In this document: positions 1 through 64,000 of the stretch, one piece after another
How the letters are laid out: each line of letters begins with the position of its first letter
Numbering within the stretch: the stretch's first letter is position 1
NCBI GenBank assembly: GCA_021781415.1
Contig: JAJXWW010000025.1
Location: forward strand, 57,646-121,645
DNA: 64,000 nucleotides
Reading direction: 5' to 3'
Source of the DNA: Planctomycetota bacterium
Lineage (GTDB): Bacteria > Planctomycetota > Planctomycetia > Gemmatales > Gemmataceae
The notes under the pieces: model-generated
Databases searched by the model: none
What the model saw: the letters and a program-made list of their open reading frames with translations, nothing else
What the model was told of the DNA's origin: nothing
Program-made: the position numbers and the translations under genes

Positions 1-221
1 CGGCAGGTCGGGACGGAGAAGAATGCCAGGGAACAGGCCGAGCGAAAGAGTGAAGGGAAGGCATAACAGAGTTATCCCATCGACCAAGTGATGTATGGGC
101 GATTCTTGGTCTTGAGAATGGGGGCTACTTTAGTCACGGGAGACTTTTAGCGCCAGAAAACGATCCGCAAAGTGCTTTCCCCCCCTGACCGACAGGGAAA
201 CAGGGGGTTCTCGGATCGCGT

Positions 222-509
222 CTAAACGCCTCGCTTCGGCTTGCTCTTCGGCAGTTCGAGGCGACAGCAGCCGAAATCCAGGTGTTCGGTGAGTTCGCCC
301 TTTTTCGAACCGTGAAACACATCGGGATGGAGTCGGTAGACGACAAAGCGTCCCTGCTTTTCATCCTGGACCAGACCGGCATGGCGCAGGACGCCGAGAT
401 GGTGCGAGACATTGACGATCTCGGCATCGAGCAGAGCGGCCAATTCGCTGACACTGCGTTCGCCGCCGCGCAGGCAATGGATGATGCGCAATCGCTCGGG
501 GTCCGCCAA
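222..509 (-). CDS. ArsR-family winged-helix transcriptional regulator
   Basis: MADPERLRIIHCLRGGERSVSELAALLDAEIVNVSHHLGVLRHAGLVQDEKQGRFVVYRL matches the ArsR HTH pattern; the true start may lie slightly upstream. Confidence 0.85.
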   Translation of the reverse strand: MADPERLRIIHCLRGGERSVSELAALLDAEIVNVSHHLGVLRHAGLVQDEKQGRFVVYRLHPDVFHGSKKGELTEHLDFGCCRLELPKSKPKRGV

Positions 510-588
510 AGCGCGAAGCGAACGAGCGAAGCGGTCGGGTTGTAATGGTTCGGTCGCGACACGTTTCCGTTCGCTGCCGGTTCGCCTT

Positions 589-612
589 ACCCGGCAGCTT
601 ACGCTGCCGGGT
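589..612. terminator. Perfect 10-bp stem hairpin ACCCGGCAGC-TTAC-GCTGCCGGGT
   Basis: Perfect inverted repeat between two minus-strand genes; no T-tract, so the terminator role is uncertain. Confidence 0.4.
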
Positions 613-638
613 CGCCTGGCTCGCGAGGACGATGCTCC

Positions 639-905
639 TTAGTTCACGCAGCCGTGGTAGGCCGAGGAGCGCGCGGTCAGGACTTCGCCTTCGTGGCTCA
701 TGCGGCATCGCAGCAGGTGCAAATCTTCGTCGATTTTCTCCAAAACAACGTCGGCATCGGCGATTTGTCCGTCTGCCAGATATTGTTTCGCCTCGGCTAG
801 ACCCAGCTGAGCGATGGACAAGCGACGATCGACCATGCGCAGGAACGGAGACGAGGACGGAACGGAAGCCTTGGCATCGCGGATACGATCGGATAGAGCA
901 ACCAT
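639..905 (-). CDS. Small hypothetical protein
   Basis: ORF from internal Met (MVALSDRIRDAKASVPSSSPFLRMVDRRLSIAQLGLAEAKQYL...) with amphipathic helical character; the upstream extension looks non-coding. Confidence 0.5.
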   Translation of the reverse strand: MVALSDRIRDAKASVPSSSPFLRMVDRRLSIAQLGLAEAKQYLADGQIADADVVLEKIDEDLHLLRCRMSHEGEVLTARSSAYHGCVN

Positions 906-1196
906 GAGGATCTCTCGCAATAAGAAACCGGGGATGCTGGAAGACAACGCACCGCCGCCCAGGCGGTCCATCCAAACGGATGGAGACTCCAGCGAAACAC
1001 ACAACTGTTTGCGAGGAACCATCCAAGAGGCGAAGTCAAGTCGTGTGCGGGCAGTCGCCTTGTCGAGTTCGGCTTCCTTACCGAGGTGGCTTGGGATAGG
1101 GCCTGCGAGAATCCTTCTCATCTCCAGGCAAAGCGACTCCTCTTGTACCCGAAATGTGGGCTCCGATGCAAGAGAACTTTTTTACGGCTCGTTCAT

Positions 1197-4100
1197 CTAA
1201 GGCACGAAGCCGGCGCGTTTGTTTTGCCCTTTGATAAACACATCGAAATGTTCCAAGGGCAACGGCTCAAGAATCTCCTCGCTCGGTCGCTTGGCCACGA
1301 AGAAGCGCGGCTCGGACTTCGCCCCGCGCGCGATACGGACGGGGATCACCCAATACGAGTGCAGCGCCTTCATGTTTCGAGCCACCCACTTTTGGGGCGG
1401 CAACTGCTTGAAGCTCTCAAGGAGTTGTTCTTCCATCCAGCGCATCGCACCATCGTCAACGTCCAAGAGGCGCTGGCGAGATAGGGCGACTTTCGGAATC
1501 CTTCGTTCGATCCCGAAACCGTCGCGGATCGAGCGATCCAGCAGGCGCGAGGTGTCGTTATCGTTATCGCCGAGCGCGAAGATGACGGGTACCACCGGAA
1601 TACGGTGCGACCATCGAATCCAGTCTGGGACGGGATAGCCGCGGAGCTTCCAGCGCGATTCCATGCCGAGCCAAAAAGCGAGTAAGACGCTCAGCTTCTC
1701 CGGCGGTTTGAGAACGATGCGACCGTTGGGCTGATCGACGCCATTATAACGCAATCCTTCCGACGCCAGCCACAACGATCCCAAGGTCGAACCGAAACCC
1801 GCGCCGACCACGACGAGATTGAAGGTGTTGACCGGACTATCTTTCTCGTCGTGGCGCAGGTCGAGATACATGCGGGCGGCGGCGATGTCGTGGATGAGCC
1901 AGGGTAGGTATTCGGGAGGCAGTCCGTTCCAATCCAGTTTGCTCGGATGGTCGTCGAGCGGTTTGTCTCGAACGAAAGAGGGCAACAGCTTGGCGTTGAC
2001 CGAGTAATCCCAGAACGCGCGCTCGACGTTTTGGCTATCCCCGTGGCCACGAAAGTCGAACGTCAGAACCGTGTGCCCCTCGTTTTGCAGCGCTTCGGCC
2101 AGACGCTTCCATCCCGGCGTGGAACGCGATTGACCCAGATCGTGCAACATCAGCACGGTCATTCCCTTTTTGCCCCTCCATCCGTGATAGAGCGTGGCGG
2201 CAATCTCCATGTGGTCGATGGTGCGGAAGCGGACATTCTGTTGAAGGCCGCGCGGCCGAGTGATGCTCAAGGCGATGTCGCGCTCCCCGACCGTCTGTTT
2301 GCCAACCCGAAGGAGCAATTTGACCGAATACTCCCCCGGCTCGGTGCTTTTCGATACGGCGACGAGGACGTTTGCGAACGATAATTCGGGAGCGATGGTC
2401 GCAGGAGCGGCCGTCGTCCCTTCGGGAAGATTCGACAGAACCACCGTCGCCTCGGATCGATTTTGTCTTCTATCCAACAAGACGCGCAACTCGCCTTGCT
2501 TGCCCGCCTCGACCGCCAGGGAATCGGCCATCTTCTCGTTGAGACGAAGGCGCGGCGATTCTTCTGGAATCGATGGCTCAGCCTTTTTCTGAACCTGGAG
2601 CAGCAGCGCTTTGCTGTCTGCCACCACGTCAGCGACTTTCAGTTGGATCTTGAGCGGGACCGGCTGAGGCATCGTGTCTTCCGCGACGGTCAGTTTCACG
2701 CTTACAACATCGGGGGTGTCCGCGTTCATGGGCAGAGATTCCTGCCGAAGCTGAGGCGGCAGCTTCTCAAAATCGACGGACAGCGGTTCGCGGCAGGCAT
2801 TGCGCCGAACGGAGAAGGCGAACGTCTTGGAACTGCCGGCGGGACAGACGATATTTTCCGGGGGTTGCAACAGGGGGCGCGGGGTCGGCACGACCGAAAG
2901 CTGAAACGCTTGCTCCGCGCGTTTTTCGTCTCCCTGCCACAGTGAAACGCGCACCGTTCGCCGCGGAGGAACAACTCCGAGAGGGGCGATCAATCGCAAC
3001 GAGCAAGATTCTTCGTCCGCGGCCAATGACAGCACCGACGTCGCTGGAACGTCCAGCGCTTTCACCTCGTCGGGCATTCCTTCGAGGCGAAGGGTCAAGG
3101 GTTCGCGGCAATCGCGGCGATCGACGTGGATAGCGATTGTCGTCTTGAATCCCGCGCGGAGTGTCACATCGTCGAGGTGCGATAGGCTCGGCGGGCGTGC
3201 GGACGCGGAGTCGGACGATGGCTTCACGGAGGACCATACCAACACGTTCAGGACGATGAAGCTGATGAGAACGACTGCCCCCACAATAGCAAGCGAGACC
3301 GGCCGCGAGAGCAGCGACAAAACGGGATCGGCGCGAAGGGCGGCTTCGCGCGGTTTTTCTTCCCCCTCGACCGGAGGTTTGGCGTCAAGCTCGATCTCGG
3401 CGGAACTGCGTCGGCGCGCGGCGATGGCTTGCGACGGCAGCGGAGGAGGCACGGATTTGAGTTCGATCGGCTGAGTCTCGGTCAGCGAGACGGTTTGCAC
3501 GGTCGGCTCGGCAACGAGGACGCCGGTGGTAACCGAAACCATCTGCGCGGTCGCCGACGCGAGGCGCGAACGTCTCCGCGCGGGCGATTCCCCACTGAGA
3601 AGCGCCTCGACTTGCATTTCCTCGCTGTCGGACAAGGGACGCACGCCGCTTTCGTCCACCAACTCATCGAGTGCTGGCGCGACGAGGAGCGGGCCGCGGC
3701 TGGCCAAGAGGAGGTGGCCGATCAAATGGCGCGCATCACGATCTTTTAACTCCCACAATTCGCGCAGCAGGCACGATTTGCTCGGTAGGCGGAAGTCCTC
3801 TTCGCGGAATAACAAATTCTCGCCGTTGTCGTGCCGCTGCCACAGATTCGTTCCGCCGACGCGCAGACAGCGCAGAGCCGTGTAAATCAGCAGATGGGCG
3901 AAGCGATCCATCTCGCGGTCGTATCCGCCCGCGCTCAAGCGTTGGGGATGTTGATAATTGGGATGGCCGACCTCGCCGGACGGAATGTCGGCCAACGCCG
4001 GGACGAACATGCCGTCGTAGTCGATCAGCTTGAGGGCCAGCGAACTGCTTTTGCTTCCGGGCACGAGCAAGACATTGCCGTGCTGCAAATCGCCGTGTGC

Positions 4101-4559
4101 CATGCCGGCGTCGTGCAACTCTTGCCCCAGTCGCAGCCACAAGAGTGCCAGGCGTTCGAGAACGACCGGCTTGTTCGAGTGTTCGCAGACGAATTCGTTG
4201 AGTCGAAACCCTTCGACCCATCGCATTTTGACCAGGGGATACCATTGGCCGTGGACGCGGATGCCTTCGTCGAGATAGTGAAACTCAACCATGAAGGCGC
4301 GTTGTGTTTGCCGCAGATGTTCGCTGATGGCTTGGTAGCGAGGGCGCAATCCGGCCACCGGGCGCGTGAAGCACTTGATGGCCCAGCATTGTCCGTCGGC
4401 TCCCTGAATCTGATAGACGTCGGCAAAGTTTCCAGAGTGCGGACGCGGCAGACCAAATAGATCGCCGATGGCTTGCCCTTGGCGCAGATCCTCCTCGGAG
4501 AAACACAGCTGCGGATTCTGTACCGCGGCGTTGTAATCCGTGGCATGAGGCCAAGACAT
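1197..4559 (-). CDS. Transmembrane YegI/TerY-P-type protein kinase fused to a C-terminal alpha/beta-hydrolase-like domain
   Basis: WAIKCF, MAHGDLQHGNVLL and LKLIDYDGM kinase motifs; TM segment SLAIVGAVVLISFIVLNVLVW; C-terminal MTVLMLHDLGQS...VLTFDFRGHGDS...VVVGAGFGS fold signature. Start set to MSWPHATDY with an AGGAG upstream instead of the annotated TTG at 4592. Confidence 0.85.
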   Translation of the reverse strand: MSWPHATDYNAAVQNPQLCFSEEDLRQGQAIGDLFGLPRPHSGNFADVYQIQGADGQCWAIKCFTRPVAGLRPRYQAISEHLRQTQRAFMVEFHYLDEGIRVHGQWYPLVKMRWVEGFRLNEFVCEHSNKPVVLERLALLWLRLGQELHDAGMAHGDLQHGNVLLVPGSKSSSLALKLIDYDGMFVPALADIPSGEVGHPNYQHPQRLSAGGYDREMDRFAHLLIYTALRCLRVGGTNLWQRHDNGENLLFREEDFRLPSKSCLLRELWELKDRDARHLIGHLLLASRGPLLVAPALDELVDESGVRPLSDSEEMQVEALLSGESPARRRSRLASATAQMVSVTTGVLVAEPTVQTVSLTETQPIELKSVPPPLPSQAIAARRRSSAEIELDAKPPVEGEEKPREAALRADPVLSLLSRPVSLAIVGAVVLISFIVLNVLVWSSVKPSSDSASARPPSLSHLDDVTLRAGFKTTIAIHVDRRDCREPLTLRLEGMPDEVKALDVPATSVLSLAADEESCSLRLIAPLGVVPPRRTVRVSLWQGDEKRAEQAFQLSVVPTPRPLLQPPENIVCPAGSSKTFAFSVRRNACREPLSVDFEKLPPQLRQESLPMNADTPDVVSVKLTVAEDTMPQPVPLKIQLKVADVVADSKALLLQVQKKAEPSIPEESPRLRLNEKMADSLAVEAGKQGELRVLLDRRQNRSEATVVLSNLPEGTTAAPATIAPELSFANVLVAVSKSTEPGEYSVKLLLRVGKQTVGERDIALSITRPRGLQQNVRFRTIDHMEIAATLYHGWRGKKGMTVLMLHDLGQSRSTPGWKRLAEALQNEGHTVLTFDFRGHGDSQNVERAFWDYSVNAKLLPSFVRDKPLDDHPSKLDWNGLPPEYLPWLIHDIAAARMYLDLRHDEKDSPVNTFNLVVVGAGFGSTLGSLWLASEGLRYNGVDQPNGRIVLKPPEKLSVLLAFWLGMESRWKLRGYPVPDWIRWSHRIPVVPVIFALGDNDNDTSRLLDRSIRDGFGIERRIPKVALSRQRLLDVDDGAMRWMEEQLLESFKQLPPQKWVARNMKALHSYWVIPVRIARGAKSEPRFFVAKRPSEEILEPLPLEHFDVFIKGQNKRAGFVP

Positions 4560-4580
4560 CGCGCACTCCTTGTGGAATCC

Positions 4581-4607
4581 AGCCGGCAGCAAAAGCCACT
4601 GCCGGCT
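4581..4607. promoter_or_regulatory. Inverted repeat AGCCGGCAG-N9-CTGCCGGCT between the PP2C stop and kinase start
   Basis: Perfect 9-bp arms read directly. Confidence 0.4.
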
Positions 4608-5409
4608 ACTGACTAATCGCCACGAGCGTTACGTCGTCGTTGCGCAGTCGGCGTTCGTTGCGCAGTCCCTCGATCCAAGCGGCGAAAGCGTGTTGCGCCT
4701 CGTCGTCGCTGCTGCCCGGATAGATCAGCGGTTCCAACGACAGCCACGGCTTCGCTCCTGCCTCAGACTGAAGTAAAAACCACTGTGCCAAGGCGTCGGT
4801 CATCAGCCAGAATCGGTCGCCCGGTTGGCATTCGCCGTACTGTTGCAGACCGTTCTTGTTCGGCACTTCGATCGGCGAGGTGCGCGAGCCAACGAGCCAG
4901 GGTGCATTGCTGAAATCGGCGGCGCGCAAGATTGGGAATGTCCGAATCAACTCGCCGCGACGCACCTGAAATAAACAGCTGTCGCCGACTGCCAGGGCAT
5001 ACCAACTATTATCTTCAAAGACTAAACCGAGGAAAGTGGCAAACGCTCCTTGCGTCAATCCGGGTTCGAGATACCACGGCACATCGGCACTTCGCTGCCC
5101 TCCGTCCTCGGACGAACTTCTCGAAGCGAGGAATGCCGAATAGGGAGAACGGATGGCCGACAACCATCGATCTTGAAGGGACGGCAGCCAATTCGCCCAG
5201 CGGGGAAGGGGATCGTTTTGCCGCACGAACTCCTCGACGAGCAGTTGCGCCCAGAGCGCAGCGTGGGGGCTTTCGGCCGCGCCGTCGGCAATGGCAAAGC
5301 GGCCGCGCTCGGCGTCCACGGCCAAGGCATCCTGGCATTCGTCCAGGTCGTAGCCCTGACGGGGCAAGCGAAAGGCGCGAGAGCCGAGGCCGACGCCGGA
5401 CAACGCCAT
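4606..5409 (-). CDS. PP2C-family protein phosphatase-like protein
   Basis: FAIADGAAES, YALAVGDSCLFQVRRGEL, FWLMTDALAQWFL and RNDDVTLVAI correspond to PP2C motifs. Confidence 0.8.
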   Translation of the reverse strand: MALSGVGLGSRAFRLPRQGYDLDECQDALAVDAERGRFAIADGAAESPHAALWAQLLVEEFVRQNDPLPRWANWLPSLQDRWLSAIRSPYSAFLASRSSSEDGGQRSADVPWYLEPGLTQGAFATFLGLVFEDNSWYALAVGDSCLFQVRRGELIRTFPILRAADFSNAPWLVGSRTSPIEVPNKNGLQQYGECQPGDRFWLMTDALAQWFLLQSEAGAKPWLSLEPLIYPGSSDDEAQHAFAAWIEGLRNERRLRNDDVTLVAISQ

Positions 5410-5412
5410 GAC

Positions 5413-6255
5413 TCACCGTAGGTTCTTGGGATCGACTCGCGTACCGATGTCCAGAAAACGGACCACCGATGCCAAATCGGCGTTGAAGACGAAGCCACGC
5501 GAGTCGGCCGTCACCGTCAGACCCGCCTGACGCGCCGATTGAAGCATCGCTGGCGGCAGCAAGCTCGACATGCGGAACAAGCGGCGCGCGTAATCGTCGG
5601 GCAAACCCGACTCGGCATCGGGAAACTCGATGGCTTGCGAGGCAGACGACGAGATGTGGCCGTTAAACAATAAGACCGCTCCATCCTCGCTGGCCAACTC
5701 GCCCAGATTCTTGGCCGTCTCCTCGGGATTGCCGTCCGTCGCTTCTCCATCGGAGAGATTGACCACCAGAGGAGGATAGCAAGCGGGATGTTCGAGCAGG
5801 AAACCGGAGACGATTTGAATGGCTTGCTCCAGCGCTTTGCACATCGGCGTCTTCCCGTCGCCGGCCGCTTCGAACCACACCGGCGACCGGACGATCTGCT
5901 CGACCTGCCCGCCGCGTCCATCGTCCACGAGATTGGCGCGCTGTTCGACGCGCAATGGATTGCGGGCCAACTCGCCGATAGGAACCAAGACGCGCTCGGC
6001 CAACCCTCCGCCCAGCGCGGGCCGAACCTGACGGCCGTAGCCGATCACTCCGACATGAAAGCGGTCGAGGACAGTCTGTCCCCACACGCAGCGCAATACC
6101 AAGGTATACAGCAGGCGATTGAGCGAGTCGGCCACTACGTCGGCTTTCTTATTGCCCAAACCGCCGCCGATCGGTCCCAACATGGACTTCGATTGATCGA
6201 CGAGAAAGAGGAAGCAGGTAGGGTTCGAGCGGCTGATTTCCGCAGTGTAGGGCAT
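5413..6255 (-). CDS. VWA-domain protein (TerY/YegL-like)
   Basis: MPYTAEISRSNPTCFLFLVDQSKSMLGPI: DxSxS MIDAS, then KTPMCKALEQA and VNLSDGEATDG; stop is 3 nt before the PP2C start. Confidence 0.85.
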   Translation of the reverse strand: MPYTAEISRSNPTCFLFLVDQSKSMLGPIGGGLGNKKADVVADSLNRLLYTLVLRCVWGQTVLDRFHVGVIGYGRQVRPALGGGLAERVLVPIGELARNPLRVEQRANLVDDGRGGQVEQIVRSPVWFEAAGDGKTPMCKALEQAIQIVSGFLLEHPACYPPLVVNLSDGEATDGNPEETAKNLGELASEDGAVLLFNGHISSSASQAIEFPDAESGLPDDYARRLFRMSSLLPPAMLQSARQAGLTVTADSRGFVFNADLASVVRFLDIGTRVDPKNLR

Positions 6256-6417
6256 GGATGTCGCCTTTCCAGCGGGGTGCGGAGGCACCAGACACGAACG
6301 AAACGGAGGCGATGAGGAATTATACCTTTTCTCGGCCCGCTGTCGCAAGCGTTTTGTGTCGTCGATTTTGATTCCCAGAGCGTGTTTGCGAATTGACCTC
6401 CGCCGTATTATCCGGGT

Positions 6418-6857
6418 ATGAGCAAGACGCAAACCTATCCCAGCGATCTCACGGATGCCCAGTGGGCTTCTGATTCAGCCCTTGTTACCGAAACCTCACA
6501 AACGCGGCCGACGCCGCAGCCTGTATTACCGCCGTGTTTTCGACGCCATCTTCTACCTGCAAGGCACCGGCTGCCAGTGGCGACAACTAGCCCACGACTT
6601 CCCGCCCTGGGGTACGGTGGTCTCCTACTTCTGCCGCTGGCGTCAGAACGGTCTGTGGCTGCGCATCCACCACACCTCGCAAGCGGCACATCCTGGTCGA
6701 TGTCTTGGGAATGCCGATCGCTTGTGTGGTCCATGCGGCCGATGTCCAGGACGAGGATGGTTGCGAGGCCGTGTTGGACCGAGCCAAAGAACGCTTCCCG
6801 CGCCTGAAGAAGATTTGGGCGGATAGCCGCTATGCCTGCAAGCAAACGCCCCGGTGA
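6418..6857 (+). pseudogene. Degraded IS5-family (DUF4096-type) transposase remnant
   Basis: MSKTQTYPSDLTDAQW in one frame, LIQPLLPKPHKRGRRRSLYYRRVFDAIFYLQGTGCQWRQLAHDFPPWGTVVSYFCRW in the next, RKRHILVDVLGMPIACVVHAADVQDEDGCEAVLDRAKERFPRLKKIWADSRYA in the third; C-terminus missing. Confidence 0.8.
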
Positions 6858-6912
6858 GTCTGGATGATCTATGGCTGGGTTTGGCCTCCGTCCTTTTTTG
6901 AAGAGCCGGACC

Positions 6913-8712
6913 TCACGCGGCAGCGCGGCGCGGACGGCTTTCGATGTCGAACAAGCCGTACACATCCTGTTCCGTCAATCCCAGCGACGGCGGCGGACCA
7001 TTTTGCTCGATCAGTTCGTTGAACAGTTGACGTTTCTTTTCCAGCACTTCGTGGATGCGCCCTTCGATGGTTCCTTGACTGATGAAGCGCGTCACGAACA
7101 CCGACGATTTCTGGCCGAGGCGATGGGCGCGATTGATGGCCTGATCCTCAATGGCTGGGTTCCACCAGCGGTCGAATAGGAAGACATAGTTGGTGAATTG
7201 CAGATTGAGTCCGACACTGCCCGTGCCGTAGCTCATCAGAATGACGTGCTTCGTCGGGTCGGTTTTGAAGCGGTCGAGAATTGCCTGCCTGTCTTTGTGA
7301 GGGATTTTGCCGTGGTATTGTAACGGGCCGAACTCGCGCAGCGCCTCGGCGAGAGCCTCCAACGGTTCGACCCACTGCGAGAAGACGATGGCCTTGCGTC
7401 CGCTCTCGGCCACCTCGGCCATGTCCGCGAGCAATCGTTCGAGTTTGGCACTCTGTTTGGTGCGCGGATCGAAGTTGCAAATCTGTTTGAGGCGCATCAC
7501 CAGTTCAAAAACGTGTTGCACCGTCAGCGTATCGCCCAGCGCGTTGAGGTGAATCACGCCTTCCTTTTCCGCGAGATCGTAGGCGGCGCGTTGGGCGGGC
7601 GTCAACTCGACCTCGGTATCGCGGAGGATGCGCGGCGGCATGTCCGGAGCCACCTCTTCCTTGGTGCGGCGAAGGATGCAATCGCTCGTAAGGGCGGCGA
7701 GCTGATTGGCCGGCGTCTCGGGTGGAATACGATTCGCATCCACGAAGGAGAAAATGTTGACGAGATCGTCGGTACGATTTTCGACCGGGGTTCCCGTCAT
7801 GGCCCAGCTGCGGTTGCGACGCAGACCCCGCACCGCGTGCGCCGTCTTCGATTCCTTGTTCTTAATGCGTTGGGCTTCGTCGAGAACGACCACATCGAAG
7901 CGCACCCTCTCGTCGACGATCTCCGCTGCGTCGCGGGTCAACAGCTCGTAGTTGACCAGCTTTAGAGGGCAGTTCGACACCTGCCAGACCGCGCGGCGCG
8001 TCTCGGTGTCGCCGTTGATAATCTCAAACGGCACGTCCGGTGCCCACATGCGTAGCTCGCGCGTCCAGTTGATGACGAGCGGTTTCGGGCAGACAACGAG
8101 GGCGTTGTGGATCAAGCCGGCGTGAAAGAGCAGCCGCAGCGCGACGATGGTTTGCATCGTTTTGCCGAGTCCCATCTCGTCGGCGATGAGGGCGGCATCG
8201 CGCGGCATCAAGAAAGCGATGCCGCGCAACTGATACGGAAACGGCTTGAACGGCAGCGTAATTTGCTTGTTGGCAAAGATGTCTTCGAGCGGCGGTTGCA
8301 ACAAATAGAGGAGACGATCCTTGAACTGTACGGTCTCGCGCGGCGGACGCAGCTTGGTACGGATGGTTCCTTTCTCTTGCCCGCTTCCCGCACTCGGGAG
8401 TGGCAACTCCTCTTGCTCCAGCTCGGCGAGTTTGCAAGTCGGCTTCGTGACGGTAACCCCATCGGGCGGAGTGGGAAAACGCCATCCTTGTGTCGTTACG
8501 TCGAGGCCGATCTTACCCAGCGAACGAACCCACGGAGCGCTCGTCAGAAGCGTCGCCTGCCGCACGCTCACTTCCAAGGGGCGGTCGAAACGGGGAAGCG
8601 AGCGAACCTCTACCGGCAAGGTCAGGTTAATCTGGTCGATCTGGCAAAGCGGCGCAGCCTCATCCGACGGAGGAGTTTGGAGCGCTGCGCCGGGCGGCGT
8701 CGGCTCACTCAC
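6913..8712 (-). CDS. SNF2-family DEAD/DEAH-box helicase
   Basis: LIADEMGLGKTMQTIVAL, VLDEAQRIKN, MTGTPVENR, GSVGLNLQFTNYVFLFDRWWNPAIEDQAINRAHRLGQ. Confidence 0.95.
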   Translation of the reverse strand: MSEPTPPGAALQTPPSDEAAPLCQIDQINLTLPVEVRSLPRFDRPLEVSVRQATLLTSAPWVRSLGKIGLDVTTQGWRFPTPPDGVTVTKPTCKLAELEQEELPLPSAGSGQEKGTIRTKLRPPRETVQFKDRLLYLLQPPLEDIFANKQITLPFKPFPYQLRGIAFLMPRDAALIADEMGLGKTMQTIVALRLLFHAGLIHNALVVCPKPLVINWTRELRMWAPDVPFEIINGDTETRRAVWQVSNCPLKLVNYELLTRDAAEIVDERVRFDVVVLDEAQRIKNKESKTAHAVRGLRRNRSWAMTGTPVENRTDDLVNIFSFVDANRIPPETPANQLAALTSDCILRRTKEEVAPDMPPRILRDTEVELTPAQRAAYDLAEKEGVIHLNALGDTLTVQHVFELVMRLKQICNFDPRTKQSAKLERLLADMAEVAESGRKAIVFSQWVEPLEALAEALREFGPLQYHGKIPHKDRQAILDRFKTDPTKHVILMSYGTGSVGLNLQFTNYVFLFDRWWNPAIEDQAINRAHRLGQKSSVFVTRFISQGTIEGRIHEVLEKKRQLFNELIEQNGPPPSLGLTEQDVYGLFDIESRPRRAAA

Positions 8713-8854
8713 GGTGTCTCTCCCTGAAAACCAATCCCTGGCACGTCCGAGAAAGCCGGCTGTAAGGGAAGTTCGGGCGCTTTGGCAAAGCGCCGGGCTT
8801 TCGTGTCGCCGTATAGATTCGGGTAGAAGGGAGAGAGAACTTTACACGGAGGAG

Positions 8855-8889
8855 AATCACCCCGACGACCGGGAACCGCCGGGGTGATT
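8855..8889. terminator. Hairpin AATCACCCCG ... CGGGGTGATT
   Basis: Perfect 10-bp inverted repeat downstream of the 8972-9850 gene; no T-tract. Confidence 0.4.
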
Positions 8890-8971
8890 GTAACCGACGA
8901 CTTCTGAGAGGCGATCCGAGATGCCCATCATCCCTGAGTAAAGGGGAGAGGAGGGCTTTTCGGACAGTCTC

Positions 8972-9850
8972 TTACTTCTTCTCGGTTTCGTAGACGGTGC
9001 GTTTGATGACGTACTTCTCGGCGTTTTCCTTGCACCACTCCTTGGCCTTGGCCGGAAACTCTTTGTAGTCCTTCGGCGGCTTCCAACCGTCCTTCTCCGT
9101 CAGCTGCAATTGTCCGAAGATCATTTGCGGATTCATCTGGAACGGTCCCGGACGGGCGGGCCGAGCTTCCCAATCGGCCTCGGCCAACGTCAGCAGGATT
9201 TTCTTGCTCAGGTCGGCGTCGATGGGCTTCTGCACTGGCTTGCCGGGTTTGTACTGACGGAACTTCGACATCAACATGCCGGCGGTTAAGATGCGATCGG
9301 CCATTTCCTTCGATTCCAAGCCAACCTTGGGATCGGCGAGCAGCTTCACGCAGCGCTTGGTTTCATCGACATCCTTCTCAAAGTTCGTGTTACCCGCTTT
9401 GCTGATGACGCTGAAGTACATCGGCGCGATGTAGAAATCGCCGTCGTGATGTTTGGTCAAAAACATCAGTGCTTCCATATCGAGTGTGAAATTGACGCCC
9501 ATCGGACGGCGAATGCCGGGGCGAATCGGCCCGCCGGGAGCAGCGCCGCCCACGGCCGGCGGGATGAAGCCAACCTTGATTTCCTTGGTTCCCTTGATGC
9601 CCGCGACGGTGCTTTCCACCTTGACGATGGCGATCTGATACTCGACTTTGTCTTTGGCTCCGGGAGCGGGAGTCGCCGACACGGTTCGATCGCCGAACCC
9701 AGTCACTTTGCCGACCACGATGACTTCGGCATTGGCCACGCGCTGCGAAATCGGTTGCGGCGCGATCATCATCGCCTTGGCGGAACCGAGCGAGGTCGCC
9801 ATGGCCAAGCACAGCAAACCCAGCAGTCCCGTCCACATCGTTCGTTTCAT
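8972..9850 (-). CDS. Secreted hypothetical protein
   Basis: Signal peptide MKRTMWTGLLGLLCLAMATSLGSAKA; codon-typical ORF. Confidence 0.7.
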   Translation of the reverse strand: MKRTMWTGLLGLLCLAMATSLGSAKAMMIAPQPISQRVANAEVIVVGKVTGFGDRTVSATPAPGAKDKVEYQIAIVKVESTVAGIKGTKEIKVGFIPPAVGGAAPGGPIRPGIRRPMGVNFTLDMEALMFLTKHHDGDFYIAPMYFSVISKAGNTNFEKDVDETKRCVKLLADPKVGLESKEMADRILTAGMLMSKFRQYKPGKPVQKPIDADLSKKILLTLAEADWEARPARPGPFQMNPQMIFGQLQLTEKDGWKPPKDYKEFPAKAKEWCKENAEKYVIKRTVYETEKK

Positions 9851-10078
9851 GTAAAGTTGCTCCTCGTGAAAAGAAGGCTACGGGATCTACTCTCACCGAA
9901 CATCGGCGGCGAAAACGGCGCGTCCCGTATCGAGATCCGACGAACGAGCAGATGGTTTGGATTGGAAGACTTTCATTTTTGGCAGACGAATATCTCCATC
10001 GACGAACGCTGCCGCGCGGTCGAGTCGGCGATAGTCTGACAAGGGGGTTCCAAACATTCTCAATCGGATCGAACGTTA

Positions 10079-11281
10079 ATGACTGATGTTGTATCTCTAC
10101 CTGCCGTGCGTTTGAAAATCGCTCGCCGCTCCTCCCATCCGTGGATCTTTCAAAAGATGGTTGAGAAGCCGTTGGAGCGTTTGCCGCCGGGAACGGTCGT
10201 GGACATTCTCGACCGCGAGGGGCAATGGGTGGGCCGTGGCTTCTATAATGGGCATTCGCGCATTTCCTTGCGCGTGTTGACGACGGATGCCCATGAGGCC
10301 ATCGACGAAGCCTTTTTCGCTCGGAAGATCGCTCGAGCGGTGGCCTTGCGACGGGATTGGTTGAATCTGGATGCCGTCGGCGACGCCTATCGCCTCGTTC
10401 ATTCCGAGGGCGACGGGCTGAGCGGATTGGTCGTCGATCGGTTTGGGGCGTCGATGGTGATGGAGTTTTTCGCCGCCGGGATGTATCGTTTCCGCTCGGC
10501 CATCGAATCGGCCCTCGCGACGCACTATCCCGATAGCCGATTCTACTGGTTCGCCGAGGAACACGTTCAGAAACAAGAATCGTTCGATTGCCGCGCTCCA
10601 GAGCCGCCACCACCCAGTGTCATTACCGAGCATGACGTGAAGTTCCGCGTCGCTCCGGGGAGCAAGCACAAAACGGGCTTCTTTCTCGATCAGCGCGACA
10701 ATCGCCGACGCCTCGCCTCCTTTTGCAAAGGAAAGCGCGTTCTCGACCTGTGTTGCAACACCGGCGGGTTTGCCGTTTATGCCAAGGTACTCGGTGAAGC
10801 CGACGAAGTGGTCGGGGTCGATCTCGACGAGCAAGCGTTGGCGCTGGCGCGACAGAATGCCGGACTGAATCAAACGCGCATCCGTTTCGTGCAAGCCGAT
10901 CTGTTCGCTTGGCTGCGCGACATTATCGGCACGGGACAGCGGTTCGACGTGGTCGTTCTCGATCCGGCCAAGCAGACGCGGGATCGAGAGGAAGTCGAGT
11001 ATGCGTTGAAGCGCTATCTGGACATGAACCGACTCGCGATGCAGGCGGTCTCTCCCGGAGGCATCTTCCTGACGTGTTCCTGCACCGGCTTGGTGAGCGA
11101 ATACGATTTCCTCGATACGATCCGCCGCGCCGCTTGGCAGGCCGGCCGCACCGCGCAAGTGCTAAGCGTCGCCGGAGCGGGAAGCGATCATCCCTTTTTC
11201 TTGCACGCGCCGGAAGGACGGTATTTGAAGGCGGTGTTCTGCCGAGTGGAGGACATGAAATCTTCCGAGCCGGAAGCGTAA
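10079..11281 (+). CDS. Class I SAM-dependent rRNA (cytosine-C5) methyltransferase, RlmI-like
   Basis: PUA-like N-terminus plus GFFLDQRDNRRRLASFCKGKRVLDLCCNTGGFAVYA and DVVVLDPAKQ. Confidence 0.9.
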   Translation: MTDVVSLPAVRLKIARRSSHPWIFQKMVEKPLERLPPGTVVDILDREGQWVGRGFYNGHSRISLRVLTTDAHEAIDEAFFARKIARAVALRRDWLNLDAVGDAYRLVHSEGDGLSGLVVDRFGASMVMEFFAAGMYRFRSAIESALATHYPDSRFYWFAEEHVQKQESFDCRAPEPPPPSVITEHDVKFRVAPGSKHKTGFFLDQRDNRRRLASFCKGKRVLDLCCNTGGFAVYAKVLGEADEVVGVDLDEQALALARQNAGLNQTRIRFVQADLFAWLRDIIGTGQRFDVVVLDPAKQTRDREEVEYALKRYLDMNRLAMQAVSPGGIFLTCSCTGLVSEYDFLDTIRRAAWQAGRTAQVLSVAGAGSDHPFFLHAPEGRYLKAVFCRVEDMKSSEPEA

Positions 11282-11459
11282 GCGACGCCATGTCTAACGT
11301 CGCATGAAATCTTCGGAGCCGGAAGCGTTAGCGACGGCATATTTACCGTCGCTAACGCTTCTGGCTCCGAATGAAGCGACGGCATGTTTACCGTCGCTAA
11401 CGCTTCCGGCTCCGAATGAAGCGACGGCATGTCTACCGTCGCACACACTTCCGGCTCGA
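11266..11459. repeat. Array of palindromic units GGAGCCGGAAGCGTTAGCGACGG / CCGTCGCTAACGCTTCCGGCTCC
   Basis: Multiple direct and inverted copies read directly; same unit at 43364-43523. Confidence 0.9.
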
Positions 11460-11471
11460 AACGAGGTGGGA

Positions 11472-11711
11472 TCAACCTTCTTGTAAAAGGCGATCCACGT
11501 CGGCTTGAACGATCAAGCGCGACGGTTTGTCGAGCGCCATGCTGAGCCAACTCATCACGGTTGGAGTGAAGGGCAATTTCCCCTTCTTGAGAAACTCCAT
11601 CATGCGATGGTGGCGACGGATGCGCTCTTTCATTTTGAGCATCCCGTTGGTACGCCGAGATTCGGCCATGTCATAGCGCCGCTGTTCGCGGCGAATACGT
11701 CTTGCACCCAT
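11472..11711 (-). CDS. Small basic hypothetical protein
   Basis: 79-aa ORF MGARRIRREQRRYDMAESRRTNGMLKMKERIRRHHRMMEFLKKGKLPFTPTVMSWLSMALDKPSRLIVQADVDRLLQEG. Confidence 0.5.
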   Translation of the reverse strand: MGARRIRREQRRYDMAESRRTNGMLKMKERIRRHHRMMEFLKKGKLPFTPTVMSWLSMALDKPSRLIVQADVDRLLQEG

Positions 11712-11806
11712 GACGAACTCCTTCGAGACGAATCGAGGCCTCTAGCAAAGAGAGTAACATAGCGAACGCGGCGGTCATCGAACAGGCCGCGCGGCAAGAA
11801 GGCCGC

Positions 11807-12685
11807 TCATCCGGCTTTGCTCTTCATCGCGCGCTGGAGGGTGACGCCGAGGTCGGCGGGACTATCGGCCACGGCGATTCCGGCGGCGCGGAACGCGGCG
11901 ATTTTGTCCTTTGCCATGCCGCTGCCGCCGCTAATGATCGCGCCGGCGTGCCCCATCCGCTTGCCTTCGGGAGCCGTTTGACCGGCGATAAAGGCGGCTA
12001 CCGGCTTGGTGACGTACTTCTTCACATACTCCGCTGCCCGCTCTTCCGCCGTGCCGCCGATCTCGCCGATGAGTAGAATCGCCTCGGTATGCGGATCGTC
12101 CTGAAACATCTTCAACAAATCGATCTGGTTGGTACCGATGATCGGATCGCCGCCGATGCCCACGCACGTCGATTGTCCGAGTCCGAGATGGGACAGCTGC
12201 CAGACGGCCTCGTAGGTCAGCGTGCCGCTGCGGCTAATGACGCCGACCGGACCCGGTTTGTGAATGTAACCGGGCATGATGCCGATCTTGCATTGTCCCG
12301 GCGTGATGACGCCCGGACAGTTCGGGCCGATCAGACGGCAGCTCTTGCCTTTCAGGAAGCGAGCGACGCGGGCCATATCGAGAATCGGGATGCCCTCGGT
12401 AATGGCGACGATCACCTCGATCCCGGCGTCGGCAGCTTCGAGAATCGCATCGCCCGCCCCCGCCGGAGGCACGAAGATCATGCTGGCGTTGGCCCCGGTT
12501 TTCTCGACCGCCTCGGCGACGGTGTTGAACAGGTGAAAACCTTCCTTGGTCGTCCCGCCTTTACCCGGTACCACGCCGCCGACGACTTGCGTCCCATACT
12601 CGCGGCAGAGCTTGGCGTGATTCGTCCCCGCTTTGCCCATCCCCTGGCAGAGAACCTTGGTATTTTTATTAACGAGAATGCTCAT
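11807..12685 (-). CDS. sucD: Succinate-CoA ligase (ADP-forming) subunit alpha
   Basis: [67 protein letters not shown]. Confidence 0.95.
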
Positions 12686-12703
12686 GTGTCGCTTCCTCTA
12701 TCG

Positions 12704-12786
12704 GCTATCTTCTCGGCTGTCGTCAATCGGCTGTCGGCTGTCGTTATTTGTATTGAGCCGATAGCCGACTGCCGACTGCCGATAGC
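12704..12786. repeat. Intergenic inverted/direct repeats based on CGGCTATCGGC / CGGCTGTCG
   Basis: Repeated and inverted copies read directly between sucD and efp; related sequence at 42242-42268. Confidence 0.7.
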
Positions 12787-12791
12787 CGTTC

Positions 12792-13358
12792 TCACTTGGC
12801 TCGGCCGAGGTACTCGCCGGTGCGGGTGTCGATGGATAGCACGTCACCGATGCCCACGAAGGGCGGCACGCTGATTTTGAGTCCGGTTTCGAGGGTGGCC
12901 GGTTTGTACTGTGCCGCCGCCGTCGCGCCTTTCAGCGCGGGATCGGTTTCTGTCACGATCAACTCGACTGTGTTCGGCAATTCCAAGCTCAGCGGTTTGC
13001 TTTCGTGAAACACCACCTTGGCATCGTCGTTTTCTTTCAAGTACAACATTTGATCGCCGATCCATTCCTTGCTCAGATGGATCTGATCGAACGTCTCTTT
13101 GTCCATGAAGACGAACTCATCGCCCTCTCGATAGAGATATTGCATGGGCCGCGTTTCGAGGTACGCTTGTTCGACTTTGTCTTCGGGATGGACGCGCTTG
13201 TCGTTGACGAAGCCCGTCTTGACGTTTTTCAGTTTGAGGCGCAGTTTGGACGGCAGGTTGCCGGGCGTTTTCAGATCGCGGTCCATGACCTGAAAGAGCT
13301 GCCCTTCTTCGACGATAATCATGCCGCGACGAAGTTCACTGTACGCAATCGATGCCAC
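12792..13358 (-). CDS. efp: Translation elongation factor P (copy 1)
   Basis: MASIAYSELRRGMIIVEEGQLFQVMDRDLKTPGNLPSKLRLKLKNVKTG... TRTGEYLGRAK. Confidence 0.95.
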   Translation of the reverse strand: MASIAYSELRRGMIIVEEGQLFQVMDRDLKTPGNLPSKLRLKLKNVKTGFVNDKRVHPEDKVEQAYLETRPMQYLYREGDEFVFMDKETFDQIHLSKEWIGDQMLYLKENDDAKVVFHESKPLSLELPNTVELIVTETDPALKGATAAAQYKPATLETGLKISVPPFVGIGDVLSIDTRTGEYLGRAK

Positions 13359-13376
13359 GTTCGTAATCCCTCTCGT

Positions 13377-13946
13377 TTACTTGGCTCTACTAAGGTATTC
13401 GCCGGTTCGGGTATCAACTTGCACGATTTCGCCTATGCTGATGAAAGGCGGAACCGTGATTTTGAGACCCGTCTCCAAGGTGGCCGGCTTATACTGCGCG
13501 GCGGCCGTCGCGCCTTTGACCGACGGTTCGGTCTCCATCACTTTGAGTTCCACCGTGGCGGGCAACTCCAGGCTGATCGCCTTGCCGTCGTAGAAAGTCA
13601 CCTGGGCGTCCTCGTTCTCTTTCAGATAGAGGATCATTTCGCCGGCCAACTCTTCGCTCAGCGTAACCTGATCGAAGGATTCCTTGTCCATGAAAACGAA
13701 TCCGTCGGTCTCTTTATAGAGATATTGCATCGATCGTTTGTCGAGATACGCCAATTCGACTTTATCTTCGGGACGAAAGCGCTTCGGAGTGACGGCTCCG
13801 GTTTTCAGATTCTTGAGCTTGAGGTTGAGAATGGCGCGCCAGTTCCCCGGCGTGTTCAAATCGCGGTCGATGACCGAATAAAGCTGTCCATCTTCCCCGA
13901 CGATGACCATGCCCTTGCGAGCTTGGCTATAGTTGATCGTGGCCAC
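13377..13946 (-). CDS. Translation elongation factor P-like protein (copy 2)
   Basis: GTG start, (V)ATINYSQARKGMVIVGEDGQLYSVIDRDLNTPGNWRAILNLKLKNLKTG... TRTGEYLSRAK; tandem paralog of copy 1. Confidence 0.92.
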   Translation of the reverse strand: MATINYSQARKGMVIVGEDGQLYSVIDRDLNTPGNWRAILNLKLKNLKTGAVTPKRFRPEDKVELAYLDKRSMQYLYKETDGFVFMDKESFDQVTLSEELAGEMILYLKENEDAQVTFYDGKAISLELPATVELKVMETEPSVKGATAAAQYKPATLETGLKITVPPFISIGEIVQVDTRTGEYLSRAK

Positions 13947-14315
13947 GTCATCTCCTTGTTCGGATCGGTATCTATCCGGGTGGAGCCCCATCGTAAACCG
14001 TCAATGTAGCAAGTAAAGTCCGTCGTGAGAAGAGCGCTCGACTTCGAGGAAATGGGTCCGCGTCTCGGCGACTGTAACGATTGTGCCGAATACACGCGGA
14101 CTGCAGTGGGCGGAGGTTGGAACTCGCCCCATCCAACCGGCGATCCGTTACTGTCGTTGCGAGCTACACGCCGAAAAAGGAATCATGTTTCCGCGAGGTA
14201 TGGCAGGCGGCGCGACCGATTCCCAAGAGGAGTGTCTTTCTCATGGATGAGAGAGGACCGGGATCGAATGCGACAAGTCCGTTGCCGTTCGCGGCTAAAT
14301 GAGGAACGGATTCCC

Positions 14316-15482
14316 ATGAAATCGACTCGGAACTGGTTGACCACCTCGGTCGTCGGCCTCGTCCTCGCCCTCGCCTCAAACACTTTCGCCGGCTCCCCCT
14401 ACGCGCCCGTCAAGGCGGCGCGAACTATCCCGAAGGCTCCCGCGACGACGACCGAAGAAGTCGCCGATGAGGAGAAGTTGCGCCCCTTGTTGGACAAATT
14501 GAGCGAACTGAGTCAGGCCATCGACCGCAACGCTCAGTCACCGCAGGTGTGGCAATATCATTTGGAACAAGCCGAGGTCTTGCTTCGTCTCGCCGCCCAA
14601 TCGCGGCAGAAAGAACGCGAGGATATTCTGCACATGGCGGTGGACGCCTATTCGAGTGCCGCTCTTCTCTGTCCGCGCGAACAGCCCGTCGGCTTGCAAC
14701 GTCTGCGGGAATTGCCTGCGCGGTTGGCTCAGTATTTCCCCGGTAGCCCCGCCATTTTGTACTCCGTTCAACAAGGAATCGAGGCGGATTACACGTTGGA
14801 GTTGGAGAAAACGGGCGGCGACAAGGTTAAGGCGGAGGAGTATCACTGCAAGCGTCTCATGCAATTCGCTCGGCAGAACTCCGAATTTCCCGAAGCGGCC
14901 AAGGCGGTGTTGCAGGCGGCTCACATCCACGAATCGCTCGGCCAGAACGAAGAAGCCTGTCGCTGTTATCGCCTTTTGATCGACCGCTTTCCCGACAATC
15001 CGGCGGCACGGAAGGCGGGCGGCGCACTGTGGCGTTTGGGAGATAAACACCAGCCGATGTCGCTCGAACTCCCCCTGCTGTACGGAGCCGCCGGTTCGGG
15101 TAGCAGCGCGCTGCATCTCGACGAACTGCGCGGACGATTGGTCGTCGTCTATTTCTGGACGAGTACCAGCGAACACGTCGAGGAGGATTTTCGACAGCTG
15201 AAGCAACTCACGGATCGCTATGCCGGGCGCGGGATGGAGGTCGTTTATGTCAACATGGATAACGATGCGTCTCAGGCGCGCGCCTTCCTGTCCGGTCGGC
15301 TCACGGCCGGCGTTCACGTTCATCAGCCGGGTGGTATCGAGAGTTCCGTCGCCGAACGGTACGGGATACAGTCGTTGCCGCAGGCGTTCCTCGTCGGCAG
15401 AGATGGATCGCTGCTGAAACACTCGCTCAGCATCGAACGCTTGGAAGCAGAAATAGCCCTCCAAATGCCTCGCCGTCGATAG
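14316..15482 (+). CDS. Secreted TlpA/redoxin-like thioredoxin-fold protein
   Basis: Signal peptide MKSTRNWLTTSVVGLVLALASNTFA; RGRLVVVYFWTSTSEHVEEDFRQLKQL...YGIQSLPQAFLVGRDGSLL. Confidence 0.75.
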   Translation: MKSTRNWLTTSVVGLVLALASNTFAGSPYAPVKAARTIPKAPATTTEEVADEEKLRPLLDKLSELSQAIDRNAQSPQVWQYHLEQAEVLLRLAAQSRQKEREDILHMAVDAYSSAALLCPREQPVGLQRLRELPARLAQYFPGSPAILYSVQQGIEADYTLELEKTGGDKVKAEEYHCKRLMQFARQNSEFPEAAKAVLQAAHIHESLGQNEEACRCYRLLIDRFPDNPAARKAGGALWRLGDKHQPMSLELPLLYGAAGSGSSALHLDELRGRLVVVYFWTSTSEHVEEDFRQLKQLTDRYAGRGMEVVYVNMDNDASQARAFLSGRLTAGVHVHQPGGIESSVAERYGIQSLPQAFLVGRDGSLLKHSLSIERLEAEIALQMPRRR

Positions 15483-15493
15483 GAGCCTCATTT

Positions 15494-15520
15494 CCTCTCT
15501 CTCCCTACGGGAGAGAGAGG
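15494..15520. repeat. Hairpin CCTCTCTCTCCC-TAC-GGGAGAGAGAGG (intergenic palindrome)
   Basis: Perfect 12-bp stem; followed by AGGGTGAGAGGG like the element at 56726. Confidence 0.6.
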
Positions 15521-15612
15521 TAGGGTGAGAGGGAAAAAGTTGCCGATTCCTCCCGATTCAAACCGTATAAAGTATCTCCGGTTGCACGGAGAGATGCTTT
15601 CGGCGCAACGGT

Positions 15613-17145
15613 TTGGCCCTTCAGTTTGGGAGATCGGTCATCGTGAAACCTCGTACCCCGCTTCGGCAAATGGTCTACTCGATCGTACTCTTTTCGCTGA
15701 TTCTGCCTCCTTCGTTCGTAGGTGCGGCGGAGTCGAAGGCGAAAGTGTATGTGATTCTCTGGTTCGATACCGAGGATTACATGCTACCGGCAAGCGATGA
15801 TGCCGCGCTGCATCTGGCCAAGTTTCTGAGTGGCGAAGACATACGCGCAACCTTCAAGGTGGTCGGCGAGAAGGCGCGAACCTTGGAGAAGCGCAAACGC
15901 GCCGATGTCATTGAGGCTCTGAAAAAGCATGAGATCGGCTTTCATTCCAACTATCACAGCACGCAGCCGAGTCCGGCGATGTATCTGTCTCCCTTGGGAT
16001 GGGACGAGGGCGTCGCCGAGTTCGACCGTCGCGAAGGTCCGGGGCGCGCCGATGTCGAACGGATTTTCGGCCAAGCGCCGACGTGCTACGGGCAACCCGG
16101 CAGCTCGTGGGGGCCGCAGAGTTACGGAGCGATGAACCGTTGGGGGATGAAGGTCTATCTCGACGCCGGCAACCACGTCAATCTCAATGAAAAACCCTGT
16201 TACTATTGCAACACATTAAACCTCTACAAACTAGCTCATACGCTGCGGGCCGACTTGAACAATCCCGGCGAGTTGCCCCGCGCCGAAGAGCGATTCGCGC
16301 AGGCGCGTAAGGAATTGTTGGCCGAGGGGGGAGGTGTCGTCAGCATTTACTATCATCCGTGCGAATTCGTACACAAGAAGTTTTGGGATGGCGTCAACTT
16401 CGACCGCGGCCAGAATCCGCCGCGCGAAGACTGGAAGCAGCCTCCCGCCAAAACGGCGGAAGAGACGCGCTCCGCCTACCGAGTGTTCGAGGATTACATT
16501 CGCTTCCTCAAGCGATTTCCCGAAGTGCGTTTTATTACGTCTTCGGAGGCGGCAAAGCTGTACCGCGATCGAGCGCGCGACCATCGTTTTACGGTGGACG
16601 AGATCGGGGCCATTGCCAAATCGGTTGGCGACGAACCGTCCTTTCAGACATTGAAGGGATATTCGTTGTCCGCAAGCGAGGTGTTCGCCTTGCTGAACGC
16701 CTCCGTGGCCCAGTTGCCGGTGGAACGGCTGACTCTTTCAAAGACGCCGCTGGGGCCGACGGGACGGCTACCCGCGCTGACGGAAACGATAACGACCGAC
16801 GCCAATCAATTTCGACGAACGAGCCGCGATGTCGCCGATTACCTCGACAAACACGGACGCATTCCCAGCGCCGTTTGGTTGGGCAGTCGATCCGTGCCGC
16901 CCGAAGCGTATTTGTCCGCCTTGGCCCGCACGGCGAGGTTGCGCATCGACGGCAAGCCGTGGCCGGAGCGTGTCGAGATCAAGCCGGCGAAGTTGGCGGC
17001 CGCGCGCTACGTTTCGGAGGACGATCCCAAGAAGCTGTGGGGCTGGGTGATTTTCCCGCCTGGATTCCGCGCGCCCGCACTCATGGAATTGGCCAAGCGA
17101 CAGGCATGGACGTTGAAACCGGCTCTTCTCGATGGGGGAGAATAG
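15613..17145 (+). CDS. Polysaccharide deacetylase-like secreted protein
   Basis: VYVILWFDTEDYML...HEIGFHSNYHST pattern of NodB-like deacetylases; N-terminal hydrophobic signal. Confidence 0.65.
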   Translation: MALQFGRSVIVKPRTPLRQMVYSIVLFSLILPPSFVGAAESKAKVYVILWFDTEDYMLPASDDAALHLAKFLSGEDIRATFKVVGEKARTLEKRKRADVIEALKKHEIGFHSNYHSTQPSPAMYLSPLGWDEGVAEFDRREGPGRADVERIFGQAPTCYGQPGSSWGPQSYGAMNRWGMKVYLDAGNHVNLNEKPCYYCNTLNLYKLAHTLRADLNNPGELPRAEERFAQARKELLAEGGGVVSIYYHPCEFVHKKFWDGVNFDRGQNPPREDWKQPPAKTAEETRSAYRVFEDYIRFLKRFPEVRFITSSEAAKLYRDRARDHRFTVDEIGAIAKSVGDEPSFQTLKGYSLSASEVFALLNASVAQLPVERLTLSKTPLGPTGRLPALTETITTDANQFRRTSRDVADYLDKHGRIPSAVWLGSRSVPPEAYLSALARTARLRIDGKPWPERVEIKPAKLAAARYVSEDDPKKLWGWVIFPPGFRAPALMELAKRQAWTLKPALLDGGE

Positions 17146-17296
17146 CGGTTGGGAAGCTGGGAACACCGAGGAAATCAGACAAGTTCGCGGAGCGCGTCGC
17201 CCTCGTTTATTCCTCTTTTCCGCCACCTCTTCTTTCTGGTATAAGCCGCAACGTCGGAGACGACTTCGCCCTCCTGCCAACGGAACAGGGAAGGAA

Positions 17297-17785
17297 ATGG
17301 AAACATCGCATCCGGCTCCAGAGGCCGACGGCCCACCCGTTCTCGGCGCGCTCCGACGCCCCGTCGCGTCGTTGCCGGTGCCGGTGGACTTCGTGTCGTT
17401 GCGGCTCGTGCTTCAGCCGTCCGGCGCGACCGTCGAGGTGACGCAGCCGGACGTACTCATCGGTCGGCACAGCCTCGCCGACGTGCGCTTGCCACTGCCG
17501 GACGTGAGCCGACGCCATTGCCGATTGATGTTTTCTCAAGGCTATTGGCAAATTATCGATCTGAATAGTCTAAATGGTGTCTTTCTCAACGGCGAACCGA
17601 TTCATCAGGCCACCGTTCGCAGCGGCGACCTCATCCGCATCGGCGGATTCACCTTCGTGGCGGAACTGAGCGAAGCCTTCGTCGATGCGATTGAAACCGC
17701 CGCGCCCGCCGGATTGATCCGCGTCTTGTTCGACGGCAATCGCTTGCCTCCGGTCGGATTGCCCCCGCAACGCCGCGCTTCTTGA
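17297..17785 (+). CDS. FHA-domain protein
   Basis: PDVLIGRHSLADVRLPLPDVSRRHCRLMFSQGYWQIIDLNSLNGVFLNGEPI. Confidence 0.85.
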   Translation: METSHPAPEADGPPVLGALRRPVASLPVPVDFVSLRLVLQPSGATVEVTQPDVLIGRHSLADVRLPLPDVSRRHCRLMFSQGYWQIIDLNSLNGVFLNGEPIHQATVRSGDLIRIGGFTFVAELSEAFVDAIETAAPAGLIRVLFDGNRLPPVGLPPQRRAS

Positions 17786-17816
17786 GTCGCGCCCTCCGTT
17801 CGGCTAGAATAGTGGC

Positions 17817-18683
17817 ATGAACAAGGGCACGATTCTCGAACGGGAAGAATACATCGAACAGGCTTATCTGTTCCGCGTCCTGCGCGAGCGCATGGCCGGA
17901 GAAAGCATGTCTCTGCAAGACGTGTTGGACCACGTCGGCCAAGAGATTCTGGCCACGACGCGGCTCCCCTTCGCCGTGCAATTCTTGTGTGCCGAGGTGA
18001 AACACACGGGCCTGCTGTCCACGGGCTTCACGCGCTTACCGCATTATTTCGCTCCCTTTCAAGCCTACGTCGTTCGCTGCACCGAAGAGGAGAAACTCCG
18101 CTTCGCCGCCGAGTCCGCCCTGCTGGTCTTGCAGCGCGAGGCGGAGTATCGCAGCGGCACACCTTCCCCTTCGGGTTTGTTCGTCTATCAATTCGAGGTG
18201 ATTTGCCGCAATCGCCTCGGCTACGATGGCGGACTGGCGAGCATGGCCGACGACCCGTTCTATCCGCCGGACTGGCGCGCGTTTCTGGAAACGATGCGTC
18301 AACAAGTCGGATTGGTGGACTTTGCGGAGATGGTATATCTGCGCTCGAAGCAATACGTTGACGAAAGGCGGCGGCAAGAACCGGAGTACGAACCGCCTTT
18401 GCCCCCCGTCTTCGATTGGAAAGAGGGGAAGATTGCCGGGGCGCATCGAGGAAAAGATCCGTTGTTTCTCTTCGCCGCCTTGCAGCGACAACTCAACTAT
18501 CCGGAAGTGCCGCGCCCCAGACCGCGCGACGACCTGTCCTCGAAGTTCGAGGTTCTTCAGGTTCGTCTGCGCGAACTGGAAGCGCGGCTGAAACTGGTGG
18601 AGGGCGAGCAGCGCGGCCATGTCGATCTCAGTCAACTCGGCAAGCCCGAACTCTTGTCCGACCTGCCCGGAGACGAGACTTAA
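17817..18683 (+). CDS. Conserved hypothetical protein
   Basis: 288-aa ORF immediately downstream of the FHA gene. Confidence 0.65.
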   Translation: MNKGTILEREEYIEQAYLFRVLRERMAGESMSLQDVLDHVGQEILATTRLPFAVQFLCAEVKHTGLLSTGFTRLPHYFAPFQAYVVRCTEEEKLRFAAESALLVLQREAEYRSGTPSPSGLFVYQFEVICRNRLGYDGGLASMADDPFYPPDWRAFLETMRQQVGLVDFAEMVYLRSKQYVDERRRQEPEYEPPLPPVFDWKEGKIAGAHRGKDPLFLFAALQRQLNYPEVPRPRPRDDLSSKFEVLQVRLRELEARLKLVEGEQRGHVDLSQLGKPELLSDLPGDET

Positions 18684-18707
18684 CCTCGCTTCGAGCGAGT
18701 AGGCACT

Positions 18708-18953
18708 CTAGGCGGAAGGGCGACGACAGCGAAAGGCGCGAAGGACTTCGTACAGATCGGAGGTGATGACCACCTCGTCTTCGAGGAAATCCTGTAGCCA
18801 GCGATAGTTGTGCCGATGAGCCAAGGCGACGAGGGGCAACAGATCGCCCAAACCGACGCGAACGGTAGGTTCCTGAACCGGAACGTCGCAATCGTCCTTG
18901 GACACCGGGTAAACGCGAAGATGCGCGGCCATCGTTGATCCTCCAGGCCACAA
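18708..18953 (-). CDS. Small hypothetical protein
   Basis: 81-aa ORF, likely starting at internal MAAHLRVYPV; convergent with the upstream gene. Confidence 0.45.
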   Translation of the reverse strand: MWPGGSTMAAHLRVYPVSKDDCDVPVQEPTVRVGLGDLLPLVALAHRHNYRWLQDFLEDEVVITSDLYEVLRAFRCRRPSA

Positions 18954-19250
18954 ACGTCCTTCGGGCCGCGGTTGCTTTGCCGTACCGCCTCATGGCCCGC
19001 CCAGCCGTCGGAGCTTCGTGCCGCGTGCGGATTGGCTGGGACAAATAGTTTCCGCAACTCGGCAAGGATTCGTTCACCCCTTCATCGTCCGCGCGCGGTT
19101 AAGGACTTGCGGATTTCTGTCACAAAAAGCGCGCCGAGACATCGTTTCTTTCGCTGTCGTCGGAAATATCATGTACGCTGGGTTCCTTCGGCGATCCGAA
19201 GGCGCGAGCATGGGGCGCGACGCAATCGATGCCCCGTCGGGAATTTCAAC

Positions 19251-20258
19251 ATGCCAACCTCGATGGTCGTTCTTGGCGATGGTGCCTGGGGCACGGTTAT
19301 CGCTCTCCTTTTGGCAAGGAATCCCGAACATCGGATCGTCTTGTGGAGCGCGCGCGAAGAGAACGGTCGGCTCCTGCGCGAACGGCGGGAGAATGTCCGT
19401 CTGCTGCCCGGTGTCGCCATTCCTTCGACCGTTCACTTGACGACCGACATTCGCCAAGCCGTCGAAGGCGCGGCTCTATGGGTGACTGCGATCCCGACCG
19501 TGTATCTTCGGCCGACCCTGGCGCGCATTGCCGAGGCAACTTCCACTCGCGCGCCGGTGCTGAGTCTCGTGAAAGGGCTCGAGATTGCCACGTTTTCGCG
19601 TCCAACCGAGATCGTGACGCAGGTACTTGGCGTCCGAGAGACGGCTGTTCTCAGCGGACCCAGCCACGCCGAGGAAATCGCGCGCGGTCTGCCTGCTTCC
19701 GTCGTTGCCGCCAGTTCCGATCCCGCGTTGGCCGAGTGGATTCAGCGCTCGTTCGCGTCCGACCGCTTTCGCGTCTACACGAACCCCGATCCATTGGGCG
19801 TCGAGTTGGCGGGAGCGCTGAAGAACATTCTCGGCATCGCTTCCGGCATCAACGATGGCCTGGGTTTGGGCGATAATGCCAAAGCGGCGTTGCTGACGCG
19901 CGGCTTGGTCGAGATGACGCGCTTCGGCGTGGCTCTCGGCGCGCGCGAGCGGACGTTCGCGGGTTTGGCGGGATTGGGCGATCTCATTACGACGTGCATC
20001 AGCCCGCACGGACGCAATCATCGCGTCGGCCAGCGTCTCGCGCGCGGCGAGTGCTGGAGCGAGATCGAGGCCAGCACCAACATGGTGGCCGAAGGCGCAT
20101 ACACGGCGCGCAGCGTCCACGAGCGTGCCGCGCAAATGGGCATCGTTATGCCGATTGCCACCGAAGTCTATCGCGTGCTTTACGAAAAGAAGTCGCCGCG
20201 AGACGCCGTCAACGACCTCATGTTGCGCGAGCCAAAAGGTGAAGGGGAATCTCCATGA
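19251..20258 (+). CDS. gpsA: Glycerol-3-phosphate dehydrogenase [NAD(P)+]
   Basis: VVLGDGAWGTVIALLLARN; VLSGPSHAEEIARGLPASVV; ELAGALKNILGIASGINDGLGLGDNAKAALLTRGLVEM; GLAGLGDLITTC. Confidence 0.96.
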   Translation: MPTSMVVLGDGAWGTVIALLLARNPEHRIVLWSAREENGRLLRERRENVRLLPGVAIPSTVHLTTDIRQAVEGAALWVTAIPTVYLRPTLARIAEATSTRAPVLSLVKGLEIATFSRPTEIVTQVLGVRETAVLSGPSHAEEIARGLPASVVAASSDPALAEWIQRSFASDRFRVYTNPDPLGVELAGALKNILGIASGINDGLGLGDNAKAALLTRGLVEMTRFGVALGARERTFAGLAGLGDLITTCISPHGRNHRVGQRLARGECWSEIEASTNMVAEGAYTARSVHERAAQMGIVMPIATEVYRVLYEKKSPRDAVNDLMLREPKGEGESP

Positions 20259-20833
20259 ATCCACTCCAATACGCCTTGAAAGAATGGGCCGTCGTTTGCC
20301 GCGCCCTCGCCGAGGGTCGGCAGTCGCTGCTTCTTCGCAAGGGCGGGATCGCCGAGAAAACCGGGCAATTTCAGATCGAACACGAACGATTCTGGTTGTT
20401 CCCAACCTATGTGCATCAACAAAGGGAGGGCATCGTCGCGGAGGAGGCGGCACGACTGGAACAGATCGAAGCGGAACGGCCTCCAGAGGGCGTGGCGCGG
20501 TTGACCCACTTCGCGGAAATAAAGGCGGCCTATCGGGTGGAGGAACTGTACGCAGTGGAGAAGTTGGCCGGTCTGCACGTGTGGTCGGCGAAAGCGGTAG
20601 AGTCGAGATTCTCGTATCGCGGGTCGGGTTTGTATGTATTGGCCGTGCGCGTTTATCGGTCGGCGGAGACATTCGACTTGCCGGACAAACAGGAGTACGC
20701 CGGATGTAGGAGTTGGGTGGAACTCGATCGAGCGCTGCCGACGGAGGAGGCGAAGCCGGTGATGACGGACGAGGCATTCGCTAACTTGATGCGGACTTTC
20801 GATCTGTTGCTGGCACCGACGGCGTTCGCATGA
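20255..20833 (+). CDS. DUF1802 family protein
   Basis: MNPLQYALKEWAVVCRALAEGRQSLLLRKGGI; ATGA overlap with gpsA. Confidence 0.75.
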   Translation: MNPLQYALKEWAVVCRALAEGRQSLLLRKGGIAEKTGQFQIEHERFWLFPTYVHQQREGIVAEEAARLEQIEAERPPEGVARLTHFAEIKAAYRVEELYAVEKLAGLHVWSAKAVESRFSYRGSGLYVLAVRVYRSAETFDLPDKQEYAGCRSWVELDRALPTEEAKPVMTDEAFANLMRTFDLLLAPTAFA

Positions 20834-20888
20834 AAGGTGCTGCCGCCGCGACGCGGTCCATCGCGGCGGCACACACGACCGAAACCGA

Positions 20889-23543
20889 TTATTTGGAGGC
20901 CACGATTTTCGCCGCGATCGGCCATTCGCGCCATTCGGTGAACAGGCGAACTCCCTCCGCCGTTTCCTGAGCGAACAGACGGACGCGCGTCACATCGTCG
21001 TGATAGCTGTAGGCTTTCAACACGGGGCCAGCCGCATCGTCTTGCCGGCGAAGGAAACCGAGGCGATCGAGATCGGCTCCCCACGCCTGTTGCAGAGCAG
21101 TGGGAACGTCGGCGGTCTTCAACGCCTTCGGCTCACGGTGTCGAGCAATCACTTTCGACACCTTGCCATTTTCATACCACACGAGTAGCACATCGTAGCG
21201 GCTCTTGCTCGGCGGGACCAGCACTTCCGCGCCGTTGGAGGCGAACAACGGCGAACCAATCTGCCAGCTTTTGCGGACATCGCTCTGCTTTTCGCCGAGT
21301 TGACACCGCTCAATGCCGCGCCCGCAGAACGTCAGGGGCGGCAGTACCAAGCCGTCCGTATTCTCGACGGGGCAATCGCGCAAGACCACCTCGCTGCCGC
21401 CCGAATCGCGCTGATAGGTCAAACAGGTGCGGTCGTCCACCCAGCGATAGAAGACGGGTGCCTTCCGCGTCGGCAAGTCGGTCCACAAGCCGGCCCACGG
21501 CGCGGCGAGGGCTTGCGGCGCTCCGTTCGGCTTCGCCTTGAGGGTGTCCAAGAGCGACGGCGATTTCGGTCCCGGAGCGTGCGGTCCTTCCTGATAGCGC
21601 GTGCGGATCTCGTTCACGCGATCCGATGCGTCGAAGCGAACGAACAACTGGCGCGGCCAATGGGTCGCCGTGGCCGGCGGCTCGTTTAGAAAGAGAATGT
21701 TCCATCCATCGGACAGTTTCTGAACGCGGATGGAGCGCGAGTCGGGAAGCGCGGCTCGCACGCGATCGCGCGTCGCGCCCAACGACAAGTTGTCGATGCC
21801 TTGAGAAGACAGAGGCAGGCTTCGCGCCAGACGTTCGCGCATTTTTCCGGCGGCGATACGCTCCTGTCGTTCGCGTCGATCCAACGCCTGAGTCGCTTCG
21901 AGCCGCGAAGAAAGAGCGGACGGACCTCTTTTGTCTTCGACGGTCATTTGAGGCGCTTTGTCCTCGAACGGCAGCGTCAATTGGAGGCGCGTTGTCTCGT
22001 CTTGCCAGCTGAGGACGAACCGCCCGCCGTCGGCACTTTCTTCGCTTTCCAAGCGAGCGGAGCCATAGGCGGCCCAAAGCGGCAGAGCCAGCTGGGTGAG
22101 GGCGTCCCCATTGCGATCGACCGGCCAATCGAGTGTCAGTTTGGCGAGCAGATCCGCGTTCGGCTCACAGGCGAGTACGGCGGAAGCGAGGGGACATTGC
22201 GATGCCGGTTGAGCGATGCGAACCAATCGGTCGGCTTCCTTCACTTCCAAAGCCGCGCCGGATCGATCCGGCGCGAGGCCCAGCCGATTCTGCTCGAACG
22301 AGCGATCCAGATGCACGATGCCAAAGTCGCGTGCCGGCGCGGTTCGTCTCGCCGATTCCAAGTTGTTGCCGATGCGAACCGCCGCGCCGCCGACGCTGCC
22401 TCGCGTCAGCACGGCGACTTCGTAGGTGAGTCCGCCGCCGGTCCAACTCTGCCGACTCAGACCGGGAAGCGCCGCCGCCTCGTCGCTCTTGTAGTTGTGT
22501 TCGACAAGCGGCAGAGCCAGCTGGCGCGCCTCGGGGAACCACGCATTCAATTTCGGTCGATAGAGGATGAGCCATTGGGCAAGGCATTGTTTCTCGTCGA
22601 GGAAGGCGACGACGGCTTCGGCTCCCTCGCTGGGCAGGGGCAAGGCGAGCAGATCGAGCGTGCGCCCCACCGAGGCCTGGGATTTCGCCACCACGGCTCG
22701 GCTTGCCGACTCGCCGTTCATCAACGAAGCGATTTCGCTCTTCTTCGCGCCCATGCCGAGTGCGGGAACAACGTCGGGAACCGTTCCCCACGAAGCGAGC
22801 GCCGCATCGAGATCTTCTGCAAGGGCCGTCTTATTGCGGCGCGGATCGCGCCAGGCAACGGCAGCTTGCGCTAACGATTCGCGGCCGCGTGCAAGCAAAC
22901 TCGCCCCCAGCGCGCCCGTCGCCGATTTCGTATCGAGAAGAGTACGCAGCTGTCGATGCAATAAGACCAAGTCGGTCGCGCCATCGGCCTCGCCGCTCGC
23001 CAGTCTCAGTTCGGCATTTTGCTGTACCAATGCGGCTAATCGCGTCCATTCGAAGGGATAGTCGCGTTCGCCCCGATACGAGTCGATCGCGGCCAGCAGG
23101 GCTTTGTCGCTCGGATCGGCGAGTTTGAGGGCGGCCTCGCGGTCGCCGAAGCGCGCAAGATGCAGCGCGACGGCGGCGTCTTTCTGCCCCGCTTTGAGAT
23201 ACGGCGGGAGGCTGAAACCAGCTTCGGATGAGAAGGCGGCTTCGGCAAATACGATCGATGCGACGGGCGGATGCAGTCCCGGCAACAACCGCACCGATTC
23301 GACATTACTCCTCGCAAATTGTAGTTGTTTCTCGACCGTCGCGGACCATTCCTGAGCGAGCTTGGCCTGCTCGGCACGCGGCAATTTGAGCCAATCGGCC
23401 AAGTCGAGATCGGTCTTGTCGCTCAGATGTGTCGAGGTGTCTTCGGGCACCGTTTCTTCCACCGCAGTCTCGACCCGAGAACGACAGCCGGACAAAACCA
23501 GCAACGGCACGAGGAAAAAGACTCCAAGCCAGCGTATCCCCAT
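20889..23543 (-). CDS. Large putative lipoprotein of unknown function
   Basis: Lipobox-like MGIRWLGVFFLVPLLVLSGCRS start; long ORF. Confidence 0.7.
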   Translation of the reverse strand: MGIRWLGVFFLVPLLVLSGCRSRVETAVEETVPEDTSTHLSDKTDLDLADWLKLPRAEQAKLAQEWSATVEKQLQFARSNVESVRLLPGLHPPVASIVFAEAAFSSEAGFSLPPYLKAGQKDAAVALHLARFGDREAALKLADPSDKALLAAIDSYRGERDYPFEWTRLAALVQQNAELRLASGEADGATDLVLLHRQLRTLLDTKSATGALGASLLARGRESLAQAAVAWRDPRRNKTALAEDLDAALASWGTVPDVVPALGMGAKKSEIASLMNGESASRAVVAKSQASVGRTLDLLALPLPSEGAEAVVAFLDEKQCLAQWLILYRPKLNAWFPEARQLALPLVEHNYKSDEAAALPGLSRQSWTGGGLTYEVAVLTRGSVGGAAVRIGNNLESARRTAPARDFGIVHLDRSFEQNRLGLAPDRSGAALEVKEADRLVRIAQPASQCPLASAVLACEPNADLLAKLTLDWPVDRNGDALTQLALPLWAAYGSARLESEESADGGRFVLSWQDETTRLQLTLPFEDKAPQMTVEDKRGPSALSSRLEATQALDRRERQERIAAGKMRERLARSLPLSSQGIDNLSLGATRDRVRAALPDSRSIRVQKLSDGWNILFLNEPPATATHWPRQLFVRFDASDRVNEIRTRYQEGPHAPGPKSPSLLDTLKAKPNGAPQALAAPWAGLWTDLPTRKAPVFYRWVDDRTCLTYQRDSGGSEVVLRDCPVENTDGLVLPPLTFCGRGIERCQLGEKQSDVRKSWQIGSPLFASNGAEVLVPPSKSRYDVLLVWYENGKVSKVIARHREPKALKTADVPTALQQAWGADLDRLGFLRRQDDAAGPVLKAYSYHDDVTRVRLFAQETAEGVRLFTEWREWPIAAKIVASK

Positions 23544-23750
23544 AGTTAGCCTCGCATAAAAGATCATCCGGCGATGCCGGCGCACAAAATCCACCCCTGT
23601 TGGAGTGTAGGTCACAAATCGCATCCAGGTCGTCGTTTGGCTGTCGAGCCTTCTCGCGGGAGGAAAGAAGCGCATACAATAAGCATGAAAACAACTCAGT
23701 CGGTCCTTCGATCGCGGGATACCGTTCCTCGTTTTTGAGGGAGATTCGTC

Positions 23751-24941
23751 ATGAATGTTCTCACGGTGTCGCGTCAATACGGAGCGGGAGGCGGAGAGAC
23801 AGCGCGGCGCTTGGCGGAAGCGCTGGGCTGGGAACTGCTCGACCGCGAACTACTGCATCGCGCTGCCGCTCTCGAAGAGGTTCCCGATTCCGAACTGGAA
23901 CGTCTCGACGAGAAGGCCCTGTCGATGACGGATCGCTTGCGCCTCCATCCTCCCCACCAACGCTATATGCACGGCTTGACCGAGGCGGCTCGACAAGCGG
24001 CGGCGCGCGGCAATGTCGTTTTGGTGGGAAGGGGAACGCGACAATTGCTCGGCGACATGCCGAATGTCTGCCATCTGCGCCTCGTCGCTCCGCTCGATTG
24101 GCGCGTGCAGCGCATGGCTTTACTCGAAGGCCGGTCGATGGAGCAGGCGCGGAAACGCTGTTTGGAAGTGGATCGCGGGCGCGATCGCTTCACGCGCTAT
24201 TTTTTCGGAGCCGAGGCGCTCCAATCGGAACAGTACGATCTGACGGCGAACACGGATCGCGTGCCGCTCGATGACGTGGTCGCCCTGGTATCACAATGGG
24301 TGCGTCCGGAAGAGGAGAGGGAGAAACCGAACGAGACCCGTTCTCGCGTTCTAACGCTGTCGCGACAATTCGGAGCGGGCGACATCGGCTTCGCCCTGAC
24401 GCTCGGACTCCGGTTGAGCTTGCGCGTCATCGACCGCGAATTGCTGGAGTACGAAGCAACGCGACTGGGCGTCGGCGAAGCGGAATTGGAGCGGGTGGAC
24501 GAACGGCCGCCGAGTATGTGGCAACGGCTTCGCCCCGACAGCTTGCACCATCGCTATGTTGAGACGATGGGGCACTTGATGCACGAAATGGCGGAGCGGG
24601 GCAAGGTGTTATTGGTCGGACGAGGCGGCAACTGCTTTCTGCGCCAGCGAGCGGAAGCCTTTCACGTTCGCTTGGTATCCGAAATGGAGGTGCGCGTCCG
24701 GCGCGTCATGGAGCATCGTTGGCTGCGCGAGGAGCCGGCGCGGCGACTGATCGCCGAGAACGATGCGCGACGGCAGCGATTCCTCGCCAGCTGTTTTGGC
24801 GTCGATTGGTCCGACCCGTTGGAGTATCACCTGACGGTTAACAGCGGTCGATTGGCAGCCGAAGCCGTCGATCTCGTTGCCGCCGCGGCGACGAGACATT
24901 GGCGGCGAACCGAGGTGGCTCCCGTCGTCCCAGAGGTATAA
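23751..24941 (+). CDS. Cytidylate kinase-like protein with two tandem kinase-like domains
   Basis: MNVLTVSRQYGAGGGETARRLAEALGWELLDRELL and repeat RVLTLSRQFGAGDIGFALTLGLRLSLRVIDRELL. Confidence 0.85.
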   Translation: MNVLTVSRQYGAGGGETARRLAEALGWELLDRELLHRAAALEEVPDSELERLDEKALSMTDRLRLHPPHQRYMHGLTEAARQAAARGNVVLVGRGTRQLLGDMPNVCHLRLVAPLDWRVQRMALLEGRSMEQARKRCLEVDRGRDRFTRYFFGAEALQSEQYDLTANTDRVPLDDVVALVSQWVRPEEEREKPNETRSRVLTLSRQFGAGDIGFALTLGLRLSLRVIDRELLEYEATRLGVGEAELERVDERPPSMWQRLRPDSLHHRYVETMGHLMHEMAERGKVLLVGRGGNCFLRQRAEAFHVRLVSEMEVRVRRVMEHRWLREEPARRLIAENDARRQRFLASCFGVDWSDPLEYHLTVNSGRLAAEAVDLVAAAATRHWRRTEVAPVVPEV

Positions 24942-24966
24942 ACGCGACGACCTCTGGGACGACGGG
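24921..24966. terminator. Perfect 17-bp hairpin CCCGTCGTCCCAGAGGT ... ACCTCTGGGACGACGGG between convergent genes
   Basis: Arms read directly at 24921-24937 and 24950-24966; spans the stop codon of the upstream gene. Confidence 0.6.
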
Positions 24967-24979
24967 AAAGTCGCAGCCG

Positions 24980-26701
24980 TTACTCCTTGGGCGCATTGTG
25001 GATAATCTTCCCCTTGATCCACTTCTCGACGAATGGATCTTTTTTGTTGTTCGCACCATGAATCCAGGTGACATCGTTGTCGATGTCGTGACACGAGATG
25101 CAGAAATTCTCGATGGCCCGGTTCTTGGCGAGGTTGTCGCCCTTCTTGCGCGCTTCGAGCCAGGGACGATTCATGCGGTCGCGCCATTCTTGATTGTCCG
25201 GATTCTTGGCGTGAAGGCTGCCCGGCCCGTGGCAGCTCTCGCAGCCGACATTGCGTAGCTTCGGCGTATCTTTCTCGTTGGTGAAGCCGGTTTTGTAGCC
25301 GAAACCGACGGTGTGGCAAACGATGCACTCGCCGTCGAATTGGCTGAGCGACGGATGTTTTTCATCGACGAGCGTTTGATAGGCGTGGCTGTGCTTGCTG
25401 GCTTCCCAGACGGCCAAGGCGGCCTCGTGGCATTTGCCACACGCCTGAGTGCCGATGTATTTGGGCGTGCCGTCGTCTGGATTGCGCAGGTCCGGCACGG
25501 GGTCCATCGCCTGGAGAATATGTTTGCTCTGCCCGTATTCCTTGAGGATGTCTTTCTGTTTCAGTTCGACCCGGTAATCCTCGATCAGCTTCATTATGGG
25601 ATGCTGGTCTTTTTGGTCTTTGGGCGTGTCGTAATCGACGCCCATCTCGACCAATTGATACTTGAACGAGAAGTTCTCGCCGTTGCGATAGACGCCGAGT
25701 ACGCCGATGTATTTCCCCTTGTGGCCGAGGCGGAAGACGTAGTTTCGATTGCCGTTGTCTTGTTTCACTTCATCGGGATGACCCGGCGGCTCATCCTCTT
25801 CGCTGAGGCACATCACGATCGGGAATTGTGGAAACGCCTTGGCGCAGGCGAGAGCTTCCTTTCGTCCGGTGGCGTATCCGTGATAGAGCAGGATCGGTAG
25901 TTCGACCTTCTCGGCCTGCATTTTCTTCAGCTGTTCGCGGATGCTGTCGGCGGAGGGAAGGAACGCGACGGACGGATCCTTGATGGTCTCGCTGACGCTT
26001 TGGCCGACGATGCTGGTGACGCCGATCTTGATGTTCGTCTTGGGGACGGTTTGCATCTCGGCGGTTTTGAAGAAGGGGTACTTGGAGTCGGCGTCCTTCA
26101 AGTTACCGACGAGGATGGGCGGCTGCGGGAAGTTGGCCGACCATTCGTCATCGATCCGCCCCAGCGACAAGGCTCCCTCGTATTCACCGATACCAACGGC
26201 CAGGTAGCCCATCTCTTTGAGGGCCATCATCGAATAGCGGTATTTGAGCCATCCCTGGACGTTGGGTAGTTTGGCGGGACCGCTCTTCTGAGGCAAATCG
26301 CCTAAATCGACGGCGACGACATTCCACCCGCGCGCCTTGAGCAGCTGCATGAAGTTGTAGCGCCGCTCCAAGCCGCCGACTTGTGGATACGAACAACCGC
26401 AAGGCATCATGTAGCCGTGTTCTTGCGCCGTCAGGACGACGACGAAATCCGGCTTGCCCCAGCCCTGAAACAACCGGGCGGGGAGGTCTTTGCCCGCCGT
26501 CGGCGTCTGGGCTTTGTCGTTCGGCGTCTCCGGTGCTTTCAGCCAATAGGCCAGACCCGTGCCGCCCAAGGCGCTAACGAGGGTGAGACCCAACGCCGCC
26601 AACTTGAACGTCAAACCGCGTTTGCCCAAGGAAATATCCTTCGAAGCGCTCGACTCTGGGGCAGTCGGCTGGTTCAACCCGTCGTCGTTCGGCCTATTCA
26701 T
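24980..26701 (-). CDS. Membrane-anchored multiheme c-type cytochrome fused to a metallophosphatase/5'-nucleotidase-like domain
   Basis: Four CxxCH motifs (CGKCH, CIVCH, CESCH, CISCH); N-terminal FVVVLTAQEHGYMMPCGCSYPQVGGLERR. Confidence 0.85.
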   Translation of the reverse strand: MNRPNDDGLNQPTAPESSASKDISLGKRGLTFKLAALGLTLVSALGGTGLAYWLKAPETPNDKAQTPTAGKDLPARLFQGWGKPDFVVVLTAQEHGYMMPCGCSYPQVGGLERRYNFMQLLKARGWNVVAVDLGDLPQKSGPAKLPNVQGWLKYRYSMMALKEMGYLAVGIGEYEGALSLGRIDDEWSANFPQPPILVGNLKDADSKYPFFKTAEMQTVPKTNIKIGVTSIVGQSVSETIKDPSVAFLPSADSIREQLKKMQAEKVELPILLYHGYATGRKEALACAKAFPQFPIVMCLSEEDEPPGHPDEVKQDNGNRNYVFRLGHKGKYIGVLGVYRNGENFSFKYQLVEMGVDYDTPKDQKDQHPIMKLIEDYRVELKQKDILKEYGQSKHILQAMDPVPDLRNPDDGTPKYIGTQACGKCHEAALAVWEASKHSHAYQTLVDEKHPSLSQFDGECIVCHTVGFGYKTGFTNEKDTPKLRNVGCESCHGPGSLHAKNPDNQEWRDRMNRPWLEARKKGDNLAKNRAIENFCISCHDIDNDVTWIHGANNKKDPFVEKWIKGKIIHNAPKE

Positions 26702-26758
26702 AAGCGGCCTTCCTCCGTATCGAGATCGTTAACGCGAGGAGCGCGAGCGGCGCGGTCC

Positions 26759-28153
26759 TCATCCTTCGTTCGCCACGCCCCGCACCGGAATGCGGATCGC
26801 ACGCAGCGACTTGCCCGATTTCACGTCCACTGTTTTGACATAAATCGCGCTGTCGCGGTAGACCGGATTATCGGCGCGAGGAAAGTCGCCGCTGGCCGCA
26901 CCCGGCGGAACCACGATTCGCAACACCCACAACCGCGAGCCAGACGGCGTGACGCGCGGCGCGTCCAAGCTGGCGGTCAGGTAATCCTTTTTCCGCGACG
27001 AGTCCAATTGTAGATCGATCTTGCGGTCGTCCGTCTGCAAAACGATCTCGCCGTGCGTCCCGCGCTTCCGGTAGAAAGAACCCAGATTCACTCCGCCCGT
27101 CTCCTTACCCGATCCGACCGTCACATCGCCCATGATTTCGCCCGTTACCGATACCTGTTCCGGCTCGAACAGCGAGTCGGAACTGCTCAATTTAACGAGA
27201 CGATGAAATCGTCCCCACTCGATGGGCGTCCCATCCTTGGCTTTAGCCCGCACGATCACGGGAATCTTGTACCAAGAAAGCACGGGCATGAATCGCCTCG
27301 GTCCCAGGCTTTCCTCGCGGACGAACTGGGACGGCTCCATGGCGATGGGTTTTCCCAGCCGAACGGCATCCCCGTCCTTGGAAATGCGCTCGTGGAGCAT
27401 CTCCGCCTTGAGGTCGATCCGAGATCGAGTGAGCGACCAACAGATGATGTACGAAGAAAGCCCTTCCTCCCGTTTTTCCAATTCGCGTTCGTCGATGGGT
27501 ACTAGCGTCAGCTCTTTGTTGTGCAGCTCCAACGGTTGCGTGATGAGAACCCCTGCTTCCAAGCGCGCACTCAACCCGGCTCGATCTCCCATCCACAAAT
27601 TGGCATGGGTATTGAGCGGCTTCGCCACGGTTTGCCGCCAACTCAGCCGCGCTCGACCGATGGCTCCCACGGGAACGGTCAGCGAATTCTCCTTCGTAAG
27701 TACCTTCGATTCCGTTGCCTCCCCCTCCGGCAGCGCGCGCTCCAGACGATCGAGATCCACCACAGCCGCCGTCGTGGTCAACGCCGTCCACCCGCGCGGT
27801 GCCAGCTGAAGCGTCGCCGCGTCGAGATAGAGACGCATTCTCCAAGATTGTGGGGCCACGGTGAGTTCCACTTCCGAACAGGTACACCCTTTCTCGTTCA
27901 GTCCAACGGCTACCTCTTGGCCGCTTTCGTTGCTGAACCAGTAGTCCTGATGCCCGGTCTGTCCGACTTCCGTGATTATCGGCATCTCTCCGCCTGGAGG
28001 CACGGTTTTGACCGGAAAGCTAAGGGACGGCGGTGTCTTCTCCTGCTTCTCGGCATCGGGCGAGCGGCGATCCGGTAGGTATACCGAAACAAAGGTAATC
28101 CCGCCCACCATGAGAGTTAGAGCGAGGAGAGCCGTCCATTGTGCGGATTTCAT
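26759..28153 (-). CDS. Membrane-anchored hypothetical protein
   Basis: MKSAQWTALLALTLMVGGITFVSVYLPDRRS N-terminus; follows the same strand as the downstream cytochrome gene. Confidence 0.65.
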   Translation of the reverse strand: MKSAQWTALLALTLMVGGITFVSVYLPDRRSPDAEKQEKTPPSLSFPVKTVPPGGEMPIITEVGQTGHQDYWFSNESGQEVAVGLNEKGCTCSEVELTVAPQSWRMRLYLDAATLQLAPRGWTALTTTAAVVDLDRLERALPEGEATESKVLTKENSLTVPVGAIGRARLSWRQTVAKPLNTHANLWMGDRAGLSARLEAGVLITQPLELHNKELTLVPIDERELEKREEGLSSYIICWSLTRSRIDLKAEMLHERISKDGDAVRLGKPIAMEPSQFVREESLGPRRFMPVLSWYKIPVIVRAKAKDGTPIEWGRFHRLVKLSSSDSLFEPEQVSVTGEIMGDVTVGSGKETGGVNLGSFYRKRGTHGEIVLQTDDRKIDLQLDSSRKKDYLTASLDAPRVTPSGSRLWVLRIVVPPGAASGDFPRADNPVYRDSAIYVKTVDVKSGKSLRAIRIPVRGVANEG

Positions 28154-28482
28154 AACCAACTTCCCAGACGAGGAGTATAACGAGGAAGGGGGAGCGCTGT
28201 CCCGGGCGAGAACCTTCGCGCGGTAGACAACGGAATCCATTGTAATGGCGCTGCGGAGACGGTCAAGCCCGTTGCTGGGCCGCAGTTGCCCGCGCATTGA
28301 GAAAAAGACTCCCAAAGAAAACGAATATACGGGTAAGAATCCGTGAGAGCAAAATATTTTTCGACTTCCGACTACCCCCGTCGCGGCGAGAGCGGTAAAA
28401 TGAATAACTAAAGGGGTTGAGTGCGGAAGCTATTCACGCATCCAATTTGGGGAAGCGCCCTTTACCAACAGAGGAATCGCAC

Positions 28483-29115
28483 GTGGCCCTGACAAATTTG
28501 GACCGCGACCTACTGAAGCGGTGCCTCGCTCATCAGCCCGGCGCGTGGAACGATTTCGTCGATCGTTACCTCGGCATGGTCTACCACGTTATTCATCACA
28601 CCGCCCATTTGCGCAGTTCGCCTTTGCGTCCCGAAGACATTGAGGACTTGGCCGCGGAGGTGCTGTTGCAAATCGTGGCCAACGATTACGCCGTCTTAAA
28701 ACAGTTTCGCGGCAACTGTAGCCTGGCCACCTACCTCACGGTCATCGCGCGCCGCATCTGCGTTCACGAATTGGCGCGGCGCTTCGCGCTGCGCGACGTG
28801 CAACCCGCGGCGGGCAATGCCAATCTCAACGAAATCGAAGACCACGAGCCGCCTCGAGGCGCGGAACTCGAAAGCCTGGAGGAAGTGGAAAAGCTGTTGA
28901 ACAAGCTGCCGCATCGAGAACGCGAAGTCGTTCGCATGCACTATGTCGAGGGCCGGTCTTACGAAGAGATCAGCACCGAACTCAAAACGCCCATCAACAG
29001 CATTGGCCCCATCCTCTCGCGCGCCCGCAAGAAGCTGCGCAGAGACGTTAAGAAACCGACTGCGCCCGCCACTCCGAACGCTTCCGAGTCGGAACCGAAG
29101 GCGCAGCACGAGTGA
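28483..29115 (+). CDS. ECF-type RNA polymerase sigma-70 family factor
   Basis: DLLKRCLAHQPGAWNDFVDRYLGMVYHVI; REREVVRMHYVEGRSYEEISTELKTPINSIGPILSRARKKLRRDV; GTG start chosen, could begin at 28417. Confidence 0.9.
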   Translation: MALTNLDRDLLKRCLAHQPGAWNDFVDRYLGMVYHVIHHTAHLRSSPLRPEDIEDLAAEVLLQIVANDYAVLKQFRGNCSLATYLTVIARRICVHELARRFALRDVQPAAGNANLNEIEDHEPPRGAELESLEEVEKLLNKLPHREREVVRMHYVEGRSYEEISTELKTPINSIGPILSRARKKLRRDVKKPTAPATPNASESEPKAQHE

Positions 29116-29144
29116 TCGGCCCCGCTCCACTCGGATGAAAGAGG

Positions 29145-29579
29145 TCACTCTTCATCATCGTGCGCGAAAGCGGATGGATCGGGCCATTCTTCCGGTTCTG
29201 GATCGAGGCGAAGGGTCGGAATCAGGTTGGGATTCGGACGCAGGCTCCGATCCGGAGTCGGCGCGTTCAACAGGCACGCGAAGCAGAGTTCCATCTGTCG
29301 CCAGAAGTCGGCCACGTCCAGTCCGAGAAACGGCGAGCCGCACGCTTTCATGTAATCGTAGCTGGAGCGATAGAGCTTTACCGCTCCGCCGAGATTGCCG
29401 CCTTCGAAGTGAAAGAGTCCCACCGCCGCCTGAATCATCCCTTGATAGAACCGCCGTTCGTCGCCGTGGCTCTCGGACCACAGATCCTCCCAGACCTCGT
29501 GGGCCTCGAAGAAATCTCGTTCGTTGAAAAAGAGGACGCCGGCCAGGTATCTCGGATCGTAAGTGTCCATCCCGTTCAT
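29145..29579 (-). CDS. DUF309 domain protein
   Basis: FNERDFFEAHEVWEDLWSESHGDERRFYQGMIQAAVGLFHFEGGNLGGAVKLY. Confidence 0.85.
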   Translation of the reverse strand: MNGMDTYDPRYLAGVLFFNERDFFEAHEVWEDLWSESHGDERRFYQGMIQAAVGLFHFEGGNLGGAVKLYRSSYDYMKACGSPFLGLDVADFWRQMELCFACLLNAPTPDRSLRPNPNLIPTLRLDPEPEEWPDPSAFAHDDEE

Positions 29580-29614
29580 TATACAATAACGGATGTCATT
29601 GCCGGAGGCGAACG

Positions 29615-30640
29615 ATGCTCCCGTCCGCGCGACCGTCGCTATCGGATTTGATCGAGTTGTGCCGTTCCTTGCGGCATTATCTCGGCGCTGGTCTGCCGCT
29701 CGTCGATGCGTTTCGCCAGCAGGCCAAGCGCGGCACAGCCAAAGTGCGTCCGCCCGCGGGTCGTATCGCCGCCGCGCTCGAGCGAGGCGACAGTCTCGAC
29801 GACGCATTGGAGCGAGAAGCCGCCGTGTTTCCGCCTCTGTTTCTTGCCCTGGCGCGCGTCGGCGAACAGAGCGGCATGTTGGCGGAAGTATTCGCCGACT
29901 TGGAGAAATACTACGTCCGCCAGCGCGCCCTGTGGCGTCAGTTTTTCGGGCGCATCACTTGGCCGGTCGTTCAATTCGTGCTGGCTATTTTCGTTTTGGC
30001 TGGGTTGATCCTCATCCTGGGTCTGATTGCCGACTCGCGCGGCGGTCCTCCGCTCGACCCGCTCGGCTTGGGTTTGGCCGGTCCCTCCGGCGCGTCCATT
30101 TTTCTCGGTGTCGTCTTCGGGATGCTCCTCGGATTGGCGGGAACCTACTGGATGCTGACGCGCCGACTCGGCGGCGCGCGGATACAAATCTTCCTCTTGA
30201 GACTTCCGGCCATCGGTCCATGTCTTCGCGCCTTGGCATTGGCGCGATTCTGCATGGCTCTACGGCTGACGACCGAAACCGGGATGTCCATTCTCAAGGC
30301 GATTCGCTTAAGTCTGGCGGCCACGGGCAATGCGGCCTACACCGCGCAAAGCGAACGCATCCAGGGAGATCTGCGCCGCGGCGAGGAGTTGAACGCGGCG
30401 TTGACTCGAAGCGAGCTGTTTCCAATAGAGTTTCAGCACATTCTCGCCGTGGCCGAGGAATCGGGGACGCTGGATCGAGTCCTCGCCCATCAGGCGGAAC
30501 ACTATCACGAGGAATCGGGTCGGCGACTGGCCATTCTAACCGGCATGGCCGGCTATGCGGTGTACGCTTTCGTCGGTCTGGTTATTATCGTGGCCATATT
30601 TCGGATCGCCCATTGGTACGTTGGCCTGCTGGGGGCTTGA
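29615..30640 (+). CDS. GspF/PilC-like type II secretion system F-domain membrane protein
   Basis: ALERGDSLDDALEREAAVFPPLFLALARVGEQSGMLAEVFADLEKYY; second FCMALRLTTETGMSILKAIRLSL...VAEESGTLDRVLAHQAEHY. Confidence 0.85.
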   Translation: MLPSARPSLSDLIELCRSLRHYLGAGLPLVDAFRQQAKRGTAKVRPPAGRIAAALERGDSLDDALEREAAVFPPLFLALARVGEQSGMLAEVFADLEKYYVRQRALWRQFFGRITWPVVQFVLAIFVLAGLILILGLIADSRGGPPLDPLGLGLAGPSGASIFLGVVFGMLLGLAGTYWMLTRRLGGARIQIFLLRLPAIGPCLRALALARFCMALRLTTETGMSILKAIRLSLAATGNAAYTAQSERIQGDLRRGEELNAALTRSELFPIEFQHILAVAEESGTLDRVLAHQAEHYHEESGRRLAILTGMAGYAVYAFVGLVIIVAIFRIAHWYVGLLGA

Positions 30641-30806
30641 ACGCCCTCCTCCGAGCTTTCTGCCGATCTCGCTTCCACTTTTTTTCAGACATATTTACAA
30701 TGCGCAAGGATGAAGGAGTTGGCGCATTGTCCCCATGCGTTGGGGCGATTGACGTTGGTGCGTCGTTCTCCTCCACTCCTTTATCGACTTGGAACGAGGC
30801 TCCGGC

Positions 30807-31877
30807 ATGCACGAATCGTCTCACGCTTTCCTCAAACAACTCCTCGAAACTCCCAGTCCCTCCGGCTACGAGCGCCCCGTCCAGGATGTGGTTCGCGCCT
30901 GGGCGCGCGACTATGCCGACGAGGTCCGCACGGATCGGCACGGCAACGTGCTGGCCGTTCGCCATGCCAACCACGAACAAGCCGGTACCCCGCGCATCAT
31001 GCTGGCCGGCCATTGCGATCAAATCGGACTGATGGTGCAGCACATCGACGATAATGGCTTTCTGCACATTCAGCCCATCGGCGGCTGGGACATGCAGATT
31101 CTGCTCGGCCAAAACCTGACCGTATGGGCGCGCCAAGGCGGCATTCCCGGCGTAGTCGCTCGCCGCGCCCCTCACCTGATGACCGGAGACGAACGCAACA
31201 AGGTTCCGACCTGGAACGACGTGTGGATCGACATCGGCGTCAAAGATCGCAAGGAGGCCGAGGAATTGGTGACGCCGGGCGACCCCGTGACGTTCGCCTT
31301 GGGTTATCGGCCACTGCGTAACGGCATGGCGGTGTCTCCGGGCATGGACGACAAGGTTGGGCTATGGACGGTGATGGAGGCGTTGAGGCTAATGCACGGC
31401 AAACCGTTGCAGGCCACCGTCTTCTGCGTGTCCACGGTGCAAGAAGAGATCGGCCTTCGCGGAGCCACGACGAGCAGCTACGGCATTCACCCCACGGTCG
31501 GCATCGCCGTCGATGTCACCCACGCCAGCGACACGCCGGGCAACGATAAGAAGCAGCTGGGCGACGTGCGCCTCGGCAACGGTCCCGTTCTGTTTCGCGG
31601 CCCCAACATCAATCCGCGCGTGCTGGAACACCTGGAAGCGACGGCGAAGGCGCGCGACATCCCGGTGCAAGTGCGCGGCGCGCCGCGCGCCACCGGCACG
31701 GACGCCAACGCCATTCAACTTGCCCGCGAGGGCGTGGCGACGGCGCTGGTCAGCATCCCCAACCGCTACATGCACAGCCCGGTCGAAGTCGTTCAGCTCG
31801 AAGATGTGGACCGTGCCGCCCGTCTTCTTGCCGATTTCTGCTTGAGCGTCACGCCGCAAATGGATTGGACTCCATGA
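30807..31877 (+). CDS. M42 family metallopeptidase (aminopeptidase/endoglucanase-like)
   Basis: LLETPSPSGYERP; IMLAGHCDQIGLMV; VQEEIGLRGATTSSYGIHPTVGIAVDVTHA. Confidence 0.92.
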   Translation: MHESSHAFLKQLLETPSPSGYERPVQDVVRAWARDYADEVRTDRHGNVLAVRHANHEQAGTPRIMLAGHCDQIGLMVQHIDDNGFLHIQPIGGWDMQILLGQNLTVWARQGGIPGVVARRAPHLMTGDERNKVPTWNDVWIDIGVKDRKEAEELVTPGDPVTFALGYRPLRNGMAVSPGMDDKVGLWTVMEALRLMHGKPLQATVFCVSTVQEEIGLRGATTSSYGIHPTVGIAVDVTHASDTPGNDKKQLGDVRLGNGPVLFRGPNINPRVLEHLEATAKARDIPVQVRGAPRATGTDANAIQLAREGVATALVSIPNRYMHSPVEVVQLEDVDRAARLLADFCLSVTPQMDWTP

Positions 31878-31989
31878 CGCTTCTTCCGACTCGAACCGCA
31901 ATCGGGCTTTACAACGCGAAGTCGGACGGTCAAGATAATTAGTCGCCTTCGCCTCAGCCTTATGATGATTTGAACAGGAAAGAACGGCC

Positions 31990-32472
31990 ATGACGAACGA
32001 TCGCGTCCCCATGACGAGAGAAGGCTACGACAAGCTCAAGGCCGACCTGGAGCGCATGCAGGGTCCGGAGATGATCGAGATCACCAAGCGCATCGCCACC
32101 GCCCGCGAGATGGGCGATCTCAGTGAGAACGCCGAGTATCACGCGGCCCGCGAAGATCAAGGGATGCTGCAAGCCCGCATCGACGCGCTCAAGGACAAAC
32201 TGGCTCGCGCTTACCTCGTGGATCGCAGCAGCCTTCCTTCGGACACCGTGGTTTTTGGCACGCGCGTTCGACTCAAGGATCTCGATTCCGGCGAGGAAGA
32301 AGTGTACGAGTTGGTTGGCCCCGGCGATGAGGATTACGACAACAACAAGATTCTCACCACCAGTCCGCGCGGCCAAGGACTGCTCGGCAAGAAATGCGGC
32401 GACATTGCCGTCATCAAAGTACCTCGAGGCGACCTGCGCTACGAAATCGTCGAAATTGCCTTTCCGTCCTGA
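31990..32472 (+). CDS. greA: Transcription elongation factor GreA
   Basis: MTREGYDKLKADLERMQGPEMIEITKRIATAREMGDLSENAEYHAAREDQGMLQARI. Confidence 0.96.
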   Translation: MTNDRVPMTREGYDKLKADLERMQGPEMIEITKRIATAREMGDLSENAEYHAAREDQGMLQARIDALKDKLARAYLVDRSSLPSDTVVFGTRVRLKDLDSGEEEVYELVGPGDEDYDNNKILTTSPRGQGLLGKKCGDIAVIKVPRGDLRYEIVEIAFPS

Positions 32473-32591
32473 TCGCCCTTCGAGTCGGCTGATTCGGCTC
32501 GCCTTCGTTTCGAGCCGAACGCCGCCGAAGGTTTGCCTTGGGGTCGAGATGCGGCAAGCAATCGCCCATGCCTATTTTCCCCATTTCTTTG

Positions 32592-32619
32592 TTGACAGAG
32601 GAGTTGGAAAGTCTATAAA
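32592..32619 (+). promoter_or_regulatory. Sigma-70-like promoter TTGACA-16-TATAAA
   Basis: Boxes read at 32592-32597 and 32614-32619, upstream of the FHA gene. Confidence 0.5.
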
Positions 32620-32679
32620 TGCGATATGAGAGAGGAGAACGTCCCCTCCCTCTTATCTTTCTCGTCCAGGCACCCAGTC

Positions 32680-33189
32680 ATGGCCGACCCTCGCCTCAAT
32701 AGCCTGCACCTTGACAACAACCGTCGAATCGAATATCGCCGTGCGCGCGAGGTTCTCCTGAACGCCCACGGCAGTCATACGCTTCATGCTTTCGACGAGA
32801 GTGCTGCTTCCGGTTCGGCTCGAACGATCATTCCCAAGAACAACGGTTCGGCCGCGCGCCCCTTGACGTGCTGGCTTTCCGACGGCGAGTTTCTTTATCC
32901 GCTGCAAATCGGTCTCAACACACTCGGGCGAGCCAACGATAACAATGTCGTCATCGAAGACGCCTACGTCTCGCGGCGACAATGCGCCATTCTCATCCAC
33001 TCCACCGAGATCGCCGAGTTGCACGACACCGCCTCGAAGAACGGAACCTATCTGAACGGTCAGCGCCTGACCGTTCCCGTCGTTTTAAGAAACGGCGACG
33101 AAATCCGTATGTCGGAGCATAAATACACCTTTTTCAATCGTGAAGGAAACGTCCCGGTGGAATCTCTCGACGGGACGATCGTGCATTGA
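32680..33189 (+). CDS. FHA-domain protein
   Basis: LQIGLNTLGRANDNNVVIEDAYVSRRQCAILIHSTEIAELHDTASKNGTYLNGQRL; start may be 32626. Confidence 0.85.
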   Translation: MADPRLNSLHLDNNRRIEYRRAREVLLNAHGSHTLHAFDESAASGSARTIIPKNNGSAARPLTCWLSDGEFLYPLQIGLNTLGRANDNNVVIEDAYVSRRQCAILIHSTEIAELHDTASKNGTYLNGQRLTVPVVLRNGDEIRMSEHKYTFFNREGNVPVESLDGTIVH

Positions 33190-33312
33190 CCCGTCCTATC
33201 GCGTTGGTCGTGGAGGTAAGGACCGAAATGTGAGGAACCTTCTTCGCGTTCCAGCGTCCAAGATTCCAGAGACATCTCGCTGCTCCTTCCATGAATTGAG
33301 AGAAGACGACTC

Positions 33313-35775
33313 ATGCTCTCTTTCTCAACCCTTCGCGCCAACTGCATCGTCTGCTTCGCGTTTGCTCTCGCAACGGCTGATTCGCGTGCCGAGGCGGCGG
33401 AGGCGCGCACCGAGGTACTGCCGCCGCACGCGGTAGCTCGCATCGGCACGGCTCGCCTGCGCCACGGCGATACAGTCACGGCAGCCGCCTTCTCGCCGGA
33501 CGGTAAGACGGCGGCCACGGGCGAACGCGAAGGTGTGCTGAGCTTATGGGATGCCGAGAGCGGTCGAGAGCGCGTTCGCTATCGAGGACATCGTGGAGCC
33601 GTTTTGTCGGCATCGTTTCCCGTTGCCGGCGATCGCTTGATCTCCGGCGGCAGCGATGGCACGGCGCGCATCTGGCGCGTTCCCCGCGAAGTGCCGATCG
33701 GCAAAGTCGCCGATGGGCAAGAGCTGCGTTGCATCCGAGTATTGCTCGAAGAAGCACAGGCGTTTGCCCTGTCGGCGGATGGCTCGACTGCCGTGGCGGG
33801 AACGGCGAACGGCCTCGTCGTTGTCTACGATCTCGAACGGGGACGGGAACGTCAACGCCTCGAATTCGAAGGACCGATCTTCTGCTTGGCCCTATCCGCC
33901 GACGGCAAGCTAGGGGCCGTCAATCGAGGCGCGTCGGGGCTGCAACTCTGGGAGGTCGGCCAGCGCGCGGCGCACTGGCATTCGGACCACGGCGTCGTCG
34001 CGTCGTTGGCATTCTCTCCCGATGGCCGAACGCTCGCCGCCGGCTATCAGAACAACCGCCTCGTCTTATGGGACGCGCGTCGAGGCACCGAGGTCCGCGC
34101 CCTGGAAGGACACGAGCGCGCGCCGCCGGGACAGCCGCAGGGCGTTGTCAGTCTTTGCTTCTCCGCCGACGGTCGCCGTCTGCTTTCGGGCGGCGCGGAT
34201 GGCTCGGCGCGCATTTGGGACGTGGGGACGGGAGGTCGAAAGCATACGTTCGAAGGGCATCGCGCGGGCGTGACGGCGACGGCGTTTGCTCCCGACCGCA
34301 AGCGCGCGCTTTCCGGTTCCGCCGACAACACCGTTCGATTGTGGGACATCGCGACGGGTCGATCCTGTCACCCGGAAATCGAGCCGGCTTCTCCCTCCAT
34401 CGGTCTTACACTCTCACCCGACGGGCGCACTTTAGTAACCTTACACGCTCCCGATTATCTTAAACTGTGGGACGCATCCAGCGGGCGCGAACGGCCCATC
34501 CCGGCCGCAGTGGGCAATCGCGCCTCGGCGGCGGCTTTTCGTCCGCTCGGCCAGACGCTCGCCGTCGCCGGTACCGACGAACGATTGCGCTTTTGGGATC
34601 TGGCCGCGCGAACGGTTCGCGCCGTCGAAAGCGAAACCCCGCGCCGACTGCAACGCCTCGTCTGGAGTCACGACGGCGAGCGCTTGCTTTCCACCGGTCC
34701 CGACCATCATCTCGATCTGTGGGACGCGGACAAACGCGAATTGATCCGCCGCATGGGATTGCAAGAAGAGGCCTACCTCGCCTTGGCGTTCGATCGGCGA
34801 GATGAGGGGTTGGCGGCGGCAAGCGAAGCGGATGCGATCCGGTCTTGGGAACTCGGCTCCGGTTCGGAACGGGCGACGATCCACGCACGCTTCGCCGGCG
34901 CGCTGGCTCTGGCATTCTCGCTCGATGGGCGTTCGCTGTTCGCGGCGGGCGGCGATGGCCGCGTTCGTCTGTGGGAGTTGGCCACGCGCCGCTCACGGTG
35001 GAGCTTCGCCTCGACCACCGAAATCACCGCTGCCGCCTTCACCCTGGACGGCCGCTTTCTCGCCACGGGCGAGAACGATGGCACGGTCCATCTATGGGAT
35101 GTGGCGGCTGGGATGGAGCGCCGGGTGTTCCGGGGGCATCGCGGGGCGATCGTCGCTCTGGACTTCGCGGCGCGAACGCCCATGTTGGCCAGTGCCAGCC
35201 GCGACACCACGGCGTTCGTCTGGGATTTCGCCGATGTATTGCCCCAAGCGCCGCCGTCGCCGCTGATGCTCACCGAACGGGAACTTGAATCAATCTGGTC
35301 CGACTTGGCCGCCGCTCCGACCACGGCCTACGATGCTCTCCAAAAGTTGCGGCGCGCGCCGGGGCAAGCGACGCCCTATCTGCGAAGCCGACTCCAGCCG
35401 GTAAAACTCGACACCGAGCGCCTTATCCTCGATCTCGACAGCGAACTGTTTGCCACGCGCCAGAAAGCATCCGAAGATTTGGCCGGCTTTGGCCGGGTCG
35501 TCGAAAAATCGCTCCGCCAGACGCTCACCATGCGCCCCACGCTCGAAGTGCGGAAGCGCATCCTCGATTTGCTGGATCGAATGCGAGACGCCCCCGAAAC
35601 GATCCCCGCCCAACCGCGTCAGATTCGATGTGTGGAACTGCTGGAGAGTATCGGCGATGCCGAAGCGCGGCGTCTGTTGCGCGTCCTCGCCGGAGGTATC
35701 GACGAGGCGGGACTGACGCTTCAGGCCAAGGCTTCTCTGGAGCGCCTCGCTCGCCGTCCGCTGCCTCGTCCATGA
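33313..35775 (+). CDS. Secreted/exported WD40-repeat protein
   Basis: Multiple WD repeats (AAAFSPDGKTAATGEREGVLSLWD..., GGADGSARIWDVGTG, GSADNTVRLWD, TGENDGTVHLWD). Confidence 0.9.
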   Translation: MLSFSTLRANCIVCFAFALATADSRAEAAEARTEVLPPHAVARIGTARLRHGDTVTAAAFSPDGKTAATGEREGVLSLWDAESGRERVRYRGHRGAVLSASFPVAGDRLISGGSDGTARIWRVPREVPIGKVADGQELRCIRVLLEEAQAFALSADGSTAVAGTANGLVVVYDLERGRERQRLEFEGPIFCLALSADGKLGAVNRGASGLQLWEVGQRAAHWHSDHGVVASLAFSPDGRTLAAGYQNNRLVLWDARRGTEVRALEGHERAPPGQPQGVVSLCFSADGRRLLSGGADGSARIWDVGTGGRKHTFEGHRAGVTATAFAPDRKRALSGSADNTVRLWDIATGRSCHPEIEPASPSIGLTLSPDGRTLVTLHAPDYLKLWDASSGRERPIPAAVGNRASAAAFRPLGQTLAVAGTDERLRFWDLAARTVRAVESETPRRLQRLVWSHDGERLLSTGPDHHLDLWDADKRELIRRMGLQEEAYLALAFDRRDEGLAAASEADAIRSWELGSGSERATIHARFAGALALAFSLDGRSLFAAGGDGRVRLWELATRRSRWSFASTTEITAAAFTLDGRFLATGENDGTVHLWDVAAGMERRVFRGHRGAIVALDFAARTPMLASASRDTTAFVWDFADVLPQAPPSPLMLTERELESIWSDLAAAPTTAYDALQKLRRAPGQATPYLRSRLQPVKLDTERLILDLDSELFATRQKASEDLAGFGRVVEKSLRQTLTMRPTLEVRKRILDLLDRMRDAPETIPAQPRQIRCVELLESIGDAEARRLLRVLAGGIDEAGLTLQAKASLERLARRPLPRP

Positions 35776-35806
35776 CGCAAATGAGACGAGACACTCCGCT
35801 AGTGCC

Positions 35807-38377
35807 TCATTGCCCGCTGAAATAGATGGGCTTTTCCTTAGCCTTCTCGAAAAGGTCTTTGCGAACGGTGAAAATGTCGCCTTTCAGTCGATTGCTGACG
35901 GCCAGGTAGGCATCGCCATCGAGCTTGCCGATCGTCAGTGTGAACTTGCTCGGCTCCTTGTCCCCGGCTACCGTCAGTTCGATCTGCAATCCTCCCGTGG
36001 TGGCGTCCAACTCTTGATCGGGTTTCGGAGTGGCTTTGTGGGCGACGAACTTGAGCGCCTTCAGGTCGGATAGATTCTTCAGAAACTCATCGAGCCGCGC
36101 CGAATCGATCTTGAACGAATCCTTCGGTTCGGACTCCCATTTGGAGCTGTCTTTCGCGCGCTTAAATACTTTCGTCAACGGCGCGTTGACTCCCACCTGC
36201 TTCTGCAGCGCGGTCCACCCGGTCAGTTTCACTTCTTGAACTTTGCCGGCGTCGAAATGAAACACAGTGAGATCCAACAGCTCGCGCTGCAGGGCGGCGG
36301 TGACGTTGTTTCCGGCGACGACGATCCAGTCTGGGACAAGGGCATGGAGATAGCTGCCGCTCTTGTCGGTCATTTCATTGCCGAAATCGAACTCGAACGT
36401 CTTGGCTTTACCTTCTTGCGTTTGCGTGACGACGGCCTTGAGTCGTGGAGACTTCAAGCCCCAATCGGCGAGCTTGGCGGCTTCCGGTTTGTCGGCCACG
36501 ATGCGAACGGCGCGCAGATTGTTCAACTCGCGCAAGATGTCCTCGACGGCGATGCGGTCGGCGGTACGGCCGGCGAACTCGGCGGGTTTGTCGATCTTCC
36601 ACGGGGCATCGGGTTTGCTCTCGCGGCTCATCTCGTAAGTTGTGCCGTCGCGCGTCAGCGTCAACTTCGTGACATTCTTCACGGGGTCGAAGCGGTCGCC
36701 GCTAAACGGGGGCAGTTGCTTGTCGAGATAGGCCAACGGCCCCTCCGCGACGCGATCGCGCACCATCGAGTCGATGAGGACGATGACGCCGGTTTTCTCG
36801 TCGCCGCGCTTGCGCTCGACGGCCACCAGTTTTCCTTCCAAACGTCCGAACGATAGGATGTAAGCCGGTTTGTCCTTCTCCTTGAGCTGCGGCTTTTTCA
36901 CCTTCTCCTTCTTCTCGTCTTTCTTCTCTTCCTTCTTTTCTTCTTTTTTCTCTTCAGAGGACAGGCCATCGGCCCAAATGCGAACCACCGCGTCCGGCTT
37001 GTCCAGGCCCAGCGCGCTGCGCTGCGACGGATCTTTGAACTCCTTCACCTGATTCGGCGAGGTCAACGCGGTCAAGACCGCTTGCATCGCCGCGTCATCG
37101 ACGGCAACCACCGAATCGCCGCGCCACAGATTCCATGTCTCTTGCGGCGCAGCGCCTCCGAAGGGCGAAGGAGGAGACGCGGATGTGCCGCGGCGGAACT
37201 CCAAGAGACCGTAGCCGTTTTGTACGTCGATCGCGTCGGGCTTGCGGAAGCCGCCCAGCGAGACGAGGTTGCGGTCGCGGAGCGCGCCGGGTTGATCCGC
37301 CAGCTTCAGCAACCGGGCAACACTGCTCGCCGGGATCGTCGCAATGTCCTTATGTTCCGCACTCTCCAGATAGGCATAATAGCGATCCTTTTTTTCGCCA
37401 ACCTTAGCACCCACGCCGACGACTAAGGCGATCTTCTTCGTCTTCTTGCTTTTGTCGCCTTTTTCGCTCTTGTCGATCGACTCGACGCGCTCCACTTCGA
37501 TGCGGAGAATGTCGTTCGTCGCTGGGTCGAGGTGGTATTTGCCGAGATCCTTGGCGTCGTCCTCAATGAAACCTCGTTCGTCGGCGATCTTCAGATTGAC
37601 GAGATCGTTGAGTACCGATTCGACGTTCTCCGGCGCTTTGTCATCGCCGGGCGGATTGGCCCCCTTGTCCTGGGCATCTCCATAGGCGGGCTTGGCATAG
37701 ACCCAGCGGTCGTCGGCGGTCTTCTTCAGCTCGATGGCAGCCTTGGATTCCTTGCCCTTGTCGGTTTGCACGAGCGAGAACTGCTCGATGTCGCCGGTCG
37801 AGGGGCTAAGCAATTCGCGCGAGCGGAAGTCGGCGAGTGTCTTCTTGACGCTGTCCAGTTCGCTTTTCTTGACGGCCATCACTTCGCTTCGATCCGAGGA
37901 GGTGACGTAGAGAACGGCCTTTTCGCTGCCGGGGCTGGCGTCGCCGACTTTGAGTTTCACCTCGCGGCGGGGTTCGCTTTCCTTGACCAGCGAGATCACT
38001 TCCGCCGGGGTATCCAGACCGTACTGTTTGGGAGTGTTCACGACATCGGATTTGGGATCGAGCGACGCCTCGGCGATCTGATGGACGAGGCGATCGATGG
38101 CCGCGCTGTCGGCTCGATAGTTGCGCGGTTCGAGAATCTGCCAGCGTTTGGTTCCGGGATCGCGGACGAAGACGAGCTTCTCTTCCGTGGGGCGCGTGCG
38201 TTCGATCTCGACGCGCGTGATGTCGTCCTCTTTCGTCGGGCCGGATTGCTTGTGCATGCTCGGCAACACGTAATCGCTGCTCTCGGTGGACGACGGACTC
38301 AGCGCCAGAGTGACGATAAAGGCGGCGAGTACGAGGGCAAGAATGCCGAACAGGATATAGGTCGTCTTATAATTCAT
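35807..38377 (-). CDS. DUF4340 domain protein with N-terminal TM anchor
   Basis: MNYKTTYILFGILALVLAAFIVTL; repeated DUF4340-like segments; Lys/Glu-rich linker KKEEKKEEKKDEKKEKVKK. Confidence 0.8.
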   Translation of the reverse strand: MNYKTTYILFGILALVLAAFIVTLALSPSSTESSDYVLPSMHKQSGPTKEDDITRVEIERTRPTEEKLVFVRDPGTKRWQILEPRNYRADSAAIDRLVHQIAEASLDPKSDVVNTPKQYGLDTPAEVISLVKESEPRREVKLKVGDASPGSEKAVLYVTSSDRSEVMAVKKSELDSVKKTLADFRSRELLSPSTGDIEQFSLVQTDKGKESKAAIELKKTADDRWVYAKPAYGDAQDKGANPPGDDKAPENVESVLNDLVNLKIADERGFIEDDAKDLGKYHLDPATNDILRIEVERVESIDKSEKGDKSKKTKKIALVVGVGAKVGEKKDRYYAYLESAEHKDIATIPASSVARLLKLADQPGALRDRNLVSLGGFRKPDAIDVQNGYGLLEFRRGTSASPPSPFGGAAPQETWNLWRGDSVVAVDDAAMQAVLTALTSPNQVKEFKDPSQRSALGLDKPDAVVRIWADGLSSEEKKEEKKEEKKDEKKEKVKKPQLKEKDKPAYILSFGRLEGKLVAVERKRGDEKTGVIVLIDSMVRDRVAEGPLAYLDKQLPPFSGDRFDPVKNVTKLTLTRDGTTYEMSRESKPDAPWKIDKPAEFAGRTADRIAVEDILRELNNLRAVRIVADKPEAAKLADWGLKSPRLKAVVTQTQEGKAKTFEFDFGNEMTDKSGSYLHALVPDWIVVAGNNVTAALQRELLDLTVFHFDAGKVQEVKLTGWTALQKQVGVNAPLTKVFKRAKDSSKWESEPKDSFKIDSARLDEFLKNLSDLKALKFVAHKATPKPDQELDATTGGLQIELTVAGDKEPSKFTLTIGKLDGDAYLAVSNRLKGDIFTVRKDLFEKAKEKPIYFSGQ

Positions 38378-38485
38378 GGTGCATCCCACTCGGAAGCAAA
38401 CTCGGAAATCCATTGCATCGCGGCGTCGCTTCGGGCCGTCCCCTCGTCCTGCTTCGGGGAGAGAGGGAGCATGAGGACGCGGCGG

Positions 38486-40603
38486 CTAACGTCGCCGCAC
38501 GACCCAGACACCGACGCCCAACGCCAGTACGGCCAACATCATCAGGAAACCCGGCAACAACAGCAGGCGCAGTTTGGTATCTTGCGGCGCTTTCAACTCG
38601 TACACGTCGTGTTCGGCCGTGGGCACTTGCGTGCCGAGATCGGGCCTTCTCGCCAGCCACGACAGACAACTGGCGAAGAGGTTGTAGTTGTTCGGTGAAG
38701 GGCGCAACAAGAGTCCATTGGAGATCCAACTGGCGTCGCCAAAAACGACCAAGCGGGGCTGTCCTTCCTTGGCCATGAACTCATGGCCTTGAATCGGCGG
38801 GGCGGCCGAGCCGCCTTCGCTCACGGCCAAAGCCAAGGGCGAACGATTGAGCATCTCCCGCAACTTTGCCGGATCGCGTTGTATCTCGGCCATCAAGGCG
38901 CTCGGTTTGGCGCTCAGATCGGTCTGATTTATAAACAAGTGTTGAGGCATCGCTCGAACGAGAATGTCGGGTTGATTGCCGGGAGGAGCCCCACCGGGCG
39001 CGGGGGGCGAGGAGGAGTCGAGGGTTCGCGTTCGATAAAAGTGAAAGATCGACAGCGTGCCCGCCGCTTCGTTGGCGAACGCCTTGGCAATGGGATTGTT
39101 GCTCTGTCCGGGTGGAATCCCTTGAATCAGGTAGTAATCGCTGGAAGGATCGAGATCGACCAGTTGATTTTCGTTAACGCGAACGCCGTACTCGGCCACG
39201 AGATTTTCCAGCCCCGTCCGCACCATCGTGTTTTTGCCGCTTTCGGTCACAACATCGAACAGGACGATCATCTGTCCCTTTTTGCCCTCTTTGCGCTCGA
39301 CGCCGTGGAGATAGTCGCGCAGCGCTTTGAGAAACTTCTCGGGATACGGTTGCGCCGGCCGAGCCACGACGACGATCTCGGCGTCGTCGGGTATCTTGTC
39401 GGTAGTCGTTTCTACGGCTAACTCGCGCGTCTCATAGTTGACGCGCCCCAACTCTTCGATGAGTTGGCTCATGCTCGTGTCGAGTCCGCTTCCGGGAGCC
39501 ATGCGCTCCTTCATCGACAATTCGCCGTTGCCTTGGGTGAAATAGACGATCGCGCGGTTCTTGTTCGCGCTGAGATAGACCAGGGCGTTGAGCAGCGCGT
39601 TCTCGCCTTTGAATTGGTAGCGGGCCTCGCGCGGATTGCTCCCAGGCTTAAAGAGGTCGTTGTAGCGAATGAATTCGCTCATCTCCTTCTTGTCGGTTCC
39701 GTAGACGACGAGAAGCCCTTGGCTATCGACGAGTTTGTATTTGCTCTCCAATTCGCGCAGCATGGTGGCGTTGCGATCGCGCGAGAGTTGTTCCCAGTGA
39801 AACATTTGCGGATTGATATTGCGGCAGCCGTCGAGCAGTTCTCGAACGTCTCTCATAATCATGTCGCTCGAAGAACCGAAGGCGTAAACTTTCACGGGTT
39901 GCTTGAGGTCGGCGACGACATTGCGCGTGGCGTCGTGAATCGTATGCAGCCCGGTGCGCGTCCAGTCGATGGATTCGTTGACGTAGGTGAACGGCCAAAC
40001 TTTCGCATAGGGCAGCAAGTTGAGGAGGACGACGATGAAGATGAGCAGCAAACTGCTGAGGACCGCGTTGTAGCCGTATTGCACGCGGCGCAATCGGGGG
40101 CTGCTGCGTTCGTAGACGCGCGTTTGGCTGAGCGCGAGGAACATGGCGACGAGGCCGCCGAGGAGCGCGGCGACACAGCGCAACATGGCGAAGGCGTTCT
40201 CGCGCTCGCGCCATTTGCTCACTCCGGCGTTGACGATGGCGCGATAGTCGGTCACCGAGAACGGCGAAGCGCAGAAAGGCAGCAAGAAGCCCAAGAGGGC
40301 CGTCGCGGAACCGAAGCCGCCCAGGACGACGAGCGCCAGGATGCGCAGACGCTCGGCCTCTTTGTCGGGCGTGGCCGGAACCATCGTCGTACAGATAAAA
40401 CCGGCGACCAGCGCCAGAAGGGCGATGGCCGTCCCCCAGATAAAGACTGCCAACGACTGCCAACCGTACAAGGCCACATTGGCGATGGGAATAGACGAGA
40501 GCGCCACTCCCAATCCGATCAGCCCGAGGCCGATATTTCGTCGTTGAGGAGGCAATTTCTCGAAGAATGTCCCAGATTCCTGCGGCGTTTGACCGTTCGC
40601 CAT
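38486..40603 (-). CDS. GldG-like ABC-type auxiliary transport protein
   Basis: TM-rich N-terminus, DLKQPVKVYAFGSSSD, C-terminal TM; located between the permease and DUF4340 genes. Confidence 0.8.
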   Translation of the reverse strand: MANGQTPQESGTFFEKLPPQRRNIGLGLIGLGVALSSIPIANVALYGWQSLAVFIWGTAIALLALVAGFICTTMVPATPDKEAERLRILALVVLGGFGSATALLGFLLPFCASPFSVTDYRAIVNAGVSKWRERENAFAMLRCVAALLGGLVAMFLALSQTRVYERSSPRLRRVQYGYNAVLSSLLLIFIVVLLNLLPYAKVWPFTYVNESIDWTRTGLHTIHDATRNVVADLKQPVKVYAFGSSSDMIMRDVRELLDGCRNINPQMFHWEQLSRDRNATMLRELESKYKLVDSQGLLVVYGTDKKEMSEFIRYNDLFKPGSNPREARYQFKGENALLNALVYLSANKNRAIVYFTQGNGELSMKERMAPGSGLDTSMSQLIEELGRVNYETRELAVETTTDKIPDDAEIVVVARPAQPYPEKFLKALRDYLHGVERKEGKKGQMIVLFDVVTESGKNTMVRTGLENLVAEYGVRVNENQLVDLDPSSDYYLIQGIPPGQSNNPIAKAFANEAAGTLSIFHFYRTRTLDSSSPPAPGGAPPGNQPDILVRAMPQHLFINQTDLSAKPSALMAEIQRDPAKLREMLNRSPLALAVSEGGSAAPPIQGHEFMAKEGQPRLVVFGDASWISNGLLLRPSPNNYNLFASCLSWLARRPDLGTQVPTAEHDVYELKAPQDTKLRLLLLPGFLMMLAVLALGVGVWVVRRR

Positions 40604-40618
40604 GATTCTCTCCCCTTC

Positions 40619-42229
40619 TCACGTCCACTTGCGAGCTTCAATAACCTTGACACTTAGGAACAGCCAAACGACTGCCAGCGAGACGAAAAAGACGACGGAT
40701 CGAAGGTATAACTTCCCTTCCAACGTATCCAGCCAAACATCAATGTAAGAGACGTGATTGAGTACGGCTTGGAATGTATCGAGGGCCGAACGCGCGGGTT
40801 CGGTGCTAAGGGAAGCCTGACGACCCACGAGCCTTCCAAAGAAGTAAACCACGGTCAGAAACAGCATCCCTCCGAACGTCAGAATGCCGCTGGCCACCTG
40901 ATTGCGCGACAGACACGAGAAGAAGGTTCCCATGGCGATGAACGCCGCGCCGATGGCCAATTGTCCGATGGTGAAGCTGAACAGCGGACGATAATCGAAC
41001 GGCGATCCCCCGGCCACGCGCAGATAGGCCAAGAACAAGCCGAACGGTATCCACATGGCCAAGTACATCACGAAGGCGGCCAGAAACTTGCTGACGACTA
41101 CAATCGTTTCATCGACCGGAGCGGTTAACAAGACTTCCAACGTGCCGGATCGCTTCTCTTCGCTCACCAGGCGCATGGTCAGTACGGGAACGGCGATAAT
41201 GGTGCTGATTACCGCCGTCAATTGCAGAATAAATTCGCGGACGATGGGTTCCTGAGAAAACGGCTCGTCGGAGAGCATGACCCAGACCGGCCAAATGTAG
41301 GCCAGCCAGTGCGCGATCACATAGACGAACAACAAAATGTAAGCGATGGGAGAAAAGAACAGCGAACCGAGTTCGCGCCGCGTAAGGACGATCAGCCCGT
41401 TCTCGGAACACAATAGCACGGAGATACAAACGTAGAGAACTCCCAACGCTGCCAACAGTGCGCCGTAGCTCCGGAAATAGTTGTCGGGTGCAATCTGCGT
41501 CCATTGCCAGCGGTAAAGCAACGGCGGGATCAGCGATCGGCCCAAGACGACCAGAAAAGCCAGCGCTCCGATCGCTCCGATCCCCCAGCCGACCCGGTAG
41601 GCATTGTCCGTTTCGATGCCTCGGCTGCCGATGAACGCGGTCAGGTAGATCGCGCCGAGAATGGCCAAGAGGCTCCCGATCGGCATGGAAAAGTCACTCT
41701 TGATATTGCTGCCGATAAAGCCGACCAGCGCCATCGCCGCTCCGACGCTTCCCAGAACGATCTCGGTCGCGTTGCGCCACCTCGGTTCCACTTCGTTTCG
41801 TAAAAACGCCAACAAAAAGAGCAGCCCAAGAAAGAGACAAAGGTAACCTTGGCCGAACAACGAACCCGGTTGCTTGTTGTACGGCACCACCGCCAGGAAG
41901 CCGCCGATGACGAGACAGCAGTAGCCGAACGCCATGTAGAGGCGGCGAATCTGAATGTCGCCGTCGAATGCGGCGTGAAACAGTAACGCGCCCATCCCGG
42001 CCGCCAGAAGGAACACGGCCCAGCCGAAGCCCATCGGAGTGGGGCGTCCGGTCGTTTGCAACAACAGCGCCATTCCGCCGAAGACAATCGCCGCCGCGCC
42101 GATCAGACCGAGCGTGCGGGCGATATTGGGATCGTCGGAGCGCATCATCGACGGTCCCGCTTCCGATTGATCGCGCCAGCTTCCTCCCGAACGAGGCGGC
42201 GTGCTATCCGTGATGGCCTTACTCGGCAT
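40619..42229 (-). CDS. ABC-2 type transporter permease, GldF-like
   Basis: LTRRELGSLFFSPIAYILLFVYV...VPVLTMRLVSEEKRSGTLEVLLTAPVDETIVVVSKFLAAF. Confidence 0.88.
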   Translation of the reverse strand: MPSKAITDSTPPRSGGSWRDQSEAGPSMMRSDDPNIARTLGLIGAAAIVFGGMALLLQTTGRPTPMGFGWAVFLLAAGMGALLFHAAFDGDIQIRRLYMAFGYCCLVIGGFLAVVPYNKQPGSLFGQGYLCLFLGLLFLLAFLRNEVEPRWRNATEIVLGSVGAAMALVGFIGSNIKSDFSMPIGSLLAILGAIYLTAFIGSRGIETDNAYRVGWGIGAIGALAFLVVLGRSLIPPLLYRWQWTQIAPDNYFRSYGALLAALGVLYVCISVLLCSENGLIVLTRRELGSLFFSPIAYILLFVYVIAHWLAYIWPVWVMLSDEPFSQEPIVREFILQLTAVISTIIAVPVLTMRLVSEEKRSGTLEVLLTAPVDETIVVVSKFLAAFVMYLAMWIPFGLFLAYLRVAGGSPFDYRPLFSFTIGQLAIGAAFIAMGTFFSCLSRNQVASGILTFGGMLFLTVVYFFGRLVGRQASLSTEPARSALDTFQAVLNHVSYIDVWLDTLEGKLYLRSVVFFVSLAVVWLFLSVKVIEARKWT

Positions 42230-42333
42230 GTTGTGTTTCCTCGGCTATCGGCAATCGGCTATCGGTCAGAAATTCGTCTGAGTTAGGTCGCGTCTTTGCT
42301 TACAACCGTTGACTACAGACTACTGACTACTGA

Positions 42334-43266
42334 CTACTCCGCCCTGTCTTCCCAGTTGTTGATTTCGTTCCAGCGGTCTTGCAGGCTGCGGCGGCGGAGG
42401 TCGAGGCGGCGAAGCGGCCAGCCGTTTTTCGACAGGCGTTGCGAGATTTGCTCGCGGAGATCGACGCGCTGATGCGTCCGAATCTCGAAGGAGGCCAGCC
42501 CGTCGCCGCATGTGCCCGCCGTCACCTGCGCCACCCCTTCAAGATTACGCAACGCCACCGCCACTTGATCGCTCGGCCCGCGCGCCTCCACGACAATCAC
42601 ATCGTCGGTCTCCAGGTCGGAGAGTTTCTTGGCCAGGCCGAGTAGACCGCGACGGATGATGATGACGCGCTGCACTAAACTCTCGACCTCGCTCAGCATG
42701 TGCGACGACAGCATGATGGTGTGATCGCGGCCAAGCTCGCGGAGCAGTCCCAGCGTTTCGGCTTTCTGACCGGGATCGAGTCCATCGGTCGGCTCGTCGA
42801 GAATGAGCAGTGGGGGATCGTTAATCATGGCGTCGGCGAGACCGACGCGCTGGCGATAGCCTTTGGACAGCGTGCCGTTCAAACGACGCCGCACATCGGC
42901 GACTTTGCAGCGTTCCAGGCAGTAGTCGATCCGCGCGGCGCGTTGGCGGCGCTCGACGCCCTTGAGTTTGGCTCGATAGGTCAGATATTCGTGGACGCGC
43001 ATCTCGGGATACAGCGGTATGCTTTCCGGCAGATAGCCGATCCGCTTGCGCACCTCCATCGACTCCATCATCACATCGAATCCAGCCACGCGGGCGATGC
43101 CGCTGGTGGCGGGCAGATACGACGTCAGCATCCGCATGATCGTCGTTTTGCCAGCACCGTTGTTGCCGAGCAGACCGACAATCTCGTTCTTTTCGACCTG
43201 GAAACTGACGTTATTGACGGCCAGCACCGGGCCGAAGTATTTGCACAGGTTTTCGACGTGAATCAT
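42334..43266 (-). CDS. ABC transporter ATP-binding protein, GldA-like
   Basis: GLLGNNGAGKTTIMRML; LSKGYRQRVGLADAMINDPPLLILDEPTDGLDPGQ. Confidence 0.93.
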   Translation of the reverse strand: MIHVENLCKYFGPVLAVNNVSFQVEKNEIVGLLGNNGAGKTTIMRMLTSYLPATSGIARVAGFDVMMESMEVRKRIGYLPESIPLYPEMRVHEYLTYRAKLKGVERRQRAARIDYCLERCKVADVRRRLNGTLSKGYRQRVGLADAMINDPPLLILDEPTDGLDPGQKAETLGLLRELGRDHTIMLSSHMLSEVESLVQRVIIIRRGLLGLAKKLSDLETDDVIVVEARGPSDQVAVALRNLEGVAQVTAGTCGDGLASFEIRTHQRVDLREQISQRLSKNGWPLRRLDLRRRSLQDRWNEINNWEDRAE

Positions 43267-43363
43267 GGTGTTCCCGCTTCGTCTCCGCGCAATCGACTCA
43301 TGGTCACATGGAGAATTGTGTTTTAGAGCGCGGAACGGCTCGCAGCAAGAGGGGGAAATCGAA

Positions 43364-43523
43364 CGGAGCCGGAAGCGTTAGCGACGGCAATCTCATTCAC
43401 CATCGCTAACGTTTCCGGCTCCGATTGTAAGCGACGGCAATCTCATACCCCGTCGCTAACGCTTCCGGCTCCGATTGTATGCGACGGCAATCTCATACCC
43501 CGTCGCTAACGCTTCCGGCTCCG
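43364..43523. repeat. Second array of the GGAGCCGGAAGCGTTAGCGACGG palindromic units
   Basis: Three near-identical units separated by CAATCTCAT(A/T)C-type loops. Confidence 0.9.
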
Positions 43524-43539
43524 ATGCGTTTGCTCGGAA

Positions 43540-44622
43540 TCACTTACCGCCGGATTTCTCCATCTGTTTGAAGTAGGCTTCTATGGCGTCGCGGTATTTG
43601 GCGGGCATGCCGCGCGTCAGTTGGGTCATGGCCTTGGCGCGTTCGCGTTCCGGCAGCTTGCCCCACACTTCGGCGTATTCCTTGACCTTTTTCATGTCGA
43701 TCTCGCCCTTCCCTGGCGGAGCGCTGGGCAGGGCGCTATCGCCGGCGGGGCCAGAGGGACGATTGCCGCTCGGCAAACCAGGCGAGCCGCCGCTGGGACA
43801 GCTGCCACCGTTCGCCGACGACGAACCGTTGGCCTTGTTCTCCAGTTCCTTGATCTTCTCATCGAGCTTGACGAGAACTTCGCGCTGCATCGCCTGCGTC
43901 TTTGGGCCGCCGCGCGAAAGATCGAGACGATCCTTGATTACCCCCATCTTCCGCGAAATCCAGCCCAGATCCTTCTCTTGCCAATCGGCCATGTCGTAGT
44001 GCATCAGCACGCCGACCATGCGATAGCGTACCGGCGAATCGACCACGTCCAACAAGAGCCGGTCGATGGAATCGTCCGCCTCGTTGCGCATCATCAAGGC
44101 GTGTTCGGCCACGGCGCGATGGAAGAAGTACGACGCCGGATCGACGACATCTTCCCCCTTAATACTCTTCAACGCTTCCAGCGCCTCGTCGAACACCTTG
44201 CGGCTGGACAGTGCCTTGCCATAGGCCAGACCGAGATTGGCGCGGAAGAAGAGGGGAAGCTTCGTGTCCTTGATGAGGTTCGGCACGTTCGTGGGGGCGG
44301 CGGCTTCGGGATCGCGCGCCTCGCGCAACAGTTGGGCGGCAGCCGGATCGCCGAGGGCGAACGTACCGGACACTTTGTCCAGAAGAGGACGTTGGCTCGC
44401 CCACAGTTTCTCGAACGATTTCAAGGTGGCGTCGTCGCTCTTGCCGACGCTCTTAAGCCAGTCGAGCGCCTGCGCGCGGGCCGTCTCTGGGGCAGGTGCC
44501 CGGAGCAGGCTGAAGGAGGATGTCTCCTTCGTCGGTTTCGCGTCGGCGGCGTGGAGAGTGCCGCTAGACACCAATGCTCCCGTGAGAAGCAGCGTTGAAA
44601 AGCTGAGACAATGACGAATCAT
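43540..44622 (-). CDS. Secreted hypothetical protein
   Basis: Signal peptide MIRHCLSFSTLLLTGALVSSGTLHAADA; Gly/Ser/Pro-rich C-terminal segment. Confidence 0.65.
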   Translation of the reverse strand: MIRHCLSFSTLLLTGALVSSGTLHAADAKPTKETSSFSLLRAPAPETARAQALDWLKSVGKSDDATLKSFEKLWASQRPLLDKVSGTFALGDPAAAQLLREARDPEAAAPTNVPNLIKDTKLPLFFRANLGLAYGKALSSRKVFDEALEALKSIKGEDVVDPASYFFHRAVAEHALMMRNEADDSIDRLLLDVVDSPVRYRMVGVLMHYDMADWQEKDLGWISRKMGVIKDRLDLSRGGPKTQAMQREVLVKLDEKIKELENKANGSSSANGGSCPSGGSPGLPSGNRPSGPAGDSALPSAPPGKGEIDMKKVKEYAEVWGKLPERERAKAMTQLTRGMPAKYRDAIEAYFKQMEKSGGK

Positions 44623-44767
44623 ACCGCGTTCTCCTATACATTTGTCGATGCGACGCCGCGAGGCGATTCCGCGCTGTACCGTCGCCGCGCGGGAGTCTCC
44701 CCTCAAGGTAAGACGATTCAGGAGGGAAAAATCATCATGTAAAACGTAAACATTCCTTCTCATTTTG

Positions 44768-46468
44768 TTAGCCGGAAGCGTGGGCGAGGGGTTCCGCATC
44801 GAGCAAATGGACCCGCACCACGTCGCTGTGTTGCCAGGCCGAATGCAGCCAATCGGCCAGATCGTCGGGAGCGAGCCTGTTTTCTTTTGAGAGGAACAGC
44901 GCTAAAGTGCCGTGTTCGGCGACGCCTTGAAGGACGCCGGCGGAACGCAGCTGACTCTTGAGCGCGGCGGCGGAGTCCCACGCCGTCAAACCGGCGGCAT
45001 TGTCGGCTCTCGGCCACTTGCTCTCAAGATGAAAACTGAATGGTCCATCGAGGCAGGTGTCGAGGTGGACGTTGCGACCGTCTTGGCGGAGTACCTCGCG
45101 TAAGCGCAGGACGATTTGTCGGCCAAACTCCAGGGCAGCCCCACCGGCGCTTAGCCCTTTTTTGAAGAACGATTGCACGACACCATCGAGTCCCACCGGA
45201 ACCACGACCAGCCGGGCGCGGTCGAGCAAGAATCCGCTCGTGAGGACGGGAGCGTCGGGTGAGGGAAGCGGGCGACGGCGCTCCAGGCGGCGAAGATACT
45301 CGCGCTTTTGCACGCCCGCGCTGAGCGCAAGGCGCGCGAGGCTGCCGAGCTTCGAGAGGAATGTCGCTGGATCGCCGCCGATGCCGGGTTGAAGTGCGAG
45401 GCGCGGCAGGTGTAAGCCGACGGTAAGCAAGAGTGCCGGATGTTGGCGGTCGATCCCTTCGGCCAGTGCCAACGGGCGGCGCGGACGGTCGAAGACGAAG
45501 CCTAGCGGCGCGCCGTGCAAGGCTAGATCGCACCGATGGAGTAGGCGTTCGCGCATCGATGGCTCCGCTGAGAAATCGCGCTCGCCGAGATGCCAGTCGA
45601 TCCGCAATGCTCCGGCGCACGGAATCGAATGATTGGGGTGAAGCAACTCCGTCGCTAGATCATCGGACCACGTGCGCATTTGTTCGGACGGCGGCGGAGG
45701 TTGCTGCGATGCGAATAGCGGTCCCTCGGCCAATGTGCCGGCCCACGACGGCGGCGCGGCACCGTTGAGATTGACGACGCCATGCAGGCCGGTCAGACGG
45801 AGAGCGAGGACGAGATCGCGCGCGAAGTCGCGGACACCCGGCGAACCTTGCCTTGCCAGCAGATGCTCCGGTCCATCGAGAACGACAAATCCGCTTACGA
45901 AGCGCCGCAACTCTTCGACTGCGGCGAAGAGTCCGGCCTCCGCACCGAGGGACGGTCTCAGCACGCAACCGGCGATCTCATTGGGCGCATCGGTTCCGGT
46001 CAGCGTCAACAACCCCTCGGCCTGAGCCGACGCCAAATCGCGGGTATAAACGGTCTGGAGCGTGTATTGTCGGACGCATGAGGCAACGACTTCTTCCAGC
46101 GGCGCATGGGCCTCAAAGCGAACCGTCAACTCGGCTGCCGGAGGCCCTTCCGCGGGTTGCGGCTTAACGAGAGGACGTTCGCGGATTTGTCCGCGGCGCG
46201 CGAACGCCTCGGCCAAGGCAGGCTGTCCCAATTCGCGGACGACTTTAACGACGATCTCGGCGATCTGTTGCGTCGTCGGCGTGATCCCTTCGCATTCGAG
46301 GGCGAGAAAGTGAACGATGCCATCGGCCAGTTCGCGGGCCAGGAACGCATCGGGCCGTCCCAGGGTCTCACTGGCGGCGAAGAGCGCGCGGCTGATTTTG
46401 TCGGCGTCGAAGGGGACGAGTTGACCGTCGCGCTTGGCGACCTGAGCGGGCGGTTGCGATTCGTTCAT
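44768..46468 (-). CDS. ATP-cone domain protein with anaerobic ribonucleotide reductase (NrdD)-like region
   Basis: KRDGQLVPFDADKISRALFAASETLG...TPTTQQIAEIVVKVVRELGQPALAEAF (ATP-cone); TVGLHLPRLALQPGIGGDPATFLSKLGSLARLALSAGVQKREYL (NrdD-like). Confidence 0.7.
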   Translation of the reverse strand: MNESQPPAQVAKRDGQLVPFDADKISRALFAASETLGRPDAFLARELADGIVHFLALECEGITPTTQQIAEIVVKVVRELGQPALAEAFARRGQIRERPLVKPQPAEGPPAAELTVRFEAHAPLEEVVASCVRQYTLQTVYTRDLASAQAEGLLTLTGTDAPNEIAGCVLRPSLGAEAGLFAAVEELRRFVSGFVVLDGPEHLLARQGSPGVRDFARDLVLALRLTGLHGVVNLNGAAPPSWAGTLAEGPLFASQQPPPPSEQMRTWSDDLATELLHPNHSIPCAGALRIDWHLGERDFSAEPSMRERLLHRCDLALHGAPLGFVFDRPRRPLALAEGIDRQHPALLLTVGLHLPRLALQPGIGGDPATFLSKLGSLARLALSAGVQKREYLRRLERRRPLPSPDAPVLTSGFLLDRARLVVVPVGLDGVVQSFFKKGLSAGGAALEFGRQIVLRLREVLRQDGRNVHLDTCLDGPFSFHLESKWPRADNAAGLTAWDSAAALKSQLRSAGVLQGVAEHGTLALFLSKENRLAPDDLADWLHSAWQHSDVVRVHLLDAEPLAHASG

Positions 46469-46500
46469 GCGAGCGCCTCCCTACGCACTGCTTCAACCGG

Positions 46501-48153
46501 CTACGCCGGGGTATCGCGGCCAACGTCGAAAAGGGTGAAGGCCCAGGCGACCAAGGGAACCGTGGCGGCGGCAGCCATTCCGACCACCGGCCACGCCGTC
46601 AACGCCGCCAAGCGCCAACTCGCTCCCACCACCAACGACGCCAAGGTCGCGGTCAACAGCGCCAATCCCAAAACGACGCCCAGCACAATCATCTTAGCGG
46701 CCATGAACAGCACGTTGCGTCCCAGCGATTGAAAATCGCCCGGCGAAGCTGCCATCAATCGCGTCGGAAACAGGAGAAATAACAGATTGTCGAGAGCGAA
46801 TAAGAGGAAATTGATCGGCGGAGCGTAGGCGGCGCTGATGAGACAGACGGGAGCCAGCAGTTCGTTCGCCGCCGCGTTCCAGGCCACCACGCTCAGCCCG
46901 ACAAGCTGAAGCAAGCTCATCAGAAGCACCGGCGTGAGAATCTGACCGATCGCCAGACGCCAAGGCGGCAACGGCAGGGTCTTCAAGAAGGCCAAGCGGT
47001 CGATGTCGCCGCGAAAATCGAAGGGGAGCAAGGAAGTCATGAAAACCGTTAGCCACAAGGCAACGAAGGCGAAGACGAAAAGAATGTTCTCGCTGTTGTC
47101 TGGGTTGTCGCGGAGGCTGGCGATCATCGGCGCGATGACGGCGACCCCGACGATGACGATCAAAAGCAGCAAGCGATCCGCGCCGCGCGCCGCCGTCGTC
47201 AGTTGCCGCCAAACGATCGGCCCGACTCCTCCCAACCAAGGCGGCATGGGCAAACTGGAGCGGACTTTGCCGCCGCGCCGCAGACCTTCTCCCGCTCCCA
47301 TTCCACCGCGGCGCAAGCGCTGGATTCTCGAATAGATGCGCGCGCTCGCCGACGCCGACGCTTCCAGATAGCGCGCGTCGAGAACGAAAATGACGCCCAA
47401 AAGAGCGAGGTTCACCATCGATCCCAGCGCGACCGCCTGGGCCAAATCGGGCCACAAGCGCTCGGCGGCCACGGCGTCGAAGAAAGAACGAAGCGGCCGC
47501 GATACGATCTTCCAAGCCGGGGCAGCGAGGAGCCGACCCAGCAACTCTTTCGCCTGCCATTCGCTGGGTGAACCCCCGACGCTGAGCAGAACCGCCAGGC
47601 CCAGCACGATAGCCAGCGCGGCCACGGTTCTCCGACCGCGCGTGTACAAGCGCGCGCCCGCGCTCGCGGCGAGCAGATTGAGCGTCATCCCGAAGAGGTG
47701 CATGAAAAGGACGATGAGCAACATGCCGGAAAATGCCGCCCCGAACCACGTCCAAGAGGAGCGCATGGCAAAGCACATGAACAGCGCCGTCGGCAAGCTG
47801 ACGAGCAGGGTGGAAGCGATCTTGTAGAGCAGAAGTTCGCGGCGGTCGAAGGGTCCGGGAAAGAGAAAATTGACCTCGGCGGGAGGGAAATAGATGGCTC
47901 GTTCGCCGGATGCGAAAACGACGTTCATCAAGCAGTAGAACAACAGAAGAGCTGGGCCGGCTTCGCGGAGATCGAGTCCGCCCCAACCGCTGCCTTGACG
48001 CGGCGCGAACACCAACATCACCAACCAAGGCACGAAAACGGCAAACCCCACCAAGGCCAGCAACGCGCCTTTCCATGTACGCAGGCTTCGCAGCAGATAC
48101 CGCAGCCAGGCGCGCAAGTGCAAGCCGATCAGCAGCCACAGCGCGGCGTTCAT
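46501..48153 (-). CDS. ABC exporter permease-like membrane protein
   Basis: Multiple hydrophobic segments; overlaps the start of the adjacent ABC ATPase gene. Confidence 0.75.
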   Translation of the reverse strand: MNAALWLLIGLHLRAWLRYLLRSLRTWKGALLALVGFAVFVPWLVMLVFAPRQGSGWGGLDLREAGPALLLFYCLMNVVFASGERAIYFPPAEVNFLFPGPFDRRELLLYKIASTLLVSLPTALFMCFAMRSSWTWFGAAFSGMLLIVLFMHLFGMTLNLLAASAGARLYTRGRRTVAALAIVLGLAVLLSVGGSPSEWQAKELLGRLLAAPAWKIVSRPLRSFFDAVAAERLWPDLAQAVALGSMVNLALLGVIFVLDARYLEASASASARIYSRIQRLRRGGMGAGEGLRRGGKVRSSLPMPPWLGGVGPIVWRQLTTAARGADRLLLLIVIVGVAVIAPMIASLRDNPDNSENILFVFAFVALWLTVFMTSLLPFDFRGDIDRLAFLKTLPLPPWRLAIGQILTPVLLMSLLQLVGLSVVAWNAAANELLAPVCLISAAYAPPINFLLFALDNLLFLLFPTRLMAASPGDFQSLGRNVLFMAAKMIVLGVVLGLALLTATLASLVVGASWRLAALTAWPVVGMAAAATVPLVAWAFTLFDVGRDTPA

Positions 48154-48908
48154 GGCGTCCTTCCGTCTTCCGTTGCCACGGTCGGGGTTTCGGTCATCCG
48201 AAAGAACAACTCCTCGAGCGTTTCTTGCCTACCGTCGTGGGCTAACTCGCCGCGCAACACGTCGATGGGTCCGTGGCGCAAGATCTGACCGCGATGCAGA
48301 ATCAGCACCGAGGTAATGAGATCCTCGAACAGCGATAACAGATGCGACGAAACGATGATGGCCGCCCCGGCCGCGGCGTGTTCGCGGATTAGTTCCTTCA
48401 TCGTGCGGATGCCGCGCGGATCGGGTCCAGTGAACGGCTCATCGAGTAGCACCGCGCTTGGCCGATGCAGATAGCCGCAACCCACCGCCAGCTTTTGCCT
48501 CATGCCGCGCGATAACTCCGCGGCCAACGCATTGCGTTTGTCCATCAGTTCGAGGCGTTCGAGGAGTTGCTCGCCTCGCGCCGTCCAATCGTGTAGGCGG
48601 TAGGCGGCGGCGATGAAGCGAAAGTGTTCCCAAATAGTAAGCCGGTCGAATAATTGCGGATCGTCCGGGACGTAGGCAAGTTCGGCCTTAGCGGCGACCG
48701 GCTCCCGCACGATGTCGTGTCCGGCGATCAGCAAGCGTCCGTGCGTCGGCGTCAAGATGCCGGCCAGGGCGCGTAGCGTCGTCGTCTTGCCTGCGCCGTT
48801 GGGTCCGAGCAAACCGAGGATCTCGCCCGGTTCGACCGTGAAGTCGATCCCCGCGACGGCTACGGTCTCGCCGTAGTTTTTGTGAAAATCTTCGACGACA
48901 ATGGACAC
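48150..48908 (-). CDS. ABC transporter ATP-binding protein
   Basis: GLLGPNGAGKTTTLRALAGIL; LSRGMRQKLAVGCGYLHRPSAVLLDEPFTGPDP; GTG start chosen at SIVVEDFHKNYG. Confidence 0.93.
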   Translation of the reverse strand: MSIVVEDFHKNYGETVAVAGIDFTVEPGEILGLLGPNGAGKTTTLRALAGILTPTHGRLLIAGHDIVREPVAAKAELAYVPDDPQLFDRLTIWEHFRFIAAAYRLHDWTARGEQLLERLELMDKRNALAAELSRGMRQKLAVGCGYLHRPSAVLLDEPFTGPDPRGIRTMKELIREHAAAGAAIIVSSHLLSLFEDLITSVLILHRGQILRHGPIDVLRGELAHDGRQETLEELFFRMTETPTVATEDGRTP

Positions 48909-49070
48909 AACGTCTCTCCATCCATTTCCGACCCCTCCCGCATGAAAGTAGGACATGCCCGAACGGGAACGGGTGAAGGCGACGTTATTGTACCGGCGAT
49001 TCCCACCGGCGCGACAGGCGAATCCTCCGTTCCTTGAGCGAGGAGGCTCGCCACCGTCGATGGCGTCCTG

Positions 49071-49421
49071 CTATTTCGAGAGCATGCCGATTAGTCTCTT
49101 GAGGCCGTCCGCGCCAACTCGTTCGACGAGCGCTTTGACCGATTCGATGTCGTCAAAGCTAATTCCGGCACTCTTGGCTGGTTTTGTCGTCTCCGTTTTC
49201 TCGGTGGGAGCCTTCATCGCCGCCGCTTTCTTCTTCTGTTTTGCCTCTCTCCGAATGTCACCCTTGCAGGCGGAAATGTGATCGAGATCCATATCGTGGC
49301 CGAAATGTTCCTTGATGTGCTGAGCTACTTTGGGCCGTGGAGCATCCCAACCGAGAACCGCAAGGGTTTGCCGCACTGCTTCCTTCTTGGTGACGCGTTT
49401 CTCTTTCGCCGTCTCCGCCAT
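49071..49421 (-). CDS. Small Lys-rich protein with predicted N-terminal helical/HTH-like region
   Basis: MAETAKEKRVTKKEAVRQTLAVLGWDAPRPKVAQHIKEHFGHDMDLDHISACKGDIRREAKQKKK. Confidence 0.6.
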   Translation of the reverse strand: MAETAKEKRVTKKEAVRQTLAVLGWDAPRPKVAQHIKEHFGHDMDLDHISACKGDIRREAKQKKKAAAMKAPTEKTETTKPAKSAGISFDDIESVKALVERVGADGLKRLIGMLSK

Positions 49422-49630
49422 GTTCTTCTCCTTCAAGTGGTTACGGAGTCTAAAACTAACCGAAAATATATTCCAAACTTCTCAGACTAGCAATCATACG
49501 CAGCTTGCCCAACAGCGATTGTTTCGACAATCCTCCCCTTTTATCTGTCCAGCCGTCATGCTTGGCACTTTGCCACGTCGCGTCTCCTCCGCTCGCGGCG
49601 TTAAGCCGATTACATACACTTTTTTTGATG

Positions 49631-49659
49631 TTGACAGCAACACTCGCAGTCTGTATCAT
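49631..49659 (+). promoter_or_regulatory. Sigma-70-like promoter TTGACA-17-TATCAT
   Basis: Boxes at 49631-49636 and 49654-49659 with exactly 17-nt spacing. Confidence 0.6.
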
Positions 49660-49752
49660 CTTAACCGTTCCTCATTAAGCTGCCTACCGGCCCAGAAGTT
49701 CTTCAAGATCGGCTGAATCGTGTTCTTGGTATTCTCGGACTGCATCGGGTGA

Positions 49753-49787
49753 GGCAAACTTCCTTTGCGGAGGAGTTGCCTTTTTTT
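49753..49787 (+). terminator. Intrinsic terminator: GC stem-loop followed by TTTTTTT
   Basis: GGCAAACTTCCT-TTGCGG-AGGAGTTGCC (bulged stem) then 7 T at 49781-49787. Confidence 0.6.
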
Positions 49788-49965
49788 GTCGGTTTCCCCG
49801 CGTTCTCGACTCTCCCCATCGCGGCGCGAAGCGAGAACCTCCAGCGAGAATCGTTGCGGAAATACTCCCAGGAATGGATTTCCGGGAGGGTAACGAGCAA
49901 GGAAGACTGCCCCGGTCCTCTTTGTCACGGCGCCCGTCCTCGGACAGACGCGGGAGTGGTTACGC

Positions 49966-51099
49966 ATGACTCTCGACCCCTTACATGCTTGCACGAAGAA
50001 GCAGTTGCTGGAAATGGCCCGCGATCGGGGTATCTCCGGCGGACACCGCATGTCCAAAGACGAACTGGTCGCAGCTCTGCTGCAACCGGCGAAAATTTCT
50101 CCCCGCGAACGATCGAATCGGCCTACCTCGGGCTCGCGCTCGCCCCGACGACGGACGGCTCCCCTTCAAACGGCTGTGGCCCGCGACACGTCCGGCCCCT
50201 CGTCCGGAGAAGAGCTGGTCGAGAATAGCAAATACAATGTCGGGATTCCCACCAAAGACCTCTCCGCCAAGATACCCAAGGACTTGCCCGCTGGGTACGG
50301 CAAGGATCGCATCGTCGTCATGGTGCGCGACCCCTATTGGCTGCACTGCTATTGGGAACTGACCCACCACGCCATTCGATGCGCCGAGGCTGCCCTCGCT
50401 CAGGAATGGCACACCGCCAAGCCGACCTTGCGACTGTGGCACGTTGCGGGACGCGATGCGGGCACGGGTTCGGAAACCGTCGTCCGCGATGTGGAAGTTC
50501 ACGGCGGTTGCAACAATTGGTATCTCGATGTAGTCAATCCGCCCTGTTCCTACCGAGTGGACATCGGCTATCTCGCTCGCAACGGGAAGTTCTACGTTCT
50601 CGCTCGCTCCAATGTCGTCTCCACGCCGCGCGCGGGCATCAGCGATGTGATCGACGAAAATTGGGCCGACATCGACGCCAAGAAAGCCGACCGCATCTTC
50701 GCCATGTCCAGCGGTTTCGACCCCACCGGCAGCAGTCTGGAATTGAAACAGCTCTTCGAGGAACATTTGCGTCGGCCTCTCAGTTCGCCGACGCTGGCCA
50801 GTTTCGGCTCCGGCGGCATGACACTCGGAGGCAAACCGCGCAAGTTCTGGTTCCAACTCGATGCCGAATTGATCGTCTACGGAGCCACGGAGCCGAACGC
50901 TCGCGTCACGCTCCAAGGACAGCCCGTCCAGCTGCGGCCCGATGGAACCTTCACGATGCGTTTCAGTCTACCCGACGGTCGGCAGATCATCCCGTCCCTC
51001 GCCGTTTCAGCGGATGGCATCGAAGAACGTACCGTAATTCTCGCCCTCGAACGCAACACCCGGCAGCTGGAACCGTTGATTCACGACGACGACGAATAG
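49966..51099 (+). CDS. DUF4912 protein with N-terminal Rho-N/SAP-like motif
   Basis: LHACTKKQLLEMARDRGISGGHRMSKDELVAALL; DRIVVMVRDPYWLHCYWELT. Confidence 0.85.
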   Translation: MTLDPLHACTKKQLLEMARDRGISGGHRMSKDELVAALLQPAKISPRERSNRPTSGSRSPRRRTAPLQTAVARDTSGPSSGEELVENSKYNVGIPTKDLSAKIPKDLPAGYGKDRIVVMVRDPYWLHCYWELTHHAIRCAEAALAQEWHTAKPTLRLWHVAGRDAGTGSETVVRDVEVHGGCNNWYLDVVNPPCSYRVDIGYLARNGKFYVLARSNVVSTPRAGISDVIDENWADIDAKKADRIFAMSSGFDPTGSSLELKQLFEEHLRRPLSSPTLASFGSGGMTLGGKPRKFWFQLDAELIVYGATEPNARVTLQGQPVQLRPDGTFTMRFSLPDGRQIIPSLAVSADGIEERTVILALERNTRQLEPLIHDDDE

Positions 51100-51152
51100 C
51101 CCGTTGGCCGGCCCGAAGCCCGCGACGGCGCTTCGAGCAAGTAGGTTCTGTT

Positions 51153-52202
51153 ATGTACCGACGCGAATTTCTTCAGCCTTCGCTCCTAACCCCTCCCGCG
51201 GAACCTCGGCTCCCCAATCGCGCATCGGATCGTACCGTCTTGCTCCATCTGCGCCGCCAAGCGATGGCCACTCAGTTTGAAATCGTTTTGCCGTTCGGCA
51301 CGCCCGACGCCGTCTCGATGGGTGAAAATGCGTTCGACCTACTCGACTCCCTCGAAGAACAAATGACGGTGTACCGCGAATCGAGCGAGATCAGCCGCCT
51401 CAATCGTCGCGCCTTCGGAAGCTGTGTGCGCGTCGAGGCACGGCTCTTCCAATTACTGGAGACGGCAGCGCGGATTCATCGAGAGACGGAGGGGGCCTAC
51501 GACATCGCGGCGGGAGCGCTCATCAAAGCGTGGGGGTTCTTTCGAGGCCCGCGGCGCGTACCGACCGAGGAAGAGCGCGATGCGGCGCGGCAAAGGGTTG
51601 GCATGGATAAGGTGACGCTCGATCCCGAACGTCGGACGGTGCGTTATCAACGGCCCGGAGTGGAGATCAATCTCGGCAGCATCGGCAAAGGCTACGCTCT
51701 CGACCGCATGGCGCGCAGGCTGCGCGAGCAATGGGGATGCGGGCGCATGCTGTTGCACGGCGGCACGAGCAGCGTCTACGGTGGAGGTTCGCCGCCCAAC
51801 GACGAGCGGGGCTGGCAGGTGGGGATCTTGCACCCGTGGGATCGCTCGCGGCGTTTGGCGCGCGTCTGGCTGCGCGACCGAGCATTGGGTACGTCGGCTG
51901 CCACGCACCAGCATTTGGAATATAATGGACGCAAGCTCGGACATTTGCTCGATCCGCGCACGGGCTGGCCGGCGTCTGGTCTCGCCAGCGTTTCCGTCGT
52001 TGCTCCCAGCGCCGCCGAGGCCGATGCGCTGTCGACGGCGTTCTATGTGGGCGGTGTCGAACTGGCAGAGCGTTATTGTGCCGCTCATTCAGGCATCGGA
52101 GCGATTTTGTTGCCGGACGGCGAAAGTGCCGAACTCATCGTGATGGGGCTTGGTCCTCACGAGGCTTCGTTTAGCCGCGACGCGCAGCGGAGCGCGGACT
52201 GA
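51153..52202 (+). CDS. apbE: FAD:protein FMN transferase
   Basis: AMATQFEIVLP; EEQMTVYRESSEISRLN; GAYDIAAGALIKAWGF; INLGSIGKGYALDRMA; HLLDPRTGWPA; EADALSTAFYVGG. Confidence 0.93.
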   Translation: MYRREFLQPSLLTPPAEPRLPNRASDRTVLLHLRRQAMATQFEIVLPFGTPDAVSMGENAFDLLDSLEEQMTVYRESSEISRLNRRAFGSCVRVEARLFQLLETAARIHRETEGAYDIAAGALIKAWGFFRGPRRVPTEEERDAARQRVGMDKVTLDPERRTVRYQRPGVEINLGSIGKGYALDRMARRLREQWGCGRMLLHGGTSSVYGGGSPPNDERGWQVGILHPWDRSRRLARVWLRDRALGTSAATHQHLEYNGRKLGHLLDPRTGWPASGLASVSVVAPSAAEADALSTAFYVGGVELAERYCAAHSGIGAILLPDGESAELIVMGLGPHEASFSRDAQRSAD

Positions 52203-52230
52203 CCCACGCTCCGCTGCGCGTCGCGGCTAA
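52171..52230. repeat. 24-bp inverted repeat TTAGCCGCGACGCGCAGCGGAGCG ... CGCTCCGCTGCGCGTCGCGGCTAA
   Basis: Perfect arms at 52171-52194 and 52207-52230; related element at 55065-55122. Confidence 0.85.
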
Positions 52231-52236
52231 ACTTGA

Positions 52237-53328
52237 TTGATGGACACCATGAATAAAAGCACCGCGTTTTTCCTGATCTTGCTTCGACTGGCCATCGGTT
52301 GGCACTTCTTGGCCGAGGGATACCACAAACTCGAAGGCTACTGGCGCGGGCCGGTGGTATCGGTGGCCGGCAAGAATAAGCAGCCGTTCACCAGTGCCGT
52401 CTACTTCCGCGAGGGCACTGGGCCATTGGCCGCCATCATTCGTCGAGAGATCGGCGATGCCAACGACGAAGCCATCAAACTCGTGACGCCAAAGCCCGCC
52501 GACTCCGGCGAAGCCGCGCCGCATACGCGCCTGCCCTCGTTGCTCGATCGAGAGTGGAGCGATTACGTCAAAGAGTTTTCCAAATACTACAAGCTCGACG
52601 AAAAGCAACGCAAATCGGCCGACGATGCACTGACCAAAATCGAAGACAATGCCGTACTCTGGATGACGCGGACCACGGCGGACGAGAAGAACTTCACGGC
52701 CAAAACACAAGAGGGACGCCTTCCTCTGCCGACGCGCGTGGCTCAGTTTAAGCGTAAACTCGAAGAGTTGGCCAAGCCGGACGATCATTACCTCGTGGGC
52801 TTCGGGTCGGAGGTGGAATCGGCTCGGCAGCAAAGTCTCAAAGCCGAAGTCTCGCGCCTGCGCGCCGGACTGTTGAGCGATGTGGAAGACTACACGCAAG
52901 AATTGAAGAAAGAATTGGAGAAGATTCCGACCGTCGAACAGAAGCGCGAGGCTCAGACGAAGGACGAAGACCCGCCGCAGCCGACGCCTCCGGTCAACGA
53001 GAAACAGCAATGGATCGACCGAGCTACCATGTACGGCCTGACGGCACTCGGCGCTTGTTTGATACTCGGCCTCTTCACGCGCCTGTCCTGCGTTCTTACG
53101 GCCGCTTTTCTACTCTCGACGTACCTCTGTTCGCCGCCCTTTCCGTGGCTGCCGCCCGCACCGAATAACGAAGGGTTCTATCTCTTTGTGAATAAGAACG
53201 CGATCGAAATGTTGGCGTTGCTGGCTTTGGCGACAACGGCTAGCGGGCGTTGGTTGGGGCTGGACGCCTTGATCCACTGGACGCTGTTCGGCTCCGACCG
53301 TTCGACGGCGCTACCACCCCAACAATAA
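52237..53328 (+). CDS. DoxX-family membrane protein with large soluble insertion
   Basis: FFLILLRLAIGWHFLAEGYHKLEGYWRG at N-terminus; ALGACLILGLFTRLSCVLTAAFLLSTYL at C-terminus. Confidence 0.75.
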   Translation: MMDTMNKSTAFFLILLRLAIGWHFLAEGYHKLEGYWRGPVVSVAGKNKQPFTSAVYFREGTGPLAAIIRREIGDANDEAIKLVTPKPADSGEAAPHTRLPSLLDREWSDYVKEFSKYYKLDEKQRKSADDALTKIEDNAVLWMTRTTADEKNFTAKTQEGRLPLPTRVAQFKRKLEELAKPDDHYLVGFGSEVESARQQSLKAEVSRLRAGLLSDVEDYTQELKKELEKIPTVEQKREAQTKDEDPPQPTPPVNEKQQWIDRATMYGLTALGACLILGLFTRLSCVLTAAFLLSTYLCSPPFPWLPPAPNNEGFYLFVNKNAIEMLALLALATTASGRWLGLDALIHWTLFGSDRSTALPPQQ

Positions 53329-53380
53329 TCATTCCAATATCGCACGATCGAAACATTGTCCACTTGGGAGAAAACACATC

Positions 53381-55054
53381 ATGGCTCTCGATATGACTGC
53401 ACAAGAACGCGCTGCCGGTAAGGCCAACTTCGCGCGCACCGCCGATGGCTTGACGCGGCGCGGCTTTATGAAGAGCCTGGCCGTCGCGGGAGGCGCGGTG
53501 GCGATTGCTTCTCCCGCAGTCTACTTCGGATACAAAAGCATCGAAGGCAAGCCGGTCAAGGCCGCGCTGATCGGCGGCGGCGACGAGGGCGGCATTCTCG
53601 TCGGCGAACACAATCGCGAATATCTCGAATTCATCGCCGTCTGTGACATCCGCCCTTACAACATGAAACGCATCTTCGACGGCGATCCGAAGGTCAAGCT
53701 GCGTAAGGGGTTCAAGAAAGTCTACGGCGAAGCGACCGCGAAGAAGATCAAAAAGCTCGACACCTACGAGAAGTTCCTCGACGAATTGCGCGCCAACAAA
53801 GACATCGAAGCCATTGTCATCGCGCTCCCCTTGTTCTGGCACGCCAAGGCGGCCATCGACGCCATGAAGATCGGCAAGGAGCGCGGCAAACCGATTCACG
53901 TTCTGACCGAGAAGCTGATGGCCTGGAACATCAAGCAGTGCAAGCAGATGATTCGCACCGCCAAGGAGTGCGGCAGCATTCTCTCGGTCGGCCATCAACG
54001 GCATTACTCGATGCTCTACGCCCACGCGACCGAAGTCGTCGAATCCGGCATCCTCGGCGACATTCGCACCATTCGCGCTCTGTGGCATCGCAATTTCTCG
54101 TGGCCGTTCGACCCCAAGAGCGCTCCAGACATGGTGAGCGAGAAAGAAGCGACGCCGCCCTTCTACCGCGACGGTTGGTTCCCGCCGATCACCCATTTGG
54201 ATTACGACGATCTCATCAACAAATCGGACCTGCTGAAAAAGTACGGCTACGACAACGTCGAACAGCTCATCCGTTGGCGATTGCATCAGGCCACCGGCGG
54301 CGGCTTGATGGCCGAACTGGGCAGCCATCAACTCGACGCGGCCAGCATCTTCCTGGGACACGTTCATCCCTTGGCCGTCTCCGGCGTCGGCGTGCGTTCC
54401 TTCTTCGGGCCTAAGCACAATAACCGCGACATCGACGACCACGTTTTCGCAACCTACGAATTCCCCGGTAAACGCCACGCCGAGAACAAGGAAGATGTCG
54501 TCGTCGTCACCTACTCGTCCGTCAGCACCAACGGGTTTGAGAATTACGGCGAGTGCATCATGGGAACGCACGGTACACTTATCGTCGAGAAAGAGGAATC
54601 GGTGATGTTGTATCCGGAAAACGAGCCGGGGAAGGTGAAGACATCGTCGCGCGCCACGGAAGTCACGGTCAGCAGCAGCGGCGGCAAAGACAAAGCGCCG
54701 GTGTTGGAATCCGGCTCGACATGGGGCGGTCCGTCGGCAGCGGTAACGGGTACGAGTGTCGGTCCCGCCGGTCCCATTTCGCGCGGCTACCGCGAGGAGA
54801 TGGAAGACTTCGCCTTCTGCGTCCGCCAATGGGATCCCAAGCAAGGCTATGAAAAAGACCGCGACGGGAAGTACAAACAGCGCCTCACTCGCTGCCACGG
54901 AGAAGTGGCGATGGTCGATGCCATTGTCGCCCTGACGGCCAATCAAGCGATGCGCACACACCAACGCATCGAGTTCAAGGATTCTTGGTTCAAGGCCGAG
55001 TCGGACGAAGTCCCGCCCGACGGCGATGTGAAACCGAAGGTCGATATCGCCTAA
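53381..55054 (+). CDS. Gfo/Idh/MocA-family oxidoreductase with TAT-like signal
   Basis: TRRGFMKSLAVAGGAVAIASPAVYFGY; VKAALIGGGDEGGILV; HVLTEKLMAWNIKQCKQMIRTAKE. Confidence 0.88.
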   Translation: MALDMTAQERAAGKANFARTADGLTRRGFMKSLAVAGGAVAIASPAVYFGYKSIEGKPVKAALIGGGDEGGILVGEHNREYLEFIAVCDIRPYNMKRIFDGDPKVKLRKGFKKVYGEATAKKIKKLDTYEKFLDELRANKDIEAIVIALPLFWHAKAAIDAMKIGKERGKPIHVLTEKLMAWNIKQCKQMIRTAKECGSILSVGHQRHYSMLYAHATEVVESGILGDIRTIRALWHRNFSWPFDPKSAPDMVSEKEATPPFYRDGWFPPITHLDYDDLINKSDLLKKYGYDNVEQLIRWRLHQATGGGLMAELGSHQLDAASIFLGHVHPLAVSGVGVRSFFGPKHNNRDIDDHVFATYEFPGKRHAENKEDVVVVTYSSVSTNGFENYGECIMGTHGTLIVEKEESVMLYPENEPGKVKTSSRATEVTVSSSGGKDKAPVLESGSTWGGPSAAVTGTSVGPAGPISRGYREEMEDFAFCVRQWDPKQGYEKDRDGKYKQRLTRCHGEVAMVDAIVALTANQAMRTHQRIEFKDSWFKAESDEVPPDGDVKPKVDIA

Positions 55055-55064
55055 TGTTTCGTTG

Positions 55065-55122
55065 AGCCGCGACGCGCGGCGGAGCGCGGAAACACTCCCG
55101 CGCTCCGCCGCGCGTCGCGGCT
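55065..55122. repeat. 25-bp inverted repeat AGCCGCGACGCGCGGCGGAGCGCGG ... CCGCGCTCCGCCGCGCGTCGCGGCT
   Basis: Perfect arms, 8-nt loop; same family as 52171-52230. Confidence 0.85.
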
Positions 55123-55140
55123 AACCCAATTGTTGCCATC

Positions 55141-55989
55141 ATGCCGGACGCCGAACGCATCCTGACCACCCTTCGCCGTGCCATCCAGCATTTCCGCGAT
55201 ACGCCCGGTCGCGCCGGTCGGATTGTCCACCTGGAGGGAGCGACCGAAGTTCTTGTGAGCGGTGATCTGCACGGCAACGTGGAGAACTTTCGCCGCCTGT
55301 TGAACGCGGCAAATCTGGCTCAGAATCCGAGCCGGCATTTCGTGTTGCAAGAAGTCATTCACGGTCCCTATCACTATCCGGCCGGCGGCGACAAATCGCA
55401 TCAGATGCTCGACTTGCTGGCCGCTCTGAAGTGTCAGTTTCCCCGCCAGGTCCACTTTCTCCTCGGCAATCACGAACTGGCGCAATACACCCAGCGGCGC
55501 GTGGCCAAGGGCGATCTCGACCTAAACGAGTGTTTCCGCGAAGGCGTGGGCACGGCCTACGGCGGACGCGCGCCGGAAGTCTACTCCGTCTATCAGGAAT
55601 TACTCGCTCTCGTGCCGGTGGCGTTGCGAACGCCCAATCGCATGCTCTTGAGTCACAGCCTGCCGCCGGCCTCCAAGATGGATTCATTCGACCCCGCCGC
55701 TCTTCGGCAGGACGAATCTGCCGAGTCCGACTTGGTTCCCGGCGGCTCGGTACATTCGGTCGTCTGGGGCCGAGACACGCGCCCCGATACCATCGCCGCC
55801 TACTTGACTAAAATGGATGCCGATCTGCTCGTGAGCGGTCATGTGCCTTGCGACGACGGTTTCGACACGCCCAACGACCGTCAATTGATTCTCGACAGCC
55901 TCGGCTGCCCCGCGTGTTATTGTCTCTTTCCCACGGATCGACCGCTCGCACTCGCCGAGCTGGTTCAACATTATTTATTCACCTTGTAA
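55141..55989 (+). CDS. Calcineurin-like metallophosphoesterase
   Basis: VLVSGDLHGNVENF; VHFLLGNHELAQ; LLVSGHVPCDDGF. Confidence 0.9.
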   Translation: MPDAERILTTLRRAIQHFRDTPGRAGRIVHLEGATEVLVSGDLHGNVENFRRLLNAANLAQNPSRHFVLQEVIHGPYHYPAGGDKSHQMLDLLAALKCQFPRQVHFLLGNHELAQYTQRRVAKGDLDLNECFREGVGTAYGGRAPEVYSVYQELLALVPVALRTPNRMLLSHSLPPASKMDSFDPAALRQDESAESDLVPGGSVHSVVWGRDTRPDTIAAYLTKMDADLLVSGHVPCDDGFDTPNDRQLILDSLGCPACYCLFPTDRPLALAELVQHYLFTL

Positions 55990-55994
55990 ACTCC

Positions 55995-56699
55995 ATGAAC
56001 GCCGACTTTCCCCTGCAACGTCCGCCGATGCCGCGAACGCCGCTCGAAGCCTTGGGACCGCTGACCCGCGAAGCCGTCATCGTCGAAGAGCGAACCTTTT
56101 TTATTAGCCGACCGAGTCAGTCGGATCGACTGCTCGATCATCCGAGCGTGCGTTCGGCCTTCGCCGCCGACGAGTACATGCCGTATTGGGCCGACCTGTG
56201 GCCGGCGGCGCGAATGCTCGCCAAAGCCATCCTGCGCGAAACCTGGACGCCGGGAACGCGGGCGTTGGAGATCGGCTGCGGTCTCGGTCTACCCGGCATC
56301 GCGGCGTTGGCCAAGGGACTGCGCGTCACCTTCAGCGACTACGACGCCACCGCCCTGAGTTTCGCCGCCGATAATGCGCGCGACAACGGTTTCCACGACT
56401 TCGACACGCTGCAAATCGATTGGCGCTATCCGCCGGAAAACGTGCAATATCCCATCGTATTGGCTTCCGATTTGATCTATGAGATGCGCAACGTCGAGCC
56501 GTTGGTAGCGCTGATCCAACGGATGCTCGAACCGGGAGGCGTGTGTCTGCTGACCGATCAAGATCGCGTGCCGTCGCATGTGCTGCGCGAAAAGCTGACG
56601 GCCGAAGGCCTGCCGTTCACCACCAAAATGATGCGTGCCGGCGAGCCGAATGGAAGACGGCTGAAGGGCACTTTGTATCGTATCGTGCATCCAAGCTAA
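55995..56699 (+). CDS. SAM-dependent methyltransferase
   Basis: YMPYWADLWPAARMLAKAIL...ALEIGCGLGLPGIAALAKG...VLASDLIYE. Confidence 0.88.
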   Translation: MNADFPLQRPPMPRTPLEALGPLTREAVIVEERTFFISRPSQSDRLLDHPSVRSAFAADEYMPYWADLWPAARMLAKAILRETWTPGTRALEIGCGLGLPGIAALAKGLRVTFSDYDATALSFAADNARDNGFHDFDTLQIDWRYPPENVQYPIVLASDLIYEMRNVEPLVALIQRMLEPGGVCLLTDQDRVPSHVLREKLTAEGLPFTTKMMRAGEPNGRRLKGTLYRIVHPS

Positions 56700-56725
56700 A
56701 TGTCTCCGAGAAGCTCTCCGAGAAG

Positions 56726-56837
56726 CCCCTCTCCCCCTGTACTCAGGGGGAGAGGGGTTGGGGTGAGGGGGTGAGTTTTTCCGAGTATTCTCGCCCCTCA
56801 CCCCCGCCCCTCTCCCCTGAGTACAGGGGCGAGGGGA
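56726..56837. repeat. Composite palindrome CCCCTCTCCCCCTG-TACT-CAGGGGGAGAGGGG plus inverted second copy
   Basis: Perfect 14-bp hairpin at 56726-56757 and inverted CACCCCCGCCCCTCTCCCCTGAGTACAGGGGCGAGGGG downstream. Confidence 0.8.
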
Positions 56838-56953
56838 GCTTTGCGGATTGTCTCTGAATGCGACCGAAACTTTCCTCACAGGAGAGGGTTAAATGACTAG
56901 TTTGTTGGTCCTACCCAATCGCCTTCCCAAAAGGTTGCTTCAGGAGTATTTCC

Positions 56954-57322
56954 ATGCGTCCGATCGTTTGTTCGTTGTTGGCTCTGCTGTTGTTTGCCGG
57001 CATCGGCCTCTCCGCCGACAAGAACGCGAAAAAGAAAAAGGGCACGGCGGTAGCCGGTACCGTGAAGGCCATTGACGCCTCCACCGGCAAACTGACTGTG
57101 GCCGTCAAAGTCAAGAAATCCACGGAAGACAAAGAGTTCTCCGTGGACGACGGCGTGAAAATCGTCACCTTCGTCGACGGGGGCAAGCAGCAAGCGAGCG
57201 GCAAGGACGGACTGAAGGACATCAAGACCGGCGAGAAAATCCGCGTTCTGACGGATGAGGGCGGCAAGGTAATCTCGCTCCAGGTTGGCCAAGCTCCCAA
57301 GAAGAAAAAGCCCAACAAGTAA
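56954..57322 (+). CDS. Small secreted Lys-rich hypothetical protein
   Basis: Signal peptide MRPIVCSLLALLLFAGIGLSADKNAKKKKG. Confidence 0.65.
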   Translation: MRPIVCSLLALLLFAGIGLSADKNAKKKKGTAVAGTVKAIDASTGKLTVAVKVKKSTEDKEFSVDDGVKIVTFVDGGKQQASGKDGLKDIKTGEKIRVLTDEGGKVISLQVGQAPKKKKPNK

Positions 57323-57397
57323 TCTCTCCCGACCGCACATCGGCACCGAGGTGGGTCTGGGTTTGGCCGACCCACCTCGACTTGCCTCGTCCATGCG

Positions 57398-57835
57398 TCA
57401 GGGAGACGTTCCTCGACTCGGCTCCGGACGATCCACCGTCAAGATTGGAATCACATTCTCTTTTGCCGCAATCGCGATCGTCTCCTTCATCTCAATCGGT
57501 GGAACGATTTGATGGTCGTCCGATTGGGGCGGAAGGATGGTCACTCGATATATCCCTTCTTGGGCACCTTCCTTGTTGCGATTTCCCTTGAGTGTCCGCA
57601 GAGCGAAATGGCCCCGGTCGTCGGTTTCGCCCACGGTGGTCGTTCCGTCGTCCTTCTCGGCCTGAAACTGAACGACACCTCCAGACATGGGTTTTCCGTC
57701 TTGGTAGACAACCTTTCCGGAGGCGGGATACGTCGGGGGCATCTCCGACGTTTGATTGCAGCCGAAAGAGATCATGGCAAAGAGGGGCGAGATGGCGATG
57801 CTCGCCATGCCATTTTTGAATACAAATCGTTTCAT
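57398..57835 (-). CDS. Putative lipoprotein with carboxypeptidase-regulatory-like fold
   Basis: MKRFVFKNGMASIAISPLFAMISFGCNQTSEMPPTYPASGKVVYQDGKPMSGGVVQFQ. Confidence 0.8.
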   Translation of the reverse strand: MKRFVFKNGMASIAISPLFAMISFGCNQTSEMPPTYPASGKVVYQDGKPMSGGVVQFQAEKDDGTTTVGETDDRGHFALRTLKGNRNKEGAQEGIYRVTILPPQSDDHQIVPPIEMKETIAIAAKENVIPILTVDRPEPSRGTSP

Positions 57836-57846
57836 CGTTGGTCGTC

Positions 57847-58773
57847 TCACCAATCGCTCGGCAGCGGGAGTCCGTCGCGCGGATCGCACGCCAAGGCCCA
57901 GGTTGTCGCACTGATTCCATTGGCCACAAAGTGTACGCTGCCATCGCCCAGAGCCACTTGAATGCCTCCGGTGTGCGCGGCTTGCGCTCGGCTGTTGTCG
58001 CAGCCGGTCAACCAATTCGGTTGCGTCTGAAACAGCGAACAGGGGATGTAGCCTCGACCGGCGGTCTTGTAGATGCCCTGGGTGCAGAAAGCGGCGCGCC
58101 ATACGCTGTTGGAATCGGCCCACAAGCTGCCAAACGTGCTGCCGGCGTTGACGTTGCCGCTGATGCCACAGGTAGCGTATTTCTCGGCAAAAAAGATGGT
58201 ATTGGACAAACCGTCGGGAAAGGAGGCGGGCAATCGGTTTGAGCCTTGCACGCCCCAATAGTCGTTGCCGGCCGTGGGATTGCCGAAGACGAAGTGATTG
58301 GCCGGATAGTTGCCCGCTCCCCAATTGCGCGCGCCGCCGTTGGCCGTCGTGTTCTTGCCGTTGGCCTGCGAAGGATCGGACGGACACAGATAAGTTTTGA
58401 TGGCTTCGTAATACCGCCCGCCGGCATAGCCACCCGGCCACGACGCGCGAAAGATGTTCTGTTGCTCGATGTACGGTTGCAGCCAGGTGAACACGCTGTA
58501 GTTGTAGCCGCGATACGGCCCGTTGATGCCGATGTTGGTGATCGCGCTGGGAGCGCAGAGGGGAGGCAGCACTTGATAGGTGTCGTTGATGTTTTGCGTT
58601 GCCAAAGCCAGCTGCTTCAGATTGTTGCCGCATTGCATCCGCGCCGCCGCCTCGCGCACTTTCTGCACAGCCGGCAGCAACAAGCCGATTAAAATGGCGA
58701 TAATGGCAATCACGACCAACAACTCGATGAGCGTGAAACCGCTCCGGGTGATCGTGCGATGATCTCGAAGCAT
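57847..58773 (-). CDS. DUF1559 domain protein with type IV pilin-like N-terminus
   Basis: [48 protein letters not shown]. Confidence 0.95.
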
Positions 58774-59036
58774 GAGAACTCCTCGACCCGCGAATGAGGA
58801 AAGCATTCCGCCTTCCGAAATAGGGTAAATACAACTCGATAAAGGAGAGGAAGCGCGACGAACGAGGGCCGTTGGCGAATCTCCCTCGGCTTTCACGATT
58901 GCGTCGCCAAAGATTAAAATTACCAGCGACGTTTCGACAATGCAACGATTTTTTTGTTGCGACGGGATGTCCGGCGCTTACAATCTAATCATCGCCGAAG
59001 AACGACTCGTTGAAGCGATGCTTTCCGAGACATACC

Positions 59037-59633
59037 ATGCCTGCGATTTCGCATGTCGCCTCTGGACCTTGGGAGAAGAACCTCGCGGCGCTCGATCGCG
59101 TTTCGGAACGACTGCATCGGCTCACCGGCGCGCTGGAGCAAGCGGGCATCCCCTATGCTCTGGTCGGAGACCAAGCTGTGGCATTGTGGGTTGCCTCCCG
59201 CGACCCTGCCGCTGTGCGCACCACGAAGGACGTTGACATCCTCTTGAACCGCGACGACCTTTCTCGCGCCCGCGGCGCGGCTCGATCCGTCGGAATGGAG
59301 TATTGCGAAGTGGTCGGCGTCGGGATGTTCCTCGAACGCGACGATCCCAATCCGCGCCAAGGCGTGCATCTCATCTGGGCCGGCGAGAAGGTTCGCCCCG
59401 AATACATTTGTACCGCTCCGACACTCGACGAACGGTTGCGTCTGGAACCTGGGCTGCACGTTGTATCTCTGCTAGGGCTGGTGGCGATGAAACTGTTGGC
59501 CAACCGCGATCAGGATCGGGTGCATCTCCGTGATCTCATCGACGTGAATCTGATCGAACGCGACTTACTTACCAAACTGCCTTCCGAATTAGCGGAACGT
59601 CTCGATGCTCTACTAACGGAATCTGGCCGCTGA
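59037..59633 (+). CDS. Nucleotidyltransferase-fold protein (AbiEii-like/MNT-like)
   Basis: GIPYALVGDQAVALWVASRDPAAVRTTKDVDILLNRDDL; LVAMKLLANRDQDRVHLRDLIDVNLI; start may be 59010. Confidence 0.7.
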   Translation: MPAISHVASGPWEKNLAALDRVSERLHRLTGALEQAGIPYALVGDQAVALWVASRDPAAVRTTKDVDILLNRDDLSRARGAARSVGMEYCEVVGVGMFLERDDPNPRQGVHLIWAGEKVRPEYICTAPTLDERLRLEPGLHVVSLLGLVAMKLLANRDQDRVHLRDLIDVNLIERDLLTKLPSELAERLDALLTESGR

Positions 59634-59647
59634 AAGGAACCGATCCC

Positions 59648-60511
59648 ATGCAACGTCAACCGACTCTCGATCGTCGCCGCGTTCTCGCCGCCACCGGCGC
59701 TGGGCTTGTCGGCGTTTTGGCCGCCCCCCATGTCTCCGGCGACGACAAGCCGCAAACCAAAGGCCGCGTTAAACAATCCCTGTGCCGTTGGTGCTACGGC
59801 GGCATCAAACTCGAAAAACTTGCCGAAGAGGCCAAGAAACTCGGTTATCGTTCCATCGAGTTGTTGACCATCGACGAATACAAGCAGGTCAAACCGTTCG
59901 GCCTGACGTGCGCGATGTTGGGCCGCGTGTCCATCGTCGATGGCCTCAATCGTAAAGAGTTTCACGAGAAGATCGAGAAGGAGCTGCGCAAGAATATCGA
60001 CTTCGCCGCCGCGGAGGGGCTGCCCAACGTCATCTGCATGGCCGGCAATCGCCGCGGCATGGACGACGACGAAGGCATGAAAAACTGCGTCCTCGGCTTG
60101 AAGCGATTCATCGGCTACGCGGAAGAGAAAAAGGTTACCGTGTGCATGGAGGGACTGAACAGCAAGGTCGATCACAAGGATTATATGTACGACCGCACAA
60201 AATGGGGCGTCGATCTGTGCAAGAAGCTCGGCTCACCCCGTTTCAAATTGCTGTATGACATCTACCACATGCAAATCATGGAGGGCGACGTCATCCGTAC
60301 GCTCCGCGACAACAAGGAATACCTCGGCCATTTCCACACGGGAGGCAACCCCGGCCGCCATGAGATCGACGAAACACAAGAGCTGAATTATCCGGCAATT
60401 GTGCGCGCCCTCATCGAGACGGGCTATCAGGGCTATCTCGGTCAAGAGTTCATCCCCAAACGCGATCCGTTACAATCGCTGGCTCAGGGCTTCCGCATTT
60501 GCGATGTATGA
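59648..60511 (+). CDS. Sugar phosphate isomerase/epimerase (hydroxypyruvate isomerase-like), TAT-like signal
   Basis: DRRRVLAATGAGLVGVLAAPHVSG; VCMEGLNSKVDHKDYMYDRTKWGVDLCKKLGSPRFKLLYDIYHMQIMEGD. Confidence 0.88.
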   Translation: MQRQPTLDRRRVLAATGAGLVGVLAAPHVSGDDKPQTKGRVKQSLCRWCYGGIKLEKLAEEAKKLGYRSIELLTIDEYKQVKPFGLTCAMLGRVSIVDGLNRKEFHEKIEKELRKNIDFAAAEGLPNVICMAGNRRGMDDDEGMKNCVLGLKRFIGYAEEKKVTVCMEGLNSKVDHKDYMYDRTKWGVDLCKKLGSPRFKLLYDIYHMQIMEGDVIRTLRDNKEYLGHFHTGGNPGRHEIDETQELNYPAIVRALIETGYQGYLGQEFIPKRDPLQSLAQGFRICDV

Positions 60512-60568
60512 GGGGCGAACCACTCCATGCTAAAGTGATTTTGCAACTCTTTTACTTTGGAATTTGAA

Positions 60569-61681
60569 ATGTCCGCGAGAAATCGTTTGCGACGACAAGA
60601 GCGAACCGCACTTCCGGTAGCCCCGCCCAAAAATCGCCTGTGGAGCTTATGGATTGTGGCCGGCGCGGTTGCGGCTTCGGTCGGAGTCGCTTTAGCGGTC
60701 TACGTTTTACCGCGCGATCGACCGCCGACGGGTATGGTCTGGATACCTCCCGGCGAATTTTGGATGGGCAGCGAGGATGCCATGTATGAGAACGAATGGC
60801 CGGCCCAGCGCGTCAGACTCGACGGTTTCTGGATGGATGCTCACGAAGTCACCAACGCCGAGTTCCGCAAGTTCGTCGAGGCCACCGGCTACGTCACCGT
60901 GGCGGAGAAAGCCCCCGATTGGGAGGAGATGAAAAAGACGCTGCCGCCGGACACACCGAAACCTCCGGACGAGAAACTGGTTCCAAGTGCCTTGGTCTTC
61001 GTTTCTCCCAAGAAACCCGTACCGCTGAACAACCCGGCGCTGTGGTGGCCCGTCACTCCGGGAGCCGACTGGAAGCATCCGGAGGGGCCGGAGTCGAATC
61101 TCGACGGCCGCGACGATCACCCGGTCGTTCATGTGGCGTGGGAAGACGCGGTCGGCTATGCCGAATGGGCGGGCAAACGCCTGCCGACCGAGGCGGAGTG
61201 GGAATATGCGGCGCGCGGCGGACTCGATCGCAAACGGTTCTGTTGGGGCGACGAACCTCCCACCGACACCGACGGACGCCTCGCCAACATCTGGCAAGGC
61301 GACTTCCCCGTTCATAACACGAGGATCGACGGCTACGAGCGGACGGCCCCCGTCGGGAGTTATCCGCCCAACGGCTACGGTCTATTCGATATGGCCGGCA
61401 ACGTCTGGGAGTGGTGCGCCGACTGGTATCGAGCCGACGAATATGTCCGCCGCGCGAGACCCGGGGTTCTCCACAACCCTAAAGGACCGGACGATTTCTG
61501 GGATCCAGCCGAGCCGCTCGTACCCAAGCGCGTCACGCGCGGCGGCTCGTTTCTGTGCCACGTCATCTACTGCGAGAGTTATCGTCCCGCCGCCCGACGC
61601 GGCACGGCCATCGACAACGGCATGTCTCACCTCGGCTTCCGCTGCGCTGCTTCCTCCGGCGAGGAACGCAAGCTCCGATAG
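60569..61681 (+). CDS. Formylglycine-generating enzyme (SUMF1)-family protein with TM anchor
   Basis: GMVWIPPGEFWMGSEDA; DGFWMDAHEVTNAEFRKFVEATGYVT; RLPTEAEWEYAARGG; NVWEWCADWY; RVTRGGSFLCH. Confidence 0.93.
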   Translation: MSARNRLRRQERTALPVAPPKNRLWSLWIVAGAVAASVGVALAVYVLPRDRPPTGMVWIPPGEFWMGSEDAMYENEWPAQRVRLDGFWMDAHEVTNAEFRKFVEATGYVTVAEKAPDWEEMKKTLPPDTPKPPDEKLVPSALVFVSPKKPVPLNNPALWWPVTPGADWKHPEGPESNLDGRDDHPVVHVAWEDAVGYAEWAGKRLPTEAEWEYAARGGLDRKRFCWGDEPPTDTDGRLANIWQGDFPVHNTRIDGYERTAPVGSYPPNGYGLFDMAGNVWEWCADWYRADEYVRRARPGVLHNPKGPDDFWDPAEPLVPKRVTRGGSFLCHVIYCESYRPAARRGTAIDNGMSHLGFRCAASSGEERKLR

Positions 61682-61763
61682 ACGAGTCGCCGCCGATGTT
61701 GGCGAAGCGAGCGTTGGCATGTTATAACGGCAGAGGGGAGAATGATCGGGAGAACCTTCCATA

Positions 61764-63026
61764 ATGTCCATCGGCAGCGAATCGGTCGAAACGGTCTTGA
61801 TCGTGGACGACGAGGAGGCCGTGCGCCGCACCTTCGGCGAATGGCTCGAAAGCGCCGACCTCGGCTGTGACGTTGTCATGGCCAAGGACGCGGAATCGGC
61901 CCTCAAGCACGCCAATCATCGTACCATCGATCTTGCTATTCTCGATTGGAACCTCGGCGCGGGCAACGATGGCTTGCACCTGCTCGAAGACCTAACCCTT
62001 TTCCATCCGGACGTGTCGGCCATTATGATAACCGGCTTCGCCCATCAGGCCACGCCGTTACAGGCCATGCGCATGGGCGTCCGCGATTATCTCGATAAGA
62101 ACCAGGATCTGGACCGCTCGACGTTTCTCAAAGCCGTGCGCCGACAGTTGGACCGCATTCGACCGGCGCGGCGCGCCAGACGGTTGCACCGGGAGTTAAT
62201 AGCGTTCCGCTCGGCAGTGGAGAAGGTTTTGCCGTTGGTTCAGTCTGCCGCCGCCCTGCACGAACCTCTGCCATTGCCCGCCGCCGTGGGGAATCTCATT
62301 CGTTTTCTGACCCGCGCGACGGGTGCCTCGGACGGCGTCCTACTGGTTCGGGACTACGATGCCCAACGCCGCCCGTCCGAAATGTACCGAGCCTACGACG
62401 GTAATGGCTGTCGTGTCGACGCGCCGCTGGTTCCGTTCGCGCGTTCGTTGGCCGGTAGCGTCGTAAGTATGCAAAAACCATCTGTAATGGTAGATTTGGA
62501 TCGAGTCGCCGACACCGGCAATCTCGAATTGCAACCGTTCGAGCATGGCCGCCTTTCGCTGTTGGCCGCGCCGATGAACGTGGTACCGGGCGTACAAGCA
62601 GTCCTCGAGTTGTTCGACAAACAGTCGGCTGAGAGTTCGTCCTCCTTTCGTGAAGAGGACCGTCGCCTCGTTGCCGCCGCCGCCGACTTTGCCGAAGATC
62701 TCTTGCGACAAGCGTTGGCCGAGCGCCAGATGCACCGCGTCCTCTTTGACGCCATCGAAGCTGCCTTGGGGGCCAGCGCGTCGATGGCGGAGTCGCTCGA
62801 AGGGACGATGCCTCGACCCGACGAACCGCCTCCCGCCGCCGTTTTGCAGCGATTGCGCCAGGGACTCGACGACGACGCCGTCAAAGCCGAGATGACGCTG
62901 CGCCTGGCCGAGTCCATTCGCGTACTGGCTCTGCGCCACGGTTCGCCTGCCGTGCAACACTGCATCGGATTGGTGGATAATCTGCGTCAACTGCTCGACG
63001 AACTGACCGGGGAGACGCGGTCGTGA
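61764..63026 (+). CDS. Response regulator receiver domain plus GAF-like domain
   Basis: VLIVDDEEAVRRTFGEWL...LAILDWNLGAGNDGLHLLEDL...MITGF...DYLDKNQ; C-terminal GAF-like FLTRATGASDGVLLVRDYD. Confidence 0.88.
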   Translation: MSIGSESVETVLIVDDEEAVRRTFGEWLESADLGCDVVMAKDAESALKHANHRTIDLAILDWNLGAGNDGLHLLEDLTLFHPDVSAIMITGFAHQATPLQAMRMGVRDYLDKNQDLDRSTFLKAVRRQLDRIRPARRARRLHRELIAFRSAVEKVLPLVQSAAALHEPLPLPAAVGNLIRFLTRATGASDGVLLVRDYDAQRRPSEMYRAYDGNGCRVDAPLVPFARSLAGSVVSMQKPSVMVDLDRVADTGNLELQPFEHGRLSLLAAPMNVVPGVQAVLELFDKQSAESSSSFREEDRRLVAAAADFAEDLLRQALAERQMHRVLFDAIEAALGASASMAESLEGTMPRPDEPPPAAVLQRLRQGLDDDAVKAEMTLRLAESIRVLALRHGSPAVQHCIGLVDNLRQLLDELTGETRS

Positions 63027-63847
63027 GCGCGCCGCCACCAGACAACCCGTTCGACGATCTGTTTTCTCTTCTTCAGTCGGAACGATTGCTGCGCCATCCG
63101 CGCGCTACTGGCGAAGGCGTTTCCGTCTGCATCCTCGACAGCGGTATCGAGCGCGCCACGCTGGAAGAGAAATTTCAGCGGCTCGGTCAGACGATTCTGC
63201 CCATCGAAGGCGGCGTCTTCACCGCCGAGCGCATCGAACCGCTGCCCTACGAAGGCCATCAAAGTACGCCGCACGGCACCACCGTTGCCGACATCCTCTT
63301 GACGCTGGCACCGCGCATCCGCCTCTATTCCGCCGATGTGTTCGGGCCGCGTGGGACGTGCGAAGTCGAGGTACTCATCCGCGCTCTTCGCTGGGCCACG
63401 AACGTCTGGCAATGCAAAGTCATCAATCTGTCGCTCGGCGTGCCGGAGCCGAGATTGCAGCCAATCCAGCGCCGCCACCAGCTGCTTCGCGCCGTCGAGG
63501 AAGCCTACTACAAAGATGTCCTACTCGTCGCCGCCGCCGACAACGAGCATCCGTTGACGCGCAGCTATCCTGCCGCCTTCGCCCCGTCGCTGCTGTCGGT
63601 GGACAAAGGCGGGTTCGACGATCCACTCGCTTTCGCTTATCGACTGAACGAATCGGTCGAGTTTCAGGCGCGCGGCGTGGGCTATCTCGGCCCGTTTGCC
63701 TCGGAGCCGGCCACCAGCTGGGCCGCCCCCCACTTGGCGGGCATCGTCGCGCGGCTCCTCTCGCTGCGACCGAACATGAAATTATTCGAGATAAAAGCGA
63801 TGCTTTATTGGATTTATCAATCGTTGGAAAGAAGGGGAGCGCCTTGA
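63023..63847 (+). CDS. S8 subtilisin-like serine protease, no signal peptide
   Basis: GVSVCILDSGIE (Asp), TPHGTTVADIL (His), ATSWAAPHLAGIVARLLSLRP (Ser); GTG start overlapping the response regulator stop. Confidence 0.85.
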   Translation: MSAPPPDNPFDDLFSLLQSERLLRHPRATGEGVSVCILDSGIERATLEEKFQRLGQTILPIEGGVFTAERIEPLPYEGHQSTPHGTTVADILLTLAPRIRLYSADVFGPRGTCEVEVLIRALRWATNVWQCKVINLSLGVPEPRLQPIQRRHQLLRAVEEAYYKDVLLVAAADNEHPLTRSYPAAFAPSLLSVDKGGFDDPLAFAYRLNESVEFQARGVGYLGPFASEPATSWAAPHLAGIVARLLSLRPNMKLFEIKAMLYWIYQSLERRGAP

Positions 63848-64000
63848 CCCCTTGCTGCCCGTTGCGGGCGACCAAAACGAGACGAAGGCTGCTACGAGCC
63901 GCCGTTCTGAACGTGTAAAGTGTACTCCCATAGACCGAGTGCATCGCGTTGTCGCTCCATGCGAAAAGATCGACCGAAAACACGAGAGCGCTGCCAACCG

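Follow-up and report, generated by a model that had tools for sequence, protein, structure and literature searches.

A TerY-P-type gene triad with a predicted membrane-spanning kinase and a probably inactive hydrolase-like outer domain in Gemmataceae

Results

Three closely packed genes on the minus strand of the window (the whole stretch of 64,000 nucleotides analysed here, from a Gemmataceae genome) raise a key question: do they form a TerY-P triad of the type found in conflict systems, or a form of it in which the kinase crosses the membrane as a receptor? TerY-P triads have been described in connection with tellurite resistance, clusters linked to restriction and defence against phage. They are reportedly treated by Anantharaman in 2012 and Gao in 2020, and Gao et al. 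are said to have tested, in 2020, an anti-phage TerY-P system. The features of the locus, in window coordinates, are as follows.

1197-6255, minus strand: VWA-PP2C-kinase locus of three ORFs
5413..6255, minus strand: TerY-like VWA protein, 280 aa, MIDAS intact (PADLOC TerY, MIDAS residue conservation)
4606..5409, minus strand: PP2C-family phosphatase, 267 aa, metal-ligand Asp D42/D143/D205/D259 (Pfam PP2C_2, PADLOC PP2C, residues)
1197..4559, minus strand: predicted membrane-spanning kinase, 1120 aa (ORF, PADLOC profile, hydropathy, relatives' loci)
3627..4559, minus strand: predicted cytoplasmic Ser/Thr-type kinase domain, aa 1-311, K62/D157/N162/D180 (PADLOC STK_OB, residue conservation)
3294..3626, minus strand: linker, aa 312-422 (no profile match; dN/dS 0.29)
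3237..3293, minus strand: predicted single transmembrane helix, aa 423-441 (hydropathy 2.93)
2889..3167, minus strand: Ig-like beta domain, aa 465-557, moderate confidence (AlphaFold strands, pLDDT about 65-88)
1248..2246, minus strand: predicted alpha/beta-hydrolase fold, aa 772-1104 (AlphaFold, Foldseek, family alignment, dN/dS)

The VWA frame runs from an ATG at 6255 to a stop at 5413 and the kinase frame from an ATG at 4559 to a stop at 1197, with gaps of 3 nt between VWA and PP2C and 46 nt between PP2C and kinase, so that both the positions and the spacing given in a preliminary description of this DNA were accurate. AAGGAG, resembling a ribosome-binding site, lies upstream of the kinase ATG. 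A close relative (G039) carries the identical gene trio in the identical order, and dN/dS between the two genomes is 0.10-0.16 for each triad gene; thus, the locus is not a chance arrangement, and the low dN/dS also rules out a decaying one.

An IS-family transposase remnant is located at 6400-6912; relatives with 95-100% identity recur on C84, C101 and further contigs of the same genome, and the window copy lacks ~130 internal bases found in the C84 copy. Farther upstream of the triad, at 6913-8712, lies an SNF2-type helicase gene, which was rejected as a fourth triad member because it is absent beside the G039 triad and the IS remnant intervenes.

All three proteins matched PADLOC TerY-P profiles: the VWA protein matched TerY (E 9.8e-95), the phosphatase PP2C (E 1.5e-27) and the kinase STK_OB (E 5.2e-69, covering profile positions 1-308 of 562). 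PP2C_2 in the phosphatase was the sole Pfam profile above cut-off among the triad proteins; Pkinase (4.7e-5) fell below cut-off in the kinase and the VWA match was weak (0.02), so a Pfam-based survey could miss both proteins. The MIDAS residues of the DxSxS motif (D20, S22, S24), together with T136 and D169, are invariant wherever covered in 39 relatives, and the four PP2C aspartates are conserved in 32-33 of 33. The kinase contains the motifs HGDLQHGN and DYD; D157, N162, D180 and D182 are conserved in 64/64 relatives and K62 in 62/64. Profile matches and intact catalytic and metal residues thus support the identification of the three genes as a TerY-P triad. The preliminary description had read an intact MIDAS, a PP2C-like phosphatase and a kinase with HGDLQHGN/DYDG motifs from the letters, had assigned them to such a triad and had proposed HMM searches of each domain; this reading held throughout, including for the N-terminal kinase, and the assignment gains further support from gene linkage in most Gemmataceae relatives (below).

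A further question is whether the kinase crosses the membrane. The segment at aa 423-441 has a mean hydropathy of 2.93 versus 1.5 for the next best, and 679 aa follow it; the helix proposed earlier therefore stands, and the ~600 aa assigned to the extracytoplasmic part was too low. The flanks of this helix carry equal small net charges (+1/+1). Relatives were searched in 95 Gemmataceae genomes, and 57 kinases, which are the strongest matches and not a random draw, were read in context. Exactly one transmembrane helix follows the kinase domain in 52 of the 57, and the mean net charge around it in these kinases is +3.4 before and +0.6 after. Hydropathy and charge thus support a predicted topology in which the kinase N-terminus is inside and the outer part extracytoplasmic. 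With outer domains of typically extracytoplasmic kinds in the relatives, the earlier suggestion of a transmembrane receptor kinase is strengthened. Profile searches found no domain in the linker of ~110 aa, and neither an OB fold nor a zinc ribbon on the window kinase, positions 308-562 of STK_OB being unmatched.

An AlphaFold model covering aa 455-1120 displayed an alpha/beta-hydrolase fold with pLDDT mostly >90, preceded by the moderately confident Ig-like domain; aa ~560-766 between the two are mostly of low confidence. The modelling proposed in the preliminary description was informative for the outer part; for the kinase domain alone, modelled without an alignment, it was uninformative (pLDDT 35). 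In the PDB, Foldseek retrieved hydrolases, feruloyl and cinnamoyl esterases among them, at E about 1e-9 and with TM-scores of ~0.6-0.8 to the target. The position of the nucleophile is occupied by G921 and that of the catalytic His by Q1029, and D1000 is kept at the acid position. Among 28 aligned family members, none has a nucleophile Ser (17 G, 6 E, 2 D, 2 Q, 1 K; D or E thus occurs in eight, and the window protein has neither), the His position is variable, and the acid-position Asp is present in 28/28. When the family profile was aligned to a solved MHETase, the nucleophile position fell opposite the catalytic Ser of its G-x-S-x-G motif. The pair of a nucleophile Ser or Cys and a catalytic His that marks an active alpha/beta-hydrolase is therefore absent, and the outer part, on alignment and model, is a predicted inactive hydrolase fold, which the earlier account had not recognised, rather than an uncharacterised stretch.

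Stand-alone members of the family (~315-430 aa) occur in many Gemmataceae and other planctomycetes; a simple hydropathy rule assigns a signal-like N-terminus to 28 of 36, which indicates that the fold is normally located outside the cytoplasm. Loci of this pseudo-hydrolase family (L041:5709-6923, L099-L118, L119-L142) are widespread in planctomycetes, mostly signal-bearing and without the catalytic Ser. Between this genome and G039, dN/dS is 0.096 for the hydrolase domain, 0.092 for the kinase domain and 0.27 for the Ig-like and linker region; the hydrolase domain is under purifying selection. The lost catalytic residues, the signal-like relatives and the low dN/dS make it most likely that the outer hydrolase domain is a conserved, non-enzymatic binding domain. 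Kinases of this hydrolase type were found in at least three genera (g1, g10, g12); the trees need 2-3 changes, and the fusion may have had one or more origins.

How general, then, is the triad? Some match to the window kinase protein was present in 93 of the 95 Gemmataceae genomes, with strong kinase-domain matches in ~31, and the VWA protein was found in 46. Few such kinases occur outside Gemmataceae: a sample of 294 taken across the phylum yielded one strong match, and a class sample of 199 contained two genomes with them. Linkage was counted on the 49 kinases with >1.8 kb of upstream DNA: VWA was linked to 36, PP2C to 30, both to 29 and neither to 12; by chance alone, ~0.2-0.3% of kinases would have a VWA gene within 5 kb. 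The neighbourhood survey called for in the preliminary description thus found the three genes together in most Gemmataceae relatives. In the genus-mates L043 and L045 the VWA gene lies directly beside the kinase and PP2C is absent; these cases and the 12 kinases without partners indicate that the triad is not obligatory.

The source genome contains a second triad on contig C117 (L040:8043-13637), in which the outer domain of the kinase is DUF1349. Gemmataceae also have a more distantly related TerY-type arrangement (L203, L204, L205), which spans about 10-12 kb and comprises a kinase of ~920-1075 aa, large unrelated ORFs, a VWA protein and a VWA-PP2C fusion protein; these or similar kinases (L096-L098) showed no transmembrane helix.

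The outer domains of the relatives include WD40 propellers, PA14, LamG, ricin-type and C-type lectins, DUF1349, FGE-sulfatase and 3-keto-disaccharide hydrolase, and several outer parts had no Pfam match. One clade of five kinases in the kinase tree (support 100/98) has differing outer parts: FGE in L054, LamG/PA14 in L049, 3-keto-disaccharide hydrolase in L051 and, by similarity, a WD40-like part in L050. These comparisons show that Gemmataceae retained the cytoplasmic kinase part and swapped the outer domains, which would yield a set of receptors. On one contig, two closely related kinases (L062:168-1688 and L062:6036-11456) differ in the length of the outer part (93 and 1381 aa); the pair has the appearance of a recent duplication in which the outer domain was lost or exchanged.

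Discussion

TerY-P triads are known and so are Gemmataceae receptor kinases; in the open literature, to which our search was confined, we found no paper joining the two. With known triads the locus shares the three gene kinds, the kinase profile match, the MIDAS and the linkage; it differs in that its kinase ends in a predicted transmembrane helix and outer domain, where known TerY-P kinases have an OB fold or a zinc ribbon. TerY-P with an OB-fused kinase is an anti-phage system, and TerY-P with a zinc-ribbon kinase accompanies CoCoNuTs (PMC11090510, PMC10889362). Gemmataceae possess ~100-140 Ser/Thr kinases, and planctomycete kinases are mostly membrane proteins with a single transmembrane helix and periplasmic domains (PMC11032199). 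The window kinase, with a kinase domain, one helix and an outer domain, is by architecture a Gemmataceae receptor-type Ser/Thr kinase: a cytoplasmic kinase, one helix and varied outer domains are common to it and to the published kinases with periplasmic WD40, TPR, FGE or DUF1080. Unlike that set, it falls below the Pfam Pkinase cut-off; von Willebrand domains, operons and neighbours are not mentioned in that paper's text.

Two other systems invite comparison. In Kaur et al. (PMC7159879), actinobacterial GAP1-N2 neighbourhoods hold the same three gene kinds, and the kinase, linked to PP2C and vWA, is at times fused to transmembrane helices, which gives a triad with a membrane link some precedent; there the linkage is embedded in GTPase conflict systems, and the passages on it describe no large swapped outer domains. 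The preliminary description also saw a match to E. coli yegI/yegK/yegL. YegL-PphC-YegI does offer a VWA protein, a PP2C and a kinase nearby in similar order; the likeness of gene kinds stands, whereas pairwise BLAST was near noise (E 0.11 for the kinase, 0.09 for PP2C and 0.001, a weak local match, for VWA), YegI by our sequence reading has a transmembrane hairpin without a large outer domain, and yegJ on the opposite strand interrupts the genes. Direct kinship is thereby rejected, and E. coli yegLKI is, on these comparisons, a remote parallel only.

The data are probably best explained by a TerY-P triad of membrane-receptor type, as predicted from the sequence and the outer-domain model. Could it instead be an anti-phage TerY-P system in which the kinase is merely membrane-anchored? 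The PADLOC profiles match, and TerY-P protects Pseudomonas aeruginosa from phage (PMC10889362). We nevertheless regard this as unlikely: the OB-fold portion of the profile is unmatched, the outer domains are of lectin or propeller type, the window triad has no visible defence context, and its neighbours resemble housekeeping genes. Within 2.5 kb of the triads there were no recurrent defence genes, save generic kinase matches and matches of the window SNF2 helicase, and these genes give no support to a defence island.

It is quite improbable that the C-terminal half is a cytoplasmic effector of the kind that conflict systems swap. Kaur et al. 2020 (PMC7159879) do document swapped FGS and other effector domains together with the actinobacterial vWA-PP2C-kinase linkage; against this, across the family the kinase has a single helix with the more positive charge on its inner flank, the outer domains are of kinds usual in secreted proteins, and stand-alone hydrolase relatives carry signal-like N-termini. 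A working enzyme that uses other residues is very improbable. The modelled fold is intact, the acid-position Asp is universal in the alignment and selection is purifying, but G, E, D, Q or K at the nucleophile position and a variable His position argue against it.

In the receptor form of the triad, the kinase would be cytoplasmic and anchored by its one transmembrane helix. Most likely, the Ig-like strands and the catalytically dead hydrolase fold would bind a small-molecule ligand or a partner in the cell envelope and thereby alter kinase activity. The kinase would autophosphorylate and also phosphorylate partners in the cytoplasm, PP2C would remove the phosphorylation and reset the system, and the VWA protein, through its MIDAS metal site, would bind a peptide or partner and assemble the complex; the roles of PP2C as eraser and VWA as adaptor are suggested by what is known of their families. 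The plant receptors GID1, D14 and KAI2 are alpha/beta-hydrolase folds that serve sensing; they are soluble and not fused to kinases, and in D14 and KAI2 the catalytic triad is retained. Their use of a hydrolase fold for sensing may be compared with the window outer domain by analogy only. Tentatively, TerY-P signalling may have become a receptor repertoire in Gemmataceae, with one kinase chassis and exchangeable outer sensors, among them a dead alpha/beta-hydrolase as ligand-binding receptor, a possible bacterial parallel to the hydrolase-derived plant hormone receptors.

Conclusions

Known from phage defence, this signalling module seems in Gemmataceae to form a family of membrane sensors whose outer domains can be exchanged. 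The conserved, mostly secreted pseudo-hydrolase family becomes an object of study in itself, and a triad whose predicted membrane-crossing kinase bears an identifiable outer domain offers a direct way to ask what switches the triad on. The data also suggest that, in a kinase-rich lineage, general signalling may be served by a module that conflict systems use too.

Follow-up and report, generated by a model that had tools for sequence, protein, structure and literature searches.

An alpha/beta-hydrolase-fold domain lacking nucleophile and base at the C-terminus of a TerY-P-like transmembrane kinase in Planctomycetota

Three adjacent genes on the minus strand of the window, the whole 64,000-nucleotide stretch of Planctomycetota DNA analysed here, encode a TerY-like vWA protein, a PP2C-type phosphatase and a Ser/Thr kinase that is fused to a long C-terminal extension. 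The open reading frame of the fused gene runs from 1197 to 4592, and its likely start is an in-frame ATG at 4557-4559. A related-locus search with the single fused protein returned one locus. Elsewhere in the window, a small ORF at 222-509 (minus strand) resembles an ArsR-type winged-helix regulator. The features of the triad are as follows.

5413..6255, minus strand: TerY-like vWA protein, which opens the triad (PADLOC TerY 6e-95; Pfam VWA weakly)
4606..5409, minus strand: PP2C-type phosphatase, the next gene upstream of the kinase (Pfam PP2C_2 2.9e-07; PADLOC PP2C 1.5e-27)
1197..4559, minus strand: fused gene of about 1120 aa, Ser/Thr kinase, single transmembrane (TM) helix, Ig-like region and pseudo-alpha/beta-hydrolase (ORF and whole-genome match G000:C78)
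3648..4556, minus strand: kinase domain (Pfam Pkinase 4.6e-05, under the gathering cut-off; PADLOC STK_OB 3.5e-68, residues 2-314)
3237..3293, minus strand: predicted single TM helix, SLAIVGAVVLISFIVLNV (hydropathy 2.93 across 19 residues)
2256..3146, minus strand: probable Ig-like or beta-sandwich repeats, extracytoplasmic stalk (by eye, from repeated motifs)
1200..2240, minus strand: pseudo-alpha/beta-hydrolase domain (Pfam Abhydrolase_6, AlphaFold2, Foldseek, dN/dS)
2034..2057, minus strand: DFRGHGDS motif, following strand beta4 (its D, R, both G and S are invariant in 62/62)
1791..1805, minus strand: degenerate nucleophile elbow G-A-G-F-G, NLVVVGAGFGSTLG (codons GGC GCG GGT TTC GGT)
1560..1562, minus strand: Asp232 (domain numbering), at the site of the catalytic acid that follows beta7
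1479..1481, minus strand: Ser259, equivalent of the catalytic His (alignment)

Since the window kinase retains Asp, Asn and Lys at the catalytic sites, it is probably active. Its motifs are the AIKCF lysine, a catalytic loop HGDLQHGN with HGD for HRD, and DYDG for DFG. The predicted helix is the sole stretch of such hydropathy in the whole fused protein. No Pfam match was found for the Ig-like stalk region, whose repeat number differs between fusions and which is missing or replaced in the fused genes of two other genomes, G037 and G038.

An alpha/beta-hydrolase fold at the kinase C-terminus had been proposed in an earlier note made from the sequence of the window, and it is borne out by profile and structure. 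Abhydrolase_6 matches the isolated domain at 27.0 bits against a gathering score of 26.3, and the AlphaFold2 model, built from an alignment of 59 homologous rows, is confident (mean pLDDT 91.1, pTM 0.92). In the PDB, Foldseek found over 1000 matches with E<=0.001 (best E 1.1e-10), headed by PET46, feruloyl/chlorogenic esterases and dienelactone hydrolase; DPPX (1xfd), a dipeptidyl-peptidase-like protein without enzyme activity, is also among them. With its core fold and strand-elbow-helix, the domain belongs to the alpha/beta-hydrolase superfamily. Gly153 sits on the elbow of the model, between strand 147-152 and helix 154-166. Among the hallmarks of a catalytic Ser hydrolase, the acid after beta7 is present (Asp232), GxSxG is replaced by GAGFG, and the His after beta8 is replaced by Ser259. 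The replacement of Ser by Gly, the missing His and the intact DFRGHGDS motif had been read correctly in the earlier note; the retained acid, the mainly stand-alone secreted family and the TerY-P-like triad go beyond it.

Of 95 genomes searched in the window's taxonomic family, 84 gave homologs of the domain, although at least one of these, a weak partial match in G018 (L197), is an ordinary Ser-containing hydrolase. The family-level alignment comprises 61 retrieved domains and the window domain. Among these 62 sequences the elbow residue is G (32), E (12), D (6), Q (4), T (4), R (2), K (1) or C (1) and never Ser, the catalytic His is present in none (0/62), and Asp232 is kept in all (62/62). 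Residues D14, D67, R69, G70, G72, S74, D123 and N143 are likewise invariant. A profile search covering 392 genomes of the phylum also hit 36 of 39 genomes that share the class but not the family, and the elbow position of these 36 sequences holds D, G, E or R. The check on ortholog elbows that had been set beforehand thus found GxSxG retained in 0/62 sequences of the family and 0/36 of the rest of the class. As far as the aligned sequences tell, loss of Ser and His is the rule for the whole family and not a local mutation. A displaced triad was also considered and rejected. Strong conservation of Ser or His is confined to columns S74, H38 and H71, all part of the ordinary HxxG and DFRGHGxS motifs that are also found in relatives with both Ser and His, and conserved Ser, Cys and His residues all lie in motifs common to catalytic relatives. 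No displaced triad is therefore apparent, and the earlier reading of the domain as a pseudo-hydrolase is supported.

A few homologs have unusual elbows. In L164 and L196 an elbow Asp is accompanied by a His that occupies or adjoins the site of the catalytic His, which may amount to an arrangement with Asp as nucleophile. L077 has an elbow Cys (VAECEMATL) and no His at the base site. These homologs (elbow Cys in L077, Asp with a nearby His in L196 and L164) may have some unusual activity.

The fused domain is under purifying selection. Between the window's genome (G000) and G039, dN/dS by Nei-Gojobori counts is 0.090 for the pseudo-hydrolase versus 0.092 for the kinase, and 0.27-0.29 for the linker and Ig-like region. 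Pairs with G037 and G038 are more divergent and near saturation in dS, so that their dN/dS is supportive only. The open frame is intact in every listed family-level homolog. Since the dN/dS of 0.09 equals the kinase value, the fused domain is functional and not decaying.

Phylogenetic analysis was carried out on an alignment from which the elbow and His columns had been removed. Distant relatives elsewhere in the phylum carry an intact GAS(V/I)G and an HGTxMFG-type His (L120, L173, L178, L179, L182, L185, L188-L190 and L192); they sit among those matching mainly the first 70 profile positions, and their HGTxMFG His aligns with window Ser259. In the tree, the Ser-containing rows fall outside a Ser-less group of 101 rows (SH-aLRT 92), and the window's taxonomic family alone makes up 65 rows (SH-aLRT 100). 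The Ser/Ser-less label requires a minimum of four changes on the tree, of which well-supported branches force only one. That 101 rows from a single region of the tree all have a Ser-less elbow is more than chance. Judged from these sequences, the Ser-less group is derived from true hydrolases, because relatives with Ser and His occur elsewhere in the phylum. A second group without Ser and His (family code f35, 13 rows, support 98), made up of L119, L122, L123, L125, L126, L172, L174-L177, L180, L181 and L194, comes from elsewhere in the phylum; its members have an elbow Gly, except for one with Arg. It may represent either an independent loss or the same loss, shared.

The majority of family-level homologs are stand-alone proteins of about 350-450 aa, most of which start with a typical signal peptide (by eye). 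Fusion to a kinase is rare, being found in six genomes (G000, G039, G037, G038, G030 and G033), and one TM helix lies between kinase and stalk in 6/6 of these. The window-type fusions and the G030/G033 fusions are apart on the tree; as they do not group, the kinase fusion may have arisen twice, with weak tree support. Hydropathy and signal peptides suggest a cytoplasmic kinase and an extracytoplasmic pseudo-hydrolase, in keeping with the placement outside the cytoplasm that the earlier note had considered. No conserved functional partner was found in the neighbourhoods of the family- and class-level stand-alone copies. A XerC/D-like tyrosine recombinase gene often adjoins the stand-alone gene (L057, L063, L046, L048, L055, L056, L059, L069 and others), and large SecD-like translocase genes are seen near it in class-level loci L199, L202, L206, L210 and L212, with YajC-like translocase genes in three (by eye). 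These recurrent neighbours look like shared ancestry of gene order.

The trio of vWA, PP2C and kinase genes recurs at the fused loci of G039 and G033, and again around a paralogous kinase at another site in the window's genome. In G037 and G038 (L037 and L038) PP2C is absent from the locus, where the vWA gene is followed directly by the fused kinase, and a PP2C homolog is found elsewhere in each genome. Kinase homologs are present in 61 of the 95 genomes of the taxonomic family, often in several copies. Paralogs L219-L234 and L127 carry C-terminal WD40, PA14, 3-keto-disaccharide hydrolase/DUF1080, LamG, HEAT or DUF1349 modules, which sit after one TM helix, except in L229, which has no TM and ends in HEAT repeats. 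TerY-P-like kinases have expanded in the taxonomic family, with interchangeable C-terminal modules.

In TerY-P triads the kinase is joined to a zinc ribbon, and in the TerY-P-like modules with anti-phage function it has an OB-fold (PMC11090510). The window locus has the TerY-like vWA protein and the PP2C-like phosphatase, and its kinase has neither C-terminus: the STK_OB match covers profile positions 3-308 of 562, leaving the OB-fold half unmatched. The window triad is a variant of TerY-P and no strict member, because the zinc-ribbon/OB-fold half is replaced by a TM helix, an Ig-like region and the pseudo-hydrolase.

We consider it likely, with a probability of roughly 0.68, that the C-terminus is a non-catalytic extracytoplasmic binding or input module of alpha/beta-hydrolase fold, from an unnamed Planctomycetota family, on a TerY-P-like transmembrane kinase. 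In this explanation the Ser nucleophile and His base were lost long before the kinase fusion and, in a few genomes of the window's family, the module was then attached to the triad kinase, with a TM helix and a variable stalk in between. The fused domain most likely binds something and does not digest it. The kinase would be cytoplasmic and the pseudo-hydrolase periplasmic, binding a small ligand or a protein partner at or close to its former pocket; the bound state would be relayed through stalk and TM helix to the kinase and alter its activity, with PP2C and the vWA protein resetting or scaffolding the response.

The main rival, clearly the less probable of the two, is a pure scaffold role, in which a non-catalytic dimerisation or adhesion module, in the manner of neuroligins and DPP10, tethers the kinase to another envelope protein and senses no small ligand. 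Non-enzymatic alpha/beta-hydrolases of known role do mostly work through protein contacts (PMC7022630; DPP10, PMC4350108), the WD40 and HEAT repeats on the kinase paralogs are protein-binding folds, and ordinary structural residues are among the conserved ones. However, Asp232 and the oxyanion-side motifs are invariant or nearly so despite the loss of Ser and His, a weak hint that the pocket region is still used. An anti-phage role, in which the triad is a TerY-P defence system and the pseudo-hydrolase senses phage or envelope damage outside the cytoplasm, has a small chance of being correct. It is suggested by the PADLOC matches (STK_OB 3.5e-68, PP2C 1.5e-27, TerY 6e-95) and by the reported anti-phage activity of TerY-P-like modules with an OB-fold kinase (PMC11090510), but it is precisely the OB-fold half that is unmatched here. 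Furthermore, kinase homologs in 61/95 genomes, often multicopy, are unlike a typical mobile defence cassette, and the stand-alone family is nearly universal in the class.

The chance is smaller still that the domain remains an enzyme with a non-classical mechanism, using an elbow Asp, Glu or Cys, as in some homologs, or another residue. Elbow D (31), E (16) and C (1) do occur among the 130 aligned rows, and L196 and L164 pair an elbow Asp with a nearby His; however, relatives show G, E, D, Q, T, R or K at the elbow, a variability not expected of a catalytic residue, and in the window protein Gly stands there and the His is missing, so that such an activity is unlikely for it. A local degenerate mutation or a decaying copy in the window genome, which the missing Ser and His and nothing further would suggest, was rejected and has next to no chance of being right, given that the loss is common to all orthologs, the frames are intact and dN/dS is 0.09. 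More tentatively, and with less confidence than the binding module itself, the near-universal secreted family, phylum-restricted in searches within Planctomycetota, might serve the class as a general system for binding ligands or partners outside the cytoplasm, one that has been wired directly into TerY-P-like triads in some lineages.

No dedicated model for the family is found in Pfam or NCBIfam. Its genes are probably annotated as hydrolases, since members match generic alpha/beta-hydrolase models only, yet they lack nucleophile and base. A text search of the open-access literature found no described planctomycete pseudo-hydrolase family, and the present one appears to be undescribed so far. 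Its near-universal presence in the sampled genomes of the class, the mostly secreted appearance of its members and selection on the fused copy as strong as that on the kinase point to a conserved non-enzymatic function in the envelope. The kinase fusion offers a handle, with phosphorylation as a measurable output for finding the binding partner of the domain. If the more tentative reading of a class-wide binding system wired into the triads is true, the fused triads would be a membrane-spanning version of a signalling module whose kinases have elsewhere been described with a zinc ribbon or an OB-fold, the OB-fold form being anti-phage.

The best fold and sequence matches of the window domain, the feruloyl/cinnamoyl esterases, PET46 and dienelactone hydrolase, differ from it in being catalytic, with Ser and His intact. 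Inactive alpha/beta-hydrolases are well established, and include NDRG, neuroligin and thyroglobulin (PMC7022630). NDRG1-4 resemble the window domain in fold, in the replacement of triad positions by non-reactive residues and in a signalling role (PMC7022630). They differ in that the whole triad is replaced, the acid included. NDRG proteins are also eukaryotic and not secreted. Membership in this group was rejected, as the Pfam Ndr profile matched none of the 59 members tested at E<=0.01. In DPP10 the elbow Ser is replaced by Gly and in DPP6 by Asp (PMC4350108), substitutions that are also seen in the window family. Both are membrane-anchored with an extracellular alpha/beta-hydrolase fold, as predicted for the window domain, and both regulate another protein (PMC4350108), which is similar to the role proposed here. 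Unlike the window domain, however, DPP10 keeps its His, carries an S9 beta-propeller, is eukaryotic and has the Kv4 channel as partner, not a kinase on the same chain. Membership in S9B (DPP6/DPP10) was rejected: no S9 profile matches the window domain or the family members in Pfam, and the stalk has no Pfam match.

Planctomycete Ser/Thr kinases with a single TM have been predicted to combine a cytoplasmic kinase with periplasmic WD40, TPR, SUMF1 or DUF1080 modules (PMC11032199), the same layout as in the window. An alpha/beta-hydrolase-fold module is not described there, the word hydrolase being absent from the text; by analogy, the pseudo-hydrolase would be one more such periplasmic module. 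With TerY-P and the TerY-P-like STK_OB/PP2C/TerY systems the window shares the same ordered vWA, PP2C and homologous kinase genes, but its kinase ends in a TM helix, an Ig-like region and a pseudo-hydrolase where theirs end in a zinc ribbon or an OB-fold.
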